Position numbers and translations under genes: made by a program | The notes under the pieces: generated by a model | Told to the model about the DNA's origin: nothing | What the model saw: the letters and a program-made list of their open reading frames with translations, nothing else | The model's database searches: none | In this document: positions 1-64,000 of the stretch, piece after piece | How positions within the stretch are numbered: the stretch's first letter is position 1 | Layout: every line of letters begins with the position of its first letter | Source: Lysobacter sp. ISL-50 | GTDB lineage: Bacteria > Pseudomonadota > Gammaproteobacteria > Xanthomonadales > Xanthomonadaceae | Direction of reading: 5' to 3' | Assembly (NCBI RefSeq): GCF_018612875.1 | Contig: NZ_JAGGRI010000007.1 | Coordinates: 1-64,000 of the forward strand | Length of the DNA: 64,000 bases

Positions 1-33
1 TCAAAAGCCACGAGTGCGTAGCCGACGCAGGCA

Positions 34-90
34 GGTGCCACATTGGGCATCCTGCCCAAGGTGGCACCCGGCGCACGTCCATGTGCGCCG
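34..90. repeat. Two adjacent hairpins at the window edge
   Basis: Two inverted repeats sit back to back. The first has arms GGTGCCACATTGGGC and GCCCAAGGTGGCACC (34-48 and 54-68, one mismatch, 5-nt loop). The second has arms CGGCGCAC and GTGCGCCG (69-76 and 83-90, 6-nt loop). No gene is visible in this stretch. It could be a dispersed repeat, a structured RNA or a mobile-element remnant; the sequence alone does not decide. Confidence 0.55.
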
Positions 91-136
91 CCCTTCGGGT
101 GTCCATCGGTCTCGCGAGTAACAAGCGGCGCCGGGC

Positions 137-301
<165 letters not shown>

Positions 302-1093
302 TCAATCGAACGCGAACGCATCCAACGCCAACGACCCCATCTCATGCGAACGATGAATCGTGCGCGCGGTCGGCGCATCGCCCGCGGCGCCCAGCGCCAC
401 GAACAACGGCATCAGATGCTCGACAGTCGGATGCGCATGACGCGCGTTCGGAGCCCGGTCATGCCAGTCGAGCAAAGCCTCGCGATCGCCCGCTGACAAC
501 TTCTCGTGCATCCACGCGCTGAAATCGGCCGCCCACGACGGCATCGGCGCGTCGCGCTGGCTCCAGTCCAGATCGCCCAGGTTGTGCACGAAGCCGCCCG
601 AGCCGATCACCAAGACCCCTTCGTCTCTCAGTGCCGCCAGCGCTTGCCCCACGGCATAGTGTTGAGCCGCCGTCCCATACGGCATCACCGACAAGGGCAC
701 CACCGGAATGTCCGCATGCGGATACATGCGCCGCAACGGCACCCACACGCCATGATCCAGACCGTGGTTGTCGCGCAGCTTGGCGTTGAGGCCGGCGTCG
801 CTCAGGCGCGCGGCGATCTGTTCGGCCAGGCGCGGCTGGCCCGGCGCCGGGTACTGGATCTGGTACAGCGGCGGCGGAAAGCCGCCGAAGTCGTGCACGG
901 TGTGCGGCTTGTGATGGCCGCCGACCATCGGCCGGTCGGTCATGAAGTGCGCCGAGGCGATCACGATCGCGCGCGGCCACGGCAATTGCTGGCCCAGCGA
1001 ATCCAGGAAGCGCCCGGCGGGCGAATCCTCCAGCGCCAGCATCGGCGAGCCGTGGGAAAGGAACAGGGTCGGAAGACGGGTCGGGATGTCCAT
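302..1093 (-). CDS. ygiD: 4,5-DOPA extradiol dioxygenase family protein (YgiD-like)
   Basis: A 263-residue class III extradiol ring-cleavage dioxygenase of the DODA/LigB type. The family opens catechol rings such as 4,5-DOPA with a single bound metal ion in the cytoplasm. Visible marks are the N-terminal SHGSP motif (His14), the His-rich stretch GGHHKPHTVHDFGG, the GSGGFVHNLG motif and a C-terminal SHEMGSL. Length matches the family. I chose the ATG at 1093 because it puts the first beta strand directly at the start; an in-frame ATG at 1129 would add 12 unlikely residues. It is divergent from prpD, with a perfect palindrome between them (1156-1180). The natural substrate is not predictable. 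Confidence 0.88.
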   Translation of the reverse strand: MDIPTRLPTLFLSHGSPMLALEDSPAGRFLDSLGQQLPWPRAIVIASAHFMTDRPMVGGHHKPHTVHDFGGFPPPLYQIQYPAPGQPRLAEQIAARLSDAGLNAKLRDNHGLDHGVWVPLRRMYPHADIPVVPLSVMPYGTAAQHYAVGQALAALRDEGVLVIGSGGFVHNLGDLDWSQRDAPMPSWAADFSAWMHEKLSAGDREALLDWHDRAPNARHAHPTVEHLMPLFVALGAAGDAPTARTIHRSHEMGSLALDAFAFD

Positions 1094-1155
1094 GCACTGA
1101 AGGGTGATCCTCGCCCGGACGATTTCCAAGTTGAGCCGGCGCGCAGGATCGTTCT

Positions 1156-1180
1156 GTTGTTGCGACTAATTCGCAACAAC
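1156..1180. promoter_or_regulatory. Perfect 10-bp inverted repeat in the ygiD/prpD divergent region
   Basis: The arms GTTGTTGCGA (1156-1165) and TCGCAACAAC (1171-1180) are perfectly complementary around the spacer CTAAT. The site lies 62 bp upstream of the dioxygenase start and about 145 bp upstream of prpD. Its size and symmetry fit a dimeric repressor or LysR/MarR-type operator. No regulator gene is adjacent, so the binding protein is unknown. Confidence 0.45.
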
Positions 1181-1324
1181 GGGGCTGATTGTTGAGTTTC
1201 GGGACGATGCGCCACGCAAGCTGAAATTTGCCTGCAAGCGCGCACCGGAAATCCGTCGTCCCGCCGCGAGCCCGCGGCCTGGCAAAATAGCGGGCTCACT
1301 CACCCGTCCGCAGGCCCCGTGCAC

Positions 1325-2782
1325 ATGAGCCACTTCGACATCCGTTCGACCGTCCGCCCCGATCCCGACAAGCCGATGGTCGATATCGCCGACTACGTCG
1401 CCGATTACCAGATCGATTCGAAGGAAGCCTTCGACACCGCCCGCTACATGCTGCTGGACTCGCTGGCCTGCGCCGCATTGGCGATGGACCATAAGGAATG
1501 CCTCAAGCACCTGGGCCCGCTGGTTCCGGGCGCGCAGATGAGCGGCGGCGCGCGCGTGCCGTACACCTCTTATGAGCTCGACCCGGTCCAGGCCGCGTAC
1601 AACATCGGCGTGCAGATCCGTTGGCTCGACTTCAACGACACTTGGCTCGCGGCCGAATGGGGCCATCCGTCGGACAACCTCGGCGCCATCCTCGGCGTCG
1701 CCGACTACCTGGGCCGCAAGGCCGAGGCCGAAGGCGGCAAGGCCATGACCGTGCGCGACGTGCTCGGCCATGCGATCAAGGCGCACGAAATCCAGGGCGG
1801 CTACGCGCTCAAGAATTCGTTCAACCGGGTCGGCCTGGATCACGTGATCCTGGTGCGCCTGGCCTCGACCGCGGTCACCACCCAGATGCTGGGCGGCAAC
1901 AAGGAAGCGATCGTGACCGCCGTGTCGCATTCGTGGATCGACAACGGCGTGCTGCGCACCTACCGCCACGCGCCGAACACCGGCCCGCGCAAGAGCTGGG
2001 CCGCCGGCGACGCCTGCCGCCGCGCCGTCACCCATGCCCTCAACGCCGTCAAGGGCGTGGTCGGCTACCCGAGCGCGCTGTCGGTCAAGACCTGGGGCTT
2101 CTACGACATCGCCTTCAAGGGCAAGCAGTTCGAGTTCGAGCGCCCGTTCGGCAGCTACGTGATGGAGAACGTGCTGTTCAAGATCAGCTTCCCGGCCGAG
2201 TTCCACGCCCAGACCGCGGTCGAGTGCGCGATGAAGCTGCACGGGCAGGTCAAGGACAAGCTGGACCAGATCGAGCGCGTCGAACTGGAAACGCAGGAAG
2301 CCGGCGTGCGCATCATCGACAAGACCGGCCCGCTGGCCAACTACGCCGACCGCGACCACTGCCTGCAGTACATGGTCGCCGTGCCGCTGATCTTCGGCCG
2401 CCTGACCGCCGACGACTACGTGGACGCCATCGCCGCCGACCCGCGTATCGACGCCCTGCGCGACAAGATGACGGTCAAGGAGAACGAGCAGTTCACCAAG
2501 GACTACTTCGACCCGGACAAGCGCTATATCGGCAACTCGGTGCAGGTGTTCTTCAAGGACGGCTCGTCCACCGAAAAGGTGTCCATCGACTTCCCGATCG
2601 GCCACCGCAAGCGCCGCGCCGAGGGCATCCCGGTGCTGATGGCCAAGTTCGAAGCCGCCGTCCGCGCCAAGCTGCCGGCCGCCCAGGCCGACCGCCTGCT
2701 GGCCCTGGCCAACAACCCGGCCGAGCTCGAAGCCCTGCCGGTGACCCAGTTCATGGCCCTGTTCGCCCAGCCGGCGAAGTAA
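1325..2782 (+). CDS. prpD: 2-methylcitrate dehydratase PrpD
   Basis: A 485-residue MmgE/PrpD-family enzyme. PrpD dehydrates 2-methylcitrate to 2-methyl-cis-aconitate in the cytosolic methylcitrate cycle that clears propionyl-CoA. Recognisable stretches are the N-terminal VDIADYV, LLDSLACAAL, the motif WLDFNDTWLAAEWGHPSDN, and KTWGFYDIAFKGK further on. Length fits PrpD (about 480). The ATG at 1325 is preferred; a GTG two codons earlier (1319) is also in frame, and neither has a convincing ribosome site. prpB, prpC and the aconitase are not neighbours here, so the gene stands alone in this window. Confidence 0.9.
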   Translation: MSHFDIRSTVRPDPDKPMVDIADYVADYQIDSKEAFDTARYMLLDSLACAALAMDHKECLKHLGPLVPGAQMSGGARVPYTSYELDPVQAAYNIGVQIRWLDFNDTWLAAEWGHPSDNLGAILGVADYLGRKAEAEGGKAMTVRDVLGHAIKAHEIQGGYALKNSFNRVGLDHVILVRLASTAVTTQMLGGNKEAIVTAVSHSWIDNGVLRTYRHAPNTGPRKSWAAGDACRRAVTHALNAVKGVVGYPSALSVKTWGFYDIAFKGKQFEFERPFGSYVMENVLFKISFPAEFHAQTAVECAMKLHGQVKDKLDQIERVELETQEAGVRIIDKTGPLANYADRDHCLQYMVAVPLIFGRLTADDYVDAIAADPRIDALRDKMTVKENEQFTKDYFDPDKRYIGNSVQVFFKDGSSTEKVSIDFPIGHRKRRAEGIPVLMAKFEAAVRAKLPAAQADRLLALANNPAELEALPVTQFMALFAQPAK

Positions 2783-3028
2783 ACCGGCCGGTCATTCGCA
2801 CTCGAGAAGTGCAGTTCGTTGCTGAACGGGCTGCCTTCTCAAACCTGAATGGATTGCGACTCAATCCCAGAATTCATGGAACCGAATCGAATGTTAGACG
2901 GTTGTTAACACCGCTTTCACGTTGGCAAACCTACTCTCTCGCTCGATGGCGTCATCCAGGCAGCCGTCCTGAACGGTAGAAACCTCGCAGACGCGGTTTC
3001 CATATTTTTAGAACCAGGAGCTACAACA

Positions 3029-4108
3029 ATGAATAAGAAACTCCTCTGTGCCGCCTTGCTCGGTGGCCTGAGCATTGCGCAGGTCGCCAGCGCCCAGGAT
3101 TTCGACGACCGTTGGTACATCACCGGCGCGGCCGGCATGAACATCCAGGACAACGATCGCGGCACCCGCAACGCTCCGTTCGGCGCCATCGGCCTGGGTA
3201 AGTTCCTGAACAAGAATTGGTCGCTCGACGGCGAGCTGAACTATCAGAACCCGAAGTTCGACGACAACCAGGACGCCAACTGGAGCCAGTACGGCATCTC
3301 GCTGGACCTGCGCCGCCACTTCGTGACCGACGGCCGCAACTGGAACCCCTACATCCTGATGGGCCTGGGCTACCAGCGTTCGGAAGAGGAATATCTGCTT
3401 CCGTCGGTGCTGTCGCCGGGCAACCGTAAGGACGGCAACCTTGCCGCCAAGGTCGGCGTGGGTATCCAGGGCGACCTGGGCCGCGTCGGCATCCGCACCG
3501 AGCTGGCCTACCGCGCCGACTTCGACGACAGCAGCGTCGCTGCTCCGAAGGAAGACTGGTTCGGCGACGTGCTGGCTTCGGTCGGCATCGTGATCCCGCT
3601 GGGTCCGGAACCCGTCGCTGCCGTAGCCCCGCCGCCGGCGGTGGAAGTCGGTTGCGCGGACAAGGACGACGACGGCGACGGCGTCAACAACTGCGACGAC
3701 AAGTGCCCCGGTTCGCAGGCTGGCCAGACCATCGGTCCGGACGGCTGCGCGGTGCCGGTCACCATCGACCTGAAGGGCGTCAACTTCGACTTCGACAAGG
3801 CGACCCTGCGTCCTGACGCGGTGTCGATCCTCAACGAGGCCGCCGAGATCCTGAAGCGTTACCCCGACCTGAAGGTCGAAGTCGCCGGTCACACCGACCT
3901 GTGCGGTAAGGATGAGTACAACCAGAAGCTGTCGGAGCGTCGCGCCAAGGCTGCGTACGACTACCTGACCAGCAATGGCGTGGATGCCGGCCGCCTGACC
4001 GGTCCGGTCGGCTACGGCGAGAGCCGTCCGCTGGAATCGACCCCGCAGACCTTCCCGGCCTGCAAGAGCGAAAAGAACCGCCGCACCGAGCTCAACGTCC
4101 AGAACTGA
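3029..4108 (+). CDS. OmpA family outer-membrane protein, copy 1
   Basis: A 359-residue porin-like structural protein. Order of parts: signal peptide (1 to about 22, ending ASA-QD), an 8-strand beta barrel (to about 190), a Pro/Ala hinge, an acidic thrombospondin type-3 calcium-binding repeat (DKDDDGDGVNNCDDKCPG), and a C-terminal OmpA domain (NFDFDKATLRPDA; HTDLCG) that binds peptidoglycan. It anchors the outer membrane to the wall. A ribosome site (AGGAG) lies just before the ATG. The next gene is a near copy; the barrel halves differ at only about four residues. A Rho-independent terminator follows at 4162. Confidence 0.93.
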   Translation: MNKKLLCAALLGGLSIAQVASAQDFDDRWYITGAAGMNIQDNDRGTRNAPFGAIGLGKFLNKNWSLDGELNYQNPKFDDNQDANWSQYGISLDLRRHFVTDGRNWNPYILMGLGYQRSEEEYLLPSVLSPGNRKDGNLAAKVGVGIQGDLGRVGIRTELAYRADFDDSSVAAPKEDWFGDVLASVGIVIPLGPEPVAAVAPPPAVEVGCADKDDDGDGVNNCDDKCPGSQAGQTIGPDGCAVPVTIDLKGVNFDFDKATLRPDAVSILNEAAEILKRYPDLKVEVAGHTDLCGKDEYNQKLSERRAKAAYDYLTSNGVDAGRLTGPVGYGESRPLESTPQTFPACKSEKNRRTELNVQN

Positions 4109-4161
4109 TCGGACGAGCGGCGAGTGCGGGCCGTTCGCGGTCCGCACTGCAACACACTTCA

Positions 4162-4191
4162 GAAGCCCGGTCTCGCGCCGGGCTTCTTTTT
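4162..4191 (+). terminator. Rho-independent terminator after ompA copy 1
   Basis: Stem GAAGCCCGG / CCGGGCTTC (4162-4170 and 4178-4186), 7-nt loop, then five T. It separates the two ompA copies, so each is probably transcribed on its own. Confidence 0.85.
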
Positions 4192-4520
4192 ATGTTTCAT
4201 GCGCGGTCGTAATCATTTTCGAAAATAAGACTTGCACCGCATTTTGTTTCCAAATATCGACCGTTCGTCGGGCCGAGTGAACCGCAGTGGGCGTATTGCG
4301 TGCGGACGCGTTACACACAAACCGACTTGCATTCGACTGAACTACGTTAAGTGGTATTAACAAACTTGCTGAGCGTGTATGATCCCCCCGCCAGTGACCG
4401 CGGTGCTAGGCCTTGCCAGTGCTGAAAGTGTCTCTGTCACAAGAGTCAGCGCCGCAGAAGACTGTCCCGATCACACAGTCCCGATCACCCCCCGTTCCGA
4501 TCGATCTGAAGGAGTTACAC
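4192..4520 (+). promoter_or_regulatory. AT-richer leader upstream of ompA copy 2
   Basis: This gap is clearly AT-richer than its surroundings, as expected for a strong promoter region. It contains a perfect 12-bp palindrome ATTTTCGAAAAT (4215-4226) and a possible -10 box TATGAT (4378-4383), but I cannot pair a convincing -35 element with it. A good ribosome site, GAAGGAG, lies 6-7 bases before the ATG at 4521. No small gene is apparent. Confidence 0.35.
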
Positions 4521-5600
4521 ATGAAGATTCGTATGTTGAGCACCGCCCTGTTGGCGGGCTTGGCTTTCTCGCAGGCTGCCAGCGCGCAGGATTTCGACGA
4601 CCGCTGGTACGTCACCGGCGCCGTCGGCATGAACATCCAGGACAACGACCGCGGCACCCGCAACGCTCCGTTCGGTGCGATCGGCCTGGGCAAGTTCTTG
4701 AACAAGAACTGGTCGCTCGACGGTGAGCTGAACTATCAGAACCCGAAGTTCGACGACAACCAGGACGCCAACTGGAGCCAGTACGGCATCTCGCTGGACC
4801 TGCGTCGCCACTTCGTGACCGACGGCCGCAACTGGAACCCCTACATCCTGATGGGCCTGGGCTACCAGCGTTCGGAAGAGGAATACCTCCTGCCGTCGCT
4901 GCTGTCGCCGGGCAACCGTAAGGACGGCAACCTTGCCGCCAAGGTCGGCGTGGGTATCCAGGGCGACCTGGGCCGCGTTGGCATCCGCACCGAACTGGCG
5001 TACCGCGCCGACTTCGACGACAGCAGCGTCGCTGCTCCGCAGGAAGATTGGTTCGGCGACGTGCTGGCTTCGGTCGGCATCGTGATCCCGCTGGGTCCGG
5101 AACCCGTCGCTGCCGTGGCTCCGGCCCCGGTCGTGGAAGCTGGTTGCGCGGACAAGGATGACGACGGCGACGGCGTCAACAACTGCGACGACAAGTGCCC
5201 CGGTTCGCAGGCTGGCCAGACCATCGGTTCGGACGGCTGCCCGGTGCCGGTCTCGATCGACCTGAAGGGCGTGAACTTCGATTTCGACAAGGCGACGCTG
5301 CGTCCGGATTCGGTGGCCATCCTCAACGAGGCCGCTGAGATCCTGAAGCGCAACCCGAGCCTGCGCGTCGAAGTCGCCGGTCACACCGACCTGTGCGGTA
5401 AGGATGCGTACAACCAGAAGCTGTCGGAGCGTCGCGCCAAGGCCGTGTACGACTTCCTGACCAGCAATGGCGTCGATGCCGGCCGTCTGGCCGGTCCGAT
5501 CGGCTACGGCGAGAGCCGTCCGCTCGAGTCGACCCCGCAGACCTTCCCGGCCTGCAAGAGCGAAAAGAACCGCCGCACCGAGCTCAACGCTCAGAACTAA
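4521..5600 (+). CDS. OmpA family outer-membrane protein, copy 2
   Basis: A 359-residue protein with the same architecture as copy 1: signal peptide, 8-strand barrel, Pro/Ala hinge, acidic thrombospondin type-3 repeat, and C-terminal peptidoglycan-binding OmpA domain. The start at 4521 follows a strong GAAGGAG site and gives an immediate signal peptide (MKIRMLSTALLAGLAF). By eye there are about twenty substitutions against copy 1 in the mature protein, most of them in the second half. The signal peptides differ much more than the barrels, which suggests duplication with later homogenisation. Its own terminator follows at 5643. Confidence 0.93.
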   Translation: MKIRMLSTALLAGLAFSQAASAQDFDDRWYVTGAVGMNIQDNDRGTRNAPFGAIGLGKFLNKNWSLDGELNYQNPKFDDNQDANWSQYGISLDLRRHFVTDGRNWNPYILMGLGYQRSEEEYLLPSLLSPGNRKDGNLAAKVGVGIQGDLGRVGIRTELAYRADFDDSSVAAPQEDWFGDVLASVGIVIPLGPEPVAAVAPAPVVEAGCADKDDDGDGVNNCDDKCPGSQAGQTIGSDGCPVPVSIDLKGVNFDFDKATLRPDSVAILNEAAEILKRNPSLRVEVAGHTDLCGKDAYNQKLSERRAKAVYDFLTSNGVDAGRLAGPIGYGESRPLESTPQTFPACKSEKNRRTELNAQN

Positions 5601-5642
5601 GCGGCAAGCGCGGGCCGTTCGCGGCCCGCACTGCAAGACCTG

Positions 5643-5672
5643 GAAGCCCGGCCTCGTGCCGGGCTTCTTTTT
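5643..5672 (+). terminator. Rho-independent terminator after ompA copy 2
   Basis: Stem GAAGCCCGG / CCGGGCTTC (5643-5651 and 5659-5667), loop CCTCGTG, then five T. The stem is identical to the one after copy 1, so the terminator was probably duplicated with the gene. Confidence 0.85.
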
Positions 5673-5874
5673 GTGTCCGCCCGCGCGGGGCGACGGACGG
5701 TTGCGCAATCGCCGCGCGCGCTTGCGCCGCGCAATTGCGGCCGCGTCCAGGAAACGCCGATAAGCGCCTGATTTTGTGGGTTGTCCGATCCCGCCGCCGC
5801 GCCTACACTGGCGCGCATCGTACAAAACGCGCGTAGTGGCTTCGCCTTCGCGCCGAACCCGGAGAAAGAGCCCC

Positions 5875-6399
5875 ATGCGCCGATTGCTTGCCGCCACGTC
5901 GTTGATCCTGATCGCCGGAGCGGCGCAGGCACAGAGCGCCGCCAACTGCGCATCGCTGACCGCCTCGCGCGCGCAGCCGGTGCAGCCCACGCTGATCGCG
6001 CCGATCGCGCCGGAACTGGTCGCGCCTTCGCATCAGCTCGGCGCGCCGACCGGCGTGCTCTCGCAGGCCTTGGACGAGGCGCTGTCGGTCGATCAGGTGC
6101 TGCTGCGCATTCGCCTGGACGGCTGCAACGTCGCCAAGGCCACGCCGGCGTCTTCCGGCATGCCCTCGGCCAACGATCCAGCCGCGTACAAGCCCAAGAC
6201 CGAATTCGACAACACCCCGTGGCGCTTCGACATGAGCCAGGGCGGCAAGCGCATGACCGCCGATGAGTTCAGCGCCTGGATGAAGGCCAAGGGCGTGCGC
6301 GTGGCCAAGGGCAGCGGCACGGCCGCCGCCGCGCCGGCCCCGGCCGTCGAGCCCGTACCGGCGCCGGCGCCGGCCGACGACAAGAAGAAAAAGAAGTAA
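5875..6399 (+). CDS. Secreted hypothetical protein with Lys-rich C-terminus
   Basis: A 174-residue protein that I do not recognise. It has a clear signal peptide (MRRLLAATSLILIAGAAQAQ), a Pro/Ala-rich N-terminal part, two cysteines (in AANCASL and LDGCNV) that could form a disulfide, and the stretch FDNTPWRFDMSQGGKRMTADEFSAWMKAKGVRV, which looks like a small folded module. The tail is Ala/Pro followed by DDKKKKK. The start at 5875 has a GGAGAAAGAG ribosome site; in-frame upstream codons would only add a non-secretory prefix. It is probably periplasmic. A terminator follows. Confidence 0.8.
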   Translation: MRRLLAATSLILIAGAAQAQSAANCASLTASRAQPVQPTLIAPIAPELVAPSHQLGAPTGVLSQALDEALSVDQVLLRIRLDGCNVAKATPASSGMPSANDPAAYKPKTEFDNTPWRFDMSQGGKRMTADEFSAWMKAKGVRVAKGSGTAAAAPAPAVEPVPAPAPADDKKKKK

Positions 6400-6425
6400 G
6401 CCTCGCCGGCGACGGCGGACACGGA

Positions 6426-6454
6426 CGGTCGCGGGCCTTGCTCGCGGCCGTTTT
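6426..6454 (+). terminator. Rho-independent terminator
   Basis: Ten paired positions (two of them G-U) form a stem between 6426-6435 and 6441-6450 with a 5-nt loop, followed by TTTTGTTTT. It ends the preceding secreted-protein gene. I see nothing else in the gap from 6455 to 6780. Confidence 0.7.
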
Positions 6455-6780
6455 GTTTTGTGGGGCGGCGGCGTCATTCGGTGGATCGGCGCGCGAGGCG
6501 GCTCTGCGGCCGCGGCGGCTGCGATAATGCCGTGGCGAGTTCGGTGTCGCCTTGCGTGGCCGCGGATGGCGCGCTGCGGTGCCGGCAGTCTGTGGGCAGC
6601 GGACATCGACGCGAATGGATGCCATCGCTCGGCGCGCATCGGATTCGAGCGATGCTTCGCCCTTTGATGATCGCGACCCGATAACGTCCCGCCTGGCCGG
6701 CACCGCGCGGACGCGATCGCCCGATGCTTCGGCAGCCGCCGCACACAACACCAAGCCACATCGCCTCAGGATCGCGCCGC

Positions 6781-7527
6781 TTGAACAAATCCCCGCCCCG
6801 ATACGGCCTGGCCCGCGTGCTGTCCAAGCAGGGCCTGTGCTCGCGCAGCGAGGCGGCGAAGTGGATCGCGGCCGGGCGGGTGTCGGTGGACGGCCGGATC
6901 GTGCGCGACGCCGAATTCCCGATCGTGCAGGGCCGCCATCGCATCCGCGTGGACGAGCAGGCGCTGGACGCCGCGCCGCGGCTGTATCTGATGTTGAACA
7001 AGCCGCGCGGCCTGGTCACCACGGTCCAGGACGAACGCGGCCGCGACACCGTGTACCGCTGCCTGGACGAGGCCCGCATCGACGGCGCGCCGTTGCCGTG
7101 GCTGGCGCCGGTCGGACGGCTCGACAAGGCCAGCGAAGGCCTGCTGCTGTTCTGTAACGACCCGCAATGGGCCGCGCGCATCACCGACCCCGAACACGGC
7201 CCGGACAAGACCTATCACGTCCAGATCGACGCGATCCCGAGCCCCGGGCAACTGGCCGCGCTGCACGCGGGCATCAGCGAAGACGGCGAAGACGGCGAAC
7301 TGCTGCGGGCCAAGTCCGCGACGGTGCTGCGCAGCGGCGAGAAGAACGCGTGGCTGCAGATCGTGCTGGATGAAGGCCGCAACCGGCAGATCCGGCGCCT
7401 GCTCGCCGGGTTCGACTTGAACGTGTTGCGGTTGATCCGGGTGGCGATCGGCGACCTGCAGTTGGGCGAATTGCCGAAAGGGCAGTGGCGTGTGCTGGAC
7501 GATGAGGATTTGCAACGCCTGCAATGA
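6781..7527 (+). CDS. rRNA pseudouridine synthase, RsuA/RluB/RluE/RluF family
   Basis: A 248-residue enzyme that isomerises a specific uridine in rRNA to pseudouridine. An S4 RNA-binding domain covers about residues 8-60 (ARVLSKQGLCSRSEAAKWI), followed by the catalytic domain with LMLNKPRG and the VGRLDKASEGLLL motif that holds the catalytic Asp, and the closing NRQIRRLL motif. I prefer the TTG at 6781 because AGGA sits 9 bases upstream and the S4 domain then starts at once. The in-frame ATG at 6724 lacks a ribosome site. Which rRNA position is modified cannot be told from the sequence. Confidence 0.87.
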   Translation: MNKSPPRYGLARVLSKQGLCSRSEAAKWIAAGRVSVDGRIVRDAEFPIVQGRHRIRVDEQALDAAPRLYLMLNKPRGLVTTVQDERGRDTVYRCLDEARIDGAPLPWLAPVGRLDKASEGLLLFCNDPQWAARITDPEHGPDKTYHVQIDAIPSPGQLAALHAGISEDGEDGELLRAKSATVLRSGEKNAWLQIVLDEGRNRQIRRLLAGFDLNVLRLIRVAIGDLQLGELPKGQWRVLDDEDLQRLQ

Positions 7528-7878
7528 TCCGCCGGCCGCGCGCGCCCGCCGCGCGATGATCGCGACAGCCACGTGAAGATGCCCGCTTCGAACGGAGCCA
7601 GCCGCAACGAATTCCGCGACCTGCTTCCGCGCAGCGGAAATTCGACCGCGATAACGGTCGGCATCGGGGATGGGGTGTAGATTCGGCCGCGACCATCAGT
7701 CGCAATCGCCGGCGTGGACATTCCGCCGGCATGCAACACGGACGTGATTCGTTTCGACAAGGAGGTGCAGCGCCGGCCCGGGTTCGCCCGCGCGTGGAGG
7801 CCGACATCGAACATGCATACCACCACGGCGCCGCGTGCCCCGCGCGGCGACATCGTCTTGTTCAAATGGAGAAACACG
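7528..7878. other. Intergenic region without a supported gene
   Basis: I find no convincing gene here. Two purine-rich ribosome-site-like motifs (about 7760 and 7796) are not followed by a start at normal spacing with plausible coding sequence. The frame of the downstream gene stays open back to 7714, but the encoded prefix looks non-coding. Confidence 0.4.
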
Positions 7879-8418
7879 ATGTCTTATGGAACCGCGACTC
7901 TCACGACCCCGGCCCCGCGCGCTGACCGTATCGGCCTGATCGCAGGCATGAAGCTGCTGTTGTTGTCGCTGTTGATGATGTTCAGCAGCGGCGTATTGGC
8001 CGATCCGACCGCGGCCAGTCAGTCCTTGAGCATGGCCAAGCAACGCTTCGAAGTGGTCAAGCTCGATCACCAGATCGCCAAGCTGCAGCTGCAACAGGGC
8101 AATACGAACGCCGCCCGGACCAGCTTCATCATGGAACAGATCGAGGCGGCGGGGTTGACCGCGAACCTGATGCGGCTGTTGAACGACAACCAGGACACCT
8201 TCGATCGCGGCTTGTATCGCGACGGCAACAGCCAGCAGCGGGCGATCACCTTCACCTCCATCGCCAAGCAGCACTGCCAGGTGCTGGAAACCCAGCTGAT
8301 GGTCCTGAGCATGCAGCCGACTTCGCAGATCGACCTGATCATGGCCGAGATGTCGATGACGCAGCTGACCCAGGATCTGCGCAACATCGAACAGGCGATG
8401 GCCGATGCGCAGCGATAA
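7879..8418 (+). CDS. Secreted or membrane-anchored helical hypothetical protein
   Basis: A 179-residue protein that I do not recognise. A hydrophobic segment (MKLLLLSLLMMFSSGVLA) about 24 residues in looks like a signal peptide or anchor. The rest is alpha-helical, rich in Gln, Leu and Met (KLDHQIAKLQLQQGN; MSMTQLTQDLRNIEQAMADAQ), and probably forms a helical bundle or coiled coil. The ATG at 7879 has GGAGA six bases upstream; an ATG at 7948 would start exactly at the hydrophobic segment and is a fair alternative. It is convergent with kbl across a strong hairpin. Confidence 0.65.
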   Translation: MSYGTATLTTPAPRADRIGLIAGMKLLLLSLLMMFSSGVLADPTAASQSLSMAKQRFEVVKLDHQIAKLQLQQGNTNAARTSFIMEQIEAAGLTANLMRLLNDNQDTFDRGLYRDGNSQQRAITFTSIAKQHCQVLETQLMVLSMQPTSQIDLIMAEMSMTQLTQDLRNIEQAMADAQR

Positions 8419-8460
8419 GCAGCGTAGCGACCGCCGTTTCGGCTGATCGCGGATACCGGC

Positions 8461-8493
8461 GCGCGCCGCACGGCTGCTGCCGCTGCGGCGCGC
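8461..8493. terminator. Strong hairpin between convergent genes
   Basis: Ten-bp arms GCGCGCCGCA (8461-8470) and TGCGGCGCGC (8484-8493) enclose a second small stem. It lies between the convergent ends of the helical protein gene and kbl, where a shared transcription end is expected. There is no T-run on either strand, so it is only a candidate. Confidence 0.4.
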
Positions 8494-8550
8494 TTCGGTG
8501 ATTCTGATCCGTTCGCATCGGCCGCATCCTTGCAGTCATCGACGCTGCGC

Positions 8551-9765
8551 TCAGGCCTTGATGACCCCAAGCTCGCGCCCGATCTTGATGAACGCCGCGA
8601 TCGCGCGATCCAGGTGTTCGCGCGTATGCGCCGCCGACATCTGCGTGCGGATGCGCGCCTGGCCCTGCGGCACCACCGGGAAGAAGAAACCGATCGCGTA
8701 GATGCCTTCTTCGAGCAGGCGCGAAGCGAACTTCTGCGCCAGCGGGGCATCAAACAACATCACCGGGCTGATCGGGTGCACGCCGGGCTTCACGTCGAAG
8801 CCGGCCTTGCTCATCTGCTCGCGGAAATACGCGGTGTTCTGCGCCAACTGCTCGCGCAGATCGCCGGCGGCCGACAGCATTTCGAACGCCTTGATACCCG
8901 CGGCCACCACGTGCGGCGGCAACGAGTTCGAGAACAGATACGGACGCGAACGCTGACGCAGCAACTCGATCACTTCCTTCTTCGCCGTGGTGAAACCGCC
9001 GAGCGCGCCGCCCATGGCCTTGCCGAGGGTGCCGGTGAAGATGTCGATCTTGTCCATCACGCCCTTGACCTCGGCCGAACCGCGGCCGCTGGCACCGAGG
9101 AAACCGGTGGCGTGGCATTCGTCGATGTGCACCAGCGCGCCGTACTTTTTAGCCAGCGCGGTGATTTCGTCGAGCGGGGCGATGAAGCCGTCCATCGAGA
9201 ACACGCCGTCGCTGGTGATCAGCTTGGTTTTGCAACCGGCGGCGTCGGCGGCCTGCAGCTGCTTTTCCAGGTCGGCCATGTCGCAGTTGGCGTAGCGGAA
9301 ACGCTTGGCCTTGCACAGGCGCACGCCGTCGATGATCGAGGCGTGGTTGAGCGCGTCGGAGATGATCGCGTCGTTCTCGCCCAGCAGCGGCTCGAACAAT
9401 CCGCCGTTGGCGTCGAAGCAGGCGGCGTAAAGAATCGTGTCTTCGGTTCCGAAGAAATCCGAGATGGTTTTTTCCAGCTGCTTGTGAAGGTCTTGCGTAC
9501 CGCAGATGAAGCGCACCGAGGCCATGCCGAAGCCGTGCGTGTCGAGCGCGTCTTTCGCCGCCTGGATCACGTCGGGGTGATCGGCCAGGCCCAGATAGTT
9601 GTTGGCGCAGAAGTTCAGCACGGTGCGGCCGTCTTCGAGCGTGATTTCCGCCGACTGCGGGCTGGTGATGATGCGCTCGGACTTGAACAGGCCCTGGGCG
9701 CGGATTTCGTCCAGGGTGTCGGCGTAGTGCTGCGTGAGGCTCGGTGCGTCGGACACGGGCGGCAT
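8551..9765 (-). CDS. kbl: Glycine C-acetyltransferase (2-amino-3-ketobutyrate CoA ligase)
   Basis: A 404-residue PLP enzyme of the alpha-oxoamine synthase family. It cleaves 2-amino-3-ketobutyrate with CoA to glycine and acetyl-CoA, the second step of threonine breakdown after Tdh. Visible are [14 protein letters not shown] near the N-terminus, the PLP-contacting [13 protein letters not shown], and the Schiff-base Lys in [14 protein letters not shown]. Full length for the family. tdh lies 1.3 kb upstream on the same strand, separated by an unrelated peptidase gene; in many bacteria kbl and tdh are adjacent. The intervening gene and a terminator after tdh suggest separate transcription. Confidence 0.95.
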
Positions 9766-9846
9766 TCCGATGAGGGGAAGGCCGCCATTCTAGTCCAGTC
9801 GTCCGCGCGCGACTTTGCGCCGGCGCGGCGGCGCGGATTCAGGCGG

Positions 9847-10905
9847 TCACGGTTTGGCGCCGGCGCCGGGCCCGGGATAATGCTGCTGCAGCCACTGCGA
9901 CCATTGCTTGTTCAATACCGGCAGGCTGGCGGGCAGGCCGTATTGCGCGCCGTCGCGGCCCAGCCAGTCTTCCAGGCTCTTGCCCGCGGCGAGGGATTCG
10001 GCCAGCGCCGTCAGCGTGCCGCGCTGGCTGTTTTCGCGCAGGAAATCGATCCAGACCTGGGTCTGCGCGTAATAGCCGGCCATGCGCAGGAACATCGGAT
10101 TGCTGTCGATCGAGAAACTGATGCTGACCCGGTTGGCGTCGGAGCCGGAATTGAGCTCGTCGGGCAGGTTCGGTTCGGTCAGGCGCGGATGCGGCGCGTT
10201 CAAGAACGCATCCAGCGGCTGGACCTGCGCGTTCTTGAGTTCGCCAGCGGCCATCTGCGCGAACATGGCGCGGCGGCCTTCGGTCGTCGGCGCCGGTTCC
10301 ATCAGCATCGCCACGCCCTCGTCGAGCCAGTCCGGCGCCGGGCCGCCGTAGCGCAGATGGTCGTGCGCGAACGATTCGCGCGGCCAGAACGCGGCGATGA
10401 ACAGATGGTGGCCGACCTCGTGCTGGATGGTGCCGGAGGTATCGCCGGCGATGCGCTTGGCGAAGTCGTTGGCGTAGCCGCGCGAGGCGCTCACGCGGGC
10501 GTTGGGATGTTGCTTCTTGTACTGGCGATGGATCTGCTTCTGGATTTCCTGGCGCATGCTGGCGGCGCTGACCCAGGGCAGCACCCACAGCGCGCCGTGT
10601 TCGCGCAGCGCCGCGGTGGCATCGTCGGGCAGGGCCTGGTCGTAGTCCAGCGCGACGATCGCGCCGACGCTGGCCTTGCGCGAGAACACGCGTTCGAACT
10701 TGGCCGCCGCCTGGCGCGCGGCGTCGGCGAACATCGCCGCCTCGGCGTCGTCGCCGGCATAGAACCAGCCGTGTTCGGTGGCCACGCAGCGCAGGGTCTT
10801 GGGCAGGTTGTCCGGCAGCGCGGGGCAGGGCGGCGGGGCTTGCGCGAACACCGGCGAGACGGCGGCGAGCAGGGCGCAAAGCGGTAGCGACAGCGACAGG
10901 CGCAT
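9847..10905 (-). CDS. Putative secreted zinc metallopeptidase (HEXXH, gluzincin-like)
   Basis: A 352-residue protein starting with a signal peptide (MRLSLSLPLCALLAAVSPVFAQ). The motif HEVGH (about residues 162-166) followed by WLDEG with Glu about 30 residues on (about 196) matches the zinc-binding layout of gluzincin peptidases of the peptidase-MA type. The family assignment rests on these motifs alone. Two early cysteines (PPCPAL, LRCVAT) may be bridged. The ATG at 10905 is chosen because it opens the signal peptide; an in-frame ATG at 10944 adds 13 polar residues. It probably acts in the periplasm or outside the cell on unknown substrates. It sits between kbl and tdh, on the same strand, with no obvious functional link. 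Confidence 0.7.
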   Translation of the reverse strand: MRLSLSLPLCALLAAVSPVFAQAPPPCPALPDNLPKTLRCVATEHGWFYAGDDAEAAMFADAARQAAAKFERVFSRKASVGAIVALDYDQALPDDATAALREHGALWVLPWVSAASMRQEIQKQIHRQYKKQHPNARVSASRGYANDFAKRIAGDTSGTIQHEVGHHLFIAAFWPRESFAHDHLRYGGPAPDWLDEGVAMLMEPAPTTEGRRAMFAQMAAGELKNAQVQPLDAFLNAPHPRLTEPNLPDELNSGSDANRVSISFSIDSNPMFLRMAGYYAQTQVWIDFLRENSQRGTLTALAESLAAGKSLEDWLGRDGAQYGLPASLPVLNKQWSQWLQQHYPGPGAGAKP

Positions 10906-10980
10906 AACGATCCTTGTTGAGGTTCCGCGCGCAGCATGCCGCAATCCCGGGCCGGGATCACCCCTTGCCGCCGGCCAACG

Positions 10981-11004
10981 AAAAGGGCGGCCTCGCGGCC
11001 GCCC
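10981..11004 (-). terminator. Rho-independent terminator downstream of tdh
   Basis: Read on the minus strand: stem GGGCGGCC / GGCCGCCC with a GCGA tetraloop, followed by TTTT. It lies 31 bp beyond the tdh stop and supports tdh being transcribed apart from the next gene. Confidence 0.75.
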
Positions 11005-11034
11005 TGGTCGATCGTGCGATCGCGTCGCGAGCGG

Positions 11035-12069
11035 TCAGTTCCAGCTCAACACGACCTTGCCCGCCTTGCCCGCTTCCATCAGGTCGAAGCCCTTCTGGAA
11101 ATCGTCGATCGGCAGCTGATGGGTCAGCACCTTGCCGAGCGGGAAACCGCCGAGCACCAGCTGGGTCATCTTGTACCAGGTCTCGTACATCTTGCGGCCG
11201 TAGATGCCGTGCAGGGTCAGGCCCTTGAAGATGATCTTGTCCCAGTCCGCGCCCGCGCCCTTGGGCATGATGCCGAGCATGGCGATCTTGCCGCCGTGGT
11301 ACATGCAGTCGAGCATGTCGTTGAACGCGCGCGGGTTGCCGCTCATTTCCAGGCCGACGTCGAAGCCTTCCATGTGCAGGTCGGCCATCACGTCCTTGAG
11401 CGACTGGTTGGCGACGTTGACCACGCGGGTGGCGCCCATGTCGGCGGCCAGTTTCAGGCGGAAATCGTTTACGTCGGTGACGACCACGTTGCGCGCGCCG
11501 ATGTGCTTGCAGATGCCGGCGGCGATGATGCCGATGGGGCCGGCGCCGGTGATCAGCACGTCTTCGCCGACCACGTCGAACTCCAGCGCGCAATGCGCGG
11601 CGTTGCCGTAGGGATCGAAGAACGCGGCCAGCTCGCTGGGGATCTGGTCCGGGATCGGCCACAGGTTGCTGGCCGGCATGACGATGTATTCGGCGAAGGC
11701 GCCGTTGCGGTTGACGCCGATGCCGGTGGTGTTCGGGCACAGGTGCTGGCGGCCGCCGCGGCAGTTGCGGCAATGGCCGCAGACGATATGGCCTTCGGCC
11801 GAAACGCGCTGGCCGGGACGGTAACCGACCACGCCGGGGCCGAGATCGACCACGCGGCCGACGAATTCATGCCCGATCACCAGGCCGGGCTTGATCGTGC
11901 GCTGGCTCCACTCGTCCCACAGGTAGATGTGCAGGTCGGTGCCGCAGATCGCGGTCTTTTCCAGCTTGATCAGCACCTCGTTCGGGCCGGGCACGGGCAC
12001 CGGCACTTCTTCCAGCCAGATGCCCTTGCCGGCTTCGCGCTTGACCAGGGCCTTCATCATTTGCGTCAT
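11035..12069 (-). CDS. tdh: L-threonine 3-dehydrogenase
   Basis: A 344-residue zinc-dependent medium-chain dehydrogenase. It oxidises L-threonine to 2-amino-3-ketobutyrate with NAD, feeding Kbl. Marks: catalytic-zinc motif [15 protein letters not shown], then GHEFVGRVV, the four-Cys structural zinc loop [15 protein letters not shown], and the NAD-binding [17 protein letters not shown]. The length and the CGTDLHIY signature are those of Tdh rather than other alcohol dehydrogenases. It starts with [10 protein letters not shown]; the second Met pair is a possible start four codons in. It is divergent from the first S46 peptidase across about 140 bp. Confidence 0.96.
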
Positions 12070-12207
12070 GGGACTCGATTACCTAGGGGCCGCGGCCGCG
12101 CCGGGCGGGAGGGAAGCGCGAATTATACGCCGCGACCCCGCCGGGGTTTGCCCGCGCCGGGCGGCTTGGCCTATCGTCGCGGCTTCCCGAATCCGTACGG
12201 AATGTCC

Positions 12208-14361
12208 ATGCGCCCCCGTGTGTTAGCCCTGTCCCTGGCGCTGTGCGCCACCGCCGCCCAGGCCGATGAAGGCATGTGGATGCCTTCGCAATTGCCCGAC
12301 ATCGCGCGCCAGCTGCGCGCGGCCGGGTTCAAGGGCGATCCGAGCGATCTGGCCGAGCTGACCCGCGCGCCGATGAACGCGGTGGTCAAGGTCGGCGGCG
12401 CGACCGGTTCGTTCGTGTCGTCCGAGGGGCTGGTGCTGACCAACCACCACGTCGCCTTCGGCGTGATCCAGTACAACTCCAAGCCCGACCGCGACCTGAT
12501 CGGCAACGGTTTCGTCGCCGCCGACCGCGCCGCCGAGCTGCCGGCCAATCCGGATTTCCGCGTGCTGGTGACGACCGGTTTCGACAAAGTCACCGATCGC
12601 ATCCTCAAGGACGCGCGCGGCAAGCACGGCCGCGCCTACTTCGACGCGGTGGACGCGGCGACCAAGGCGGTGGTGGCCGAGTGCGAACGCGAAGCCGGTT
12701 ATCGCTGCAGCGTCGCCAACATGTACTACGGCACCGATTTCTATCTGATCCGCCAGCTGGAGCTGCGCGATATCCGTCTGGTGTACGCGCCGCCCAACAG
12801 CATCGGCAACTACGGCGACGAGGTCGACAACTTCGTATGGCCGCGCCACAGCGGCGATTTCACCCTGCTGCGCGCCTACGTCGGCAAGGACGGCAAGCCG
12901 GCCGACTACTCGCCCGACAACGTGCCGTACACGCCGCCGGGGCATCTGCAGATTTCCACCGACCCGGTGCGCGAAGGCGACTACGCCATGCTGGCCGGTT
13001 ATCCGGGCGTGACCTTCCGCCACCGCATGGCGTCGGAGTTCGCGCAGCAGATCCAATGGCAGCTACCGTCGCGGGTGGCGCTGTACGGCGACATGATCAA
13101 GACCATCGACGCGGCCAGCGCGAGCGATGCCGAGGCCAAGGTGCGCTACGCCGCGCAGGTCGCCGGTTTCAAGAACACGCTCAAGCGCGCCCAGGGCGAA
13201 CTCGACGGCCTGCGCCGCAGCGACGCGGTGCGCGTGCGCGGCGCGGACGAGACGGCGATGCTGGCGTGGCTGGACACGCAGGCCGATGCGAAAGCGATCC
13301 GCGCCGATATCGACGCGGCGCAGAAGGTGCTCGATGCCGGCGCGGCGATGCGCGATCGCGATCAACTGCTCAGCGCGATCCGCGGCATGCCGCAGTTGCT
13401 CAACGCCGCGTTGACCGTACAGCGCCTGGCGCAGGAGCGCGCCCAGCCCGATGCGCAGCGCGAGTCGGGCTATCAGCAGCGCGACGAAGCGCTGATCGCC
13501 GGCAAGCTCAAGCAAGTGCAGCGCCGTTACGCGCCGCAGGTGGAAAAGGCGCTGCTGCTGGAGCTGCTGAGCCAGTACAAGGCGCTGCCGAAAGCGGCGC
13601 GAGTGGCCGAGTTCGACCGCGTGTTCGAAGGCGAGGATCGCGCCTCGCTGCAGCGCAACCTGGATGCCTTGTACGCCGGCACCAAACTCGGCGAGGAAGC
13701 CGCGCGCCTGCAGGCGATGAACGGCGACGCCAAGCAACTGCAGGCCAGCGACGACAGCCTGCTCAAGGCCGCCGCCGCGCTGCTGCCGGCGGTGCTGCGG
13801 ATCGAAGAGGAAAACAAGAGCCGCGAAGGCGAGCTGCTGCGTCTGCGTCCGGCCTACATGCGCGCGCTGATCGCGTTCCGCAAATCGCAGGGCCGCGCGG
13901 TGTATCCCGATGCCAACTCGACTTTGCGCGTGAGCTTCGGCGCGGTCAGCGCCATGGACCCGCGCGACGGCGTGCGCTATCGCCCGCTGACCACGGTGCA
14001 GGGCATCGTCGAGAAACACACCGGCGTCAAACCCTTCGACGCGCCGCAGGCCTTGCGCGATGCGATCGCCAAGGGCGATTTCGGCAGCACCGTCGATGCC
14101 GAGCTCAAGACCCAGACCGTCGATTTCCTGACCAACCTCGACACCACCGGTGGCAATTCCGGCTCGCCCGTGCTCGACGCCAACGGCAAGCTGATCGGCC
14201 TGAACTTCGACAGCAACTGGGAAGCGGTCAGCGCCAGCTGGATGTTCGATCCGCGTTACAAGCGCGCGATCCACGTCGATATGCGCTATCTGCGCTGGCT
14301 GCTGGCCAAGGTCTATCCGGCGCCGCAGCTGCTGCGGGAAATGAAGCTGCCGGCGCAGTGA
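12208..14361 (+). CDS. S46 family dipeptidyl-peptidase, copy 1 (Ser at the S1 position; DPP11-like)
   Basis: A 717-residue periplasmic S46 serine peptidase that removes dipeptides from peptide N-termini. Signal peptide at 1-19 (ending AQA-DEGMW). The catalytic triad by motif is His80 (TNHH), Asp217 (RHSGDF) and Ser651 (GGNSGSP). The residue 18 positions after the catalytic Ser, which sets S1 specificity in this family, is Ser669. Gly there is known for DPP7-type (hydrophobic P1) and Arg or Ser for DPP11-type (acidic P1), so this copy may prefer Asp/Glu. Two cysteines present in the next two copies (CTASF and NHHC) are both absent. The start at 12208 has GGA six bases upstream; the ATG at 12202 is too close to it. 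Confidence 0.92.
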   Translation: MRPRVLALSLALCATAAQADEGMWMPSQLPDIARQLRAAGFKGDPSDLAELTRAPMNAVVKVGGATGSFVSSEGLVLTNHHVAFGVIQYNSKPDRDLIGNGFVAADRAAELPANPDFRVLVTTGFDKVTDRILKDARGKHGRAYFDAVDAATKAVVAECEREAGYRCSVANMYYGTDFYLIRQLELRDIRLVYAPPNSIGNYGDEVDNFVWPRHSGDFTLLRAYVGKDGKPADYSPDNVPYTPPGHLQISTDPVREGDYAMLAGYPGVTFRHRMASEFAQQIQWQLPSRVALYGDMIKTIDAASASDAEAKVRYAAQVAGFKNTLKRAQGELDGLRRSDAVRVRGADETAMLAWLDTQADAKAIRADIDAAQKVLDAGAAMRDRDQLLSAIRGMPQLLNAALTVQRLAQERAQPDAQRESGYQQRDEALIAGKLKQVQRRYAPQVEKALLLELLSQYKALPKAARVAEFDRVFEGEDRASLQRNLDALYAGTKLGEEAARLQAMNGDAKQLQASDDSLLKAAAALLPAVLRIEEENKSREGELLRLRPAYMRALIAFRKSQGRAVYPDANSTLRVSFGAVSAMDPRDGVRYRPLTTVQGIVEKHTGVKPFDAPQALRDAIAKGDFGSTVDAELKTQTVDFLTNLDTTGGNSGSPVLDANGKLIGLNFDSNWEAVSASWMFDPRYKRAIHVDMRYLRWLLAKVYPAPQLLREMKLPAQ

Positions 14362-14629
14362 GCCCGTTCGCGGCGGCGGCCCGGGGACGGGTCGCCGCCG
14401 CGCGGATTTGTGATGCGCCGCACTCCCGAGCCGTATTCATCGCCGCGCCACGCCGCTTTTCGGCACGAAAGCCCTTTCTGATAAGGGCTTCGCGCCATCC
14501 GGGGGCAAGTGCGTTCGTGGCGGGGGCGGCATGATCGGGCTAGACTTTCCGGCCGATTTTGTTCGAGTCCAGGGCCGGGCCGATCCGTCCGAACCGATTC
14601 ATCGCCATTCATTGGGTAAGGGGAACACG
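14362..14629. other. Intergenic gap with two hairpins
   Basis: There is a GC-rich hairpin at 14369-14402 (arms CGCGGCGGCG / CGCCGCCGCG) just after the first S46 gene, and a second at 14469-14490 (AAGCCCTT / AAGGGCTT). Neither has a T-run, so neither is a standard terminator. The AAGGGG ribosome site for the next gene lies at about 14617. Confidence 0.45.
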
Positions 14630-16804
14630 ATGCGCTACACCGTATTAGCCGCCGCGGTCGCGGCAGGGACGCTGGCACTGGGCGTCGCGACCACGGCGCG
14701 CGCCGTCGAAGGCATGTGGGTGCCGCAGCAATTGCCGGAGATCTCCGCGCCGTTGAAGAAGGCCGGGCTCAAGCTCAACGCCAAGCAATTGGCCGACCTG
14801 ACCGGCGATCCGATGGGCGCGGTGGTCTCGCTGGGCGGCTGCACTGCCAGCTTCGTGTCCCCGCGCGGCCTGGTGGTGACCAATCACCACTGCGCCTACG
14901 GCGCGATCCAGCTCAACTCGACCGCGCAGAAGAACCTGATGCGCGACGGCTTCAACGCCGCCACGCCCGGCGAAGAATTGTCCGCTGGCCCGTCCTCGCG
15001 CATCTATGTGCTCGACTCGATCCAGGACGTGACCGCGCAGGTCAAGAGCGCGATCGACGAAGTGGTCGAGCCGATCGACCGTACCCACGCGCTGGAGACG
15101 ATTGAAAAGCGCCTGATCGCGTCGTGCGAAGCGCAGGCCGGCTACGGCTGCGAGCTGTACAGCTTCTTCGGCGGCACCACCTACCGCCTGTTCCGCCGCA
15201 TCGAGATCAAGGACGTGCGCCTGGTCTACGCGCCGCCCGGCAGCGTCGGCAACTACGGCGGCGAAGTGGACAACTGGATGTGGCCGCGCCACACCGGCGA
15301 CTTCTCGTTCTACCGCGCCTACGTCGGCAAGGACGGCAAGCCGGCCGAGTATTCCAAGGACAACGTCCCGTATCAGCCCAAGCGTTACCTCAAGCTCGCC
15401 GACAAGCCGCTGGGCGAAGGCGACTTCGTGATGGTCGCCGGTTACCCGGGCCGCACCAGCCGCTACGCGCTGGCCAGCGACTTCGACGCGACCGCGAACT
15501 GGACCTATCCGACCACCTCCGCGCACTACAGGAACCTGATCGCGCTGGTCGGGGAAACCGCGAAGAAAGATCCGGAAATCGGCGTGAAGTACGCCAGCTC
15601 CGTGCGCGGCTGGCAGAACACGATGAAGAACTACGACGGCCAGCTGGAAGGCTTCAAGCGCATCGGCGCGGCGCAGAAGAAGCGCGCCGACGAAGAGGCC
15701 GTGCTCGCATGGCTGCGCACGCGCGGCGCCCAGGGCGCGCCGGCGCTGGCCGCGCACGACAAGCTGGTGACGCTCGGCGAAAGCGCCATCGCCCATCGCC
15801 AGCGCGATTTCGTGTTCGGCCAGCTGCGCCGGGGCGGCGCGATCTCGGCGGCGAGCCAGCTGTATCGCTTCGCGCTGGAGCGCGACAAGCCCGATGCCGA
15901 GCGCGAGCCCGGTTATCAGCAGCGCGATCTGCCCTCGGTCAAGGCCTGGCTGGAGCAGATGGACCGCCGCTACGACCCGCGCATGGACCGCGAGCTGCAG
16001 GCGTACTGGCTGCGCGAATACGTGAAGCTGCCGGCCGGCGAGCGCGTGGCCGAACTCGATCGTTGGCTGGGCGGTTCCGACGAGAAGGCGATCAAGCGCG
16101 GCCTGGACAAGCTGGCCAAGACCAAGTTGGGCAACGCCAAGGAACGTCTGGCCCTGCTCGACGACAGCCGCGCGAGCCTGGACAAGAGCAAGGACCCGGC
16201 GATCCAGTTCGCCAAGGCCTTGATGCCGGCGGCGCTGCGCCTGGAGCAGGACGCGAAGATCATCGAAGGCGAGACCCTGACCGCGCGTCCGGCGTATCTG
16301 CAGGGCGTGATCGACTATCGCAAGAGCAAGAAGCAGTCGGTGTACCCGGATGCGAACTCGACCTTGCGCATCACCTTCGGCAACGTCAAGGCTTACACCA
16401 AACTCGACGGCAGCAAGCAGGCCGCGTTCACCAAGCTGGAAGAAGTCGCGGCCAAGGCCACCGGCCAGGAGCCGTTCGACGCGCCCGCGCCCTTGCTGGA
16501 AGCCATCGCCGACAAGCGTTACGGCGGCCTCGCCGACAAGCGTTTGAAGTCGGTGCCGGTGAATTTCCTCTCGGACCTGGACATCACCGGCGGCAACTCC
16601 GGCTCGCCCGTGCTCGACGGCGAAGGCAAGCTGGTGGGCCTGGCGTTCGACGGCAACTGGGAATCGGTGAGCTCGAACTGGCTGTTCGATCCGACCATGA
16701 CCCGCATGATCTCGGTCGATCAGCGCTACATGCGCTGGATCATGCAGGAAGTGTCCCCGGCGCCGCAGCTGCTGACCGAACTGGGCGTGCCGGCGAAGAA
16801 GTAA
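14630..16804 (+). CDS. S46 family dipeptidyl-peptidase, copy 2 (Gly at the S1 position; DPP7/DPP BII-like)
   Basis: A 724-residue periplasmic S46 peptidase with a signal peptide ending TARA-VEGMW. The triad positions His86, Asp224 and Ser657 coincide with those reported for the related enzyme DPP BII of Pseudoxanthomonas. The S1-defining residue is Gly675, which predicts cleavage after bulky hydrophobic P1 residues. The start at 14630 follows GGTAAGGGGAACACG; the upstream in-frame ATG at 14531 would bury the signal peptide. It shares with copy 3 the cysteines in CTASF and NHHC and a C-terminal WLFDP...DQRY block. It ends in a good terminator. Confidence 0.95.
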   Translation: MRYTVLAAAVAAGTLALGVATTARAVEGMWVPQQLPEISAPLKKAGLKLNAKQLADLTGDPMGAVVSLGGCTASFVSPRGLVVTNHHCAYGAIQLNSTAQKNLMRDGFNAATPGEELSAGPSSRIYVLDSIQDVTAQVKSAIDEVVEPIDRTHALETIEKRLIASCEAQAGYGCELYSFFGGTTYRLFRRIEIKDVRLVYAPPGSVGNYGGEVDNWMWPRHTGDFSFYRAYVGKDGKPAEYSKDNVPYQPKRYLKLADKPLGEGDFVMVAGYPGRTSRYALASDFDATANWTYPTTSAHYRNLIALVGETAKKDPEIGVKYASSVRGWQNTMKNYDGQLEGFKRIGAAQKKRADEEAVLAWLRTRGAQGAPALAAHDKLVTLGESAIAHRQRDFVFGQLRRGGAISAASQLYRFALERDKPDAEREPGYQQRDLPSVKAWLEQMDRRYDPRMDRELQAYWLREYVKLPAGERVAELDRWLGGSDEKAIKRGLDKLAKTKLGNAKERLALLDDSRASLDKSKDPAIQFAKALMPAALRLEQDAKIIEGETLTARPAYLQGVIDYRKSKKQSVYPDANSTLRITFGNVKAYTKLDGSKQAAFTKLEEVAAKATGQEPFDAPAPLLEAIADKRYGGLADKRLKSVPVNFLSDLDITGGNSGSPVLDGEGKLVGLAFDGNWESVSSNWLFDPTMTRMISVDQRYMRWIMQEVSPAPQLLTELGVPAKK

Positions 16805-16830
16805 GCGCCGCCGCATCGCGCGACAAGCGA

Positions 16831-16861
16831 ACGCCAGCCGGATTTCCGGCTGGCGTTTTTG
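16831..16861 (+). terminator. Rho-independent terminator after S46 copy 2
   Basis: Perfect 11-bp stem ACGCCAGCCGG / CCGGCTGGCGT (16831-16841, 16846-16856), ATTT loop, then a T-run. It makes one long transcript of copies 2 and 3 unlikely. Confidence 0.88.
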
Positions 16862-16930
16862 TTTGCGGACACCGGGTCGTTACTGCGCACAACAATCGCT
16901 CACGCCAATGCGTCCTCCATTTCACCGTGC

Positions 16931-16967
16931 TGTTCCCCCCCTTTGAAAAAGGGGGGCAGGGGGGATT
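16931..16967. repeat. Palindromic repeat, family B (CCCCCCTTTGAAAAAGG type)
   Basis: A hairpin with C-run and G-run arms around TTTGAAAAA, followed by GCAGGGGGGATT. The same unit recurs at 30371, 30454, 46323 and 46438. This is the only unpaired copy in the window. The rest of the gap 16862-17150 shows no gene. Confidence 0.8.
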
Positions 16968-17150
16968 CAGCTCTTCCTGCAAACGCTAACGAAATTTTAG
17001 CGTTACCCCTCCACACCCCCACAAAAACTGAGCGCAAGCTAAAACCCCACCCGCCATCCCCATGCCGATCCGGCCAGCTCTCGCTTCCGCCATGGCGTTC
17101 ACAGATTTCAACGGGCTAGACTCGACCTCCCGCGGACCCAGGACGTTTTG

Positions 17151-19361
17151 ATGCGATACACGGTGCTGGCCAGAGCCATGGCCATGACAGGGACGTTGCT
17201 GTGCGCGCTGGCCTGGCACGAGAGCGCGCAAGCGGTCGAAGGCATGTGGACACCCCAGCAATTGCCGGAACTGGCGTCCCAGCTCAAGCAGTCGGGCGCG
17301 CGCGCCACGCCCAAGCAACTGGCGCAATGGGCCGATCCGAAAGGCGATCCGCTCGGCGCGGTGGTGCCGCTGGGCGGCTGCACCGCCAGCTTCGTCTCGC
17401 CCAAGGGCCTGCTGCTGACCAACCACCATTGCGCGCTCGGCGCGATCGGGCTCAATTCCACCCCGCAACGCAATCTCTCGCGCGACGGCTTCAAGAGCGG
17501 CACCAACAACGAAGAAGTCTCGGCCGGGCCGAACGCGCGCATCTTCGTGCTCGACTCGGTCCAGGACGTCACCGCCAAAGTGCAGGCGGCGCTGAACACC
17601 GCCGCCGATCCGCTGGCGCGGATCGCCGCGCTGGACGCCTTGGAGCGGCAGTTGGTCGGCGATTGCGAAAAACAATCCGACTACGGCTGCCGCCTGTACA
17701 GCTACTCCGGCGGCAACCGCTACGAATTGCAGCGCAGCCTGGAAATCCGCGATCTGCGCCTGGTCTACGCGCCGCCGGAAGCGATCGGCAATTTCGGCGG
17801 CGAAAGCGAAAACTGGATGTGGCCGCGCCACAGCGGCGATTTCGCCTTCTACCGCGCCTACGTCGGCAAGGACGGCCGGCCGGCGCCGTATGCCATCGAC
17901 AACGTGCCGTATCAGCCCAAGCGCTGGCTCAAGATCGCCGACAAGCCGCTCGGCGCGGGCGATTTCATCATGCTCGCCGGCTTTCCTTCGCTGACCAACC
18001 GCTACGCCATGGCCGACGATTTCCAGGCCAACGCCGAGTGGACGTATCCCACCGTCGCCGCGCACTACAAGCGACTGGCCGCGCTGATCGATGCGGAAAG
18101 CCGCAGGAATCCGCAGATCGCGAGCAAGTACGCCACCACCCTGCGCGGCTGGCAGGGCGCGGCGAAGAATTACGAAAGCCAGATCGAGAGCATTCGCCGC
18201 GCCGGCACCACCCAGATCAAGCGCAACGAAGAAACCGAGCTGCTGCAATGGCTGCGCGGCAAGGGCGCCGCCGGCCAGGCCGCGTTGGCCGCGCACGCGC
18301 GGCTGGTCGAGCTGGGCCAGCAGGCGCGCGAGCAACGCGATCGCGATCTGGTCCTGGGCCAGTTGTCGGCGACGGGTTCGCTGGCCGCGGCTTCGCAGTT
18401 GTATCGCTCGGCGATCGAACGCGCCAAGCCCGAGGCGCAGCGCGAGAACGGGTATCGCGACCGCGATCGCGTCGCCTTCGAAAACGGCCTCAAGCAGATG
18501 GACCGGCGCACCGATCCGCGCATGGACCGGCAGTTGCAGAATTACTGGCTGCACGAATACGTCAAGTTGCCGAAAGAGCATCGCGTCGCCGCGGTCGATA
18601 CATGGCTGGAGGGCGACGACGAAAAGTCGATCAAGCGCGCGCTGGACCGCATCGCCAAATCGCGCTTGAACAATCCCGAGCAGCGCGCCAACTGGCTCAA
18701 GACCGATCGCGCCGGATTCGAGCAGAGCAAGGACGCGAGCAAGGACGGCGCGATTTCCTTCGCGGTCGCGATCATGCCGACCTTGCTGCAGATGGAGCAG
18801 GAAATCCGCGGCCGCGCCGGCGAGACCCTGCTGGTGCGGCCGGTGTACCTCAAGGCGCTGGCGGATTTCCGCAAGAGCGTGGGCAAGGTCGCCTATCCCG
18901 ACGCCAACGGTTCCTTGCGCGTCAGCTACGGCACCGTCACCCCGTACACGAAGGACAACGGCGTGCGCCAACTGCCGTTCACCCGCGTGGATGAAATCGC
19001 CGCGCGCAACACCGGCGCCGCGCCGTTCAATGCGCCGCAGGCCTTGCTCGATGCGGTCGCGGCCAAGCGCTACAGCGCGGCGCTGCTGGACAAGCGACTC
19101 GAATCGGTGCCGGTGAATTTCCTCGCCGACCTGGACATCAGCGGCGGCAATTCCGGATCGCCGGTGCTGGACGGGCAGGGCAAGCTGGCCGGCATCGCGT
19201 TCGACAACAACTGGGAGTCGGTGAGTTCCAGCTGGCTGTTCGATCCGGCGGCGACCCGCACGATCTCGGTCGATCAACGCTATTTGCGCTGGATCTTGCA
19301 GGAGGTGTTTCCGGCGCCGCGGTTGCTGGCGGAGATGGGGGTGCCGGCTTCGGGGAAGTGA
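17151..19361 (+). CDS. S46 family dipeptidyl-peptidase, copy 3 (Asn at the S1 position)
   Basis: A 736-residue periplasmic S46 peptidase with a signal peptide ending about SAQA-VEGMW. The triad by motif is His92 (TNHH), Asp230 (RHSGD) and Ser668 (GGNSGSP). The residue 18 after the catalytic Ser is Asn686, neither the Gly of DPP7 nor the Arg/Ser of DPP11, so its P1 preference cannot be assigned from known rules. The start at 17151 has AGGA 7 bases upstream; a TTG just before it is less likely. It is closest to copy 2 in sequence. Downstream lies a family-A repeat instead of a terminator. Confidence 0.93.
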   Translation: MRYTVLARAMAMTGTLLCALAWHESAQAVEGMWTPQQLPELASQLKQSGARATPKQLAQWADPKGDPLGAVVPLGGCTASFVSPKGLLLTNHHCALGAIGLNSTPQRNLSRDGFKSGTNNEEVSAGPNARIFVLDSVQDVTAKVQAALNTAADPLARIAALDALERQLVGDCEKQSDYGCRLYSYSGGNRYELQRSLEIRDLRLVYAPPEAIGNFGGESENWMWPRHSGDFAFYRAYVGKDGRPAPYAIDNVPYQPKRWLKIADKPLGAGDFIMLAGFPSLTNRYAMADDFQANAEWTYPTVAAHYKRLAALIDAESRRNPQIASKYATTLRGWQGAAKNYESQIESIRRAGTTQIKRNEETELLQWLRGKGAAGQAALAAHARLVELGQQAREQRDRDLVLGQLSATGSLAAASQLYRSAIERAKPEAQRENGYRDRDRVAFENGLKQMDRRTDPRMDRQLQNYWLHEYVKLPKEHRVAAVDTWLEGDDEKSIKRALDRIAKSRLNNPEQRANWLKTDRAGFEQSKDASKDGAISFAVAIMPTLLQMEQEIRGRAGETLLVRPVYLKALADFRKSVGKVAYPDANGSLRVSYGTVTPYTKDNGVRQLPFTRVDEIAARNTGAAPFNAPQALLDAVAAKRYSAALLDKRLESVPVNFLADLDISGGNSGSPVLDGQGKLAGIAFDNNWESVSSSWLFDPAATRTISVDQRYLRWILQEVFPAPRLLAEMGVPASGK

Positions 19362-19442
19362 TTGGCTTTTAGCGGGAAGTGAGGAGTGAGGAGTGAAGAA
19401 CGAGGCGTGAGGAACGAGTTGCGACGCAGGCGACGAAGTCTC

Positions 19443-19541
19443 TTGTGGGAGGGGCTTCAGCCCCGATGCTTTTCGATCCGAGTTCTGAGCACCTTCCAGC
19501 CCTGAGCGAAAAGCATCGGGGCTGAAGCCCCTCCTACAAAA
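19443..19541. repeat. Inverted pair of palindromic repeat, family A (GGAGGGGCTTCAGCCCC)
   Basis: Two copies of GGAGGGGCTTCAGCCCCGAT face each other, separated by about 45 bases. The whole element can fold into one long hairpin. Other copies are at 37497, 49149 and 51458. It fills the space between S46 copy 3 and the small secreted protein gene. Confidence 0.85.
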
Positions 19542-19614
19542 GACCTCGTGCAGCATTTATTCATCGCAAAAGATGGGCCGGCATTGCCGGCCCATTTTTT
19601 CTCGCGGGTTTCGA

Positions 19615-19848
19615 TCAGTCGCGCGGCGGCGGGCAGATCATGTGGCCCGAGCTGTACTTGGCGGTGCGCACACCCGACTCGGTGAGCACGCCGGCGCAGC
19701 TCAGCTCGGCCTGGCCGACGACATTGCCGGCGGCGTCGTAGTAGAAATAAAACTCGCCGATTTCATCCGGGCCCGGCGGACGGGCGAGGGCGACGGTGGC
19801 GACGAGGGCGGCGGCGAAACCGATACCGATGGCGAAAGACTTACGCAT
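19615..19848 (-). CDS. Small secreted protein, DUF6289-like, copy 1
   Basis: A 77-residue protein with a signal peptide (MRKSFAIGIGFAAALVATVALA). The mature part is about 55 residues with YFYYDAAGNVVGQ, then two cysteines (LSCAG and MICPPP) probably bridged. It resembles the 75-residue protein encoded 330 bp upstream (YTYYDANGSVVGQ, HCDGT, YYICDPEP), so the two are tandem paralogs. The YYDA-GNVVGQ motif recalls small DUF6289 proteins; that label is from memory. GGAG-like bases precede the ATG. Function unknown. Confidence 0.75.
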   Translation of the reverse strand: MRKSFAIGIGFAAALVATVALARPPGPDEIGEFYFYYDAAGNVVGQAELSCAGVLTESGVRTAKYSSGHMICPPPRD

Positions 19849-20178
19849 GGCGAACTCCTGTCTCTAAGTGGCGAAAGCGGGATGTCCGTTGCGGCGAAGG
19901 CCGCGATGCGGACGGTGGCTGGTTCGATAGCGCGGCGCGGCTCGCGTCCGGCGTCGCTCACGTCGTGGCGAATCGCGCGGTGCGGCTATCGTTCAAGCCG
20001 GTGTTGCGTTTGCTGCTACGGCTGCATCGTGTGCATCAGGCGACGGGGCGTTGCGGACCGGTCTGGATCGTGCCGGACTGACCGGTGTCGCGACGCGCTC
20101 GAACGCGCGATGCGCGGAAGCGACATTTCGGACCGGCATCGCGCGCTGCGTCAGCAATGCGGCGCCGATCCGCGCCGA
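19849..20178. other. Gap between the two small paralogs
   Basis: I see no third copy or other gene here. The sequence upstream of the first small gene ends in an A/G-rich ribosome-site region on the minus strand. No terminator-like hairpin is obvious. Confidence 0.4.
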
Positions 20179-20406
20179 TCACGGTTCCGGATCGCAGATG
20201 TAGTAGCCGACGCCGTAATTCTTGGTGGCCTTGCCCCAGAACTCGGTCGTGCCGTCGCAGTGGATGGAGGATTGTCCGACCACCGAACCGTTGGCGTCGT
20301 AGTACGTGTAGATCTGGCCCGGACCGGTGGGACCGATCGCGGCGACCGCGGCGCCGACCGCGGCGATCGCCGCCAAGCCGAGCGCCAGAGCGAGTTTCTT
20401 GCGCAT
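20179..20406 (-). CDS. Small secreted protein, DUF6289-like, copy 2
   Basis: A 75-residue protein with a signal peptide (MRKKLALALGLAAIAAVGAAVA) and a mature part of about 50 residues. It carries YTYYDANGSVVGQ, then HCDG and YYICDPEP, so it shares the motif order and two cysteines of the neighbour at 19615. A good purine-rich ribosome site (AGAGAGA on the minus strand) lies just upstream. Likely periplasmic or secreted; function unknown. Confidence 0.75.
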   Translation of the reverse strand: MRKKLALALGLAAIAAVGAAVAAIGPTGPGQIYTYYDANGSVVGQSSIHCDGTTEFWGKATKNYGVGYYICDPEP

Positions 20407-20853
20407 GATGACGTTCTCTCTCTCGAAGGTGCCGGCAGATCGCCGGCGCCACGAAACTAGGACGCAGTGCGTGATTACTCAACGTGACAAGTAACACCTG
20501 AACGTATCTTTGTGACGACGTTCCGTCGCTGGCGTGACTGCATATTTGAGTTGCATGCGGCCGGCAATCGAAATCGCTCGATCGGGACAATCGCGACGCC
20601 GTCGTCGGCGCCGCCATCGCCGCTTGCCAAGCGCGACAGCGCTGCCTTAGTCTTCGCGGGCAGTCGCGGATTCCCATGCCAGCCGGCCCCGTCTCCCGAC
20701 CCGTGTCAGATGCCGCTTCGACGCGGCGCCGCCCAAGGCGCTCCCGCCCCGTTCACCCTCCAGGTGCCCAGGCCGGAACGACCGCCAGGCGTTCTTACCC
20801 GCAGTGCCGGCCCGCAATGTCTCCCGTCTGATCCTTCACGACCTGGAGCTGCG
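20407..20853 (+). other. Long leader region upstream of serA
   Basis: 447 bp without a supported gene; the first part holds the promoter of the small secreted-protein gene on the minus strand. The serA frame stays open upstream to 20512, but the prefix is Pro/Arg-rich and looks non-coding. I found no recognisable riboswitch. A ribosome site CTGGAG precedes the serA ATG. Confidence 0.35.
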
Positions 20854-22416
20854 ATGAAAGTGCTGGCTTGCGATGGCATCCACGAAGACGGTCTGGCCCT
20901 GTTCCGCGATGCGGGCTGGGAAGTCGTCGTGTCCGACCCGATCAAGGAACCCGCCGCGCTCGCCGCCGCGCTCAAGGACGTGGACGCGATTTTGGTGCGT
21001 TCGGCGACCAAGGTGCCGGCCGAAGCGCTGACCGACGCCGCGCAACTGCGCGTGATCGGCCGCGCCGGCGCCGGCGTGGACACCATCGACGTCGATGCCG
21101 CCACGCAGCGCGGCATCGCGGTGATGAACGCGCCCGACGGCAACACCCTGGCCGCGGCCGAACACGCGATTTCGCTGCTGTTCGCGCTGGCCCGCCACAT
21201 CCCGCGCGCCGACGCCGGCATGAAGGCCGGCGAATGGCCGAAGGCCGGGCTCACCGGATTCGAACTGGAAGGCAAGAAGCTCGGCGTGATCGGCCTGGGC
21301 CGCATCGGCGGCACGGTCGCGCGCAAGGCGCAGGGCATCGGCATGGAAGTGGCCGCGCACGATCCGTTCCTGCCCGCGTCCGCCGCCGGCAAGGGCAGCG
21401 TGCCGCTGAAGACGCTCGACGAACTGCTGGCCTGGGCCGACGTGGTCACCCTGCACATCCCGCGCACGAAGGAAACCACCAACCTGCTGTCGGAAACCAG
21501 CATGCGCGCGATGAAGAAGGGCGCGTACCTGATCAACGCCGCGCGCGGCGGTCTGGTCGATGAAGCCGCGTTGCTGGCGCTGATCGAAGAAGGCCATATC
21601 GCCGGCGCCGCGCTCGACACTTTCGTCACCGAGCCCTTGCCGGCCGACTCGGCGCTGCGCGGCAATCCTAAATTGATCCTGACCCCGCACCTGGGCGCAT
21701 CCACCAGCGAAGCGCAGCAAGCGGTCAGCACGATCCTGGCGCGGCAGATCATCGATTTCGTCGCCACCGGCGCGGTCGCCGGCTGCGTCAATCTGCCGCC
21801 GCTGACCGCCGAAGCCGCGCGCGAAGTCGGCCCGTGGATTCCGCTGATGTCGTCGCTCGGCCGCCTCGCCGCGCGGCTGGTGCCGGCGCCCACGCGCCTG
21901 GACATCACTTACGCCGGCCGCACCGAAGCGCTGGACACGCGGCCGCTGTCGCGTTTGCTGGTCGCCGCGTTGCTGGGCACCGCATCGGGCCGCGTCACGC
22001 CGGTCAACGCCTTGCAGGAAGCGGCCGCGCGCGGTCTGGTGGTGTCGGAAACCCTCGGCGGCGACGGCGACGGTTTCGATCGCCTGCTCAGGCTGCGCGT
22101 GGTCGGCGAAGACCGCACCCGCGAGATCGAGGCCACCTTGCATCGCGGCCCGCGCGTGGTGCGCCTGGACGGCGTGGAAATCGAATTCGATCCGCAGGCG
22201 CACGTGCTGCTGCTGCGCAACGAAGACCGGCCCGGCATGATCGGTGTGGTCGGTTCGACTCTCGGCGCGGCCGGCGTCAACATCGTCAACTTCGCCCTGG
22301 GCGCGGCCGGCGACGGCCAGGCGCGCGCGGCGATCACGGTCGATCGTCCGGTCAACGACGAACAGCTCGCCGCGCTGCGCGCGACCCCGGGCATCCTTTC
22401 TCTGGCACAGGTGTAA
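20854..22416 (+). CDS. serA: D-3-phosphoglycerate dehydrogenase
   Basis: A 520-residue long-form SerA, the first enzyme of serine synthesis, oxidising 3-phosphoglycerate to phosphohydroxypyruvate. Domains: substrate and NAD-binding domains (1 to about 310) with the Rossmann motif GVIGLGRIGGTVA, catalytic AARGGLVDE and LTPHLGAS; an intervening domain (about 320-440); and a C-terminal ACT domain (LLLRNEDRPGMIGVVGSTL) for serine feedback. The start at 20854 fits the conserved MKVLACDGI opening. A histidine-phosphatase gene follows two bases after the stop, so the two are surely one transcript. Confidence 0.95.
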   Translation: MKVLACDGIHEDGLALFRDAGWEVVVSDPIKEPAALAAALKDVDAILVRSATKVPAEALTDAAQLRVIGRAGAGVDTIDVDAATQRGIAVMNAPDGNTLAAAEHAISLLFALARHIPRADAGMKAGEWPKAGLTGFELEGKKLGVIGLGRIGGTVARKAQGIGMEVAAHDPFLPASAAGKGSVPLKTLDELLAWADVVTLHIPRTKETTNLLSETSMRAMKKGAYLINAARGGLVDEAALLALIEEGHIAGAALDTFVTEPLPADSALRGNPKLILTPHLGASTSEAQQAVSTILARQIIDFVATGAVAGCVNLPPLTAEAAREVGPWIPLMSSLGRLAARLVPAPTRLDITYAGRTEALDTRPLSRLLVAALLGTASGRVTPVNALQEAAARGLVVSETLGGDGDGFDRLLRLRVVGEDRTREIEATLHRGPRVVRLDGVEIEFDPQAHVLLLRNEDRPGMIGVVGSTLGAAGVNIVNFALGAAGDGQARAAITVDRPVNDEQLAALRATPGILSLAQV

Positions 22417-22418
22417 GC

Positions 22419-23063
22419 ATGCGAATTTTGTTAGCCCGTCACGGCGAGACGCCGTGGAATGCCGAAGGCCGTTATCAGGGCCAGGAAGACATCGCCCTGT
22501 CGCCGGTCGGCGAAACCCAGGCGCGCGCGCTCGGCGCGCGCCTGCGCGAAGTCTCGATCACCCGCGCGGTGGCCTCGCCGCTGTCGCGCGCGCGCCACAC
22601 CGCCCAGTTCGCGCTCGGCGAAGAACGCGCATCGATGCTCAAGCTCGATCCGGGCCTGATGGAAATCGCCCACGGCACCTGGGAAGGCCTGCTGGCCAGC
22701 GAAATCCGCGAGCGCGACGGCGACCGCCTGCGCGCTTGGCGCGATACGCCGCACGAAGTGCTGATGCCCGGCGGCGAATCGATCGTGCACGTGCTCGATC
22801 GCGCCTGGCCGGCGTTCGCGCGCGCCTGCGAAGGCTTGCAGGCCGACGACACCTTGCTGGTGGTCGCGCACGACGCGGTCAACCGCGTGCTGCTGTGCAA
22901 GATCCTCGGCATTCCGCTGGCCAAGCTGTGGACGTTCCGGCAGGCGCCGACCACGTTGAATCTGCTCGAAGGCGACGATGTCGATCATCTGGACGTGGTG
23001 CGGCTCAACGATTGCAGCCATCACACGGCGTTGTTCGGCGAGGCGGTGCATCGGGCGTTGTGA
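22419..23063 (+). CDS. Histidine phosphatase family protein (phosphoglycerate-mutase-like)
   Basis: A 214-residue phosphatase with the RHGE motif at the start (MRILLARHGETPWN), which holds the phospho-accepting His, and a second catalytic His in VVAHDAVNRVLL. The family covers GpmB-like phosphatases, CobC and the metal-independent phosphoserine phosphatases. It lies two bases after serA and its translation is probably coupled. From that position, an inferred role is hydrolysis of phosphoserine, the last step of serine synthesis. Without serB or serC in the window this is only a suggestion. Confidence 0.88.
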   Translation: MRILLARHGETPWNAEGRYQGQEDIALSPVGETQARALGARLREVSITRAVASPLSRARHTAQFALGEERASMLKLDPGLMEIAHGTWEGLLASEIRERDGDRLRAWRDTPHEVLMPGGESIVHVLDRAWPAFARACEGLQADDTLLVVAHDAVNRVLLCKILGIPLAKLWTFRQAPTTLNLLEGDDVDHLDVVRLNDCSHHTALFGEAVHRAL

Positions 23064-23196
23064 CAGGGGCTTGCGTGCAGACCGGTTTTAGTTCGGGGGT
23101 CGGCCGAAGCCGCGGCGTCTCGATTCGCGCCCTCACCCTGCACGGCCGCGCTTGTGGTGCAATACCCGCCGCCGCAGGACGCGGCGCAGAGCGGGG

Positions 23197-24159
23197 ATGG
23201 CGGTGTTCGAATTCGCATGCAGGTCCGCGGTGTTGCTGGCCGCGCTGTTCGCCGCGCCGGTATCGGCGCAATCGATTCTTCCTGGCGGCGGCGTCGCGCC
23301 GATGCCGTCGGGCTGTCCGAGCGGTGGGCAGTCGATGCCGCCGCCGAAGTATCCGACCGAGATCTACGGCGCCACCGGCACGGTGACGCTGGTGTTGGAT
23401 CTCGACCGCTGCGGCCAGGTCGATCAGCTCTGGGTCGAGACCGATTCGGGTTACCAGGCGCTCGACCGCGCCGCGATCGAGACCGCCGTGAAGTGGCGCC
23501 TGACGCCCGAGTTTCGCGACGGCGTCGCGGTGCCGTCGCGGGTGCGCATACCGGTCGAGTTCGCCCCGCCTTCGCCGCAGCAGATGGCCGACTATCTGGC
23601 CCGCGCGCAGGCCAAGTGGGACTTGGTCTGGCCCTTGGCCCAGGTGCCCGAAGTGGCCGCCGCGCGCGACGGCAGCGTCGATGGTTTCGTGCCCGACGCC
23701 TCGCCGATGGACGAGGGCAGCGCGACCGAGTTGCTGTCCCTGATGGACGGGGCGCGACGCGAAGGCCGCGAAGTGCCCGGCGGCGAGCTGGGCTGGCCGG
23801 CGGTGCGCGTCAGCAACGACCGCGGCGCGTTCCAGTGGCTGTTGATCGAGGACAGTCATCCGGCCGCGCCCTCGCTGATCCGCCAGCGTCTGGTCAGCGA
23901 CGGCAAGAAGTCGTTCTACGCCAGCCGTATTTTGTGTGGCGCGGCCAAGCCATCGGCCTGCGCGAAGCTGGAGCGGATGGTGCGCAATTGGCCGCGCCAA
24001 CAACCGGGCGATCCGCTGCCGCAGACGTGGTCCGCGCCGCTGTCGTTGCCGCCGCGGCGCACTCCGTCGCAGCATCCGCTCGGCCGCTCGCGGCTGGTTC
24101 CGGAAGATCCCAAGCACCCCACCGATCCGGCGGCGCGTCCAGTGTGGCAGCGCGGCTGA
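23197..24159 (+). CDS. Secreted TonB C-terminal-domain protein
   Basis: A 320-residue protein with a signal peptide (to about residue 27, VSAQS). Residues about 45-115 form a TonB C-terminal-like domain (YPTEIYGATGTVTLVLDLDRCGQV...SGYQALDRAAIETAVKWRLTPEF), followed by about 200 residues I cannot assign and a Pro-rich tail. Unlike a true TonB it has no N-terminal anchor and periplasmic spacer, so it may be a periplasmic binding module rather than an energy transducer. The ATG at 23197 has a GCGGGG ribosome site. It lies 60 bp before folC. Confidence 0.72.
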   Translation: MAVFEFACRSAVLLAALFAAPVSAQSILPGGGVAPMPSGCPSGGQSMPPPKYPTEIYGATGTVTLVLDLDRCGQVDQLWVETDSGYQALDRAAIETAVKWRLTPEFRDGVAVPSRVRIPVEFAPPSPQQMADYLARAQAKWDLVWPLAQVPEVAAARDGSVDGFVPDASPMDEGSATELLSLMDGARREGREVPGGELGWPAVRVSNDRGAFQWLLIEDSHPAAPSLIRQRLVSDGKKSFYASRILCGAAKPSACAKLERMVRNWPRQQPGDPLPQTWSAPLSLPPRRTPSQHPLGRSRLVPEDPKHPTDPAARPVWQRG

Positions 24160-24219
24160 GGCTTGGTCCGCCCGCGCCGGCCGAGCAACAGTGCCGGCGT
24201 ATCTGCGAGAATTCGCACC

Positions 24220-25509
24220 ATGCAACGCACTCTCGCCGACTGGCTCTCCTACATCGAACGCATCCACCCCAAGTCCATCGACATGGGGCTGGAGCGCATC
24301 CGCATCGTCTGGCAACGCCTGGGGCTGCAACGCCCGGGCCGCGAGGTGATCACCGTCGGCGGCACCAACGGCAAGGGCTCGACGGTGGCCTTCATCGAGG
24401 CGATCGCGCGCGCCGGCGGCCGCACGGTCGGCGCCTACACCTCGCCGCACCTGCTGGCCTATAACGAACGCATCCGCATCGACGGGCGCGACGCCGCCGA
24501 TGCCGACATCGTCGCCGCGTTCGACGCCATCGAAGCCGCGCGCCTGGGCGGCGGCGAGGATGCGCAGATCGCGCTGACGTATTTCGAATACGGCACCCTG
24601 GCCGCGCTGTGGCTGTTCGAACGCGCCGGGCTGGATCTGGCGATCCTGGAAGTCGGCCTGGGCGGGCGCCTGGACGCGACCAATATCGTCGATCCCGACG
24701 TGGCGGTGGTCACCACGGTCGATCTGGACCATCAGGATTACCTCGGCGACGACCGCGAAAGCATCGGCTTCGAGAAAGCCGGCATCGCCCGCGCGTTCAA
24801 GCCGCTGGTGCTGGGCGACGACGATCCGCCGTCGAGCGTGTTGCGCCATGCCTACGCGATCGGCGCCTCGGCGCTGCGCGCGGGCTGCGATTTCTTCTTC
24901 GAGGCCGACGACGACGGCGCGCATTGGCGCTGGCGCGAAGTCGGCTACGAAACGCAGCTGCCGATGCCGGCGCTGAGCGCGCCGGTGCAGTTGCGCAACG
25001 CCGCGGTCGCGATCGCCGCGCTGCGCGCGCTGGAGCGCGCGCCCAGCGACGAGGAAGTGGCCGCGGGCATGGCCGCGGCGCGGGTGGCCGGACGGTTGCA
25101 GCGTTTCGAACGCGGCGGGATCGAAATCCTGGTCGATGTCGGCCACAACCCGCAGGCCGCGCGCGCGCTGGCGGCGTGGCTGGCGGCGCAGCCGGCGCGG
25201 CGCACGCATGCGGTGTTCGCCGCGCTCGGCGACAAGGACGCGGCCGGCGTGGTCGCGGCGCTGGCCGGGCCGGTCGATGCCTGGCATCTGGCCGGTCTGG
25301 CCGACAGCGGCCCGCGCGGAGTGAGCGTGGAGGCTTTCGCCGAACGCCTGCGCGATACCGCGGCGGGCGAGGGCAGCCGTCATGCCGACGTCGGCTCGGC
25401 GCTGGCGGCGACTACCGCGCAGGCGCGGGCCGGCGAGCGCATCCTGGTGTTCGGCTCGTTCCACACCGCTGCCGCGGCGTTGGAGTGGCTGGCGGCGCAT
25501 CCGGACTGA
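24220..25509 (+). CDS. folC: Bifunctional dihydrofolate / folylpolyglutamate synthase
   Basis: A 429-residue Mur-ligase-fold enzyme that adds glutamate to dihydropteroate and to folates using ATP. Visible: the P-loop TVGGTNGKGSTVAF, GAYTSPHL, the ERIRIDG loop, EVGLGGRLDATNIVDPD, and the C-terminal ILVDVGHNPQAAR and FGSF motifs. The start at 24220 gives the typical MQRTLADWLSYIERIHP opening; the longer upstream frame is rejected. It is first of the folC-dedD-cvpA-purF series known from many gammaproteobacteria. Confidence 0.95.
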   Translation: MQRTLADWLSYIERIHPKSIDMGLERIRIVWQRLGLQRPGREVITVGGTNGKGSTVAFIEAIARAGGRTVGAYTSPHLLAYNERIRIDGRDAADADIVAAFDAIEAARLGGGEDAQIALTYFEYGTLAALWLFERAGLDLAILEVGLGGRLDATNIVDPDVAVVTTVDLDHQDYLGDDRESIGFEKAGIARAFKPLVLGDDDPPSSVLRHAYAIGASALRAGCDFFFEADDDGAHWRWREVGYETQLPMPALSAPVQLRNAAVAIAALRALERAPSDEEVAAGMAAARVAGRLQRFERGGIEILVDVGHNPQAARALAAWLAAQPARRTHAVFAALGDKDAAGVVAALAGPVDAWHLAGLADSGPRGVSVEAFAERLRDTAAGEGSRHADVGSALAATTAQARAGERILVFGSFHTAAAALEWLAAHPD

Positions 25510-25743
25510 GTCATCGTCTGTGCGCTGGCGGAAGCGGCGCGAGCCGCAACCACGCCCAGCGTTTCGCGGCGTATCCGAGCGGCCGCGATCGCCGCTCGCG
25601 CCTGTCCTGCCTCGACGAATCGCAGCGCCGCAGCGCACCGATTTTCTGAACGCATCGCTCCGGCCCACCGGCGTACACCGGCTCGATGCCCGCGCGAGGG
25701 TATAATTCGCGCCGGTAACCGGCCTGCGAGTGATCGAGTAGCG

Positions 25744-26862
25744 ATGGAACCTGCCCTGAAACAGCGATTGATCGGTGCGATGGTGCTGATCGCACTGGCG
25801 GTCATCTTCCTGCCCATGCTGATCAAGGGCCCCGCGCCGCAGAGTGGCGCGTCCGATGTTCCGCTGACCCTGCCCGACCAGCCGCAAGCCGGCGATATCG
25901 AAACCCGCGAACTGCCCCTGGTCACCCCCGGCGACGCGCCGCAGGGCGGCATGGTCGGCATGGAGCATCCGGCCCCGGCCGATGCCGGCGCGCCGCCGGC
26001 CGGCGACGGCCAGACGCTGCCGACGGTCGATACCGCGGCCGGACGTCAGGACACGATGATGCGTCCGTCCACCGCCGGCGGCGATTACGCGGTGAGTTTC
26101 GGCAGCTACGCCAGCTCCAGCGACGCCGACCGGGTGATCGCCGCGCTGCAGGCCGCGCGACTGCCGGGGTATCAGGAAACCGCCGCGGGCGCCAACGGCC
26201 GCACCGTGTACCGGGTGCGGATCGGGCCGTTCGCGACCCAGGCCGACGCCGAAGCCGCGCGCCTGAGCTCGACCAAGGTCCGCAACGACATCGGCGCCAA
26301 GGTCGTGGTGCTCAACGCCGACGCGGCCGATCTGGCTTCGCCGGCGGCCACGCCCAGCAAGCCCGCGACCCCGCCAGCCAAGCCGGAACCCACCAAGCCC
26401 GCGCCGCCCGTGGCCCAGGCCAGCAAGCCGGAGCCGATCAAGCCCGAGCCGACCAAGCCCACGCCCGTCAAGCCCGAACCGGCCAAACCCGCGCCGCCCG
26501 TCGCCCAGGCCCCCAAGCCCGCCGCGACCAAGCCGGTCAAGATCGAACCGCTGCCGGCCGAAACGCCCAAGCCGGCGCCGGTCGCGGCCAAACCGGCCGA
26601 GCCGGCCAAGCCCGCCGCCGCCGGCACCGGCTTCGCCGTCCAGCTCGGCGCGTTCGGCAACGTGGATGAGGCGAACAAATTACGCGACCGCGCGCGCGCG
26701 GCCGGTTTCAGCGCATTCGTCGAACAGGTCCGCACCGACAAGGGCACGCTCAACCGCGTGCGCATCGGTCCGGTGGTCAATCGTGCCGATGCCGACAAGC
26801 TCAAGGCCCAGGTCGCGGGCAAGCTCGGGATCGGCGACGCCCTGGTCAAACCGCATCCGTGA
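25744..26862 (+). CDS. dedD: DedD-like cell-division protein with two SPOR domains
   Basis: A 372-residue inner-membrane protein. A short cytoplasmic N-terminus leads to one transmembrane helix (IGAMVLIALAVIFLPMLI, about 10-27), as in DedD. A first SPOR domain covers about 113-190 (DYAVSFGSYASSSDADRVIAAL), then a Lys-Pro-rich repeat linker (about 195-290), then a second SPOR domain to the end (GFAVQLGAFGNVDEANKLRDR). SPOR domains bind denuded septal peptidoglycan. E. coli DedD has only one, so the duplication and long KPEPTKP linker are notable. Position between folC and cvpA supports the name. Confidence 0.88.
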   Translation: MEPALKQRLIGAMVLIALAVIFLPMLIKGPAPQSGASDVPLTLPDQPQAGDIETRELPLVTPGDAPQGGMVGMEHPAPADAGAPPAGDGQTLPTVDTAAGRQDTMMRPSTAGGDYAVSFGSYASSSDADRVIAALQAARLPGYQETAAGANGRTVYRVRIGPFATQADAEAARLSSTKVRNDIGAKVVVLNADAADLASPAATPSKPATPPAKPEPTKPAPPVAQASKPEPIKPEPTKPTPVKPEPAKPAPPVAQAPKPAATKPVKIEPLPAETPKPAPVAAKPAEPAKPAAAGTGFAVQLGAFGNVDEANKLRDRARAAGFSAFVEQVRTDKGTLNRVRIGPVVNRADADKLKAQVAGKLGIGDALVKPHP

Positions 26863-26930
26863 GCGCGGACGGCGGGTGCAGGCGGGGCTGCCAGTGAGCG
26901 GCGGCCGGACACACTAGGGAGCGGGGTGCT

Positions 26931-27788
26931 ATGACGGCTGTGGATTGGGGATTGCTGATTATCGTCGGCCTGTCGGCGCTGCTGGGCATGGCCCGCGGTC
27001 TGATCGGCGTGGCGGTGTCGCTGGCGGCGTGGTTGCTGGCCGGCGTGGGCGCATTCCTGTTCGGCGGCGACGTCGGCCGCAGCCTGACCGACGGCCACCT
27101 GGGCTGGGGCGCCTACCTGGGCGGCTACGCGTTGAGCTTCGCGGTGATCTGGGTCGGCGTCGGCCTGATCGGCATGGTGATCCGGCGGGTCGCGCATTCC
27201 TACGGCCTGTCGGAGATGGACCGGCTGATGGGCCTGGGCCTCGGCGCGGTGCGCGGGGTGATCTTCGCCTGCATGGCGATGGTGTTCGCGGCCATGACCA
27301 CGCTGCCGCGCGAACGCGCCTGGCGCGACTCGGGCCTGGCCGCGGTGCTGATGCCCGGCGCCCAGCTGATGCGCAGCGCCTTGCCCGACGCGATGGCGCG
27401 CAAGGTCGATCTGGAAGGCCGCGGCACCTCGCTGCAGGCCACGGTCCAGGCTCAGGCGCAGGATCTGGAAAAGAATCTGAAGAGCAAAGTCCCGGGCGGA
27501 GCGCTGCCGGGTGGTTTCACCGACGCCATGGCCGGCAGTCTGGGCGGCATGGGCCGCGGCAACGCGCACGGCAACGCCCAGGGCGATCCGCGCGAACCGA
27601 TGGGCGTATTGCCCGAACCGGTCGATGAGCAGCAATCGGGCGACCTGTCCGGCCTGACCGGGCTGCTGCCCGGCGCGATGCGCGATTTGCTGCCCAAAAC
27701 CGGGCAGAACCGCGCCGAAGGCAACCAGATCGAGGGCGATCCGGCCCAGGCCGACGACAAGCGGCGCGACGACAAGCAGGTGCATTGA
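26931..27788 (+). CDS. cvpA: CvpA family membrane protein with long C-terminal tail
   Basis: A 285-residue inner-membrane protein. The first about 165 residues form the CvpA domain with four or five hydrophobic helices (VDWGLLIIVGLSALLGMARG at the start). The remaining about 120 residues are hydrophilic, Gly/Asn/Gln-rich and probably disordered, well beyond the usual CvpA length near 160-200. CvpA was named for colicin V production and in E. coli precedes purF, as here. Function remains unclear. A ribosome site GGGAG lies before the ATG. Confidence 0.87.
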   Translation: MTAVDWGLLIIVGLSALLGMARGLIGVAVSLAAWLLAGVGAFLFGGDVGRSLTDGHLGWGAYLGGYALSFAVIWVGVGLIGMVIRRVAHSYGLSEMDRLMGLGLGAVRGVIFACMAMVFAAMTTLPRERAWRDSGLAAVLMPGAQLMRSALPDAMARKVDLEGRGTSLQATVQAQAQDLEKNLKSKVPGGALPGGFTDAMAGSLGGMGRGNAHGNAQGDPREPMGVLPEPVDEQQSGDLSGLTGLLPGAMRDLLPKTGQNRAEGNQIEGDPAQADDKRRDDKQVH

Positions 27789-28000
27789 TCCGATCCAGCC
27801 ATCGCCGCCGCCGCAACGCTACATCGCGCGCGGCGCCATCGAAATCCGGTTTCGCGCCCCGATACCGTCCGCTCACGACGGCGGCGCTACGTTCTCAAAC
27901 GGCCCGCTGTCACCGCGGCCACTGCATTCCCGGTCCGCAGCGGCGATAATTCGCCGCCGCGGCCACGCGGCACTTTCGACACTCAGGCAGGACCAGCGCT

Positions 28001-29470
28001 ATGTGCGGCATTCTCGGTATCGTCGGCAACACGGATGTCGCCGCTCAGCTCTACGACGGACTCACGGTGCTGCAGCATCGCGGCCAGGATGCGGCCGGCA
28101 TCGCCACCGCCGACGGCGCGCGCCTGCGCGTGCACAAGGGCAACGGCCTGGTCAGCGACGTGTTCGACGAAAAGGCCATGCGCCTGCTCGAAGGCCGGGT
28201 CGGCATCGGCCACTGCCGCTACCCGACCGCGGGCAGCGAGGGCTCCGACGAGGCGCAGCCGTTCTACGTCAACTCGCCCTACGGCATCGCCCTGGCCCAC
28301 AACGGCAACCTGATCAACACCGACACCTTGCGCCGCGAAGTGTTCGAACAGGATCGCCGCAACGTCAACACCGAGTCCGACTCGGAAGTGCTGCTCAACG
28401 TGTTCGCGCACGAGCTCGACCGCCAGCGCGTTCTGACCGCCGAGGCCGCGTTCGGCGCGATCGAAGGCGTCAATCGCCGCTGCATCGGCGGCTACGCGGT
28501 GGTCGCCACCGTGCTCGGCCTGGGCCTGATCGCGTTCCGCGACCCGCACGGCATCCGCCCGCTGGTGCTGGGCAAGCGCAACACCGGCGGCCAGGACGAG
28601 TACGCGGTCGCGTCCGAATCGGTGGCGCTGGACCTGCTCGGTTTCGAACGCCTGCGCGACGTGCGCCCGGGCGAGGGCATCGTGATCAACGCGCGCGGCG
28701 AGCTGTTCTCGCGCCAGTGCGCGCAACCGCGCCAGCACGCGCCGTGCATCTTCGAATACGTGTATTTCGCCCGTCCCGACTCGATGATGGACGACGTCTC
28801 CGTGCACAAGGCGCGCATGCGCATGGGCCAGACGCTCGGCGAGAAGATCCTGCGCCTGCGTCCGCAGCACGACATCGACGTGGTCATCCCGATTCCCGAC
28901 ACCTCGCGCGACTCGGCCCTGGAAATCGCCAACACCCTGGGCGTGAAGTACCGCGAAGGCTTCATCAAGAACCGCTACGTCGGCCGCACCTTCATCATGC
29001 CCGGGCAGGGCGAGCGGGCCAAGTCGGTGCGGCGCAAGCTCAATCCGATTCCGCTGGAATTCCGCAACCGCGTCGTGCTCCTGGTCGATGACTCGATCGT
29101 GCGCGGCACCACCTCGCGCCAGATCGTGCAGATGGCGCGCGACGCCGGCGCGCGCAAGGTGTACCTGGCCTCGGCCGCGCCGCCGGTGCGTTTCCCGAAC
29201 ATCTACGGCATCGACATGCCCTCCACCGACGAACTGGTCGCGCACGGCCGCACCGACGAGGAAGTGCAGACGCTGCTGGGTTGCGACTGGCTGATCTACC
29301 AGGACCTCGACGCGCTGGAACAGGCGGTGTCCGGTCCCAAGCACCGCATCGATCATTTCGATTCGTCGTGCTTCAACGGCGAATACGTCACCGGCGTGGA
29401 GTCGGGCTATTTCGAGCGCATCCAGCAACTGCGTTCGGACGAAGCCAAGAAGACCCGCCGCGCCTCGTAA
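28001..29470 (+). CDS. purF: Amidophosphoribosyltransferase
   Basis: A 489-residue enzyme catalysing the first committed step of purine synthesis, PRPP plus glutamine to phosphoribosylamine. The N-terminal Ntn glutaminase domain has its nucleophile Cys at position 2 (MCGILGIVG), exposed after Met removal. The C-terminal phosphoribosyltransferase domain carries the PRPP loop [17 protein letters not shown]. There is no propeptide, as in the E. coli type. It follows cvpA by 212 bp, so it may have its own promoter, and precedes a DUF455 gene by 16 bp. Confidence 0.97.
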
Positions 29471-29486
29471 GCGCGGGCGCGCGGCC

Positions 29487-30302
29487 ATGTCGGATTCGAA
29501 TTCGCTGTTCGACGCCGCGCGCGCCTGTCTCGATGCCGCCACGCCGCAGGCCAAGGTCGAACTGACCTTCGCCTGCGCGCAGGCCTACGCGCGCGGCGAG
29601 CTGGGTATTCCCGACGACGCGCCGGCGCCCGAACCCATCCGCATGCCCGGCCGCCCCGCGCGGCCGGCGCTGGTGCATCCGCGCGAGTTGCCCAAGCGCG
29701 GCTTCGGCACCGCCGAGGGCCGCGCCGCGTTCGTGCACGCGATCGCGCACATCGAATTCAACGCCATCGACCTGGGCTGGGACGCGGTCTATCGCTTCCG
29801 CGGCCTGCCGGCGCAGTTCTACGCCGACTGGGTCGGCGTCGCCAACGACGAAGCCCGCCACTTCAGCCTGTTGCGCGAGCGCCTGCGCGAACTGGGTTTC
29901 GACTACGGCGATTTCGATGCCCACAACGGGTTGTGGGAAATGGCCGAGAAGACCGCGCACGACGGCCTGGCGCGCATGGCCCTGGTGCCGCGCGTGCTGG
30001 AAGCGCGCGGGCTGGACGTGACGCCGGGGATGATCGTGAAACTGCGTTCGCTCGGCGACAGCGCCACGGTCGCGATCCTGGAAACGATCCTGCGCGAGGA
30101 AGTCGCTCACGTCGCCGCCGGTTCGCGTTGGTATCGCTGGTATTGCGAGCGCGCCGGCATCGACCCGGTGCCGCGTTTCCGCGAACTGTTGGCCGAATAT
30201 GCGCGCGCGGTGTTGTACGGGCCGTTCAACTTCGAAGCGCGCAGCGCGGCGGGGTTCGACGATGAGGAACTGCGGATGCTTGAGGCGTTCGTGGCGCGCT
30301 GA
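29487..30302 (+). CDS. DUF455 family ferritin-like protein
   Basis: A 271-residue protein of the DUF455 family with a ferritin-like helical fold. Likely metal-ligand motifs are AHIEFNAIDLGWD, NDEARHF and REEVAHVAAGSRW, the spaced Glu/His pattern of di-iron carboxylate proteins. Relatives in some bacteria are rhamnan-synthesis-annotated or tRNA-hydroxylase-like; the function here is not known. It lies 16 bp after purF, with purF's stop overlapping its ribosome-site region, so it is probably cotranscribed. The downstream gap carries family-B repeats. Confidence 0.82.
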   Translation: MSDSNSLFDAARACLDAATPQAKVELTFACAQAYARGELGIPDDAPAPEPIRMPGRPARPALVHPRELPKRGFGTAEGRAAFVHAIAHIEFNAIDLGWDAVYRFRGLPAQFYADWVGVANDEARHFSLLRERLRELGFDYGDFDAHNGLWEMAEKTAHDGLARMALVPRVLEARGLDVTPGMIVKLRSLGDSATVAILETILREEVAHVAAGSRWYRWYCERAGIDPVPRFRELLAEYARAVLYGPFNFEARSAAGFDDEELRMLEAFVAR

Positions 30303-30660
30303 AGGCGTGGCGGCGGAGGCAATCCCCCACGCGGTGGTTTCCCGGCTGTCTTGAGCTTGCGCAACGCGCCGCCCCCTTTTTCAAAGGGGGCGACATGACG
30401 CTGTGTTCCTGCAGATCGAACGCCGCCAGATCCCACCCCACAGCCTTTGCTGCTCCCCCCTTTGAAAAAGGGGGGCAGGGGGGATTTGCTCTTTCAGCCC
30501 CGCAAACCCCACCTCCCAGTCGATCAACTGACGCCGATCTGAAATACCCCTTTCACACGCCACCCACAGACTTCCGGGCTTCGCTCTCAAGCCGCCCAAG
30601 AGTGATTAAGCGCAGCGGATTCTGCATCGCACGCGGCGGCCACTCACCAATGGAAGTCCC
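30303..30660. repeat. Gap holding an inverted pair of family-B repeats
   Basis: Two family-B units in opposite orientation lie at 30371-30391 (GCCCCCTTTTTCAAAGGGGGC) and 30454-30486 (CCCCCCTTTGAAAAAGG plus CAGGGGGGATT). They bracket about 60 bases. No gene is supported in this gap. The region just before 30661 provides a weak ribosome site (TGGAAG) for the receptor gene. Confidence 0.75.
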
Positions 30661-32940
30661 ATGACGACGAAGACGACGCTCCTCGCCGCCTCGATTTTGC
30701 TGTGCCTGCATGCCGGAAACGGCCTCGCCGCAGAACTCGCGCCCAACACTCCCGACGCCAGCGCCGCCGATGCGGGCGCCGCCACCGGCACCGCCGACGC
30801 CGCGCGCGACGCCACCACGCTCGACGTGGTCTCGGTCGTCGGCACCGGCCAGACCCGCCAGGTGCAGGCGCTGGGCAAGGCCGATCTGCAGCGCGAAGCC
30901 GCCGGCACCAGCCCGCTGAAGGTCATGGCCAAGCTGCCCGGCGTGCACTTCCAAAGCTCCGATCCCTGGGGCAACTACGAGTGGTCCAGCAAGCTCAGCA
31001 TCCGCGGCTTCTCGCAGCAGCAACTCGGCTTCACCCTCGACGGCGTGCCGCTGGGCGACATGAGCTACGGCAACCACAACGGCCTGCACATCAGCCGCGC
31101 GATCACCGCCGAAAACCTGTCCGGCGCCGAACTCTCGCAAGGCAGCGGCGCCATCGACACCGCGTCCTCGGGCAACCTCGGCGGCACGCTGCGCTTCTTC
31201 AGCGCCGATCCGTCGGCCGATTTCGGCGTGCGCCTGGCCCAGACCATCGGCAGCGATTCCACCAGCCGCAGCTACGTGCGCATGGACACCGGCGATCACA
31301 ACGGCTTCAGCGCCTACCTGAGCGGCGTGTTCCACACCACCGACAAGTGGAAGGGCGAAGGCCCGCAGCGCAATACCCAGTTCAACGGCAAGTTCATCTA
31401 CGCCGGCGACGATTTCAAGATCACCGGCTACGCCGACTCCTCGCGTCGCCGCGAAACCGACTACGCCGATCTGTCGCTGGAATCGGCCAAGCGCCTGGGC
31501 ATGGATTGGGACAACTACGCCAAGGACTGGCAGCGCGCCATCGACGCCGCCAACGGCATCTTCCGCGGCGGCGTGACCAGCCTGGACGATGCGTATTACA
31601 TCGCCCGCGGCGTGCGCGACGACGATCTGGCGTACCTGAGCGGCGAATGGAACGTCAATCCGGACCTGACCCTGGCGGCGACGATCTACTACCACAACAA
31701 CGAAGGCCAGGGCCATTGGGCGACGCCGTATTCGAAGTCGCCGACGGTTCCGATCCGCATGCGCACCACCGAGTACGACATCGAGCGCACCGGCTTCATG
31801 CCCAGCCTGAGCTGGCAGATCGGCAATCACCGCCTGCAGGCCGGCCTGTGGCTGGAGAAGAACGATCACGGCGTGCAACGCAACTTCTACGATCTCAGCG
31901 CGACCGAGCCGCCGGACGACATCTTCTTCTACCGCAATCCCAGCCAGCGCGTGTTCCGCCAGCGTTTCGACACCGACACGCGCATGTACTACGTGCTCGA
32001 CCACATGGAGTTCATCGACGGCCGCCTGGCCATCGACGCCGGCTTCAAGGGCCTGAAGGTCGAGACCGACGGCAAGACGCTGATCGGCGGCGCCAGCCGC
32101 GCCAGCGGCAAGCTGGTGTCGGAAGACAACTTCCTGCCGCAACTGGGCGCGCGCTGGCAGCTCAGCGAGCATGAGGAAATCTTCGGCTCCTACAGCGAAA
32201 ACCTGTCGGCGTTCCGCACCGGCGTCAACGGCCCGCATTCGACCTCGCAGGCGGCGTTCGACGCGGCGGTGAAGACGCTGGAACCGGAATCCTCCAAGAC
32301 CCTGGAAGCCGGCCTGCGCACCAGCCGCGACCAGATCGAGGCATCGGTCGCGGTGTATCGGGTCAACTTCGAGAACCGCCTGCTCGCGATCGCGCGCTGC
32401 GCCGGAATCGTGGGCTGCGCGTCCAGCTTCGCCAACGTCGGCGACGTGGAAAGCCGCGGCGCGGAAGTCACCGTGCTGTGGAAGCCGATCGCCGGCCTGA
32501 GCTGGTACAACTCGCTGGCCTTCAACGATTCGCAGTACGAGTCCGATTACCTGGACGGCACCACCCTGGTTCGTACCAAGGGCAAGCAGGTGGTGGATGC
32601 GCCCAAGCGCCTGTATGCGACCGAGATCCGCTGGGAGCAGGGCGGCCTGTCGCTGCAGCTGGGCGCCAAGTACACCGACAAGCGCTACCTGACCTACCTC
32701 AACGATTCCAAGGTGTCCGGTTTCTGGGTGGTGGACGCGTCGGCTTCCTACGAGTGGAAGGATGTGTCCTGGGCCGATTCGTTCAAGCTGCAGTTGAACA
32801 TGACGAATCTGTTCGACAAGGAATACTTCGGCAGCATCGGCACGAACGGTTTCGTCGCCTCCGATCCGCGCGGCTTGAACTACACCGTGCAGTCGGGCGC
32901 GCCGCGCCAGGCGTTCCTGACCGCGGAAGTGCGCTTCTGA
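30661..32940 (+). CDS. TonB-dependent outer-membrane receptor
   Basis: A 759-residue receptor importing a large ligand through the outer membrane with TonB energy. Signal peptide (1 to about 23), a short Ala/Asp-rich spacer, a TonB-box-like LDVVSVVGTG, the plug domain (about 70-180: GVHFQSSDPWGNYEWSSKLSIRGFSQQQLGFTLDGVPLG), then the 22-strand barrel ending in aromatic Phe (AEVRF). The plug and NLFDKEY motif resemble siderophore or iron-complex receptors, but the ligand cannot be told. There is no N-terminal signalling domain. It is an isolated gene; a perfect hairpin follows the stop. Confidence 0.9.
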   Translation: MTTKTTLLAASILLCLHAGNGLAAELAPNTPDASAADAGAATGTADAARDATTLDVVSVVGTGQTRQVQALGKADLQREAAGTSPLKVMAKLPGVHFQSSDPWGNYEWSSKLSIRGFSQQQLGFTLDGVPLGDMSYGNHNGLHISRAITAENLSGAELSQGSGAIDTASSGNLGGTLRFFSADPSADFGVRLAQTIGSDSTSRSYVRMDTGDHNGFSAYLSGVFHTTDKWKGEGPQRNTQFNGKFIYAGDDFKITGYADSSRRRETDYADLSLESAKRLGMDWDNYAKDWQRAIDAANGIFRGGVTSLDDAYYIARGVRDDDLAYLSGEWNVNPDLTLAATIYYHNNEGQGHWATPYSKSPTVPIRMRTTEYDIERTGFMPSLSWQIGNHRLQAGLWLEKNDHGVQRNFYDLSATEPPDDIFFYRNPSQRVFRQRFDTDTRMYYVLDHMEFIDGRLAIDAGFKGLKVETDGKTLIGGASRASGKLVSEDNFLPQLGARWQLSEHEEIFGSYSENLSAFRTGVNGPHSTSQAAFDAAVKTLEPESSKTLEAGLRTSRDQIEASVAVYRVNFENRLLAIARCAGIVGCASSFANVGDVESRGAEVTVLWKPIAGLSWYNSLAFNDSQYESDYLDGTTLVRTKGKQVVDAPKRLYATEIRWEQGGLSLQLGAKYTDKRYLTYLNDSKVSGFWVVDASASYEWKDVSWADSFKLQLNMTNLFDKEYFGSIGTNGFVASDPRGLNYTVQSGAPRQAFLTAEVRF

Positions 32941-32973
32941 GCCAGGCCGCGGGCACGCGCGCATGAGCGAACT

Positions 32974-33007
32974 CGCGAACGCCCGGGCCCGTGCCCGGGC
33001 GTTCGCG
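32974..33007. terminator. Perfect 15-bp hairpin after the receptor gene
   Basis: Arms at 32974-32988 and 32993-33007 (CGCGAACGCCCGGGC and its complement) pair without mismatch around the loop CCGT. It lies 34 bp past the receptor stop. There is no T-run at once, only GGGTTTT some bases later, so termination is likely but not canonical. Confidence 0.5.
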
Positions 33008-33097
33008 TATGCGGGTTTTGTGCCTTCGAACCCCCTCGTTCGGCAAGGCGCAAATCGCTAGCATGGACGCGGGGAAATTATCGGTGACGGGGCGACC

Positions 33098-34369
33098 ATG
33101 GGTCTGGGCTTCCAAGTCAGCAGCACGCCGTGGAAGCGGCGCATGTGGGCCAAGCCGAGTCTGCGCGCGCTGGAGCGCGAGCTGCGCCGCACCTACCTGG
33201 ACGCCTTGCCCGAAGGCGTGTTGCGCGAGCGCCTGAGCGTGTGGGAACGCGAGGGCGGGGTGACCGCGTCGTGGCATCCGGCCGAGGAAGGGCTGTCGAT
33301 CGATCTGCATCCCGACGGGCGGATGACCGCCTGGGCCAAGACCAACACGGTCGGGCCGGGCTATCACGCGTTCCTGGTCGAGCTGCTGGACCTCATCGCC
33401 GCGCAATGGGGCGTGCGCTGGAACTGGGATGAAGCCGCCGCCGCCGCCGAAGGCGACGAATGCGGTTACGCGCTCGCTCGCGACGCGAAGCATCTGCAGG
33501 CGCAGATGGCGGGTTGGCTGCATACCGTTGCCGGCGTGCTGTTCGAACATCGCGACGCCGAGAATCTGTTCCTGTGCATGCCGATCGGGCCGCTGCCGCG
33601 CCTGCCGGGTTTCGTCGGTTCGCCGATGGGAATCTGGAGCGAATCGCGTTTACGCCAGATCGCCGAAAACCGCGACGCCGCGGCCGCGGCCGCGCCGGAT
33701 TTCTTTCCCTGGTGGACGCCGGGTTTCGGCGCCGATTTCTGGAGCGGACTGGCGCGGGTGGGCGTGTGGTGCGACGTGGCCTGGGTCGGCCCGCGCGATC
33801 AGAACGAGCGCGACACGCTGCGCCGCGTGCTCGACTACGATCGCCGCGCGGCCGCGCTGGACCCGGCGCATGCGCTCGACGCCTCGCTGCGCGACGAACT
33901 GCATTGGCTGCTCGATCGCGGCGCCGAGATCGAACTGCCGCATCGCGAAGGCCCGGGCTACAAACGCCTGCCGACCCGCCATTCCCTTTACGGCGGGCCG
34001 TGGAGCGTGGAAGTGCCGGGGCATTTCATCGAGCATGTGCTCAACGACGGCAACAATCTGCAATACGTCGGCGACCGGCGCGCGGTCTATGTCAGTTCGC
34101 TGAGCATCACCTCGGCCGACGCGAGCCTGCCGCCGGCCGCCGAACTGCTGGAAACCGCCGGCCGCGGCGAACCGGCCGACCTGAGCTGGACCCAGGACAC
34201 GATCATCGCCAGCGCGCGCTGGGAAGACGATCCCGCCGATTCGGCGCGGCATCTGTACGCGGCCTTCGCCGTCGATGGGCAACTGTTGTTGCTGACCATC
34301 AGCAACGAGATCGGCGCGCCGCGCGATTGGGCCGAAGCGGTGGCGCGATCGGTGCGGCGGCCGGAATAG
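33098..34369 (+). CDS. Hypothetical protein, 423 residues
   Basis: A 423-residue protein that I do not recognise. There is no signal peptide or transmembrane segment; it looks cytosolic, rich in Trp and Ala. The N-terminal half (MGLGFQVSSTPWKRRMWAKPSLRALERELRRTYLDAL) has a helical start. A middle stretch has aromatic clusters (PDFFPWWTPGFGADFWSG), and the C-terminal half has LPTRHSLYGGPWSVEVPG. Frame integrity and codon pattern over 1.27 kb on this strand support a real gene. It lies between the receptor and lpxH with no obvious partner. Confidence 0.65.
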   Translation: MGLGFQVSSTPWKRRMWAKPSLRALERELRRTYLDALPEGVLRERLSVWEREGGVTASWHPAEEGLSIDLHPDGRMTAWAKTNTVGPGYHAFLVELLDLIAAQWGVRWNWDEAAAAAEGDECGYALARDAKHLQAQMAGWLHTVAGVLFEHRDAENLFLCMPIGPLPRLPGFVGSPMGIWSESRLRQIAENRDAAAAAAPDFFPWWTPGFGADFWSGLARVGVWCDVAWVGPRDQNERDTLRRVLDYDRRAAALDPAHALDASLRDELHWLLDRGAEIELPHREGPGYKRLPTRHSLYGGPWSVEVPGHFIEHVLNDGNNLQYVGDRRAVYVSSLSITSADASLPPAAELLETAGRGEPADLSWTQDTIIASARWEDDPADSARHLYAAFAVDGQLLLLTISNEIGAPRDWAEAVARSVRRPE

Positions 34370-34420
34370 CGCGGGGTGTCGGAAGGCCGCGCGCGGGCAG
34401 CGAGCGCGCGGCCGCCGGCC

Positions 34421-35155
34421 TCAACTCAGGTTCTGCAACTGCATCGCGTCGCGATCGACCCGCAACACCGAGCCTTGTTCGTACCAGTCGCCGAGCACGA
34501 TGCGCTTGCGCGCGCGGCCGCCGACCTCCAGCGTGTGCACCGCCGGGCGATGGGTGTGGCCGTGGACGATCGTGTCGATGCCGTAGCGGGCGAAGGTCTC
34601 CGCGACCGTGGCCGGCGCGACATCGGTGATGGTTTCCATGCGCCCCTGATCCTTGAGCCCGGCCTGATGCGCCTTGCTCGCCGCGCGTGCCTGCTGCGCG
34701 AAGGCCAGCCGCGCCGCCAGCGGCTGGGCGAGGAATTGCGCCTGCCACAGCGGATGCCGGGTCTGGGCGCGGAATTGCTGGTAGGCGACATCGTCCGTGC
34801 ACAGCAGATCGCCGTGGCCGATCAGCACCGGCTGGCCGTACAGCGAAATCACCGACGGATCGGCCAGCACGCGCATGCCGGCGCGCGCGGCGTAATCGGC
34901 GCCGAGCAGGAAATCGCGATTGCCGCGGATGAAGTACACCGGCACGCCGCTGTCGGCCAGCGCCTTGAGCTCGCGCGCGACGAAGGCGCCGGTCTCGGAC
35001 GGATCGTCGTCGCCGACCCAGGCCTCGAACAGATCGCCCAGGACGTAGAGCGCATCGGCGCCGCGCGCTTCATCGCGCACGAAACGGCCGAACAGCTCGG
35101 TGATCTGCGGGCGCTCGGCGTCGAGGTGGAGATCGGAGATGAAGAGGGTCGTCAT
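34421..35155 (-). CDS. lpxH: UDP-2,3-diacylglucosamine diphosphatase
   Basis: A 244-residue calcineurin-like phosphoesterase, peripheral at the inner membrane, that hydrolyses UDP-2,3-diacylglucosamine to lipid X plus UMP in lipid A synthesis. Metal-binding motifs in order: FISDLHL (Asp8, His10), LGDLFEAW (Asp41), RGNRD (Asn79), GHGD, and HGHTHRP near residue 195. Length is right for LpxH. Convergent with the hypothetical gene on one side; the other side is a repeat-rich gap before gltX. Confidence 0.94.
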
Positions 35156-35253
35156 GGGGATAGTTTAGGACAATCGAATAGGCCGAATCCCACGGAACCG
35201 GCCGGGGCGAGCAAGCCCGCTGACAAAGGCTGCTAGGTGACGGGAGCGCTTGT

Positions 35254-35388
35254 TGAGCCCCTCTCCCGCTTGCGGGAGAGGGGTTGGGTGAGAGTGCGCG
35301 GCAAGTGGTGAGGTTTCGTGTAGGAGCATTCGCGCCTATGGCGCTCATCCCCTCACCCCAGCCCTCTCCCGCGAGCGGGAGAGGGAGC
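35254..35388. repeat. Large inverted repeat, family C (CTCTCCCGC type), copy 1
   Basis: Two short hairpins, CCCCTCTCCCGC-TT-GCGGGAGAGGGG (35258-35283) and CCCTCTCCCGC-GA-GCGGGAGAGGG (35362-35385), sit at the ends of a longer imperfect inverted repeat. Its inside includes GAGCATTCGCGCC and GGCGCTC. A second copy lies at 60110-60236. The rest of the gap between lpxH and gltX shows no gene. Confidence 0.82.
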
Positions 35389-35519
35389 GAAACGGTTGTT
35401 TTGGCTACTCATAGGACCCGGGTCGTTTCGCTCGCACACACCCCGCCTCGGCTCGTTTCCCGCCATCCCCACGGCCACTCCGCTAAAATGCCCGATTCCC
35501 CGATCCACCCGAGCCCCGC

Positions 35520-36917
35520 ATGACCCGCACCCGCTTCGCCCCCAGCCCCACCGGATACCTGCACATCGGCGGCGCGCGCACCGCGCTGTACTGCTGGCTG
35601 GAAGCGCGCCGCGCGGGCGGGCAGTTCATCCTGCGCATCGAGGACACCGACCGCGAGCGCAGCACCCAGGCGGCGATAGACGCGATCCTGGAGGCGATGG
35701 ACTGGCTCGGCCTGAGCTACGACGAAGGCCCGATCTACCAGACCCAGCGCCTGGAGCGTTACCGCGAGGTCGCCGAGCAGATGGTCGCGGCCGGCACGGC
35801 CTACTACGCCTACGAGACCCGCGAAGAACTGGCCGCCGCGCGCGACGCGGCCCTGGCGGCGAAAGAGAAGCCGCGTTACAACGGCGCCTATCGCGATCGC
35901 AACGAGCCTTACCGGGACGATCCGAACCGGGTCATCCGCTTCAAGAATCCGCTCGACGGCACCGTGGTGTTCGAGGACAAGGTCAAGGGCCGGATCGAGA
36001 TCGCCAACAGCGAGTTGGACGATCTGGTGATCTTCCGCGCCGACGGCTATCCGACCTACAACTTCGCCGTCGTCGTCGATGATCTGGACATGCGCATCAC
36101 CGATGTCGTGCGCGGCGACGATCACGTCAACAACACTCCGCGCCAGATCAACATCTATGCAGCGCTGGGCGCGCCGGTGCCGCATTTCGCCCATCTGCCG
36201 ATGATTCTCGACTCCGAGGGCGCCAAGCTGTCCAAGCGCACTGGCGCGGCCGACGTCATGCAGTACCGCGACGAGGGCTATCTGCCGCACGCGCTGCTGA
36301 ACTATCTGGTCCGCCTGGGCTGGTCGCACGGCGATCAGGAAATTTTCTCGATCGAGGAAATGACCCGGCTGTTCCAACTGGTGGACGTCAACTCCAGCGC
36401 CTCGCGCCTGGACGCGGCCAAGCTGGGCTGGATGAACCAGCAATACCTCAAGAGCGACGATCCGGCCGAGGTCGGCAAGCACCTGGAATGGCATCTGCGC
36501 CAGCAGGGCCTGGACCTGGCCGCCGGCCCGGCGCCGGCCGACGTGGTGATCGCGCTGCGCGACCGCGTGCAGACCCTGAAGGACATGGCCGAGCGCGCGG
36601 CGGTCTGGTATCGCCCGCTGCAGACTTACGACGAGGCCGCAGTCGCCAAGCACCTGAACGCCGCCGCGCAGGCGCCGCTGAGCGAGGCGCGCGCGCGTCT
36701 GGCCGCGCTGGCGGTGTGGAGCGCCGACAGCGTCTCCGCGGCCCTGCACGAGGCCGCCGAAGCGCTGGGACTGGGCATGGGCAAGGTCGCCCAGCCGCTG
36801 CGCGTGGCCATCACCGGCACCCAGGTCAGCCCGGATATCTCGCATACGGTCTACCTGGCCGGGCAGGCCCAGGCCTTGCAACGTATCGACGCCGCCCTTA
36901 CTAAGATCCCTGCGTAG
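35520..36917 (+). CDS. gltX: Glutamyl-tRNA synthetase
   Basis: A 465-residue class I aminoacyl-tRNA synthetase that charges tRNA-Glu with glutamate. Class I signatures: [11 protein letters not shown] (HIGH-type, residues 9-18) and KLSKR (about 236-240). [11 protein letters not shown] binds the acceptor end. The C-terminal anticodon-binding domain is complete. The start at 35520 gives the usual [12 protein letters not shown] opening. zur follows 60 bp downstream on the same strand. Confidence 0.97.
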
Positions 36918-36977
36918 GGGGTTTCGCGCCGGCCCCGTGCCGGCGCCAGGACCCGCGCCGCGAACGAGGAGCCCGCC

Positions 36978-37472
36978 ATGAGCACCAGCCACGCCTGCAC
37001 CGACCCCCAGCACCACGTCCACGACGGCACCGCCTTCGTGCAGGAAGTGGAGCGGGCCTGCGAGCAGCGCGGCCTGCGCCTGACGCCGATCCGCGCGCAC
37101 GCATTGCGCCTGATCGCCGACGCCGGCCGGCCGATGAAGGCCTACGATCTGCTCGATCAGATGAAAGCCACCCACGACGCCGCGGCGCCGCCGACCATCT
37201 ACCGCGCCCTGGATTTCCTGCTCGAACACGGCTTCATCCACAAGCTGGCGTCGATCAACGCCTTCGTCGGTTGCCATCATCCCGGCGGCGCGCAGCACGC
37301 GGTGCCGTTCCTGATCTGCGATTCGTGCCAGTCGGCGACCGAGCTGGAGGACGAGCGCATCGTCGATCTGCTCGAAGCGCGCGCGCGCGCGCTCGGCTTC
37401 GTGCCGCAGGCGCAGACATTGGAAGTCCATGGCATGTGCGCGGATTGCGTTCAGGCCAAGGCGAACGCTTAG
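36978..37472 (+). CDS. zur: Fur-family zinc uptake regulator Zur
   Basis: A 164-residue zinc-sensing repressor. A winged helix covers about residues 20-90 (LRLTPIRAHALRLIADAGRPMKAYDLLDQM), with the recognition helix near PPTIYRALDFL. The dimerisation domain has structural-zinc cysteines in ICDSCQ (Cys114, Cys117) and MCADC (Cys154, Cys157), plus a sensing Cys99-His100-His101 stretch. This pattern is Zur rather than Fur. AACGAGGAG precedes the ATG. A Zur-box-like site occurs at 42273 in this window between a ZnuD-like receptor and MerC, a likely target. A terminator lies downstream. Confidence 0.92.
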   Translation: MSTSHACTDPQHHVHDGTAFVQEVERACEQRGLRLTPIRAHALRLIADAGRPMKAYDLLDQMKATHDAAAPPTIYRALDFLLEHGFIHKLASINAFVGCHHPGGAQHAVPFLICDSCQSATELEDERIVDLLEARARALGFVPQAQTLEVHGMCADCVQAKANA

Positions 37473-37496
37473 CCGCTCGCGAAATCTGCAGAGCTG

Positions 37497-37586
37497 TTGT
37501 GGGAGGGGCTTCAGCCCCGATGCTTTTCTTTCAGATCGCATCGCCGGAACGAACAGCATCGGGGCCGAAGCCCCTCCTACAAAAAA
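37497..37586. repeat. Inverted pair of family-A repeat, second copy
   Basis: GGAGGGGCTTCAGCCCCGAT and its inverted partner with one change (GGGGCCGAAGCCCC) flank about 45 bases. It lies between zur and the MFS gene and runs directly into the bidirectional terminator. Confidence 0.82.
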
Positions 37587-37608
37587 ACCCGCGTTTTCGC
37601 GGGTTTTT
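37583..37608. terminator. Bidirectional Rho-independent terminator between zur and the MFS gene
   Basis: AAAAACCCGCG (37583-37593) and CGCGGGTTTTT (37598-37608) around TTTT. The A-run and T-run on opposite sides give a U tract to both strands, fitting these convergent genes. Confidence 0.85.
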
Positions 37609-37625
37609 GTTTGGAGCCGGATGCC

Positions 37626-38876
37626 TCAAGCCGGCGCCAGCGCCGCGCGCGGCACGCGCGCCTCGCGGATCGGCAGATTCGCCGCCGCGGCCAACAGCGC
37701 CAGCGCGATGTCGGCGTACCACATCCAGGTGTAATCGCCGAAGTTGGCCATCGCCAGACCGCCGAGCCAGGCGCCGAAGAAGCCGCCGATCTGATGCGAG
37801 AGCAAGGTGAAACCGAACAGCGTGCCCAGATAGCGCGGCCCGAACAATTTGCCGACCAGTCCCGCGGTCGGCGGCACCGTCGCCAGCCAGGTCACGCCCA
37901 GTCCGGCGGCGAACAAGTAGAACGTCAGCGGCGTCGGCGGCGACATCAGATAAATGCCGATCAGCGCCGCGCGGCTGGCATACATCAACGCGAGCAGATG
38001 CTTCATCCGATAGCGCTGCCCGAGCCAGCCCGCGGCCAGACTGCCGCCGATATTGAACAGGCCGATCAGCGCCAGCGCCATCGCCGAAACATTGTCCGAC
38101 AGCCCGCACAGAGCGATTTCGCTGGGCAGGTGAGTGACCAGGAACGCGATGTGGAAGCCGCAGGTGAAGAAGCCCAGGTGCAGCATCCAGTAACTGGGCT
38201 CGCGCACCGCGATGCGCAACTGCTCGCGCAGGCCGATCCCGGGCGGCGCGGCCGCGACCGCGGCGCCGGTGGGCGTCGCCGATACGCGCCGGCGCAGCGG
38301 CCACGCCAGCGGCAAGGTCGCCAGCGCCGCTGCCGCCAGCGTCCACATCGCCGCCATCCACCCCGCCGCGGCGATCACCGCCTGCACCAGCGGCGCGAAC
38401 AGGAACTGCCCGAGCGAACCGCCGGCGTTGATCATGCCCGCCGCCATCGAGCGTTTTTCCGCCGGCAAGCTTTGCGCGGTCGCGCCGATCAGGATCGAAA
38501 AACTGCCCGCGCCCGCGCCGGCGGCGCCGAGAATGCCGAGGGTGACCATCAAGCCCCATTGCGACGACACGAACGGCGTCAGGCCCATGCCGGCCATCAG
38601 CAAAACGCCGCCGAACACCAGCACGCGCCCCGGCCCGCGCTGATCGGCGAGCGCGCCGAACACCGGCTGCACCGCGCCCCACACGAACTGGCCGATCGCC
38701 AGGGCGAAACTGATTTCGGCGATGCCCAATCCGGTGCTGTGGCCGATCGGCTTGATCAGCAGCCCCTGCGATTGGCGGATGCCCATGGTGATCATCAGCA
38801 TCGCGGTCGCGGCGAGCAGCAACGGCCAGTAAGAGACGGGTTTTGGGCCGGGTAACGCGGTGGCGGTGACGCTCAT
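37626..38876 (-). CDS. Major facilitator superfamily transporter
   Basis: A 416-residue inner-membrane permease with about twelve hydrophobic helices. The loop GALADQRGPGRVLVFGG matches the MFS loop 2-3 signature (G-x-L-aD-r-x-G-r-r). Related proteins are drug or metabolite/H+ antiporters of the CynX/NimT or oxalate/formate-like kind; the substrate is not evident. It starts at 38876, separated by a 655-bp repeat array from a MarR regulator on the same strand, which might control it. It converges on zur. Confidence 0.85.
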   Translation of the reverse strand: MSVTATALPGPKPVSYWPLLLAATAMLMITMGIRQSQGLLIKPIGHSTGLGIAEISFALAIGQFVWGAVQPVFGALADQRGPGRVLVFGGVLLMAGMGLTPFVSSQWGLMVTLGILGAAGAGAGSFSILIGATAQSLPAEKRSMAAGMINAGGSLGQFLFAPLVQAVIAAAGWMAAMWTLAAAALATLPLAWPLRRRVSATPTGAAVAAAPPGIGLREQLRIAVREPSYWMLHLGFFTCGFHIAFLVTHLPSEIALCGLSDNVSAMALALIGLFNIGGSLAAGWLGQRYRMKHLLALMYASRAALIGIYLMSPPTPLTFYLFAAGLGVTWLATVPPTAGLVGKLFGPRYLGTLFGFTLLSHQIGGFFGAWLGGLAMANFGDYTWMWYADIALALLAAAANLPIREARVPRAALAPA

Positions 38877-39001
38877 TGGAGTCTCGGCGGCAAGTGGGGC
38901 GGCGGGAGGGGAGGGAGTTCGGTGATGCGGTCGATCGGAGAGCGGTTATCCACGTGCGGCGTTGGACTGCACTGACTGCGGCGAATGCGGATGCCCCATG
39001 T

Positions 39002-39495
39002 CGTCATTCCCGCGAACGCGGGAATCCAGCGACCTTCGTGCGAAAGATTTCGAAGCCGCAACGCTCCTGCTCTTGCCGTCATTCCCGCGAACGCGGGAAT
39101 CCAGGGCTCTTCGCGCGAAAGACTTTGAAGCCGCAGCGCTCCCGCTCTTGCCGTCATTCCCGCGAACGCGGGAATCCAGCGGCTTTCGTCTACATGCGAC
39201 AGACGACGGTGTGAGCCTGCACTCCCCCACCAAAGCGAGGGCATAAAACCTCAAGCGTTCTCGCTCGAAAGTCCCTGGATTCCCGCGTTCGCGGGAATGA
39301 CGGTAACCAGGCGGCGACGCCATCGGATTGGCCAGTGCGATCATCGCGGACCCCGCTGGAACTGCGAAGCAGCAGCGCTCCCGCTTTTGCCGTCATTCCC
39401 GCGAAGGCGGGAATCCAGGGCTTTTCGTGCGAAAGAATACGAAGTCGCAGCGCTCCTGCTCTTGCCGTCATCCCCGCGTTCGCTGAAACGACGGC
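39002..39495. repeat. Tandem 75-bp repeat array, family D (ATTCCCGCGAACGCGGGAAT)
   Basis: The palindrome ATTCCCGCGAACGCGGGAAT recurs at 39006, 39081 and 39156 with an exact 75-bp period. An inverted copy lies at 39279, another direct copy at 39395 (one change), and a degenerate copy at 39470, again 75 bp on. Each unit also has a second short palindrome (TTTCGTGCGAAAG type). The 20-bp core resembles the Neisseria dRS3 repeat type. I see no gene in the 38877-39531 gap. It is not a CRISPR: the intervening sequence is also conserved. Confidence 0.88.
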
Positions 39496-39531
39496 ACCCA
39501 AACACCGACGCCATCGCAGCGTCCAACACCA

Positions 39532-40014
39532 TCACCGCGAACCCCGCTGCGCCGACGCCGCATCCGCCTGCAACTGCACGATCGCCCGATCCAACTGCGC
39601 ATGCAGCGCCTCGATCCCGTCGTGTCCCAGACCTCGATCGATCTCGTCCTGCACCACCCGCCACAGCGGCTGGGCGCGTTCGATGACGGCGCGGCCGCTG
39701 TCGGTGATGCGCAGGCGGCGCTGACGCGCGTCGGCGCCGGGTACCGATTCGATCCAGCCCGATGCGACCAGCGACTTGAGGTCGCGGCTCAGGGTGCTGC
39801 GGTCCATACCCAACTCGTGCGCGACCTCGCCCAACGGGCGGCCGCGGCCGCCGGTGCGTCGCAGGATCGAGTACTGGTTGAGGTTGACCCCGGCCGGCGC
39901 CAGCGCCTGGTCGTAGCGCTGGGTCATCAGCCGCGCGAGCTTGCGCATGCGAAAACAGGTGCACACGCTCGGCACGGCGTTCTCGGCGCGGATGGTTTCG
40001 TTGATCGTGCTCAT
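39532..40014 (-). CDS. MarR family transcriptional regulator
   Basis: A 160-residue winged-helix regulator. After a short N-terminus (MSTINETIRAENAVPSVCTCF with two cysteines), the MarR fold covers most of the rest: LNQYSILRRTGGRGRPLGEVAHELGMDRSTLSRDLKSLVASGWIE, with the wing at DARQRRLRITDSG. The C-x-C pair near residue 20 could be redox-sensitive. The start at 40014 is chosen over 40029 because the latter lies in a perfect palindrome (40018-40029), a likely autoregulatory operator. A possible target is the MFS gene downstream on the same strand. Confidence 0.9.
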   Translation of the reverse strand: MSTINETIRAENAVPSVCTCFRMRKLARLMTQRYDQALAPAGVNLNQYSILRRTGGRGRPLGEVAHELGMDRSTLSRDLKSLVASGWIESVPGADARQRRLRITDSGRAVIERAQPLWRVVQDEIDRGLGHDGIEALHAQLDRAIVQLQADAASAQRGSR

Positions 40015-40017
40015 TGT

Positions 40018-40029
40018 GTGTATATACAC
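40018..40029. promoter_or_regulatory. Operator-like palindrome at the marR start
   Basis: Perfect 12-bp palindrome GTGTATATACAC lying 3 bases upstream of the MarR ATG. MarR proteins usually bind such short palindromes in their own promoter, so autorepression is inferred. Confidence 0.5.
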
Positions 40030-40193
40030 CTATTTCGTCCGCAACCGCAAACGCCGGCGCGAAGGCCGGCGTCTGGGGCCGCGGGGAGGGCGCTACCGGT
40101 CGACTTGGAGAGAGTCGGAACAACCCCGCGTGCAATCGGTGGGCGGCACGGAAACGATGGGGCCGGGCGAGGCGCCGCCCGACCCCGCGCGGA

Positions 40194-42236
40194 TCAGAAG
40201 AACACCCGCACGCCGAAGTCCACGCCGCGGCCGGGCAGCACCACGGTGTCCTTGAGGAACGAGGTGTGCACGCGCGCGGTCTGGTCGGTGAGGTTGGTGC
40301 CGTCCAGGAACAACTCGTAACCCAGGTTGCCCGAGTCCCAGTGATAGGCCAGGTGCGCATCGACCAGGGTGTAGCCGTCGGTGGGGGTTTCGTTGACCGC
40401 GACCTTGTCCTGCTTCATGTAGCGCGTCGCGCCCAGCGAAGCGCGCCAGCTGTCGGCGTCCCAGCGCAGCTCGCCGCCGATCCGGCCCGGCGCGATCCGC
40501 GGCAGATTGCCGCCGCCGTTGTCGAGCTTGGCGCGCACGGTGTCGCCGAACACGCGCACGTCGAACTTGCCGGCGGCGCCGTCGAACAGATGCGCGATCG
40601 CTTCGCCCTCGAACCCGGTGAACTTGGCATCGGCCTGGCTCCACTGGCGCACCGGGTTGTCCTCGACCGTGGCGCCGGTATCGACCAGATAGATGAAGCC
40701 GTCGAACTGGGTCTGGTACGCGGCCAGCTTCGCCTCGAACATCGAGCCGTGGTAGTGCAGGCCGACTTCGAACTGGTTGGCGCGCTCCTTGCGCAGATTC
40801 GCGTCGCCGATCTCGAACGACGCCGTCGCCGCGTGCAGGCCGTTGGCGAACAGTTCTTCCTCCGCCGGCGCGCGTTCGGCGCGATCGACGTTGAAGGTCA
40901 GGCGCCAGGCGTCGCTGAACTTCCACAACACGCCGGCCGACAGGCTCAGCGGGCTGAAGCTGCGCTTGGCCTCGCCCTGCGGCGAGCTTTCCACGCGATC
41001 CACGCGCGCGCCCAGTTCGAGCTGCAGCTGATCCCACTTGCGCTGTTCGGTCAGGAACAGGCCGGCGGCGCGGGTCTTGGTCTTGGGAATGAAGGCTTCT
41101 TCGCCGATCGCCTGGAACGTGCGCTCGAAACCCTGCACGCCCAGCGCGCCGACCCAGCCGCCCAGCGGCTTGTGGGTGAGCTCGAAACGGCCTTCGGTGG
41201 CGTCGTTGAGGAAACGCGTGCCGACCTCGCTGCCTTCGAATTCGGTGTGTTCGTACTCGGTGTTGGCCAGGCTCGCGCGCAGGCCGCTGAAGATGCCGAA
41301 TTCCTGGTTGATGCCGCCCTTGAGCTCGAAGCGGTTCTGGCGCATGTCGATATGCACCGGCGATTCGCCTTCTTCTGCATTGCCCGGCTCGCCGGGATTG
41401 CCGTACTTGTCTTCGTAGCGCGCGGCGGAGAAGCCCAGGAAGCCCATATCGCCGACCAGCGAGGCACCGAGCGCGCCGGTCTTGGTATCGACGAAGCTGT
41501 TGCGCTGGCGGCCGAGCGGGGTTTCGTAGTCATCGTTGTTGCGGTACACGCCGTCGGCATGCAGCACCAGCGCGCCGTCGGCGCCGCTGGCATCGACGCG
41601 GGCCATGCCGGTGACGCCGTCGCTGACCGTGCTGCGGCGCACTTCGGCGCGGCCGGAGACGGTTTCCTCCAGCGGCTTCTCGGCGATGCGGCCGTCGACG
41701 ATGTTGACCACGCCGCCGATCGCGCCGCTGCCGTAAAGCAAGGTGGCCGGGCCCTTGAGCACTTCGATCTGGTCGGCCAGGAACGGCTCGACCGCGACGT
41801 TGTGGTCCTGGCTGACGGTGGACACGTCCTGGCTGGCGAGGCCGCCGGTCATCACCCCCACGCGCGGGCCTTCCATGCCGCGGATGATCGGCCGGCCGAC
41901 GCCGGCGCCGAAATTGGAGCTCTGCACGCCGGGCAATTTGCCGACGGTTTCGCCCAGGGTGGCGCCGCGCGCTTCGTCGAGCTTTTCGCCCGACAGCACT
42001 TCCACCGGCTGGGCCAGTTCTTCCGCGCTGGACTGCAGGGGCGTGGCCGTGACGACGACCGCGTCCAGGCTGGTAGCCTTGTCGTGCCGGGTGTCGCTGG
42101 GGTTGCCGGGAGAGGTGCCCTGGGCGGCGGGGGGCGCGTCCTGCGCGGCGGCCTGGGCGAACGGCAGGGCGAGGGTCAATGCGATGGCGAGCGCGCTACG
42201 GCGGACACGACGGGAGTTGGCGATGGGCTTGGGCAT
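40194..42236 (-). CDS. znuD: ZnuD-like TonB-dependent zinc receptor
   Basis: A 680-residue outer-membrane receptor. Signal peptide (to about 31, AQAAAQ), TonB-box-like LDAVVVTATPL, plug domain with LGETVGKLPGVQSSNFGAGVGRPIIRGMEG and GGLASQDVSTVSQDHNVAVEPF, then a barrel ending in Phe (FGVRVFF). The plug motif PIIRGMEGPRV and the SQDHN stretch are typical of the ZnuD family that imports zinc. A Zur-box-like site lies 37-59 bp upstream of its start and is shared with a divergent merC gene, which supports zinc repression. The exact ligand could include other zinc-bound molecules. Confidence 0.85.
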   Translation of the reverse strand: MPKPIANSRRVRRSALAIALTLALPFAQAAAQDAPPAAQGTSPGNPSDTRHDKATSLDAVVVTATPLQSSAEELAQPVEVLSGEKLDEARGATLGETVGKLPGVQSSNFGAGVGRPIIRGMEGPRVGVMTGGLASQDVSTVSQDHNVAVEPFLADQIEVLKGPATLLYGSGAIGGVVNIVDGRIAEKPLEETVSGRAEVRRSTVSDGVTGMARVDASGADGALVLHADGVYRNNDDYETPLGRQRNSFVDTKTGALGASLVGDMGFLGFSAARYEDKYGNPGEPGNAEEGESPVHIDMRQNRFELKGGINQEFGIFSGLRASLANTEYEHTEFEGSEVGTRFLNDATEGRFELTHKPLGGWVGALGVQGFERTFQAIGEEAFIPKTKTRAAGLFLTEQRKWDQLQLELGARVDRVESSPQGEAKRSFSPLSLSAGVLWKFSDAWRLTFNVDRAERAPAEEELFANGLHAATASFEIGDANLRKERANQFEVGLHYHGSMFEAKLAAYQTQFDGFIYLVDTGATVEDNPVRQWSQADAKFTGFEGEAIAHLFDGAAGKFDVRVFGDTVRAKLDNGGGNLPRIAPGRIGGELRWDADSWRASLGATRYMKQDKVAVNETPTDGYTLVDAHLAYHWDSGNLGYELFLDGTNLTDQTARVHTSFLKDTVVLPGRGVDFGVRVFF

Positions 42237-42272
42237 GTCGAATTGGCAGATTCTGAACTGGCGGGGGCGGTT

Positions 42273-42295
42273 GAAATGTTATAGAGTAACAATAC
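42273..42295. promoter_or_regulatory. Zur-box-like site between znuD and merC
   Basis: The 23-bp window begins GAAATGTTATA and continues with TAACA in the right half. By eye it matches 18 of the 22 defined positions of the Gram-negative Zur box (GAAATGTTATA, one free base, and its mirror half); the mismatches are all in the right half. The core TGTTA-N5-TAACA is symmetric. It lies between two divergent zinc-related genes, and a zur gene is in the same window. Confidence 0.72.
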
Positions 42296-42327
42296 CTGAT
42301 TGACAACCGTCCCAGAAGTCATCCCCC

Positions 42328-42735
42328 ATGCCTTCATTCCTACGTGGCCTGCTCGACCGTATCGGCGCCTTCGGCTCGCTGGCCTGCGCCGTGCATTGCG
42401 CTGCCCTGCCGTTGCTGATCGCCGTGCTGCCCTCGCTGGGCATCGCCGTATGGTTCGGCGACGGCTTCGAAATGGGCTTCGTGATGTTCGCGACCCTGCT
42501 GGGCAGCTTCAGCGTGATTTCCGGCTATCGCCGCCACCACGCCATGCGCGCGCTGTCCCTGCTGATTCCGGGCCTGGGCCTGCTGTGGGTCGGCGTGCTG
42601 TACGCGCCGCTGCACCACGCGCTGCTGCCCCACGCCATCACCATGTCCTGCGGCGGCGTGCTGGTCGGGCTGGCGCATCTGACCAACCTGCGCCTCAACC
42701 ACGGCCATATCCACGACGCCAGCTGCGCCCACTGA
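42328..42735 (+). CDS. merC: MerC family membrane protein
   Basis: A 135-residue inner-membrane protein with about four hydrophobic helices. MerC-family marks are the early Cys pair (SLACAVHCAALPLL, Cys20 and Cys24) and a His/Cys-rich C-terminus (HGHIHDASCAH), likely metal-binding. MerC was defined in mercury resistance, but chromosomal relatives lie beside zinc receptors, as here. It is divergent from the ZnuD-like gene across a 91-bp gap with a Zur-box-like site. A role in zinc handling at low zinc is inferred. No other mer genes are present. Confidence 0.85.
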   Translation: MPSFLRGLLDRIGAFGSLACAVHCAALPLLIAVLPSLGIAVWFGDGFEMGFVMFATLLGSFSVISGYRRHHAMRALSLLIPGLGLLWVGVLYAPLHHALLPHAITMSCGGVLVGLAHLTNLRLNHGHIHDASCAH

Positions 42736-42905
42736 GCGCCGGCCTTCGGCCGCCGAACGCCTAAACGTAACGCTTGTGCTAGGCTTCGCAGCCTCGCGCG
42801 CGGCCCTGCTGCGCCGGAAACCGGGCTTCGCGCCCTCCCGCCGCCCCGCTGGCGGCCTGGGCCGACCTTCATTCGAAACACGTTCAACCGATTAGGAGCA
42901 CGACC

Positions 42906-43094
42906 ATGGGTAAAGGCGACCGCAAGACCGCCAAGGGCAAGCGCTACAACTCCAGCTACGGCAACGCCCGCAGCAAGGCCGTGACCAAGGCCGCCGGCAC
43001 CGCCGCGGCGCCGGCCGCCAAGAAGACCGCCAAGACCGCCGTCGCCAAGGCGCCGGCCAAGAAGGTCGTGGCGAAGAAGGCCACCAAGGAATAA
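42906..43094 (+). CDS. 30S ribosomal protein bTHX with Ala/Lys-rich tail
   Basis: A 62-residue basic protein. The first about 25 residues, MGKGDRKTAKGKRYNSSYGN, match the short bTHX (Thx) protein of the 30S head. The rest is an Ala/Lys-rich tail with PAKK, APAKK and AKK words, like histone H1 tails, and is longer than the bare Thx of Thermus (under 30 residues). TTAGGAG lies upstream of the ATG. A strong terminator follows. The tail may bind rRNA or DNA; that part is inference. Confidence 0.88.
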   Translation: MGKGDRKTAKGKRYNSSYGNARSKAVTKAAGTAAAPAAKKTAKTAVAKAPAKKVVAKKATKE

Positions 43095-43161
43095 GACGCA
43101 CGCCGACAGGCGCCCGATCCGACCGCTGCCCCGGCAGCCGGTCGCGGCACGGGCCCGGTCA

Positions 43162-43197
43162 GCAAAGAAAGCCCCGCATCGCGGGGCTTTTCTTTGC
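43162..43197 (+). terminator. Rho-independent terminator after bTHX
   Basis: A long stem, GCAAAGAAAGCCCCGC against GCGGGGCTTTTCTTTGC with one bulged base, loop ATC. The T-rich right arm acts as the U tract. Confidence 0.8.
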
Positions 43198-43329
43198 GCG
43201 GACGGTTTGTGGATGCGGTGTGCCATGCGGCTGTTGTCGCTACGGATTGGGTGTAGGCAAAGCGCACATTTGCATGACGGCCGTCGAGATTTTGGCGACA
43301 AGGTGTAATTTTTTCATTAAGATGCGCGC

Positions 43330-43349
43330 CGTTCCCGCGGACGGGAACG
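43330..43349. promoter_or_regulatory. Short palindrome in the Ax21 leader
   Basis: CGTTCCCG and CGGGAACG (43330-43337, 43342-43349) around CGGA, ending 30 bases before the ATG. It lies within the probable 5' untranslated region of the Ax21-family gene. It could be an operator or a stabilising RNA hairpin. Confidence 0.4.
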
Positions 43350-43379
43350 TCATTACCAAATCTAAGGGACAAGGAAATT

Positions 43380-44027
43380 ATGAAGAAGCAACTCGCGCTG
43401 GCCCTGTTGCTGGCGACGGCGTCCTCGGCGGCCGCCGCTGCCGACGGTCTGAGCCACACCTACGTCGAAGCTGGTTTCGTGCGTCACCAGGCCGAACTGC
43501 CGGTCGTGGCCGGCCAGGGCGTCTCGATCGACGACATGAAGGCCGACGGCGGCTACATCGCCGGTTCGTTCGAAGTGATGGACAGCCTTTACCTGTTCGG
43601 CGGTTACCACAAGGGCAACGACGACGTCGGCGTGAGCGTCGATGGCATCGGCGAAGTCGGCGAGTTCGATGCCGACGTGCAGCAGGGTCACATCGGCCTG
43701 GGCTACCACCACACGCTCAGCGACCGCGTCGAGTGGACCGGTGAGTTGAGCTACGTCAACACCCGTGTGGAGCTGAAGGTCGAAGACTTCAAGGAACGCC
43801 TGAAAGGCGACGACTACCGCGCCTCGGTCGGTCTGCGCGGCGATCTGGCCGCCAACTTCGAAGGCTGGATCAAGGCCAACTACACCGACGGCGACGTCTA
43901 CGACGGCGAGTTCAGCGGCACGCTCGGCGTGCTGGTGAAGTTCAACAAGATGTGGGGCATCGTCGGCGAAGCCGAAGTCGGCTCCGACGACCGCCAGTTC
44001 CGCCTCGGCGTGCGCGCGAGCTTCTAA
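43380..44027 (+). CDS. Ax21 family outer-membrane protein
   Basis: A 215-residue protein with a signal peptide (MKKQLALALLLATASSAAAA) and a mature part of alternating beta strands ending in Phe (LGVRASF), so probably an 8-strand outer-membrane barrel. The opening DGLSHTYVEAGFV and the repeating GGY, GLGYHH and TGELSYVNT strands match the Ax21 proteins of Xanthomonas and Stenotrophomonas. Earlier claims of a signalling role for Ax21 are disputed, so I give only a structural reading. AAGGA lies just before the ATG. A terminator follows at 44060. Confidence 0.85.
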   Translation: MKKQLALALLLATASSAAAAADGLSHTYVEAGFVRHQAELPVVAGQGVSIDDMKADGGYIAGSFEVMDSLYLFGGYHKGNDDVGVSVDGIGEVGEFDADVQQGHIGLGYHHTLSDRVEWTGELSYVNTRVELKVEDFKERLKGDDYRASVGLRGDLAANFEGWIKANYTDGDVYDGEFSGTLGVLVKFNKMWGIVGEAEVGSDDRQFRLGVRASF

Positions 44028-44059
44028 GCCCGCGCGACACCATCGAGGGTGCGACAGTC

Positions 44060-44091
44060 AAAGCCCGGCGCGAGCCGGGCTTTGTTTTTTT
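44060..44091 (+). terminator. Rho-independent terminator after the Ax21 gene
   Basis: Stem AAAGCCCGGC / GCCGGGCTTT, GCGA tetraloop, then G and a run of seven or eight T. It faces the convergent DUF6348-like gene. Confidence 0.9.
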
Positions 44092-44130
44092 GGCGGTCGT
44101 CATGTCGGTCGCAGGCAGCGATCGCGCGCT

Positions 44131-44961
44131 TCACTGCGGCGCGTTCTGCACGATCACGTACTGCTTGCGGTATTCCAGTCCCGCCGCCGCCGGCCACCTC
44201 GCCGCGTAGGCGCGCAACGCATCCAATCCCTGCGGCCACTCTTCGCCGTTGACCCGGCAATCGGCCTGGCATTCGCCGCCGGCGTTGTCGTGCGAGGCGA
44301 ACAGGCGCAGGCCGTAGACCTGATCGGTGCGCAGCAGCGGCTCGAATGCGTCGATGGATTTGGTGAACAGACAGCACGGGCAGAAGTCTTCTTCGGTCGC
44401 GTCTTCGGCCGCATCGGCGTCGCGCTGCGGTTGGCCGACGTGCTCGACCGGCCCGAACAACAGCCGCCGCTTGCGCGCCGGGAGTCCGTCCTGCGCCGGC
44501 AGTTCCATGCTCATGGTCATGCACGACTGCGGTTCCGCGCTCGCCGCGTCCAGCAGCACCAGCAGATCCGTGCGCGCCCACTTGCGGAAACCCGAGGTCA
44601 CCGCTTCGTCGAAGGTTTCGGCGATCGCGTACTGGTATTCGAACAAGCCCTGCGGCAGCCACTGCGGCTGATTGCACTGGATCGTCGTGGCGGTGCCGAT
44701 CAGTTCGTCGTCGCGCACGTGGAATTCGATGAACTGCGGCAGCAGATGCAGGCCGCTTTCGGTCAGCTCCAGCCAGCCGTCTTCGTGCATGAGCGTGGCG
44801 TGGCCGAGCTCGCGTAGCACGTTGGCGGCCAGTTCGGGCAGGTCGAAGGGTTCCAGCCATTCCTCGCCGTCGGCGCCGGTGAAGCGCAGATGGCCGTGGG
44901 TGTCGGTGCCCGGATTCTCCGCCAGCACGTCGAACGCGTGCACCGATGTTTCCTCACTCAT
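44131..44961 (-). CDS. Hypothetical protein, DUF6348-like
   Basis: A 276-residue soluble protein without signal peptide. Visible marks are an N-terminal acidic stretch (PFDLPELAANVLRELGHATLMHEDGWLEL), a central LFEYQYAIAETFDEAVTSGFRKWARTDLLVLLDA, and a CPCC motif (EDFCPCCLFTKSIDAF) near two further cysteines (GECQADC). The pattern recalls DUF6348, from memory. The paired cysteines suggest metal binding or a redox role. Its ATG overlaps the stop of the upstream dipeptidase gene by four bases (ATGA), so the two are translationally coupled. Confidence 0.72.
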   Translation of the reverse strand: MSEETSVHAFDVLAENPGTDTHGHLRFTGADGEEWLEPFDLPELAANVLRELGHATLMHEDGWLELTESGLHLLPQFIEFHVRDDELIGTATTIQCNQPQWLPQGLFEYQYAIAETFDEAVTSGFRKWARTDLLVLLDAASAEPQSCMTMSMELPAQDGLPARKRRLLFGPVEHVGQPQRDADAAEDATEEDFCPCCLFTKSIDAFEPLLRTDQVYGLRLFASHDNAGGECQADCRVNGEEWPQGLDALRAYAARWPAAAGLEYRKQYVIVQNAPQ

Positions 44962-46163
44962 TGCTGCGCCGCCTTGGCTTCGACCGCGCTCCACACCCGC
45001 AGCAGATTGCCGCCGAGCACCTTGCGGATGGTTTCGTCGGAATGCCCGCGCGCCTTCATGCCTTCGATCAGGTTCGGATAATCGGCGACCGATTTCAGGC
45101 CGTCGGGCAAGGCGCCGCTGACGCCGTCGAAATCCGAGCCGATGCCGATGTGATCGGCGCCGACCAGCTTGATGCCGTAGTCGATCTGGTTCAGCACCGC
45201 ATCGATCTTGACCGGAAGCGGCGGATGCGCGGCTTCCCATTCCTTGTCGAAGGCCTCGGACGACTTCGGCGTTTCACCGCGCGCGCGCGCCGCGGCCTGT
45301 TCCTGTTCGAACTTGGCGCTGGCGACGAAATAGGCCTGGGTGACCGCGGCCGACGCCGGATCGACGAAGGCATTGCCGAACACGACCTGGATCACGCCGC
45401 CCTTGGCCGCGACCGCCTTGGCCAGTTCGTCGCTGATATTGCGCTCGAAGCCCGGAGTGAAATGGCGCAGGCCGGAATGGCTGGCGATCACCGGCGCCTT
45501 GCTGCGCGCGAGCACATCGCGCGTGGCGTCGTCGGACAGATGCGAGACATCGACCATGATGCCGAGCCGGTTCATTTCATCGACGACTTTCTCGCCGAAC
45601 GGGCTCAGGCCCTTCCAGGTGTGCTTGCGGCTGTAGGACGAATCGCTGATGCGGTTGTCCTCGCTGTGGGCGAGGGTGATGTAGCGCACGCCGCGCGCGT
45701 GGAACAGCGTGAGCCGCGACAGGTCGTCGCCGATCGGCGCGCCGTTCTCCATGCCCAGCGCCAGCAGCACGCGCTGGCCGTGCGCGTGCAGGCGCTCGAA
45801 ATCCTTCGGCGAACGCAGCAGCGCGAACTGCTCCGGGCGGCGGCCGATCATCGCCTCGACCGCGTCGATCTGGGTGTGCGCGATCTGGGTCGCTTCGCCG
45901 GCCTGGTCTTCGCCGGGCGAGGTGTAGATCGACATGAAGGCGACATCCAGCCCGCCCTGGCGCGCGCGCGGGTAGTCGAACTCGACCTTGGGCGTGTCCA
46001 CGCCCAGATCGGCCCAATGGCGCAGCAGCAGGCTGGGTGCGTCGATGTGGGTATCGACGATGGTCGCGTCCTGAGCGAAGCGCTGACCGGCGCTGAGAGG
46101 CTGGTCGGCCTGCGCGGCGAGCGGCAGCAGGGCAAGGGCTAGGGCGAGAGCGGCGATACGCAC
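44958..46163 (-). CDS. Membrane dipeptidase (peptidase family M19), secreted
   Basis: A 401-residue renal-dipeptidase-type zinc enzyme that splits dipeptides, including D-amino-acid ones. Signal peptide at 1-19 (LALALALLPLAAQA-D). Metal ligands: VDTHID (His39, Asp41), a bridging Glu in the GMENGAP region, and later VDVSHLSD and IASHSG histidines; GSDFDGV near the C-terminus is conserved. The GTG at 46163 is chosen because GGAGG lies four bases before and the signal peptide begins there; the ATG at 46304 adds 47 implausible residues. Coupled by ATGA to the next gene. It may finish peptides released by the S46 enzymes. Confidence 0.93.
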   Translation of the reverse strand: MRIAALALALALLPLAAQADQPLSAGQRFAQDATIVDTHIDAPSLLLRHWADLGVDTPKVEFDYPRARQGGLDVAFMSIYTSPGEDQAGEATQIAHTQIDAVEAMIGRRPEQFALLRSPKDFERLHAHGQRVLLALGMENGAPIGDDLSRLTLFHARGVRYITLAHSEDNRISDSSYSRKHTWKGLSPFGEKVVDEMNRLGIMVDVSHLSDDATRDVLARSKAPVIASHSGLRHFTPGFERNISDELAKAVAAKGGVIQVVFGNAFVDPASAAVTQAYFVASAKFEQEQAAARARGETPKSSEAFDKEWEAAHPPLPVKIDAVLNQIDYGIKLVGADHIGIGSDFDGVSGALPDGLKSVADYPNLIEGMKARGHSDETIRKVLGGNLLRVWSAVEAKAAQQ

Positions 46164-46491
46164 GTGACCTCCAAACGATGGGAATGCGCGTGAGCCAACG
46201 CGCCGGGCGCCCAGCGTACAACAGCGAGTGCGGGCTGCCTTGCCGCGTTGCAGCGTTTGCGGGCGGTGGATCGGTGTGGTTCCGCGCAGCTGAAGCGCCG
46301 GCAATGTCTAAGCGCGGCGGCTGTTCCCCCCTTTGAAAAAAGGGGGCAGGGGGGATTCCGCTTTTGCTTCGACGCACAGCAAAAGCAAATCCCCCGCGCG
46401 AATGCGCCATGTACCAGCTTCGTACCACGCTGGCGCCGCCCCCTTTTTCAAAGGGGGCAATGTGGCGGTGTCGGGGATATGAGGCGAGCCG
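46164..46491. repeat. Gap with an inverted pair of family-B repeats
   Basis: Two family-B units in opposite orientation lie at 46323-46357 (CCCCCCTTTGAAAAAAGG plus CAGGGGGGATT) and 46438-46458 (GCCCCCTTTTTCAAAGGGGGC). They bracket about 80 bases. The order is the reverse of the pair at 30.4 kb. No gene is supported here. Confidence 0.78.
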
Positions 46492-47760
46492 TCAGCGATC
46501 CGCCTGATCGACCAGAACCCGCCCCGCGCTGACCACCCGCCGCGCCAGGCGCCCGCCGAGCCAATAGCACAGCTCGGACGGATGACCGATATCCCACTGC
46601 ACGAAGTCGGCCCGCGCCCCCACCCGCAACACGCCCGCATCGTTCAGGCCCAATGCGCGGGCCGCGTGCACGGTCGCGCCGCGCAAGGCTTCTTCCGGGG
46701 TCAGGCGGAAATGCGTGCACGACAGCTGCATGGCCTGACGCAGCGACAGCAGTGGCGAGGTGCCCGGGTTGCAGTCGGTCGCCACCGCCATCGCCACGCC
46801 GTGTTCGCGAAACGCATCCAGCGGCGGCAGCTTGGTTTCGCGCAGCACGTGAAACGCGCCCGGCAGCAATACCGCGACCGTGCCGTGCGCGGCCATCGCC
46901 TTCACGCTGTCCACCGAGGTGTGTTCGACATGGTCGGCCGACAAGCCGTCGAAGGCGGCCGCGAGCGCGCCGCCGCCCAGGTCGCTGAGCTGATCGGCAT
47001 GCAGTTTGACCGGCAGCCCCAACGCGCGCGCGGTTTCGAACACGCGCCGGGTCTGCAGCGGACTGAAGCCGATGCCTTCGCAGAACGCATCGACCGCGTC
47101 GATCAGGCCCTGCGCATGCAAGCGCGGCATCCATTCGCAGACCGCGTCGATGTAATCGTCGGCGCGGCCCTGATACTCCGGCGGCAAGGCGTGCGCGCCC
47201 AGGTAGGTGGTGCGCACCTGCACGCCCAGCGCGTCGCCGACCTGGCGCGCGACCCGCAGCATCTTGCGTTCGTTGTCGAAATCCAGGCCGTAGCCGGATT
47301 TGATTTCCACAGTGGTCGCGCCGTCGCCGAGCAAGGCGCGCGCGCGCGGCAGCGACTGGCGCAGCAACTCGGCTTCGTCGGCGGCGCGGGTGGCGCGCAC
47401 GCTGGAGACGATGCCGCCGCCGGCGCGGGCGATCTCTTCGTAGCTCGCGCCCTTCAAGCGCAGCTCGAACTCGCGCGCGCGGTCGCCGGCGAAGACCAGG
47501 TGGGTGTGGCAGTCGATCAGGCCCGGGGTGATCCAGCCCTGGGCCTGGATCACGGTTTCGGCCACGTCGGCGGGCGCGCCGGGCAGGTCGGCGCGCGGGC
47601 CGAGCCAGGCGATGCGGCCGTCGCGCCAGGCCAGCGCGGCGTCGGCGATGTCGCCGTAACCGTCGGCGCAGTCCAGGGTCGCGAGCGAGGCGCCGAGGAT
47701 CAGGCCGTCGTAGAGGCGGCCGTCGGGCCGGCGATGAGGGGCGTCGGAGGCGGTGTTCAT
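46492..47760 (-). CDS. hutI: Imidazolonepropionase
   Basis: A 422-residue amidohydrolase of histidine breakdown, converting imidazolone-5-propionate to N-formimino-L-glutamate in the cytosol. Metal-binding CHTHLVFAG (His85, His87), the substrate loop [26 protein letters not shown] and the conserved DCNPGTSP are typical of HutI. Length is normal. It is divergent from hutF across 90 bp, so the two could share a control region. hutU and hutH are not adjacent; hutU is 10 kb away. Confidence 0.95.
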
Positions 47761-47850
47761 GCGCCGATTCTAGTCGCTGCGCCGTCCCGCGGCCGCGTCG
47801 CCGCCGCGGCCAAGGTCGCGTTGCGCGCGCGCGCAGGCGAGAATGCGCGC

Positions 47851-49128
47851 ATGACCTCTTCGACTCCGACCCGCGTGTGGACCCCGGACGGCTGGCGCGG
47901 CGACGCCGCCGGTGAACGTATCGTGCCGGGCATCGCCAACCTGCATTCGCACGCGTTCCAGCGCGCGATGGCGGGCATGGCCGAGCGCCAGACCAACCCT
48001 GCCGACAGCTTCTGGACTTGGCGCGAAACCATGTACCGCTTCGCCGAGCGCTTCACGCCCGAGGCGCTGCATGCGGTCGCGACCCAGCTGTACGTGGAAA
48101 TGCTCGAAGCCGGCTACACCAGCGTGTGCGAGTTCCACTATCTGCACCACGCGCCCGACGGCCGCCCGTATGCCGATCCGGCGGAAATGTCGCGCGCGCT
48201 GATCGCGGCCGCGCGCGACACCGGCATCCGCATGACCCTGCTGCCGGTGCTTTACATGACCGGCGGTTTCGACGAACGACCGCTGAGCGAGCGCCAGCGC
48301 CGCTTCGGGCATACGGTCGATGCTTATCTGCGCCTGCTCGACGGCCTGCGCGCGGAATCCGACGAACTGCTGCGCGTGGGCTGCTGCCTGCACAGCCTGC
48401 GCGCGGTGCCGCCGGCGCCGATGCGCGAGGTGCTGGCGGCGCTGCCGACCGACAGCCGCGTGCACGTGCATATCGCCGAACAGGTCGCCGAAGTCGAAGA
48501 CTGCCTGGCGCTGCGCCATGCGCGGCCGGTGGAGTGGTTGCTGGCCAATGCGCAGGTGGATCAGCGCTGGACCCTGGTCCATGCCACCCATTTGAACGAG
48601 GCCGAAGTGCGGGGCATCGCCGCCAGCGGCGCGACGGTGGCGATCTGCACCACCACCGAGGCCAATCTGGGCGACGGGTTTTTCCCGCTGCGCGATTATC
48701 TCGATGCCGGCGGGTATTGGGGCGTGGGATCGGATTCGCATATCTCGATTTCGCCGGTCGAGGAACTGCGCTGGCTGGAGTATGGGCAGCGCTTGCTCAC
48801 GCGGCGGCGAAACATTGCGGTCGGCGCGGGCAGCAGCAGCGTCGGCGAGACCTTGCTGCAGGGCGCGCATGCGAGCGCGGAGCGTTCGACCGGCCATTGC
48901 GCCGCGAGTCTGGCCGGCGATACGCTGGTGCTGGATCGCGACGCGCCGGTGTTCGCCGGTGCGAGCGATGAGGATTACGTCGATCGCTGGTTGTTCAGCG
49001 GTAATCGCAATCTGGTGCGCGAGGTGCGCGTGGGTGGGACGCAGGTCGTGGCCGATGGGCGCCATCGCGATCGCGAGGCGATCGCGGCGCGGTATGGGCG
49101 GACTTTGCGGGGGTTGCTTGCGGATTGA
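47851..49128 (+). CDS. hutF: Formimidoylglutamate deiminase
   Basis: A 425-residue amidohydrolase that deiminates N-formimino-L-glutamate to N-formylglutamate, giving the five-step (HutF/HutG) histidine route. Metal ligands in NLHSHAFQRAMAG (His32, His34), VHIAEQ, VHATH and GSDSHISI. It is about 25 residues shorter than typical HutF (near 450): the N-terminal beta-sandwich strands seem trimmed, since the catalytic motif begins after 30 residues. The ATG at 47851 has only a weak ribosome site; upstream sequence in frame lacks a conserved start. Adjacent and divergent to hutI. Confidence 0.9.
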   Translation: MTSSTPTRVWTPDGWRGDAAGERIVPGIANLHSHAFQRAMAGMAERQTNPADSFWTWRETMYRFAERFTPEALHAVATQLYVEMLEAGYTSVCEFHYLHHAPDGRPYADPAEMSRALIAAARDTGIRMTLLPVLYMTGGFDERPLSERQRRFGHTVDAYLRLLDGLRAESDELLRVGCCLHSLRAVPPAPMREVLAALPTDSRVHVHIAEQVAEVEDCLALRHARPVEWLLANAQVDQRWTLVHATHLNEAEVRGIAASGATVAICTTTEANLGDGFFPLRDYLDAGGYWGVGSDSHISISPVEELRWLEYGQRLLTRRRNIAVGAGSSSVGETLLQGAHASAERSTGHCAASLAGDTLVLDRDAPVFAGASDEDYVDRWLFSGNRNLVREVRVGGTQVVADGRHRDREAIAARYGRTLRGLLAD

Positions 49129-49148
49129 GGTTCTGGTGATCTGAGCGA

Positions 49149-49240
49149 AGAGCATCGGGGCTGAAGCCCCTCCCACAACAGACCTCGTTGCGGCGCAATC
49201 TTTTGTGGGAGGGGCTTCAGCCCCGATGCTTTCGGCTCAG
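49149..49240. repeat. Inverted pair of family-A repeat, third copy
   Basis: Two copies of the GGGGCTTCAGCCCC unit lie in opposite orientation, here arranged outward compared with the copy at 19443. The gap between hutF and ogt holds nothing else. Confidence 0.83.
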
Positions 49241-49254
49241 ATCGCCCAACAACC

Positions 49255-49797
49255 TCACACCGCGAACAAATCATCGATCGGCACGCGCCTGGGCAGCGCG
49301 CCTTCCAGATTCAACAGGAATTCCTTGGTCGGCAACCCGCCGCCGAATCCGGTAAGGCTGCCGTCGGCGCCGATCACCCGATGGCAGGGCAACACGATCG
49401 GCAACGGATTGCGGCCGTTGGCGGCGCCGACCGCGCGGGTCGCGGTCGGCTGGCCCAGATGCCGCGCCATCTGCCCGTAGCTCCAGGTTTCGCCCCACCG
49501 GATCAGAGCCAGCGTGTGCCAGCACTGCAGTTGGAACGGCGTGCCGTGCGGCGCCAGCGGCAGATCGAATTCCTGCCGGATGCCGTCGAAGTATTCGTTC
49601 AACTGCTTGCGCGTTTCCAACAACACGCCGTTGTCGCCTTCGCGCCAGTCGCCGTCCATCGCCACCGGATGCCACGGCGCCTGGAATTCGATCAGGCGCA
49701 ATCCGTCCTCGCCGCTGGCCAACAGCAGCCGGCCGACCGGGCTGTCGATGTGCTGGAACGTGACCGCGCCGCTTTTAAGGCGGATGTGCTTGCTCAT
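49255..49797 (-). CDS. ogt: Methylated-DNA--protein-cysteine S-methyltransferase
   Basis: A 180-residue suicide repair protein that takes methyl groups from O6-methylguanine. The active-site motif is PCHRVIG with acceptor Cys138, preceded by the Asn-hinge and helix-turn-helix region (TWSYGQMARHLGQPTATRAVGAANGRNP). The N-terminal domain is short, as in Ogt/MGMT, without Ada's N-domain, which instead lies in the upstream gene. Its ATG overlaps the stop of the alkA-type gene (ATGA), so both are made together. Confidence 0.95.
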   Translation of the reverse strand: MSKHIRLKSGAVTFQHIDSPVGRLLLASGEDGLRLIEFQAPWHPVAMDGDWREGDNGVLLETRKQLNEYFDGIRQEFDLPLAPHGTPFQLQCWHTLALIRWGETWSYGQMARHLGQPTATRAVGAANGRNPLPIVLPCHRVIGADGSLTGFGGGLPTKEFLLNLEGALPRRVPIDDLFAV

Positions 49798-51383
49798 GCG
49801 GCTTTCCTCGATTTCTTCGCCGCGCCCGCGCCGGCCGGCGCGTCGCCCGGCTTGGCGGCTTGGGCGATCGGCACCGGCATGCTGTCGCGCCAGACCTGGA
49901 TCACCCCGTAGGCGCGCCACGGCCGCCACGCTTCGGCGCGCGCGTTGAGCGCCTTCGCGCTCATGCGCACGCCGTCTTCGGGCATGGCCTTTTGCAGTAC
50001 CAGATCGTCGGCCGGGAACGCATCGGGATGGCCGAGCGCGCGCAGAGCGACGTAATGCGCGGTCCACGGGCCGATGCCGGGCAAGGCCACCCAACGCGCG
50101 ACGAAATCGTCGAGCGTGCGTTCGGCGCGGAAATCCACCCGCCCGTCGAGCAGGGCGCGCGCGACCGTGCGCACGGTGTCGGCGCGCGCGCGGGTCAGGC
50201 CGACTTCGGCCAGATCCGCATCGGCCAGCGCTTCGGGCGTGGGGAACAGATGTTCCAGTCCGGGCCCGAACGGCTTCGGCAAGGCCTGGCCGAAACGCTG
50301 CGCCACGCGCGCGGCCAAGGTGCGCGCGGCGGCGACGCTGACCTGTTGGCCGAGAATCGCCCGCACCGAAATCTCGAAGCCGTCCCAACCGCTGGGCAGG
50401 CGCAGTCCGGGACGTTTCGCGAACAAGGCCTTCAGGCGCGGATCGACCGACAAGGCCGTGGCGATCGCGTTCGGATCGGCGTCCAGGTCGAACATGCGGC
50501 GCAGGCGATTGATGATTTCCAGCAACCGCGCCGGCGCCGGGCCGTGCAGTTCCAGTTTCAGCGCGTGCGGGTTGTCGTCGGCTTTGCGCTTGTCGCTGGG
50601 CCACGCGCTCACGCGCAGCCAGCCCGGCGATTCAATCGGGCCGATGACGCGGCTGTAGCTGTGCGCGTCGACGACTTCCACGCCGGGCAGGGCGCGGCCG
50701 CGCAGGAAATCCAGCATCGCGGTGAAATCGTACGGCGGGCGATAACCCAGCCGCAGCACCAGACTGTCGCCGTCGCCGTTCGGGGTTTCGTTCGGGCGCC
50801 GGCGCAGATCGCGCGGTGCCATGCGGTAGGCCTCGCGGAAAGTCGTGTTGAAGCGGCGCAAGCTGCCGAAACCGGCGGCCATCGCGACTTCGGTGATCGG
50901 CAAGCGGGTTTCGGTCAGCAATTGCTTGGCGAACAACAGCCGGCGCGTGCCGTGCACGCCGATCGGCGGCGCGCCCAGACGCTCGACGAACAAGCGCCGC
51001 AGCTGGCGTTCGCCCAGACCGACGCGTTGCGCGAGCGCGGCCAGCGGTTGCTCGGCGAGCAGGCCTTCGTCGATGAGTTTCAAGGCGCGCGCGACCGCGG
51101 CATCGCCGCGGCGCCATGCGCCTTCGGCGGGGGACAACTCCGGGCGACAACGCAGGCAGGGGCGGAAACCGGCGGCTTCGGCCGCGGCGGCGTGGCCGAA
51201 ATACTTGACGTTTTCGCGCTTGGCCGCGGGCGCGGGGCAGACCGGCCGGCAGTAGATGCCGGTGCTGGTCACGGCGGTGAAGAACAGACCGTCGAAACGC
51301 GGATCGCGGCTGATGCGGGCTTGTTCGCAAACCCGCCAGTGCGGCAGCGAGGCGTCCGGTGCGGGAGTGGCGATGGCGTCCAT
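49794..51383 (-). CDS. Ada-N / AraC / AlkA fusion: DNA-3-methyladenine glycosylase and regulator
   Basis: A 529-residue fusion. Residues about 20-85 are the Ada metal-binding domain with the four-Cys site (Cys45, Cys49, Cys76, Cys79); Cys45 matches the phosphotriester methyl acceptor of Ada. About 95-190 is an AraC-type helix-turn-helix (LAALAQRVGLGERQLRRLFVERLG; ITEVAMAAGFGSLRRFNTTFREAY). About 205-300 is the AlkA N-terminal domain and 310-500 the HhH-GPD glycosylase (ILGQQVSVAAARTLA; LPGIGPWTAHYVALRALGHPDAFPADD with the catalytic Asp). Methylation damage sensing is thus joined to base excision, and ogt follows in the same operon. Confidence 0.92.
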   Translation of the reverse strand: MDAIATPAPDASLPHWRVCEQARISRDPRFDGLFFTAVTSTGIYCRPVCPAPAAKRENVKYFGHAAAAEAAGFRPCLRCRPELSPAEGAWRRGDAAVARALKLIDEGLLAEQPLAALAQRVGLGERQLRRLFVERLGAPPIGVHGTRRLLFAKQLLTETRLPITEVAMAAGFGSLRRFNTTFREAYRMAPRDLRRRPNETPNGDGDSLVLRLGYRPPYDFTAMLDFLRGRALPGVEVVDAHSYSRVIGPIESPGWLRVSAWPSDKRKADDNPHALKLELHGPAPARLLEIINRLRRMFDLDADPNAIATALSVDPRLKALFAKRPGLRLPSGWDGFEISVRAILGQQVSVAAARTLAARVAQRFGQALPKPFGPGLEHLFPTPEALADADLAEVGLTRARADTVRTVARALLDGRVDFRAERTLDDFVARWVALPGIGPWTAHYVALRALGHPDAFPADDLVLQKAMPEDGVRMSAKALNARAEAWRPWRAYGVIQVWRDSMPVPIAQAAKPGDAPAGAGAAKKSRKAA

Positions 51384-51457
51384 GGCCTTAGGCTAGCACC
51401 GGCGGCGGGTTCGGACTCGCCGGATTCGGACATCAATACCGGATGGGGTTTACCGCT

Positions 51458-51548
51458 TCTGTAGGAGGGGCTTCAGCCCCGATGCTTTTCGTTCCGGTCG
51501 CGGCGATCTGAACGAAAAGCATCGGGGCTGAAGCCCCTCCCACAAAAG
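51458..51548. repeat. Inverted pair of family-A repeat, fourth copy
   Basis: GGAGGGGCTTCAGCCCCGAT and its exact inverted copy, separated by about 40 bases. It sits between the divergent-upstream side of the repair operon and the 3' end of the beta-helix protein gene. Confidence 0.85.
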
Positions 51549-51581
51549 CAGCGAAGCCCTCACACATCTGTGTCTGGCTGC

Positions 51582-53822
51582 TTATTGACAACCCGGCAGC
51601 GGCGTACCGTCGCTCCAGGCGTTGCGCAGCCACTTGATGCCTTCGCGGCCGTTGTACGGCACGGTCGGCGAATGGCTGGCCGGATCGTTCTGGCCGAGAT
51701 AGCACGCGCTGCCCCATTGCGAGTCGCGCACGAAGCGGGTGTCGCTGACTTCGATCACCACGCCCGAGCCCAGGCCGGAATCGTACGGGGCCAAAGTGTA
51801 GCCGCCGCCGGCGAGCCGGCTTTCGCGAATGGTCAGCGTCGATCCGGCGCCCGGGCGATCGGCCCAGAAAATCGCCGCGTTGCCGTAACCGGAGGAGTTG
51901 ACCGGACGCGCGTCGATATCGCTGTGGATGACGCTGACGTGGCCGACTTGCCCCGGCGAATAGAACTGCAGCGCGTCGAGATGATCGTCGGGATAGAAAC
52001 AGGTGTTGTGAATCAGGCTGTCCTGGATCACCACCGGTTCGCCGCCGCCGGCGATCAGCATGTCGTCGCCGTTGTGATGCAGATGCGCGCGGATCAGCGT
52101 GTAGCCGTTGTCGCCGTTGATCAGGCGGCGGCCGCCGTTGTTGGCCGCGGGGCAGCGGTCCGGGCCGAGATCGACATCCTTCAGCACCAGGTTGCGATGG
52201 GTCCGATGATCGACGAAGCCTTTGATGCGGCTGTTGCTGACGGTGACGTTGTCGTGGCGAACGACCAGATCGCCGGTGATCAGCAAGGCGTTGATGACCT
52301 GGCCGTCGCGACTGGTGCTGTAGTCGCCGGCGATGGTGGTCAGGCTCTGGCCGGCCGGAACGCCGGTGCAGGCTTCGTTCGGGAACGCCGGGAACGGCGG
52401 GCAGGCGCGCGCGCTGCCCAGCGGCGGCGTGGTCGCGCTGACCGGTTCGGAACGCGCCGATTCGTTGCCGGCCGCATCGAGCGCGCTGACCCGATAGGTG
52501 TAGTTCGTCTCCGGTTGCGCGGTGTCGTGGACGTAGCCGGTGAGTTCGGTCTCGGTCAAGGCGAGCGGCGTGCCGTCGATGTAGACGCGGTAACGCACCG
52601 CGCTGGTGTCGTCGCTGCTGGCGGTCCAGTGCAGGCCGACGGTGCTGGCGTCGGATACGGTCGCCGACAAGCCGGTCGGCACGCTCGGCGGCGCGGTGTC
52701 GCCGCTCAGCGGCGCGAATTCGACATCGACCCAGTAATTGGCCGAGCGCCAGGTCGAATTCGGGAATCCACTCTGCGCGGCGTAACGGTAGTTGCCGTTG
52801 CCGCCGTCGCTGCCGTCGCGCAAGGCGCGCAGCGGGCCGTTGGCGTAGTCGGCCGCGGAGAAGTAATCCAGATCCGCCGAGTAGCGGCCGTTGGGCGCGT
52901 AATAGGACACGACATACGTGGTGTCGGCGGCGATGCGCACCGGTGTGGCGAACGCGACGCGCTGCCAGCCCGATGCGGTTTCGTTCGCGAATTGCGCGCG
53001 CGCCAGCAAGGTCCCGTCCGCGCTCCACAGATTGCCGAGATGGACGCCGGTGTTGGCGGCCGACTTGTAGAAACGCACGCCCTTGATCCAGCCCGGCTGG
53101 GTGCTGCGGAAACGCAGGCCCAGTTCGACGCCTTCCGGATCGGTCGAATCCACCAGCGTCGGCAGCGCGCTGTCGTTCCACAGGCTTTGATTGCCGGCCT
53201 GGAATACGCGCACTTCGCGGATGTTGGTCCAGTACGAACTGTTCTGGGTGCAATGCAGCTTGCCGGTCACGCGCACCGCGCGCACCTCGCGCGGCGCGCC
53301 GCGGAAGCTGTAGACCACGCCGGCGGTTTGCGAGGAGTCGTAGGCGTATTGCGGTTCCACCGCCCAGCCGCTGTCGCGCCAGTCGCCGCGCGCGCTGTTG
53401 GAGAACTGCAGGCTGAGTCCGTCGCAGAACGCGCCGTCGCCGCTGCTGTTCCAACTGCCGTGGACGATCTCGACCCGGTCGATGGTGCGCGGCCCGTCGC
53501 TCCATAACACGCCGGCGGCTTCGTAGTTGTCGCTGGGCTCGGCCTGGCCGCCGCTGAGATCGACATCGACCGCGTCGTCGCCGTCGTTGAGCAGCGGCGC
53601 GGCGACGCGCACGCTGGTCGGCTCGGTTTCGCTGCGGCCGTCGGCGCCGGGCGTGAAGCCGTGGGCCCAGCGGTAGGCGGTGCCCACCGGAGCGATGTTC
53701 TGCGCGAAAGCCGCGGAAGAAAACAGAAATACGGCCACGATCGCGATCGACCGCAGGTCACGCGAACGAGCTGAACGACCCGCGCGAAGACGCGCAGGAC
53801 CAAGGCCTGGTTCGGTATGCAT
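51582..53822 (-). CDS. Secreted multidomain protein: DUF4082, fibronectin type III and beta-helix
   Basis: A 746-residue secreted protein with a long signal peptide (to about 41, SSAAFA-QN). Then: a discoidin-like beta-sandwich region with paired Cys (about 45-205), a DUF4082 domain (about 210-365, GLRFRSTQPGWIKGVRFYKS; SYYAPNGRYSADLDYF), a fibronectin type III domain (about 375-465), and a right-handed parallel beta-helix (about 480-740) with NVTVSNSRIKGF and LVLKDVDLGPDRCP rungs and a NGDDMLIAGGGEP turn. The layout suggests polysaccharide binding or breakdown, but no lyase family is certain. A 14-bp perfect hairpin lies in its leader. Confidence 0.82.
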   Translation of the reverse strand: MHTEPGLGPARLRAGRSARSRDLRSIAIVAVFLFSSAAFAQNIAPVGTAYRWAHGFTPGADGRSETEPTSVRVAAPLLNDGDDAVDVDLSGGQAEPSDNYEAAGVLWSDGPRTIDRVEIVHGSWNSSGDGAFCDGLSLQFSNSARGDWRDSGWAVEPQYAYDSSQTAGVVYSFRGAPREVRAVRVTGKLHCTQNSSYWTNIREVRVFQAGNQSLWNDSALPTLVDSTDPEGVELGLRFRSTQPGWIKGVRFYKSAANTGVHLGNLWSADGTLLARAQFANETASGWQRVAFATPVRIAADTTYVVSYYAPNGRYSADLDYFSAADYANGPLRALRDGSDGGNGNYRYAAQSGFPNSTWRSANYWVDVEFAPLSGDTAPPSVPTGLSATVSDASTVGLHWTASSDDTSAVRYRVYIDGTPLALTETELTGYVHDTAQPETNYTYRVSALDAAGNESARSEPVSATTPPLGSARACPPFPAFPNEACTGVPAGQSLTTIAGDYSTSRDGQVINALLITGDLVVRHDNVTVSNSRIKGFVDHRTHRNLVLKDVDLGPDRCPAANNGGRRLINGDNGYTLIRAHLHHNGDDMLIAGGGEPVVIQDSLIHNTCFYPDDHLDALQFYSPGQVGHVSVIHSDIDARPVNSSGYGNAAIFWADRPGAGSTLTIRESRLAGGGYTLAPYDSGLGSGVVIEVSDTRFVRDSQWGSACYLGQNDPASHSPTVPYNGREGIKWLRNAWSDGTPLPGCQ

Positions 53823-53862
53823 GGTTGGGTCCGGTGCGTGGAAGTGCGCGAGTGCGCGGGCA

Positions 53863-53894
53863 CGCCCAAGGAACGGCGGACCGTTCCTTGGGCG
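53863..53894 (-). promoter_or_regulatory. Perfect 14-bp hairpin in the leader of the DUF4082/beta-helix gene
   Basis: Arms CGCCCAAGGAACGG (53863-53876) and its complement (53881-53894) around CGGA, starting 40 bases upstream of the start codon at 53822. It lies in the presumed 5' untranslated region. It could act in transcript stability, attenuation or be a terminator of a leader RNA. Confidence 0.55.
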
Positions 53895-54196
53895 GTGTTG
53901 CGGGGGAGGAGGTCCCTGGATTCCCGGAGCTAAGCTAGCGTCAGTGATCGGCGAAAAATCAGGGCCGGCGTCACCAAAATCCAGATCGATGACAAACGTC
54001 AGGGCCGGGCCCTGTCATCGGCGCGTTGGCGCATGACAAATTGCAGGGATCGGGCATTGACGCGCGCGAAGTCGTCATCGCCGGCCTGTGATTCCAGACA
54101 CGGCGCAAACGGCATCGGCGCCGGCTTTGCGCGAACCGTGCCGATTGCGGACCGATCCGGGCCGGGCCGGTCGCGACCCGGACCGACGGTGCGGAT
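53895..54196. other. Non-coding gap with direct repeats
   Basis: Between about 53960 and 54055 related words recur: TCAGGGCCGG twice, and ATGACAAA followed by GCAGGG or CAGGG twice. This looks like a duplicated control element. No gene is supported between the hairpin and the phosphodiesterase stop at 54197. Confidence 0.35.
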
Positions 54197-55459
54197 TCAG
54201 GGCGCGGCGCTGTCGCGCAGCGCCGGCAACAGCGGCGCGATGTCGCCGTCGTTCTTCGCAGGAACGATGCCGATCAACCGCGCCAACAGCGGATACACAT
54301 CGACGTTGTCGAACGGCGCCAGGGTCTCGCCGCGCTTGAACGCCGGACCGCGCGCGACGAAGATCGCGCGCATCGACGCCAGCGCCGGGTCGTAACCGTG
54401 CGAGCCGCGGGTTTCGTCCTTGCGCGCGGTCTTGAGTTTTTCCGCCTCGATCGCGTCCCAGCCTTCGTGCATCTGGCAGACGATCGGCGGCACCCGCGGA
54501 TGGGTGCCGTAGTGCCAGCGCGCCGGCAGTTCGCTCTTGCGCCAGCAGTCGTAGGTGTCGTGCGCGCCGAGCAGGCGTTTTTCGACTTCGGCCTCGTGTC
54601 CGGGATTGGGCGCGATGCCGATCGACTGGCCGACCGAGGTCACCACCGCCTGTTCCACCGTGACCATGTCTTCCACGGCGATGCGGTGGCCGGGCGCGAC
54701 TTCGGCCATGCCGTGATCGGACACCACGATCAGATTGACCTGCTCAAGTTGGCCGCGCGCGGCCAGGCCGTCGAGCAGGCGGCCGATCGCCGCGTCGATG
54801 CGTTGCAGGGCCACCCGCACTTCGGCCGAGTCCGGGCCGTGGTCGTGGCCTTCGTGATCGAGCGCGTCGAAGTACAAGGTGGCCACGTGCGGGCGCGTGC
54901 CGGCGGCCGGTTCGCCCAGCCAGCCCAGCACTTCGTCCACGCGCGCGTTTTCGTCGATCTTGGCGTCGAACAGGCGCCAGCGATTGGGGCGCAGGCCGTG
55001 GATCGGCGCTTCGCTGCCGGGCCAGAACAAGGTCGCGCTGCGCAGGCCGGCTTTCTGCGCGCCGATCCAGATCGGCTCGCCGCCGTTCCACCAGCGCGTA
55101 TCGCCGACGGCATCGCGGTCGGCGATCTTGAACTTGCCGATGGCGGCGTCGCTCATGCTGTTGTGGATCACCCCGTGATGATCCGGGCGCAGGCCGGTGA
55201 CCAGGGTGTAGTGATTGGGGAAGGTCAGCGACGGATACGAGGGCGACATCCATCGCGCGCGCACGCCGTCGCGTGCCATCCGTTCCAGGTTCGGGGTCAG
55301 GCCCAGCTCGAAATAGCTGGCGCGAAAACCGTCGATGGAAATCAGCAGCACGGGCGTGTCGGCCGGCGGCGGTTCGCGGCGGTTCGCGGCGGCGCAGGCG
55401 CTGAGGAGGAAGACGAGGGCGAGCAGGGCGGCGCGGGCCGCAAGGATGGTCGAACGCAT
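54197..55459 (-). CDS. Ectonucleotide pyrophosphatase/phosphodiesterase family lipoprotein
   Basis: A 420-residue enzyme of the NPP branch of the alkaline-phosphatase superfamily, hydrolysing phosphodiester or pyrophosphate bonds of nucleotides or lipids. A lipobox LSAC (Cys22) follows the signal peptide, so it is a lipoprotein. The catalytic nucleophile is Thr79 in SLTFPNHYTLVTG; zinc ligands come from SIDGFR (Asp43), FDALDHEGHDHGP, VSDHGM and YGTHPR. Xanthomonas NPP is a close model. It is divergent from a SnoaL-like secreted protein. Confidence 0.9.
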   Translation of the reverse strand: MRSTILAARAALLALVFLLSACAAANRREPPPADTPVLLISIDGFRASYFELGLTPNLERMARDGVRARWMSPSYPSLTFPNHYTLVTGLRPDHHGVIHNSMSDAAIGKFKIADRDAVGDTRWWNGGEPIWIGAQKAGLRSATLFWPGSEAPIHGLRPNRWRLFDAKIDENARVDEVLGWLGEPAAGTRPHVATLYFDALDHEGHDHGPDSAEVRVALQRIDAAIGRLLDGLAARGQLEQVNLIVVSDHGMAEVAPGHRIAVEDMVTVEQAVVTSVGQSIGIAPNPGHEAEVEKRLLGAHDTYDCWRKSELPARWHYGTHPRVPPIVCQMHEGWDAIEAEKLKTARKDETRGSHGYDPALASMRAIFVARGPAFKRGETLAPFDNVDVYPLLARLIGIVPAKNDGDIAPLLPALRDSAAP

Positions 55460-55617
55460 CCGGGCATAGTAATGGCACGCGGTTGCCAGCCGATGTCAGC
55501 CGTCGCCGATGCCGGCCGCGCGGCGAGCCGCCAAGGTCGGCACGGCCATGACTTCAGTCGCTGGCGCCGCGCCGGCGCGCGGGGCGATAGTGAAGCCCTG
55601 TCATCGCGAGTTCCGCC

Positions 55618-56319
55618 ATGCGCCCGATCGCCGCCGCCGTGTGCTTGTCCATGTCGTTGTTGGCCGGGGTTTCGGCGCAGGCCGCATTTGCGGGCGAATC
55701 CGCCGCTGCGAGCCAGGCAGATTCGAACCAGGCCGATCCGAAGCGGGCCGATCCGAAGCGGGCCGATACGCAGGTGGGCGAGGCCAGGCCCGCGGAGCCG
55801 AGGCCCGCCGATTCGAAGCCGGCCGATCACAAGCCAGCCGATCGCAAGCCCGCCGAGCCCGTCGAACTGAGCGCGGAGGAATGCGCGGTCTGGGCCCGCG
55901 AACTCAGCTTCGCCCGCTCGATCGCCGAACACGACGGCAAGGCCTTCGCCGCGCATCTGCATCCGCAGGCGGCGTTCGGCGCCGGCCGGCCGCAGCCCAG
56001 CCGCGGGCGCGACAAGATCGCCGCGGAGTGGGCCGGGCTGATCGAAGGCAAGCAACTGCGCCTGCGCTGGTATCCGGTGCGGGTCACCATCGGCGGCGTC
56101 GGAGATGTCGCCTGGTCCACCGGGCCGGCGCTGTACCAACGGCTCGATCCGGGCGCGCAGCCGCGTTATCTGATCGGCGCCTACCAATCGGTCTGGCACC
56201 GCGACGCCGACGGCGTATGGCGAATCGTGTTCGACGACGGCCTGACTCCGCGCCCGGCCACCGAAGCCGAGGCGATGGCGTTCGAACACGGCCGCCGCGA
56301 GACCTGCCCGCGACGCTGA
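55618..56319 (+). CDS. Secreted NTF2/SnoaL-like protein with PAD-repeat linker
   Basis: A 233-residue protein with a signal peptide (to about 25). Residues about 30-80 are a repetitive spacer of ADPKR, AEPRP and ADxKP words, built at the DNA level from GCCGATCCGAAGCGG-type repeats. The rest (about 85-220) looks like an NTF2/SnoaL fold: helices ECAVWARELSFARSIAEHDGKAFAAHLHPQAAFG, then strands RYLIGAYQSVWHRDADGVWRIVFDDG typical of DUF4440. Ligand or enzymatic function unknown; likely periplasmic. Purine-rich GCGAG lies before the ATG. Confidence 0.78.
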   Translation: MRPIAAAVCLSMSLLAGVSAQAAFAGESAAASQADSNQADPKRADPKRADTQVGEARPAEPRPADSKPADHKPADRKPAEPVELSAEECAVWARELSFARSIAEHDGKAFAAHLHPQAAFGAGRPQPSRGRDKIAAEWAGLIEGKQLRLRWYPVRVTIGGVGDVAWSTGPALYQRLDPGAQPRYLIGAYQSVWHRDADGVWRIVFDDGLTPRPATEAEAMAFEHGRRETCPRR

Positions 56320-56417
56320 CGACTGCCTAAACGGCGGGTGCCGCGCGGGCGCCGGGACGGTGCCGGAAGCGTAGGCTGGATCAGTCCAATCGCGTTCCTG
56401 ATTTCAGGAGGTGTCCC

Positions 56418-56762
56418 ATGAAACGTCTATTGCTCGCCGCCGCGCTGAGCCTGAGCGCGTTCGCCGCCTTCGCGCAGACCGCCGCGGTCGATGCGCGCGT
56501 GCAGGCCAGCGCCAACGCCACGGCGCTGGATTCGGCCGATGCGCAGGCGCAGGCGCGGGTGCAGGCCGATTCCAAGTCCGTCGCCGCAACGAAAAACCGC
56601 TACGACCCCAATTGCGTGAGCCAGACCGGCACGCGCCTGCAGCCGCGCCATCGCAGCAACTGCATCGCCAACGGCCGCAGCTACACCCGCGAGGATCTGG
56701 ACCGCACCGGTCAAGTCGACGTCGGCGAGGCGCTGCGCAAACTCGATCCGCGCCTGTACTGA
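56418..56762 (+). CDS. Small secreted protein with a Cys pair
   Basis: A 114-residue protein with a signal peptide (MKRLLLAAALSLSAFAAFAQ). A mature Ala/Gln/Asp-rich helical part (AVDARVQASANATALDSADAQAQARVQA) is followed by a C-terminal segment with two cysteines (NCVSQTGTRLQ, SNCIANGRSYTREDLDRTG). The strong ribosome site CAGGAGGTG supports the start. I do not recognise the family. A terminator follows. Confidence 0.8.
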   Translation: MKRLLLAAALSLSAFAAFAQTAAVDARVQASANATALDSADAQAQARVQADSKSVAATKNRYDPNCVSQTGTRLQPRHRSNCIANGRSYTREDLDRTGQVDVGEALRKLDPRLY

Positions 56763-56808
56763 GCGCGCAAGCATCGGTTCCGGTCCGGACCTGGTTCGGA
56801 CCGTCCTC

Positions 56809-56836
56809 ACGCCCGGCCTCGTGCCGGGCGTTTTTT
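56809..56836 (+). terminator. Rho-independent terminator
   Basis: Stem ACGCCCGGC / GCCGGGCGT, loop CTCGT, then six T. It ends the small secreted-protein gene and faces msrA. Confidence 0.9.
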
Positions 56837-56962
56837 ATGCGCGCAGGTTCGCTGCGCGTCTCGTGTGCGCGTTGGCGGACATCGTCGTCATCCGGACGGT
56901 TTTCGAAATCCGCCAACCGGGCGGCATCATTTCCGCCAGCCGATCCAACCCGGCGTCGCCGG

Positions 56963-57469
56963 TCACTGCCGCTTGGGCAGCTTCCAGTCCGGTCGGATGA
57001 AGTGGCAGGTGTAGCCGGACGGGTAACGCTCCAGATAGTCCTGATGCTCCGGCTCGGCTTCCCAGAACGGCCCGGCCGCCTCGATCTGCGTCACCGCCTT
57101 GCCCGGCCACAAGCCGGAGGCATCGACATCGGCCAGGGTGTCCTGCGCGACCGCTTTTTGTTCGGCGTCGGTGTAGAAGATGGCCGAGCGGTAACTGGTG
57201 CCGATGTCGTTGCCCTGGCGGTTGGCGGTGGTGGGGTCGTGGATCTGGAAGAAGAATTCCAGGATCTGCCGATAGCTGATCCGGGCCGGATCGAACACGA
57301 TCTCGATCGCCTCGGCATGCGAGCCGTGATTGCGATAGGTCGCGTTGGCGACGTCGCCGCCGCTATAGCCCACGCGGGTGGATACGACGCCGGGCATGCG
57401 CCGGATCAGCTCCTGCATGCCCCAGAAGCAGCCGCCGGCCAGGATCGCGGTTCGGGTTTGTGTCGTCAT
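56963..57469 (-). CDS. msrA: Peptide methionine-S-sulfoxide reductase MsrA
   Basis: A 168-residue enzyme that reduces methionine-S-sulfoxide in oxidised proteins. The catalytic motif is GGCFWG (Cys14), followed by [12 protein letters not shown] and the conserved [12 protein letters not shown] and [15 protein letters not shown]. The start at 57469 places the motif near the N-terminus as usual; an in-frame ATG at 57541 would add 24 residues. MsrB is not nearby. No signal peptide, so cytosolic. Confidence 0.94.
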
Positions 57470-57639
57470 GATCGATTCTCCACAGCAGCCTGGATGGTGC
57501 GCGATGGCGGCCGGCGCGTCGAGCCCGCCGCAGGGTTTCATTCATCGGCCTTGCGTGCGCCGCGATGAGCGGCAAATAAACGAAGTGAGAGCCGGCCGCA
57601 TGAATCCGGGCCTCATGCGCGTGCGTCGTCCGCCGATAC

Positions 57640-58221
57640 TCAGCTCGCGATACCGTCGAGCAAGCGCCGCAGCGAGTCTTTATAGAAACGGCGGAACTCG
57701 CTTTCGCCGTAGCTGAAACGGCCGGCGCGGTACAGCACGATCAGGCCGTGGGTATGCGCCCACAAGGTCATCGCGATGTCCCAGGCATCGCCCGCGCGCA
57801 GGCGGCCGGCCTGCTGCGCTTCGATCACCACGTCGGCGACCACGTTCAAGGTCGGCGAGCGGCGCGCGCGGAAATCTTCCGGAAAGCGCCGCGCGCGTTC
57901 GCGCGGCATCGAGAACGCGTGATCGAACAAATGCGGATGGGCCAGCGCGTAGTCCAGGTAGATCTGCTGGATCGCCAACAGCCGCGCGATCACGTCGCCG
58001 CCTTCGTTGCGCGCGCTCCAGTGATGGGAGATCTCCTGGAAGCTGTCGTCGCTGATGCGTTGCAGCAGCGCTTCGCGATTGGGGAAGTGACGGTAGATCG
58101 CCATCGGCGTCAGCCCGATGCTGTCGGCGATGCGGCGCATGCTCACCGCCTGCGCGCCGCCGCGTTCGAACAAGGCGCGGGCGGCGCGGACGATGCGGTC
58201 GGCGGTGGCGGGCGCAGTCAT
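57640..58221 (-). CDS. TetR family transcriptional regulator
   Basis: A 193-residue regulator. The N-terminal helix-turn-helix (about 8-55) reads IVRAARALFERGGAQAVSMRRIADSIGLTPMAIYRHFPNREALL. The C-terminal ligand domain is helical and Arg/Leu-rich. The ATG at 58221 overlaps a palindrome (58220-58238), a likely self-operator. It is divergent from hutU across about 145 bp; it may or may not control hutU. The usual hut repressor HutC (GntR family) is not present here. Confidence 0.9.
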   Translation of the reverse strand: MTAPATADRIVRAARALFERGGAQAVSMRRIADSIGLTPMAIYRHFPNREALLQRISDDSFQEISHHWSARNEGGDVIARLLAIQQIYLDYALAHPHLFDHAFSMPRERARRFPEDFRARRSPTLNVVADVVIEAQQAGRLRAGDAWDIAMTLWAHTHGLIVLYRAGRFSYGESEFRRFYKDSLRRLLDGIAS

Positions 58222-58238
58222 GTATACAGCGTATACAT
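58220..58238. promoter_or_regulatory. Palindromic operator at the tetR start codon
   Basis: ATGTATACAGCGTATACAT is a perfect 8-bp inverted repeat around AGC and overlaps the TetR start codon (CAT at 58219-58221 on the plus strand). Binding there would block tetR translation initiation and transcription. It lies 128 bp before hutU. Confidence 0.6.
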
Positions 58239-58365
58239 TTTGCCGCCGCGACGGCAAATTCGGGCGCAAACGTCGCATTGTCCGACCGTCCGGGCCGGTT
58301 CCGCGCTGGCGGGCGCTTGAAGCGCGGCGCGATAATTCGCGTCTCTCACGAACACCGGAGTCGCC

Positions 58366-60036
58366 GTGTCCGCCACCGATCGCAACGATCCCTCTCGCGT
58401 CATCCGCGCCCCGCGCGGCAGCGAAAAGAGCTGCAAGTCCTGGCTCAGCGAAGCCGCGTTCCGCATGATCCAGAACAACCTGGACCCGGACGTGGCGGAA
58501 AACCCGGCCGAGCTGGTGGTCTACGGCGGCATCGGTCGCGCCGCGCGCGACTGGGCATCGTTCGACGCCATCCTCAAGTCGCTGCGCGATCTGGAAGACA
58601 ACGAGACCTTGCTGATCCAGTCGGGCAAGCCGGTCGGCGTATTCCCCACCCACGCCGACGCGCCGCGGGTGTTGCTGGCGAACTCGAATCTGGTCCCGCA
58701 CTGGGCCACCTGGGAGCACTTCAACGAGCTCGATAAGAAGGGCCTGATGATGTACGGCCAGATGACCGCCGGCAGCTGGATCTACATCGGCTCGCAGGGC
58801 ATCGTCCAGGGCACGTACGAAACCTTCGTCGAGATGGGCCGCCAGCACTACGGCGGCAGCCTGAGCGGCAAGTGGATTCTCACCGCCGGCCTGGGCGGCA
58901 TGGGCGGCGCGCAACCGCTGGCGGCGTCGCTGGCCGGTGCGTGCTCGCTCACTATCGAATGCAAGCAGAGCAGCATCGACATGCGTCTGCGTACGCGTTA
59001 CGTCGATGAGCAGGCCAGCGACCTGGACGACGCGCTGGCGCGCATCGCCAAGTACACCGCGGCCGGCGAAGCCAAGTCGATCGCGCTGCTGGGCAACGCC
59101 GCCGAAGTGCTGCCGGAACTGGTGCGCCGCGGCGTGCGTCCGGACGCGGTCACCGACCAGACCAGCGCGCACGATCCGGTGCACGGCTATCTGCCGATCG
59201 GCTGGACCGTGGAGCGCTGGCTGGCCGAGCAGAAGAGCGACCCGCAAGGCGTGCGCGACGCGGCCAAGAAATCCATGCGCGTGCATGTCGAGGCGATGCT
59301 GGCGTTTCAGCAGCAGGGCATCCCGACCTTCGATTACGGCAACAACATCCGCCAGATGGCGCAGGACGAAGGCTGCAAGAACGCCTTCGATTTCCCCGGT
59401 TTCGTGCCGGCCTACGTGCGCCCGCTGTTCTGCCGCGGCGTCGGCCCGTTCCGCTGGGTCGCGCTCAGCGGCGATCCGGAAGACATCTACAAGACCGACG
59501 CCAAGGTCAAGGAAATCATCGCCGACGATGCGCATCTGCATCGCTGGCTGGACATGGCCAAGGAGCGCATCAGCTTCCAGGGCCTGCCGGCGCGTATCTG
59601 CTGGGTCGGCCTGGGCCTGCGCCACAAGCTCGGCCTGGCCTTCAACGAAATGGTGCGCACCGGCGAGTTGAAGGCGCCGGTCGTGATCGGCCGCGATCAC
59701 CTGGACAGCGGCTCGGTCGCCTCGCCCAATCGCGAAACCGAAAGCATGCGCGACGGCAGCGACGCGGTCAGCGACTGGCCGCTGCTCAACGCCATGCTCA
59801 ACGTCGCCGGCGGCGCGACCTGGGTGTCGCTGCATCACGGCGGCGGCGTCGGCATGGGCTATTCGCAGCATTCCGGCGTGGTCATCGTCTGCGACGGCAG
59901 CGAGGAAGCCGACAAGCGCATCGCGCGGGTGCTGTGGAACGATCCCGGCACGGGCGTGATGCGGCACGCCGATGCGGGTTACGAGATCGCGCAGCAGTGT
60001 GCGAAAGAGCAGGGCTTGAAGTTGCCGATGCTCTGA
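58366..60036 (+). CDS. hutU: Urocanate hydratase
   Basis: A 556-residue NAD-dependent enzyme, second step of histidine breakdown, turning urocanate into imidazolonepropionate for HutI. Marks: [12 protein letters not shown], the [18 protein letters not shown] and [13 protein letters not shown]-site regions, [10 protein letters not shown], and [15 protein letters not shown] near the C-terminus. It starts at GTG 58366 with CCGGAG upstream. It is an isolated hut gene, divergent from tetR, 9.2 kb from hutF. A family-C repeat lies downstream. Confidence 0.97.
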
Positions 60037-60109
60037 GGAAGTCGCGGCTCGCGCTGCGTCTGCAGGCGGGCCGTGCGCCTCATGGCAGCGACTGGCGAAG
60101 CCGCTCCTC

Positions 60110-60236
60110 TCCCTCTCCCGCTTGCGGGAGAGGGCTGGGGTGAGGGGTGAGCGCCGTAGGCGCGAATGCTCTTGCTTGGAGTTCCACGACTGCTCGGGCC
60201 CTCACCCCAACCCCTCTCCCGCAAGCGGGAGAGGGG
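60110..60236. repeat. Large inverted repeat, family C, copy 2
   Basis: Hairpins CCCTCTCCCGC-TT-GCGGGAGAGGG (near 60110) and CCCCTCTCCCGC-AA-GCGGGAGAGGGG (near 60210) bracket GAGCGCCGTAGGCGCG. This is the inverted form of the copy at 35254. It fills most of the gap between hutU and the AHSA1 gene. Confidence 0.82.
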
Positions 60237-60279
60237 CTAAATCGGTGCTCCCGGCGTTCGTTCGATCCAACCCGACCGA

Positions 60280-60726
60280 TCAATCCGGAATCGTCGGCCC
60301 GACCAACCGGTCCAGCAGCGCCAGCGAATCCTGCCAGCCCAGATAGCACTGCTCGGTAGGGATCACCTCGGGAATACCCTCCTGGACCACCTCCACCTCG
60401 GTGCCGCAGGACACCTCGCGGAAAGTGATGGTGGTGATCATGGTGCCGGGCAGGTTGGGATCGTCGAAGCGGTCGTCGTGGACGATGCGCTCGTTCGGCA
60501 CCAGTTCCAGATAGGTGCCGCCGAAGCTGTGGCCGTTGCCGGTGCTGAAGTTGGTGAACGTCATCCGGTAGCGGCCGCCGGCCCGCGCTTCCAGTTCGTG
60601 CACGGTGCAGGTGAAGCCGTCCGGCGGCAGCCATTTGGACAGCGCGGCGGCATCGAGGAAGGCGCGGTAGACGCGCTCGGGCGGTGCGGACAGGACGCGG
60701 TGCAGGCGGACGGTGCCGGTGGTCAT
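60280..60726 (-). CDS. SRPBCC family protein (AHSA1-like)
   Basis: A 148-residue START/AHSA1-type domain, a helix-grip fold that often binds hydrophobic ligands. Marks: the N-terminal VLSAPPERVYRAFLDAAALSKWLPP, the centre GGRYRMTF, and FREVSCGTEVEVVQEG; the final helix reads GWQDSLALLDRLV. No signal peptide, so cytosolic. Ligand unknown; relatives often sit beside ArsR-type regulators, none here. Confidence 0.9.
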   Translation of the reverse strand: MTTGTVRLHRVLSAPPERVYRAFLDAAALSKWLPPDGFTCTVHELEARAGGRYRMTFTNFSTGNGHSFGGTYLELVPNERIVHDDRFDDPNLPGTMITTITFREVSCGTEVEVVQEGIPEVIPTEQCYLGWQDSLALLDRLVGPTIPD

Positions 60727-60980
60727 GGGTGGTCTCCGTAGCGAGGTGAAGCCCTCACTGTGTCTGACGAATGGAAGGGACGCGAATCGACAGCCTTCCG
60801 TGAATACATTCTCGCAACAGTTTCCGCGATCGGTTCCTGCCAGGGTAGGCGCGCGACGCCGGCGGCGGCGCGACGCGGCGGATGTCGATCCGCAGTCCCG
60901 TGATTCGTCGTACGAATATCACTGGTGAATCGGGCCGCCGGCCCGGATCATGCACCGGTGCGACCCAGACGGAGCATGCG

Positions 60981-62405
60981 ATGAGCCACCAGCCCCCGGC
61001 CACCCACGACACGCCGCCCCCGCATTCGCTGTGGAGCGACCTGCGCGACGCCATCCGCGGCACCGATGCCGACTACACCAAGATCCCGCTGCGGCGCGCG
61101 GTGTTCCTGCTGGCCGTGCCGATGGTGCTGGAGCTGGTGCTGGAATCGACCTTCGCCGTGGTCGATATCTTCTTCGTCGCCAAGCTGGGACCGTCGGCGG
61201 TGGCGACGGTGGGCCTGACCGAGAGTTATCTGTTCCTGCTGTACGCGCTGGCCATGGGCCTGGCGATGGCGGTGACCGCGGTGGTGGCGCGGCGCGTCGG
61301 CGAGGGCAAGCGCGAGGACGCGGCGATCACCGCGGTGCAGGCGATCTTCATCGCCTTGCTGGTGGCGGTGCTGCCGGCCCTGGCCGGCATCTTCTATGCG
61401 CAGGACCTGTTGCGGTTGATGGGCGCCGATGCCTGGAGCATCGAGCACGGCTACCGCTACACGCAATGGATGCTCGGCGGCAACGCGGTGATCATGCTGT
61501 TGTTCGTGATCAATGCGATCTTCCGCGGCGCCGGCGACGCGGCCATCGCGATGCGGGTGCTGTGGTTGTCCAACGGTCTGAATATTCTGCTGTGCCCGTT
61601 GCTGATCTTCGGCCTCGGGCCGGTGCCGGCGCTGGGCATCGAGGGCGCGGCCATCGCGACCAACATCGGCCGCGGCATCGGTGTGGCGTTCCAGCTGTGG
61701 GTGCTGTTCCACGGCGGCAAGCACATCCGGGTGACGCTGGCGCAGTTCGTCTGGCGCGGGGCGATGCTATGGAACATCGTGCGCACCTCGCTCGGCGGCG
61801 TGGGCCAGATGATCGTGGCGATGACCTCGTGGATTTTCCTGATGCGCATCCTGGCCAGCATCGGCAGCGAAGCCGTGGCCGGCGCCACCATCGCCATTCG
61901 CATCATGATGTTCACGATGATGCCGGCCTGGGGCATGTCCAACGCCGCCGCGACCCTGGTCGGGCAGAACCTCGGCGCCGGTCATCCCGAGCGCGCCGAG
62001 GCCTCGGTGTGGCGCATCGGCTGGTACAACATGGCCTATCTGGTCGTGGTGTCGGTGCTGTTCTTCGCCTTCCCGCATCAACTGGTGGCGTTCTTCACCG
62101 ACGATGCGAAGGTGGTCGCGATCGGCGCGCAGTGGCTGCGCATCCTGTCGTACTCGTTCTTCATCTACGGCTGGTGGATGGTGACGGTGCAGGCCTTCAA
62201 CGGCGCCGGCGACACGATGACGCCGACCAAGATCAACGTGGTGTTCTTCTGGCTGATCCAGATTCCGCTGTCCTACGTGCTGGCCGTCACCCTGAACTGG
62301 CAACACTCGGGCGTGTTCTGGGGCGTGTTCGTGTCCGAGACGTCCGTGGGCGTGTTCACGCTATGGCTGTTCACGCGCGGGCGGTGGAAGTCGGCGCAGG
62401 TGTAG
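60981..62405 (+). CDS. MATE family efflux transporter
   Basis: A 474-residue inner-membrane exporter of the MATE superfamily with about twelve helices in two related halves. The first helix (AVFLLAVPMVLELVLESTFAVVDIFFVAKLG) and the second-half MIVAMTSWIFLMRILA have the MatE pattern. A soluble N-terminal extension of about 35 residues precedes it. The ATG at 60981 follows CGGAGC; an in-frame ATG at 60882 would add 33 residues without support. Substrate unknown, probably cationic drugs by sodium or proton antiport. Confidence 0.9.
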   Translation: MSHQPPATHDTPPPHSLWSDLRDAIRGTDADYTKIPLRRAVFLLAVPMVLELVLESTFAVVDIFFVAKLGPSAVATVGLTESYLFLLYALAMGLAMAVTAVVARRVGEGKREDAAITAVQAIFIALLVAVLPALAGIFYAQDLLRLMGADAWSIEHGYRYTQWMLGGNAVIMLLFVINAIFRGAGDAAIAMRVLWLSNGLNILLCPLLIFGLGPVPALGIEGAAIATNIGRGIGVAFQLWVLFHGGKHIRVTLAQFVWRGAMLWNIVRTSLGGVGQMIVAMTSWIFLMRILASIGSEAVAGATIAIRIMMFTMMPAWGMSNAAATLVGQNLGAGHPERAEASVWRIGWYNMAYLVVVSVLFFAFPHQLVAFFTDDAKVVAIGAQWLRILSYSFFIYGWWMVTVQAFNGAGDTMTPTKINVVFFWLIQIPLSYVLAVTLNWQHSGVFWGVFVSETSVGVFTLWLFTRGRWKSAQV

Positions 62406-62415
62406 ACGCGCCGGG

Positions 62416-62859
62416 CTATTCCGGCGCGCTGTCCGGCGACTGCGACCATTCCACTTCGAGCTGGCGGAACTGGCCGGGGAACAACTCGCCGGGCACCGAT
62501 GCGATCCGAAACTGTCCGTGCCGCAAAATGGCCTGCGCGCCGAGCCGGCCGATGCCGGTATCGACCAGCGCTTCCAGTTCGGTATAGCGCGGGTCGTAGT
62601 GGCCGTGCCGGGGATGCGATTCGGGGCTCTGCCGTCCGGCCTTGGCCTCGGCTTCCCAGCGCTGCCAGATCGCCCAGTGCTCGCGCGCCCAGGCGAAGGT
62701 CTCCGCATCGAGCGGGGTCAGGGTGAAGACCTCGGCGTATTCGAGATGCTCCGGATCGAAGGCGCAGACGAAGTAATGCGGCCGGCCGGCGTGATCGGCG
62801 ATGCCCGTGCGGGGGCCGTCGTCGTAGTCCCAGGTCATGTGGATGGGTTCGTAGGCCAT
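62416..62859 (-). CDS. Hypothetical cytosolic protein, 147 residues
   Basis: A 147-residue acidic protein that I do not recognise. It opens with MAYEPIHMTWDYDDGPRTG, then DHAGRPHYFVCAFDPEHLEYAEVFTLTPL, and a Trp-rich helical middle (FAWAREHWAIWQRWEAEAKAGR). No signal peptide or membrane segment. Compatible with a conserved small-protein family whose function is unknown. It is followed downstream by the convergent MATE gene end. Confidence 0.75.
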   Translation of the reverse strand: MAYEPIHMTWDYDDGPRTGIADHAGRPHYFVCAFDPEHLEYAEVFTLTPLDAETFAWAREHWAIWQRWEAEAKAGRQSPESHPRHGHYDPRYTELEALVDTGIGRLGAQAILRHGQFRIASVPGELFPGQFRQLEVEWSQSPDSAPE

Positions 62860-62883
62860 GAGCTCGAAGGTCGGGGGAGGGGA

Positions 62884-63114
62884 TCAGGCGACCGGGCCGG
62901 GATGCCCGATCGCGACGGCGAACGCCACCAGTATCCAAAAACCGATGCCGACCACCAAGCACAGATCGTCGTTGGGCGGGGTGCGCCGATAGAACGGCCA
63001 CAGCACCACGCGGCCGGTGCCGTACATCAACCACTCGACGATCAGCTCGAACGCCATGCGCGCGACGAATCGCAACGCGGCGCCGGCCAGTTCCACTACG
63101 GCATCCAATGCCAT
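62884..63114 (-). CDS. Small membrane protein, 76 residues
   Basis: A 76-residue protein with an amphipathic N-terminus (MALDAVVELAGAALRFVARMAFELIVEWLMYGTGRVVLWPFYRR) and a C-terminal hydrophobic helix (LCLVVGIGFWILVAFAVAI). The start at 63114 has an excellent AGGAGGC ribosome site on the minus strand, so this short gene is likely real. Function unknown. It lies 24 bp upstream of the 147-residue gene and probably shares its transcript. Confidence 0.75.
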   Translation of the reverse strand: MALDAVVELAGAALRFVARMAFELIVEWLMYGTGRVVLWPFYRRTPPNDDLCLVVGIGFWILVAFAVAIGHPGPVA

Positions 63115-63178
63115 CTTGCCTCCTGTACTCAAAACCCGCGGCGCGAGCGGCCGTGAACCGGCCGATGTTCCCGCGGAA

Positions 63179-63529
63179 TCAGCGATCGGTCCACACCGCC
63201 AGTTCATGGCCGCTGGGATCGGTGAAATGGAAGCGCCGACCGCCCGGGAATTCCAGTTGAGCGGTGATCGCGCCGCCGGCGGCTTCGACGCGGCGCTGCG
63301 CGTCGGCCAGGTCGTCGGCGTAGATCACCACCAGCGCGCCGCCCGGGCGCGGAGCGCTTTGGCGGTGGAAGCCGCCCTTCATGCGGCCGTCGTTGAATTC
63401 GCAGTAGTCCGGGCCGTAATCGGTGAAGGTCCAGCCGAACGCGGCGCCGTAGAAGGCCTTGGTCGCGGCGATGTCGGCGACGGCGAATTCGAGGTAGTCC
63501 AGGCGCAGATTGCGGTCGGAAGCGGTCAT
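63179..63529 (-). CDS. VOC family protein (glyoxalase/bleomycin-resistance fold)
   Basis: A 116-residue single-domain vicinal oxygen chelate protein. It begins NLRLDYLEFAVADIAATKAFYGAAFGW, the usual first module, with Glu20-type positions, then FTDYGPDYCEFNDG and ends FPGGRRFHFTDPSGHELAVW, where the His-x-Phe and Glu are the usual metal-ligand area. Reaction unknown. The start at 63529 is chosen because the VOC domain begins 10 residues later; the longer frame upstream is spurious. It is 65 bp before the small membrane protein gene, on the same strand. Confidence 0.92.
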   Translation of the reverse strand: MTASDRNLRLDYLEFAVADIAATKAFYGAAFGWTFTDYGPDYCEFNDGRMKGGFHRQSAPRPGGALVVIYADDLADAQRRVEAAGGAITAQLEFPGGRRFHFTDPSGHELAVWTDR

Positions 63530-63671
63530 GCGGGAATCCTTGAGCGGATGCGGAATGCCGGGATCGGAACGGATACGGTCAGCGCCGCGGCCGGCGGGAT
63601 CGGGATCGCCGGCGGCGGACGCGAGCGCGGGCCGAAGCGAACATGCCGGCGATGATAGCGACGGGCGCGAA

Positions 63672-63703
63672 CGAAAAGGGCCGCCGTCGCCGGCAGCCCT
63701 TTC
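63672..63703 (-). terminator. Possible Rho-independent terminator on the minus strand
   Basis: Read on the minus strand: AAAGGGC and GCCCTTT with an inner GCCG/CGGC stem (one U-G pair), GCGA loop, then a short T-run. It lies 26 bp past the stop of the partial gene at the right edge. Confidence 0.6.
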
Positions 63704-63728
63704 GCGCGTTGCTACCCGCGGCGATGGA

Positions 63729-64000
63729 TTACTTCGACAACTCCAGCGCCAGCGAAGACACCCAGCCCTTGTTGCCGAGTTCGTCCTCGACTTCCCACAT
63801 TGCGCCATGCTTGTTGCCGGTGGGGTAGAGCATCATGCCCGGGTCGAGCGGACGTACCACCTTGCCGGCGCCGTTGGAATTGGCGAACAGACGCGCGGAT
63901 TTGACCACCGTGACCGCCTGTTGCGAATTCGACGCCGACGGGTTGTCCGACAGGCCGCCGAGTTGGCCGACCAGATCGGTGTAGGCCTGCAGATAGGCCA
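63729..64000 (-). CDS. SH3-like domain protein, C-terminal part (cut by the window edge)
   Basis: Only the last about 90 residues are in the window; the gene continues beyond 64000. The sequence includes QAYTDLVGQLGGLSDN and SNSQQAVTVVKSARLFANS, and ends with VRPLDPGMMLYPTGNKHGAMWEVEDELGNKGWVSSLALELSK, whose WEV...GNKGWVSS pattern fits a bacterial SH3 domain. Such domains bind cell-wall peptides. The N-terminal part and overall function cannot be seen. Confidence 0.7.
   Translation of the reverse strand, partial: AYLQAYTDLVGQLGGLSDNPSASNSQQAVTVVKSARLFANSNGAGKVVRPLDPGMMLYPTGNKHGAMWEVEDELGNKGWVSSLALELSK

Follow-up and report, generated by a model that had tools for sequence, protein, structure and literature searches.

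S46 enzymes supply Gram-negative bacteria with dipeptides and are of interest as drug targets. In the accessible parts of three reports (PMC8041751, PMC6753110, and PMC8048996), the S1-specificity residue, which follows the catalytic Ser by 18 positions, is Gly in DPP7s and Arg or Ser in DPP11s, and Thr650 and Asn670 of DPP11s are set against Ile and Ala in DPP7s. The available text of PMC5460201 reports that Asn330 of DAP BII, the "N-anchor," sets dipeptidyl specificity. In the sections at hand of PMC8041751, Asn328 of SmDPP7 is counted with Asn213, Trp214, and Asp672 as the residues of the substrate N terminus, and Asn330 of DAP BII is taken there as its equivalent. Asn333 of PgDPP11 is listed likewise in the part seen of PMC6753110, where such residues are called essential for exopeptidase activity. 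In acylpeptidyl oligopeptidase (AOP) from Porphyromonas gingivalis, the N-anchor region has a more open site that takes varied N-terminal groups, according to the accessible text of PMC8048996. AOP is a different enzyme from the S46 peptidases, and we use it as an analogy to the protein described below, with no claim of homology.

We analyzed a window of 64,000 nucleotides from Lysobacter sp. ISL-50, in which a sequence-only reading had proposed three neighboring S46 peptidases, called here S46a, S46b, and S46c (Table 1). This proposal was borne out, since all three ORFs are intact and match PF10459 nearly end to end (752.6, 760.4, and 654 bits, respectively, against a cut-off of 22), covering profile positions 1-697, 3-697, and 3-697 out of 698. 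They are the sole S46 matches in the source genome. The start of S46b was taken as the ATG at 14630, its frame opening further upstream in the ORF listing. The NCBIfam DPP7 equivalog NF053519, which requires >1200 bits, scored 372.6 bits with S46a, 400.8 with S46b, and 315 with S46c. S46b and S46c are 60% identical, compared to 46% for S46a and S46b and 42% for S46a and S46c. The His-Asp-Ser triad of clan PA is present in each protein, and the three N termini resemble signal peptides as judged by eye. All three are probably secreted, periplasmic S46 serine peptidases.

Table 1. Coordinates of the three S46 genes and of selected codons and elements in the window
Feature	Position	Strand	Description	Basis
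S46a	12208..14361	+	717 aa, Ser-type DPP11-like; Thr646, Asn666, Ser669 in S1; N-anchor Asn323 present; triad His81-Asp217-Ser651	PF10459 E 7e-226; residues by alignment
S46b	14630..16804	+	724 aa, DPP7-like (DAP BII type); Ile652, Ala672, Gly675; N-anchor Asn330; triad His87-Asp224-Ser657	PF10459 E 3e-228; phmmer vs DAP BII 1064 bits
S46c	17151..19361	+	736 aa, DPP7-derived paralog; Ile663, Ala683, Asn686, Ser694, Thr704; Gly336 in N-anchor place; triad His93-Asp230-Ser668	PF10459 E 5e-196; model pLDDT 93.9
S46a Ser669 codon	14212-14214	+	residue 18 after catalytic Ser	
S46b Gly675 codon	16652-16654	+	residue 18 after catalytic Ser	
S46c Asn686 codon AAC	19206..19208	+	residue 18 after catalytic Ser668	
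S46c catalytic Ser668 codon	19152..19154	+		alignment
S46c Gly336 codon GGC	18156..18158	+	place of N-anchor Asn330 (DAP BII numbering)	
S46c Glu220 codon	17808..17810	+	adjoins clamp residues Asn221-Trp222; column Asp in 286/288, Glu solely in the two Asn-type S46c	
S46c Ser280 codon	17988..17990	+	column Gly in 275/275 non-S46c; Ser or Ala in 12/13 S46c	
Terminator-like hairpin between S46b and S46c	16829..16858	+	13 pairs, T-rich tail; longest stem in consensus-scan list	

A consensus scan of positions 12000-20000 returned 10 terminator-like hairpins against a shuffle mean of 7.0. The hairpin between S46b and S46c suggests that S46c may have a separate transcript; no promoter-like site was found. 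Between S46c and serA lies a pair of small DUF6289 proteins (19618-19848 and 20182-20406 of the window, both on the - strand; E 4.7e-07 and 2.8e-10), which look secreted by eye and are encoded on the strand opposite to S46c.

The sequence-only reading had placed Ser669, Gly675, and Asn686 at the S1-specificity position, and the alignment reads exactly so. The rule it quoted, Gly for DPP7 and Arg or Ser for DPP11, agrees with the accessible text of PMC8041751 and PMC8048996. The three positions are also equivalent: the phmmer alignment of S46c with DAP BII is ungapped there, the Arg of structure 4y06 (the G675R variant) lies opposite Asn686, and the S46c model superposes on 4y06 with an rmsd of 1.2 Å over 696 residues. 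S46a has Ser at 675 (DAP BII numbering) together with Thr652 and Asn672, as in Ser-type DPP11s, and S46b has Gly at 675 with Ile652 and Ala672, as in DPP7s. By the published residue rule, S46a is thus a predicted Ser-type DPP11 (acidic P1) and S46b a predicted DPP7 (hydrophobic P1), an ordinary pair. In its own numbering, the S46a set of Thr646, Asn666, and Ser669 is that given for Ser-type ("Shewanella-type") DPP11s such as SmDPP11 in the part seen of PMC6753110, and S46b is like DAP BII from Pseudoxanthomonas mexicana and DPP7 from Stenotrophomonas maltophilia (structures 3wol, 4y06, and 7dkb) at the three rule columns.

S46c falls in neither class. It departs from the DPP7s by Asn686 at column 675, though Ile663 and Ala683 fit, and from the Ser-type DPP11s by the same Asn686, by Ile663 and Ala683 in place of Thr and Asn, and by the missing N-anchor. 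It resembles DAP BII in fold (58-59% identity in structural alignments), in its triad, and at Ile652/Ala672, but Asn330 is missing, Gly675 is replaced by Asn (in most orthologs, by Ser), and Ser694 and Thr704 take the places of Asn683 and Met693, where S46b also has Asn and Met. In most S46c orthologs, columns 675, 682, and 683 read Ser, Ala, and Ser, as they do in S46a.

The sequence-only reading stressed that Asn is not covered by the known rule. Asn indeed fits none of Gly, Arg, and Ser, but it is not central to S46c, being the state of 2 of 14 orthologs (those of the window and of genome G009), whereas the other 12 have Ser. The two Asn-type proteins form one nested pair in the tree. At this column, the codon is GGC in S46b of all seven genomes listed, AGC in Ser-type S46c, and AAC in Asn-type S46c, so that the path from Gly to Ser to Asn takes one base change per step. 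Asn686 is a minor, late change. Asn as the marker of a new subfamily was ruled out, as only the S46c proteins of the window and G009 carry it. An exact DNA-motif scan of genome contigs for Phe-Asp-Asn-Asn-Trp-Glu-x-Val (middle base of x, C or G) hit 7 stretches, and no S46 match at E 1e-5 was seen in any of them; the search may have left out the window's genome or its near kin, and Asn in other sequence settings would escape it.

We ran the survey of this position in homologs that had been suggested and found Gly in 179, Ser in 67, Met in 20, Arg in 20, and Asn in 2 of 288 distinct S46 proteins. In this set, 224 proteins came from searches centered on groups to which the window belongs, 63 were drawn from the phylum that includes a Flavobacteriaceae record, and a Phycisphaerae record contributed one. 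Its loci were best matches or were hand-picked from match tables, and it is therefore a non-random sample. Frames that lacked the His and Ser motifs, were shorter than 580 aa, or were longer than 860 aa were dropped, and rows with identical last 540 residues were merged; stricter motifs gave 214 and then 255 proteins with an unchanged outcome. Met at the specificity column was found on several pocket backgrounds, residue 652 being Ile or Val. Nine of these proteins were placed on trees, where they require five changes. Met-type loci include L042, L051, L111, L114, L129, L135, L216, and L222, among others. In addition, the Thr/Asn pair is missing from three proteins with Ser that are not S46c. 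Given these Met proteins and the occurrence of Ser on DPP7-type pockets, the one-residue rule fails to cover S46 diversity in the surveyed genomes.

A stronger and more unusual feature of S46c than Asn686 is the loss of the N-anchor, S46a and S46b being ordinary. The alignment pairs Asn330 of DAP BII with Gly336 of S46c in a region free of gaps. Across the 288 proteins, this column is Asn in 275/275 other S46 proteins and Gly in 13/13 distinct S46c, all of which have Gly-Ala-Ala at this place. It is the sole column wholly lost by S46c among the 25 that are invariant in the other 275 proteins, and it remains the sole total loss among 41 columns at 98% conservation and 49 at 95%, as it was among 73 columns at 95% in the earlier set of 214 proteins. 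The change from Asn (AAC) to Gly (GGC) takes two base changes. The clamp formed by Asn215, Trp216 (or Phe/Tyr), Asn330, and Asp674 is complete in S46a, with Phe at 216, and in S46b, with Trp, whereas S46c keeps Asn221, Trp222, and Asp685 and has Gly336 for Asn330. The triad columns do not vary in any of the 288 proteins, nor do those of Asn215 and Asp674. At the Gly274 column, which does not vary in the other S46 proteins, 12 of the 13 S46c have Ser or Ala, and at the Asp214 column Glu is confined to the two Asn-type S46c. By fold and triad S46c is an S46 peptidase, yet in the alignment it lacks the N-anchor feature of the characterized dipeptidyl peptidases.

A TNHHC-to-TNQHC change in S46c of three genomes (G003, G004, and G011; loci L063, L064, and L070) was considered as a loss of the catalytic His and was ruled out, since the changed residue is the first, non-catalytic His and the His beside Cys is invariant in 288/288 proteins.

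As a control, 52 clades of 8-30 proteins, many of them nested, were drawn from a FastTree tree of the 288 proteins. Four overlapped S46c, and 1 of the 48 others had wholly lost an invariant column, which shows that such a loss is rare, yet not unique to S46c. That clade consists of eight proteins of the Flavobacteriaceae-centered set, with His for the invariant Phe673, an S2 residue. Among the loci of these proteins is L277, a three-gene S46 array. In the accessible parts of the S46 literature, we found no N-anchor mutant. Likewise, among the titles and abstract openings listed, none described an S46 peptidase without the N-anchor, although one may still be published.

A first structure model of S46c, built from 15 sequences, was poor (pLDDT 55.6) and was set aside. 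The model from 121 sequences had a mean pLDDT of 93.9 and a pTM of 0.92, and it superposed on dipeptide-bound DAP BII with an rmsd of 1.2-1.3 Å, versus 2.2-2.4 Å for the free form. Gly336 lies within a predicted helix (residues 328-351). As this helix is predicted with a normal fold, no gross opening is visible in the model, which carries no information on substrate register.

Across the genus, S46a and S46b were found in 20/20 genomes searched, that of the window included, and S46c in 14/20, always adjoining S46b. The gene order is tdh, S46a, S46b, S46c, serA. Five genomes lack S46c and have serA 1.1-1.6 kb after S46b, and in a sixth (G002) the contig ends just past S46b, so that S46c is missing from 5 of 19 assessable genomes. 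The 14 S46c proteins amount to 13 distinct ones (those of G007 and G008 are identical), and a search for internal stops in the 14 matches found none. In a family-wide search of 247 genomes, S46c matches with at least 77% identity all fell in this genus, and the next best among the matches listed had 65% identity and Gly; up to four or three candidates were scored per genome, and the absence of S46c outside the genus refers to the top of the ranked list. By the NG86 method, dN/dS was 0.046-0.213 for S46c (nine non-independent genome pairs), 0.033-0.266 for S46b, and 0.073-0.200 for S46a without the near-identical G007/G008 pair, which gave 0.494. S46c forms one clade (support, 100/100) among DPP7s from the same bacterial family as the window, on a long stem of 0.36 and 0.41 changes per column in two trees. 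Support beside this stem is low, and a single clade of S46c with four S46b of the genus was not rejected (p-AU 0.387). For S46c, then, the alignments show the loss of a residue in a conserved gene with low dN/dS, and the model shows a predicted fold that is kept.

In some genomes of the genus, additional sequence lies between S46a and S46b: a gene with Peptidase_M66 and TagA matches in G003 (L063:10046-12757, +), a PAAR-motif protein in G017 (L073:10327-11688, -), and a similar 2.4-kb gap in G019. Three-gene S46 arrays also occur in other genera of the same family (L129 of G072, G036:C3:101742-108245, and G022:C24:30497-37028) and in the Flavobacteriaceae-centered set (L276-L278 of G1164, G1211, and G1199). 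In the L129 array, a Met type stands with a Thr-Leu-Gly type and with a Ser type that has Thr/His. In G154 and G203 (genus code g17; L243 and L244), only short, remnant-like C-terminal S46 matches were found, in frames of 114 and 133 aa.

The idea of a diversified three-gene module, put forward from the window's sequence, is supported by the three S1 signatures, the low dN/dS of each gene, and the synteny kept across the genus. As a whole, that interpretation stands only in part, as it overlooked the loss of the N-anchor in S46c, which touches the dipeptidyl mode itself.

We propose that S46c was born of a DPP7 duplication, most simply at the base of the genus or shortly before. Its triad, its predicted fold, and the substrate N-terminus residues Asn221, Trp222, and Asp685 are kept. 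The fourth such residue, the helical-domain N-anchor, has been lost through the change of Asn to Gly336 within the conserved Gly-Ala-Ala, and Ser or Asn stands on the S1 wall. S46c would be catalytically active, but its helical domain would no longer grip the amino end of the substrate, which would loosen the strict two-residue register. The enzyme would then measure two residues from the free N terminus less strictly, and substrates with a longer or modified N-terminal part may be accepted, or the register of the cut may differ. Its P1 range would be narrower than that of S46b or more polar. Since three of the four N-terminus residues are kept, dipeptidyl release could persist with weaker affinity. 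We give this reading as a whole, namely, an active secreted S46c with a loosened dipeptide ruler and an altered S1 pocket, its function being deduced from published structures, a probability of roughly 0.55. In its boldest form, S46c would be the first recognized S46 lineage that is not strictly dipeptidyl, the N-anchor loss having made a DPP7 tri- or oligopeptidyl or active on N-blocked peptides, with DPP7 and DPP11 alongside for dipeptides; we advance this version tentatively.

The main rival explanation holds that S46c is still an ordinary dipeptidyl peptidase in which P1 preference alone has shifted, through the Ser or Asn of the S1 wall, as in the sequence-only reading, and that the enzyme tolerates the loss of its N-anchor. 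The retained fold, triad, and Asn221, Trp222, and Asp685 are consistent with this explanation, as are S1 columns 675, 683, and 693, all unlike those of S46b, and columns 675, 682, and 683 of most Ser-type S46c, which equal those of S46a. However, the single invariant column that was wholly lost in the S46c clade is the N-anchor and no S1 residue, and Asn, present in 2/14 orthologs, is unable to define the role of S46c. We consider a mere shift in P1 preference possible but rather doubtful. Alternatively, S46c could be weak or non-catalytic, either a peptide-binding or regulatory partner or a gene heading for loss. The intact triad in 13/13 distinct copies, the dN/dS of 0.046-0.213, and the stop-free frames in 14/14 matches argue against this alternative and make it improbable in our view, even though the length of its stem (0.36 and 0.41 changes per column), the absence from 5/19 assessable genomes, and the loss of a binding residue, the N-anchor, would suit it.

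For the S46 family, one-residue naming as DPP7 or DPP11 breaks down when Ser, Asn, or Met stands on a DPP7-like pocket. One Asn in the helical domain has served to explain the dipeptide mode of the family, and S46c, a natural and conserved paralog without exactly that Asn, would provide a ready-made test of this explanation.
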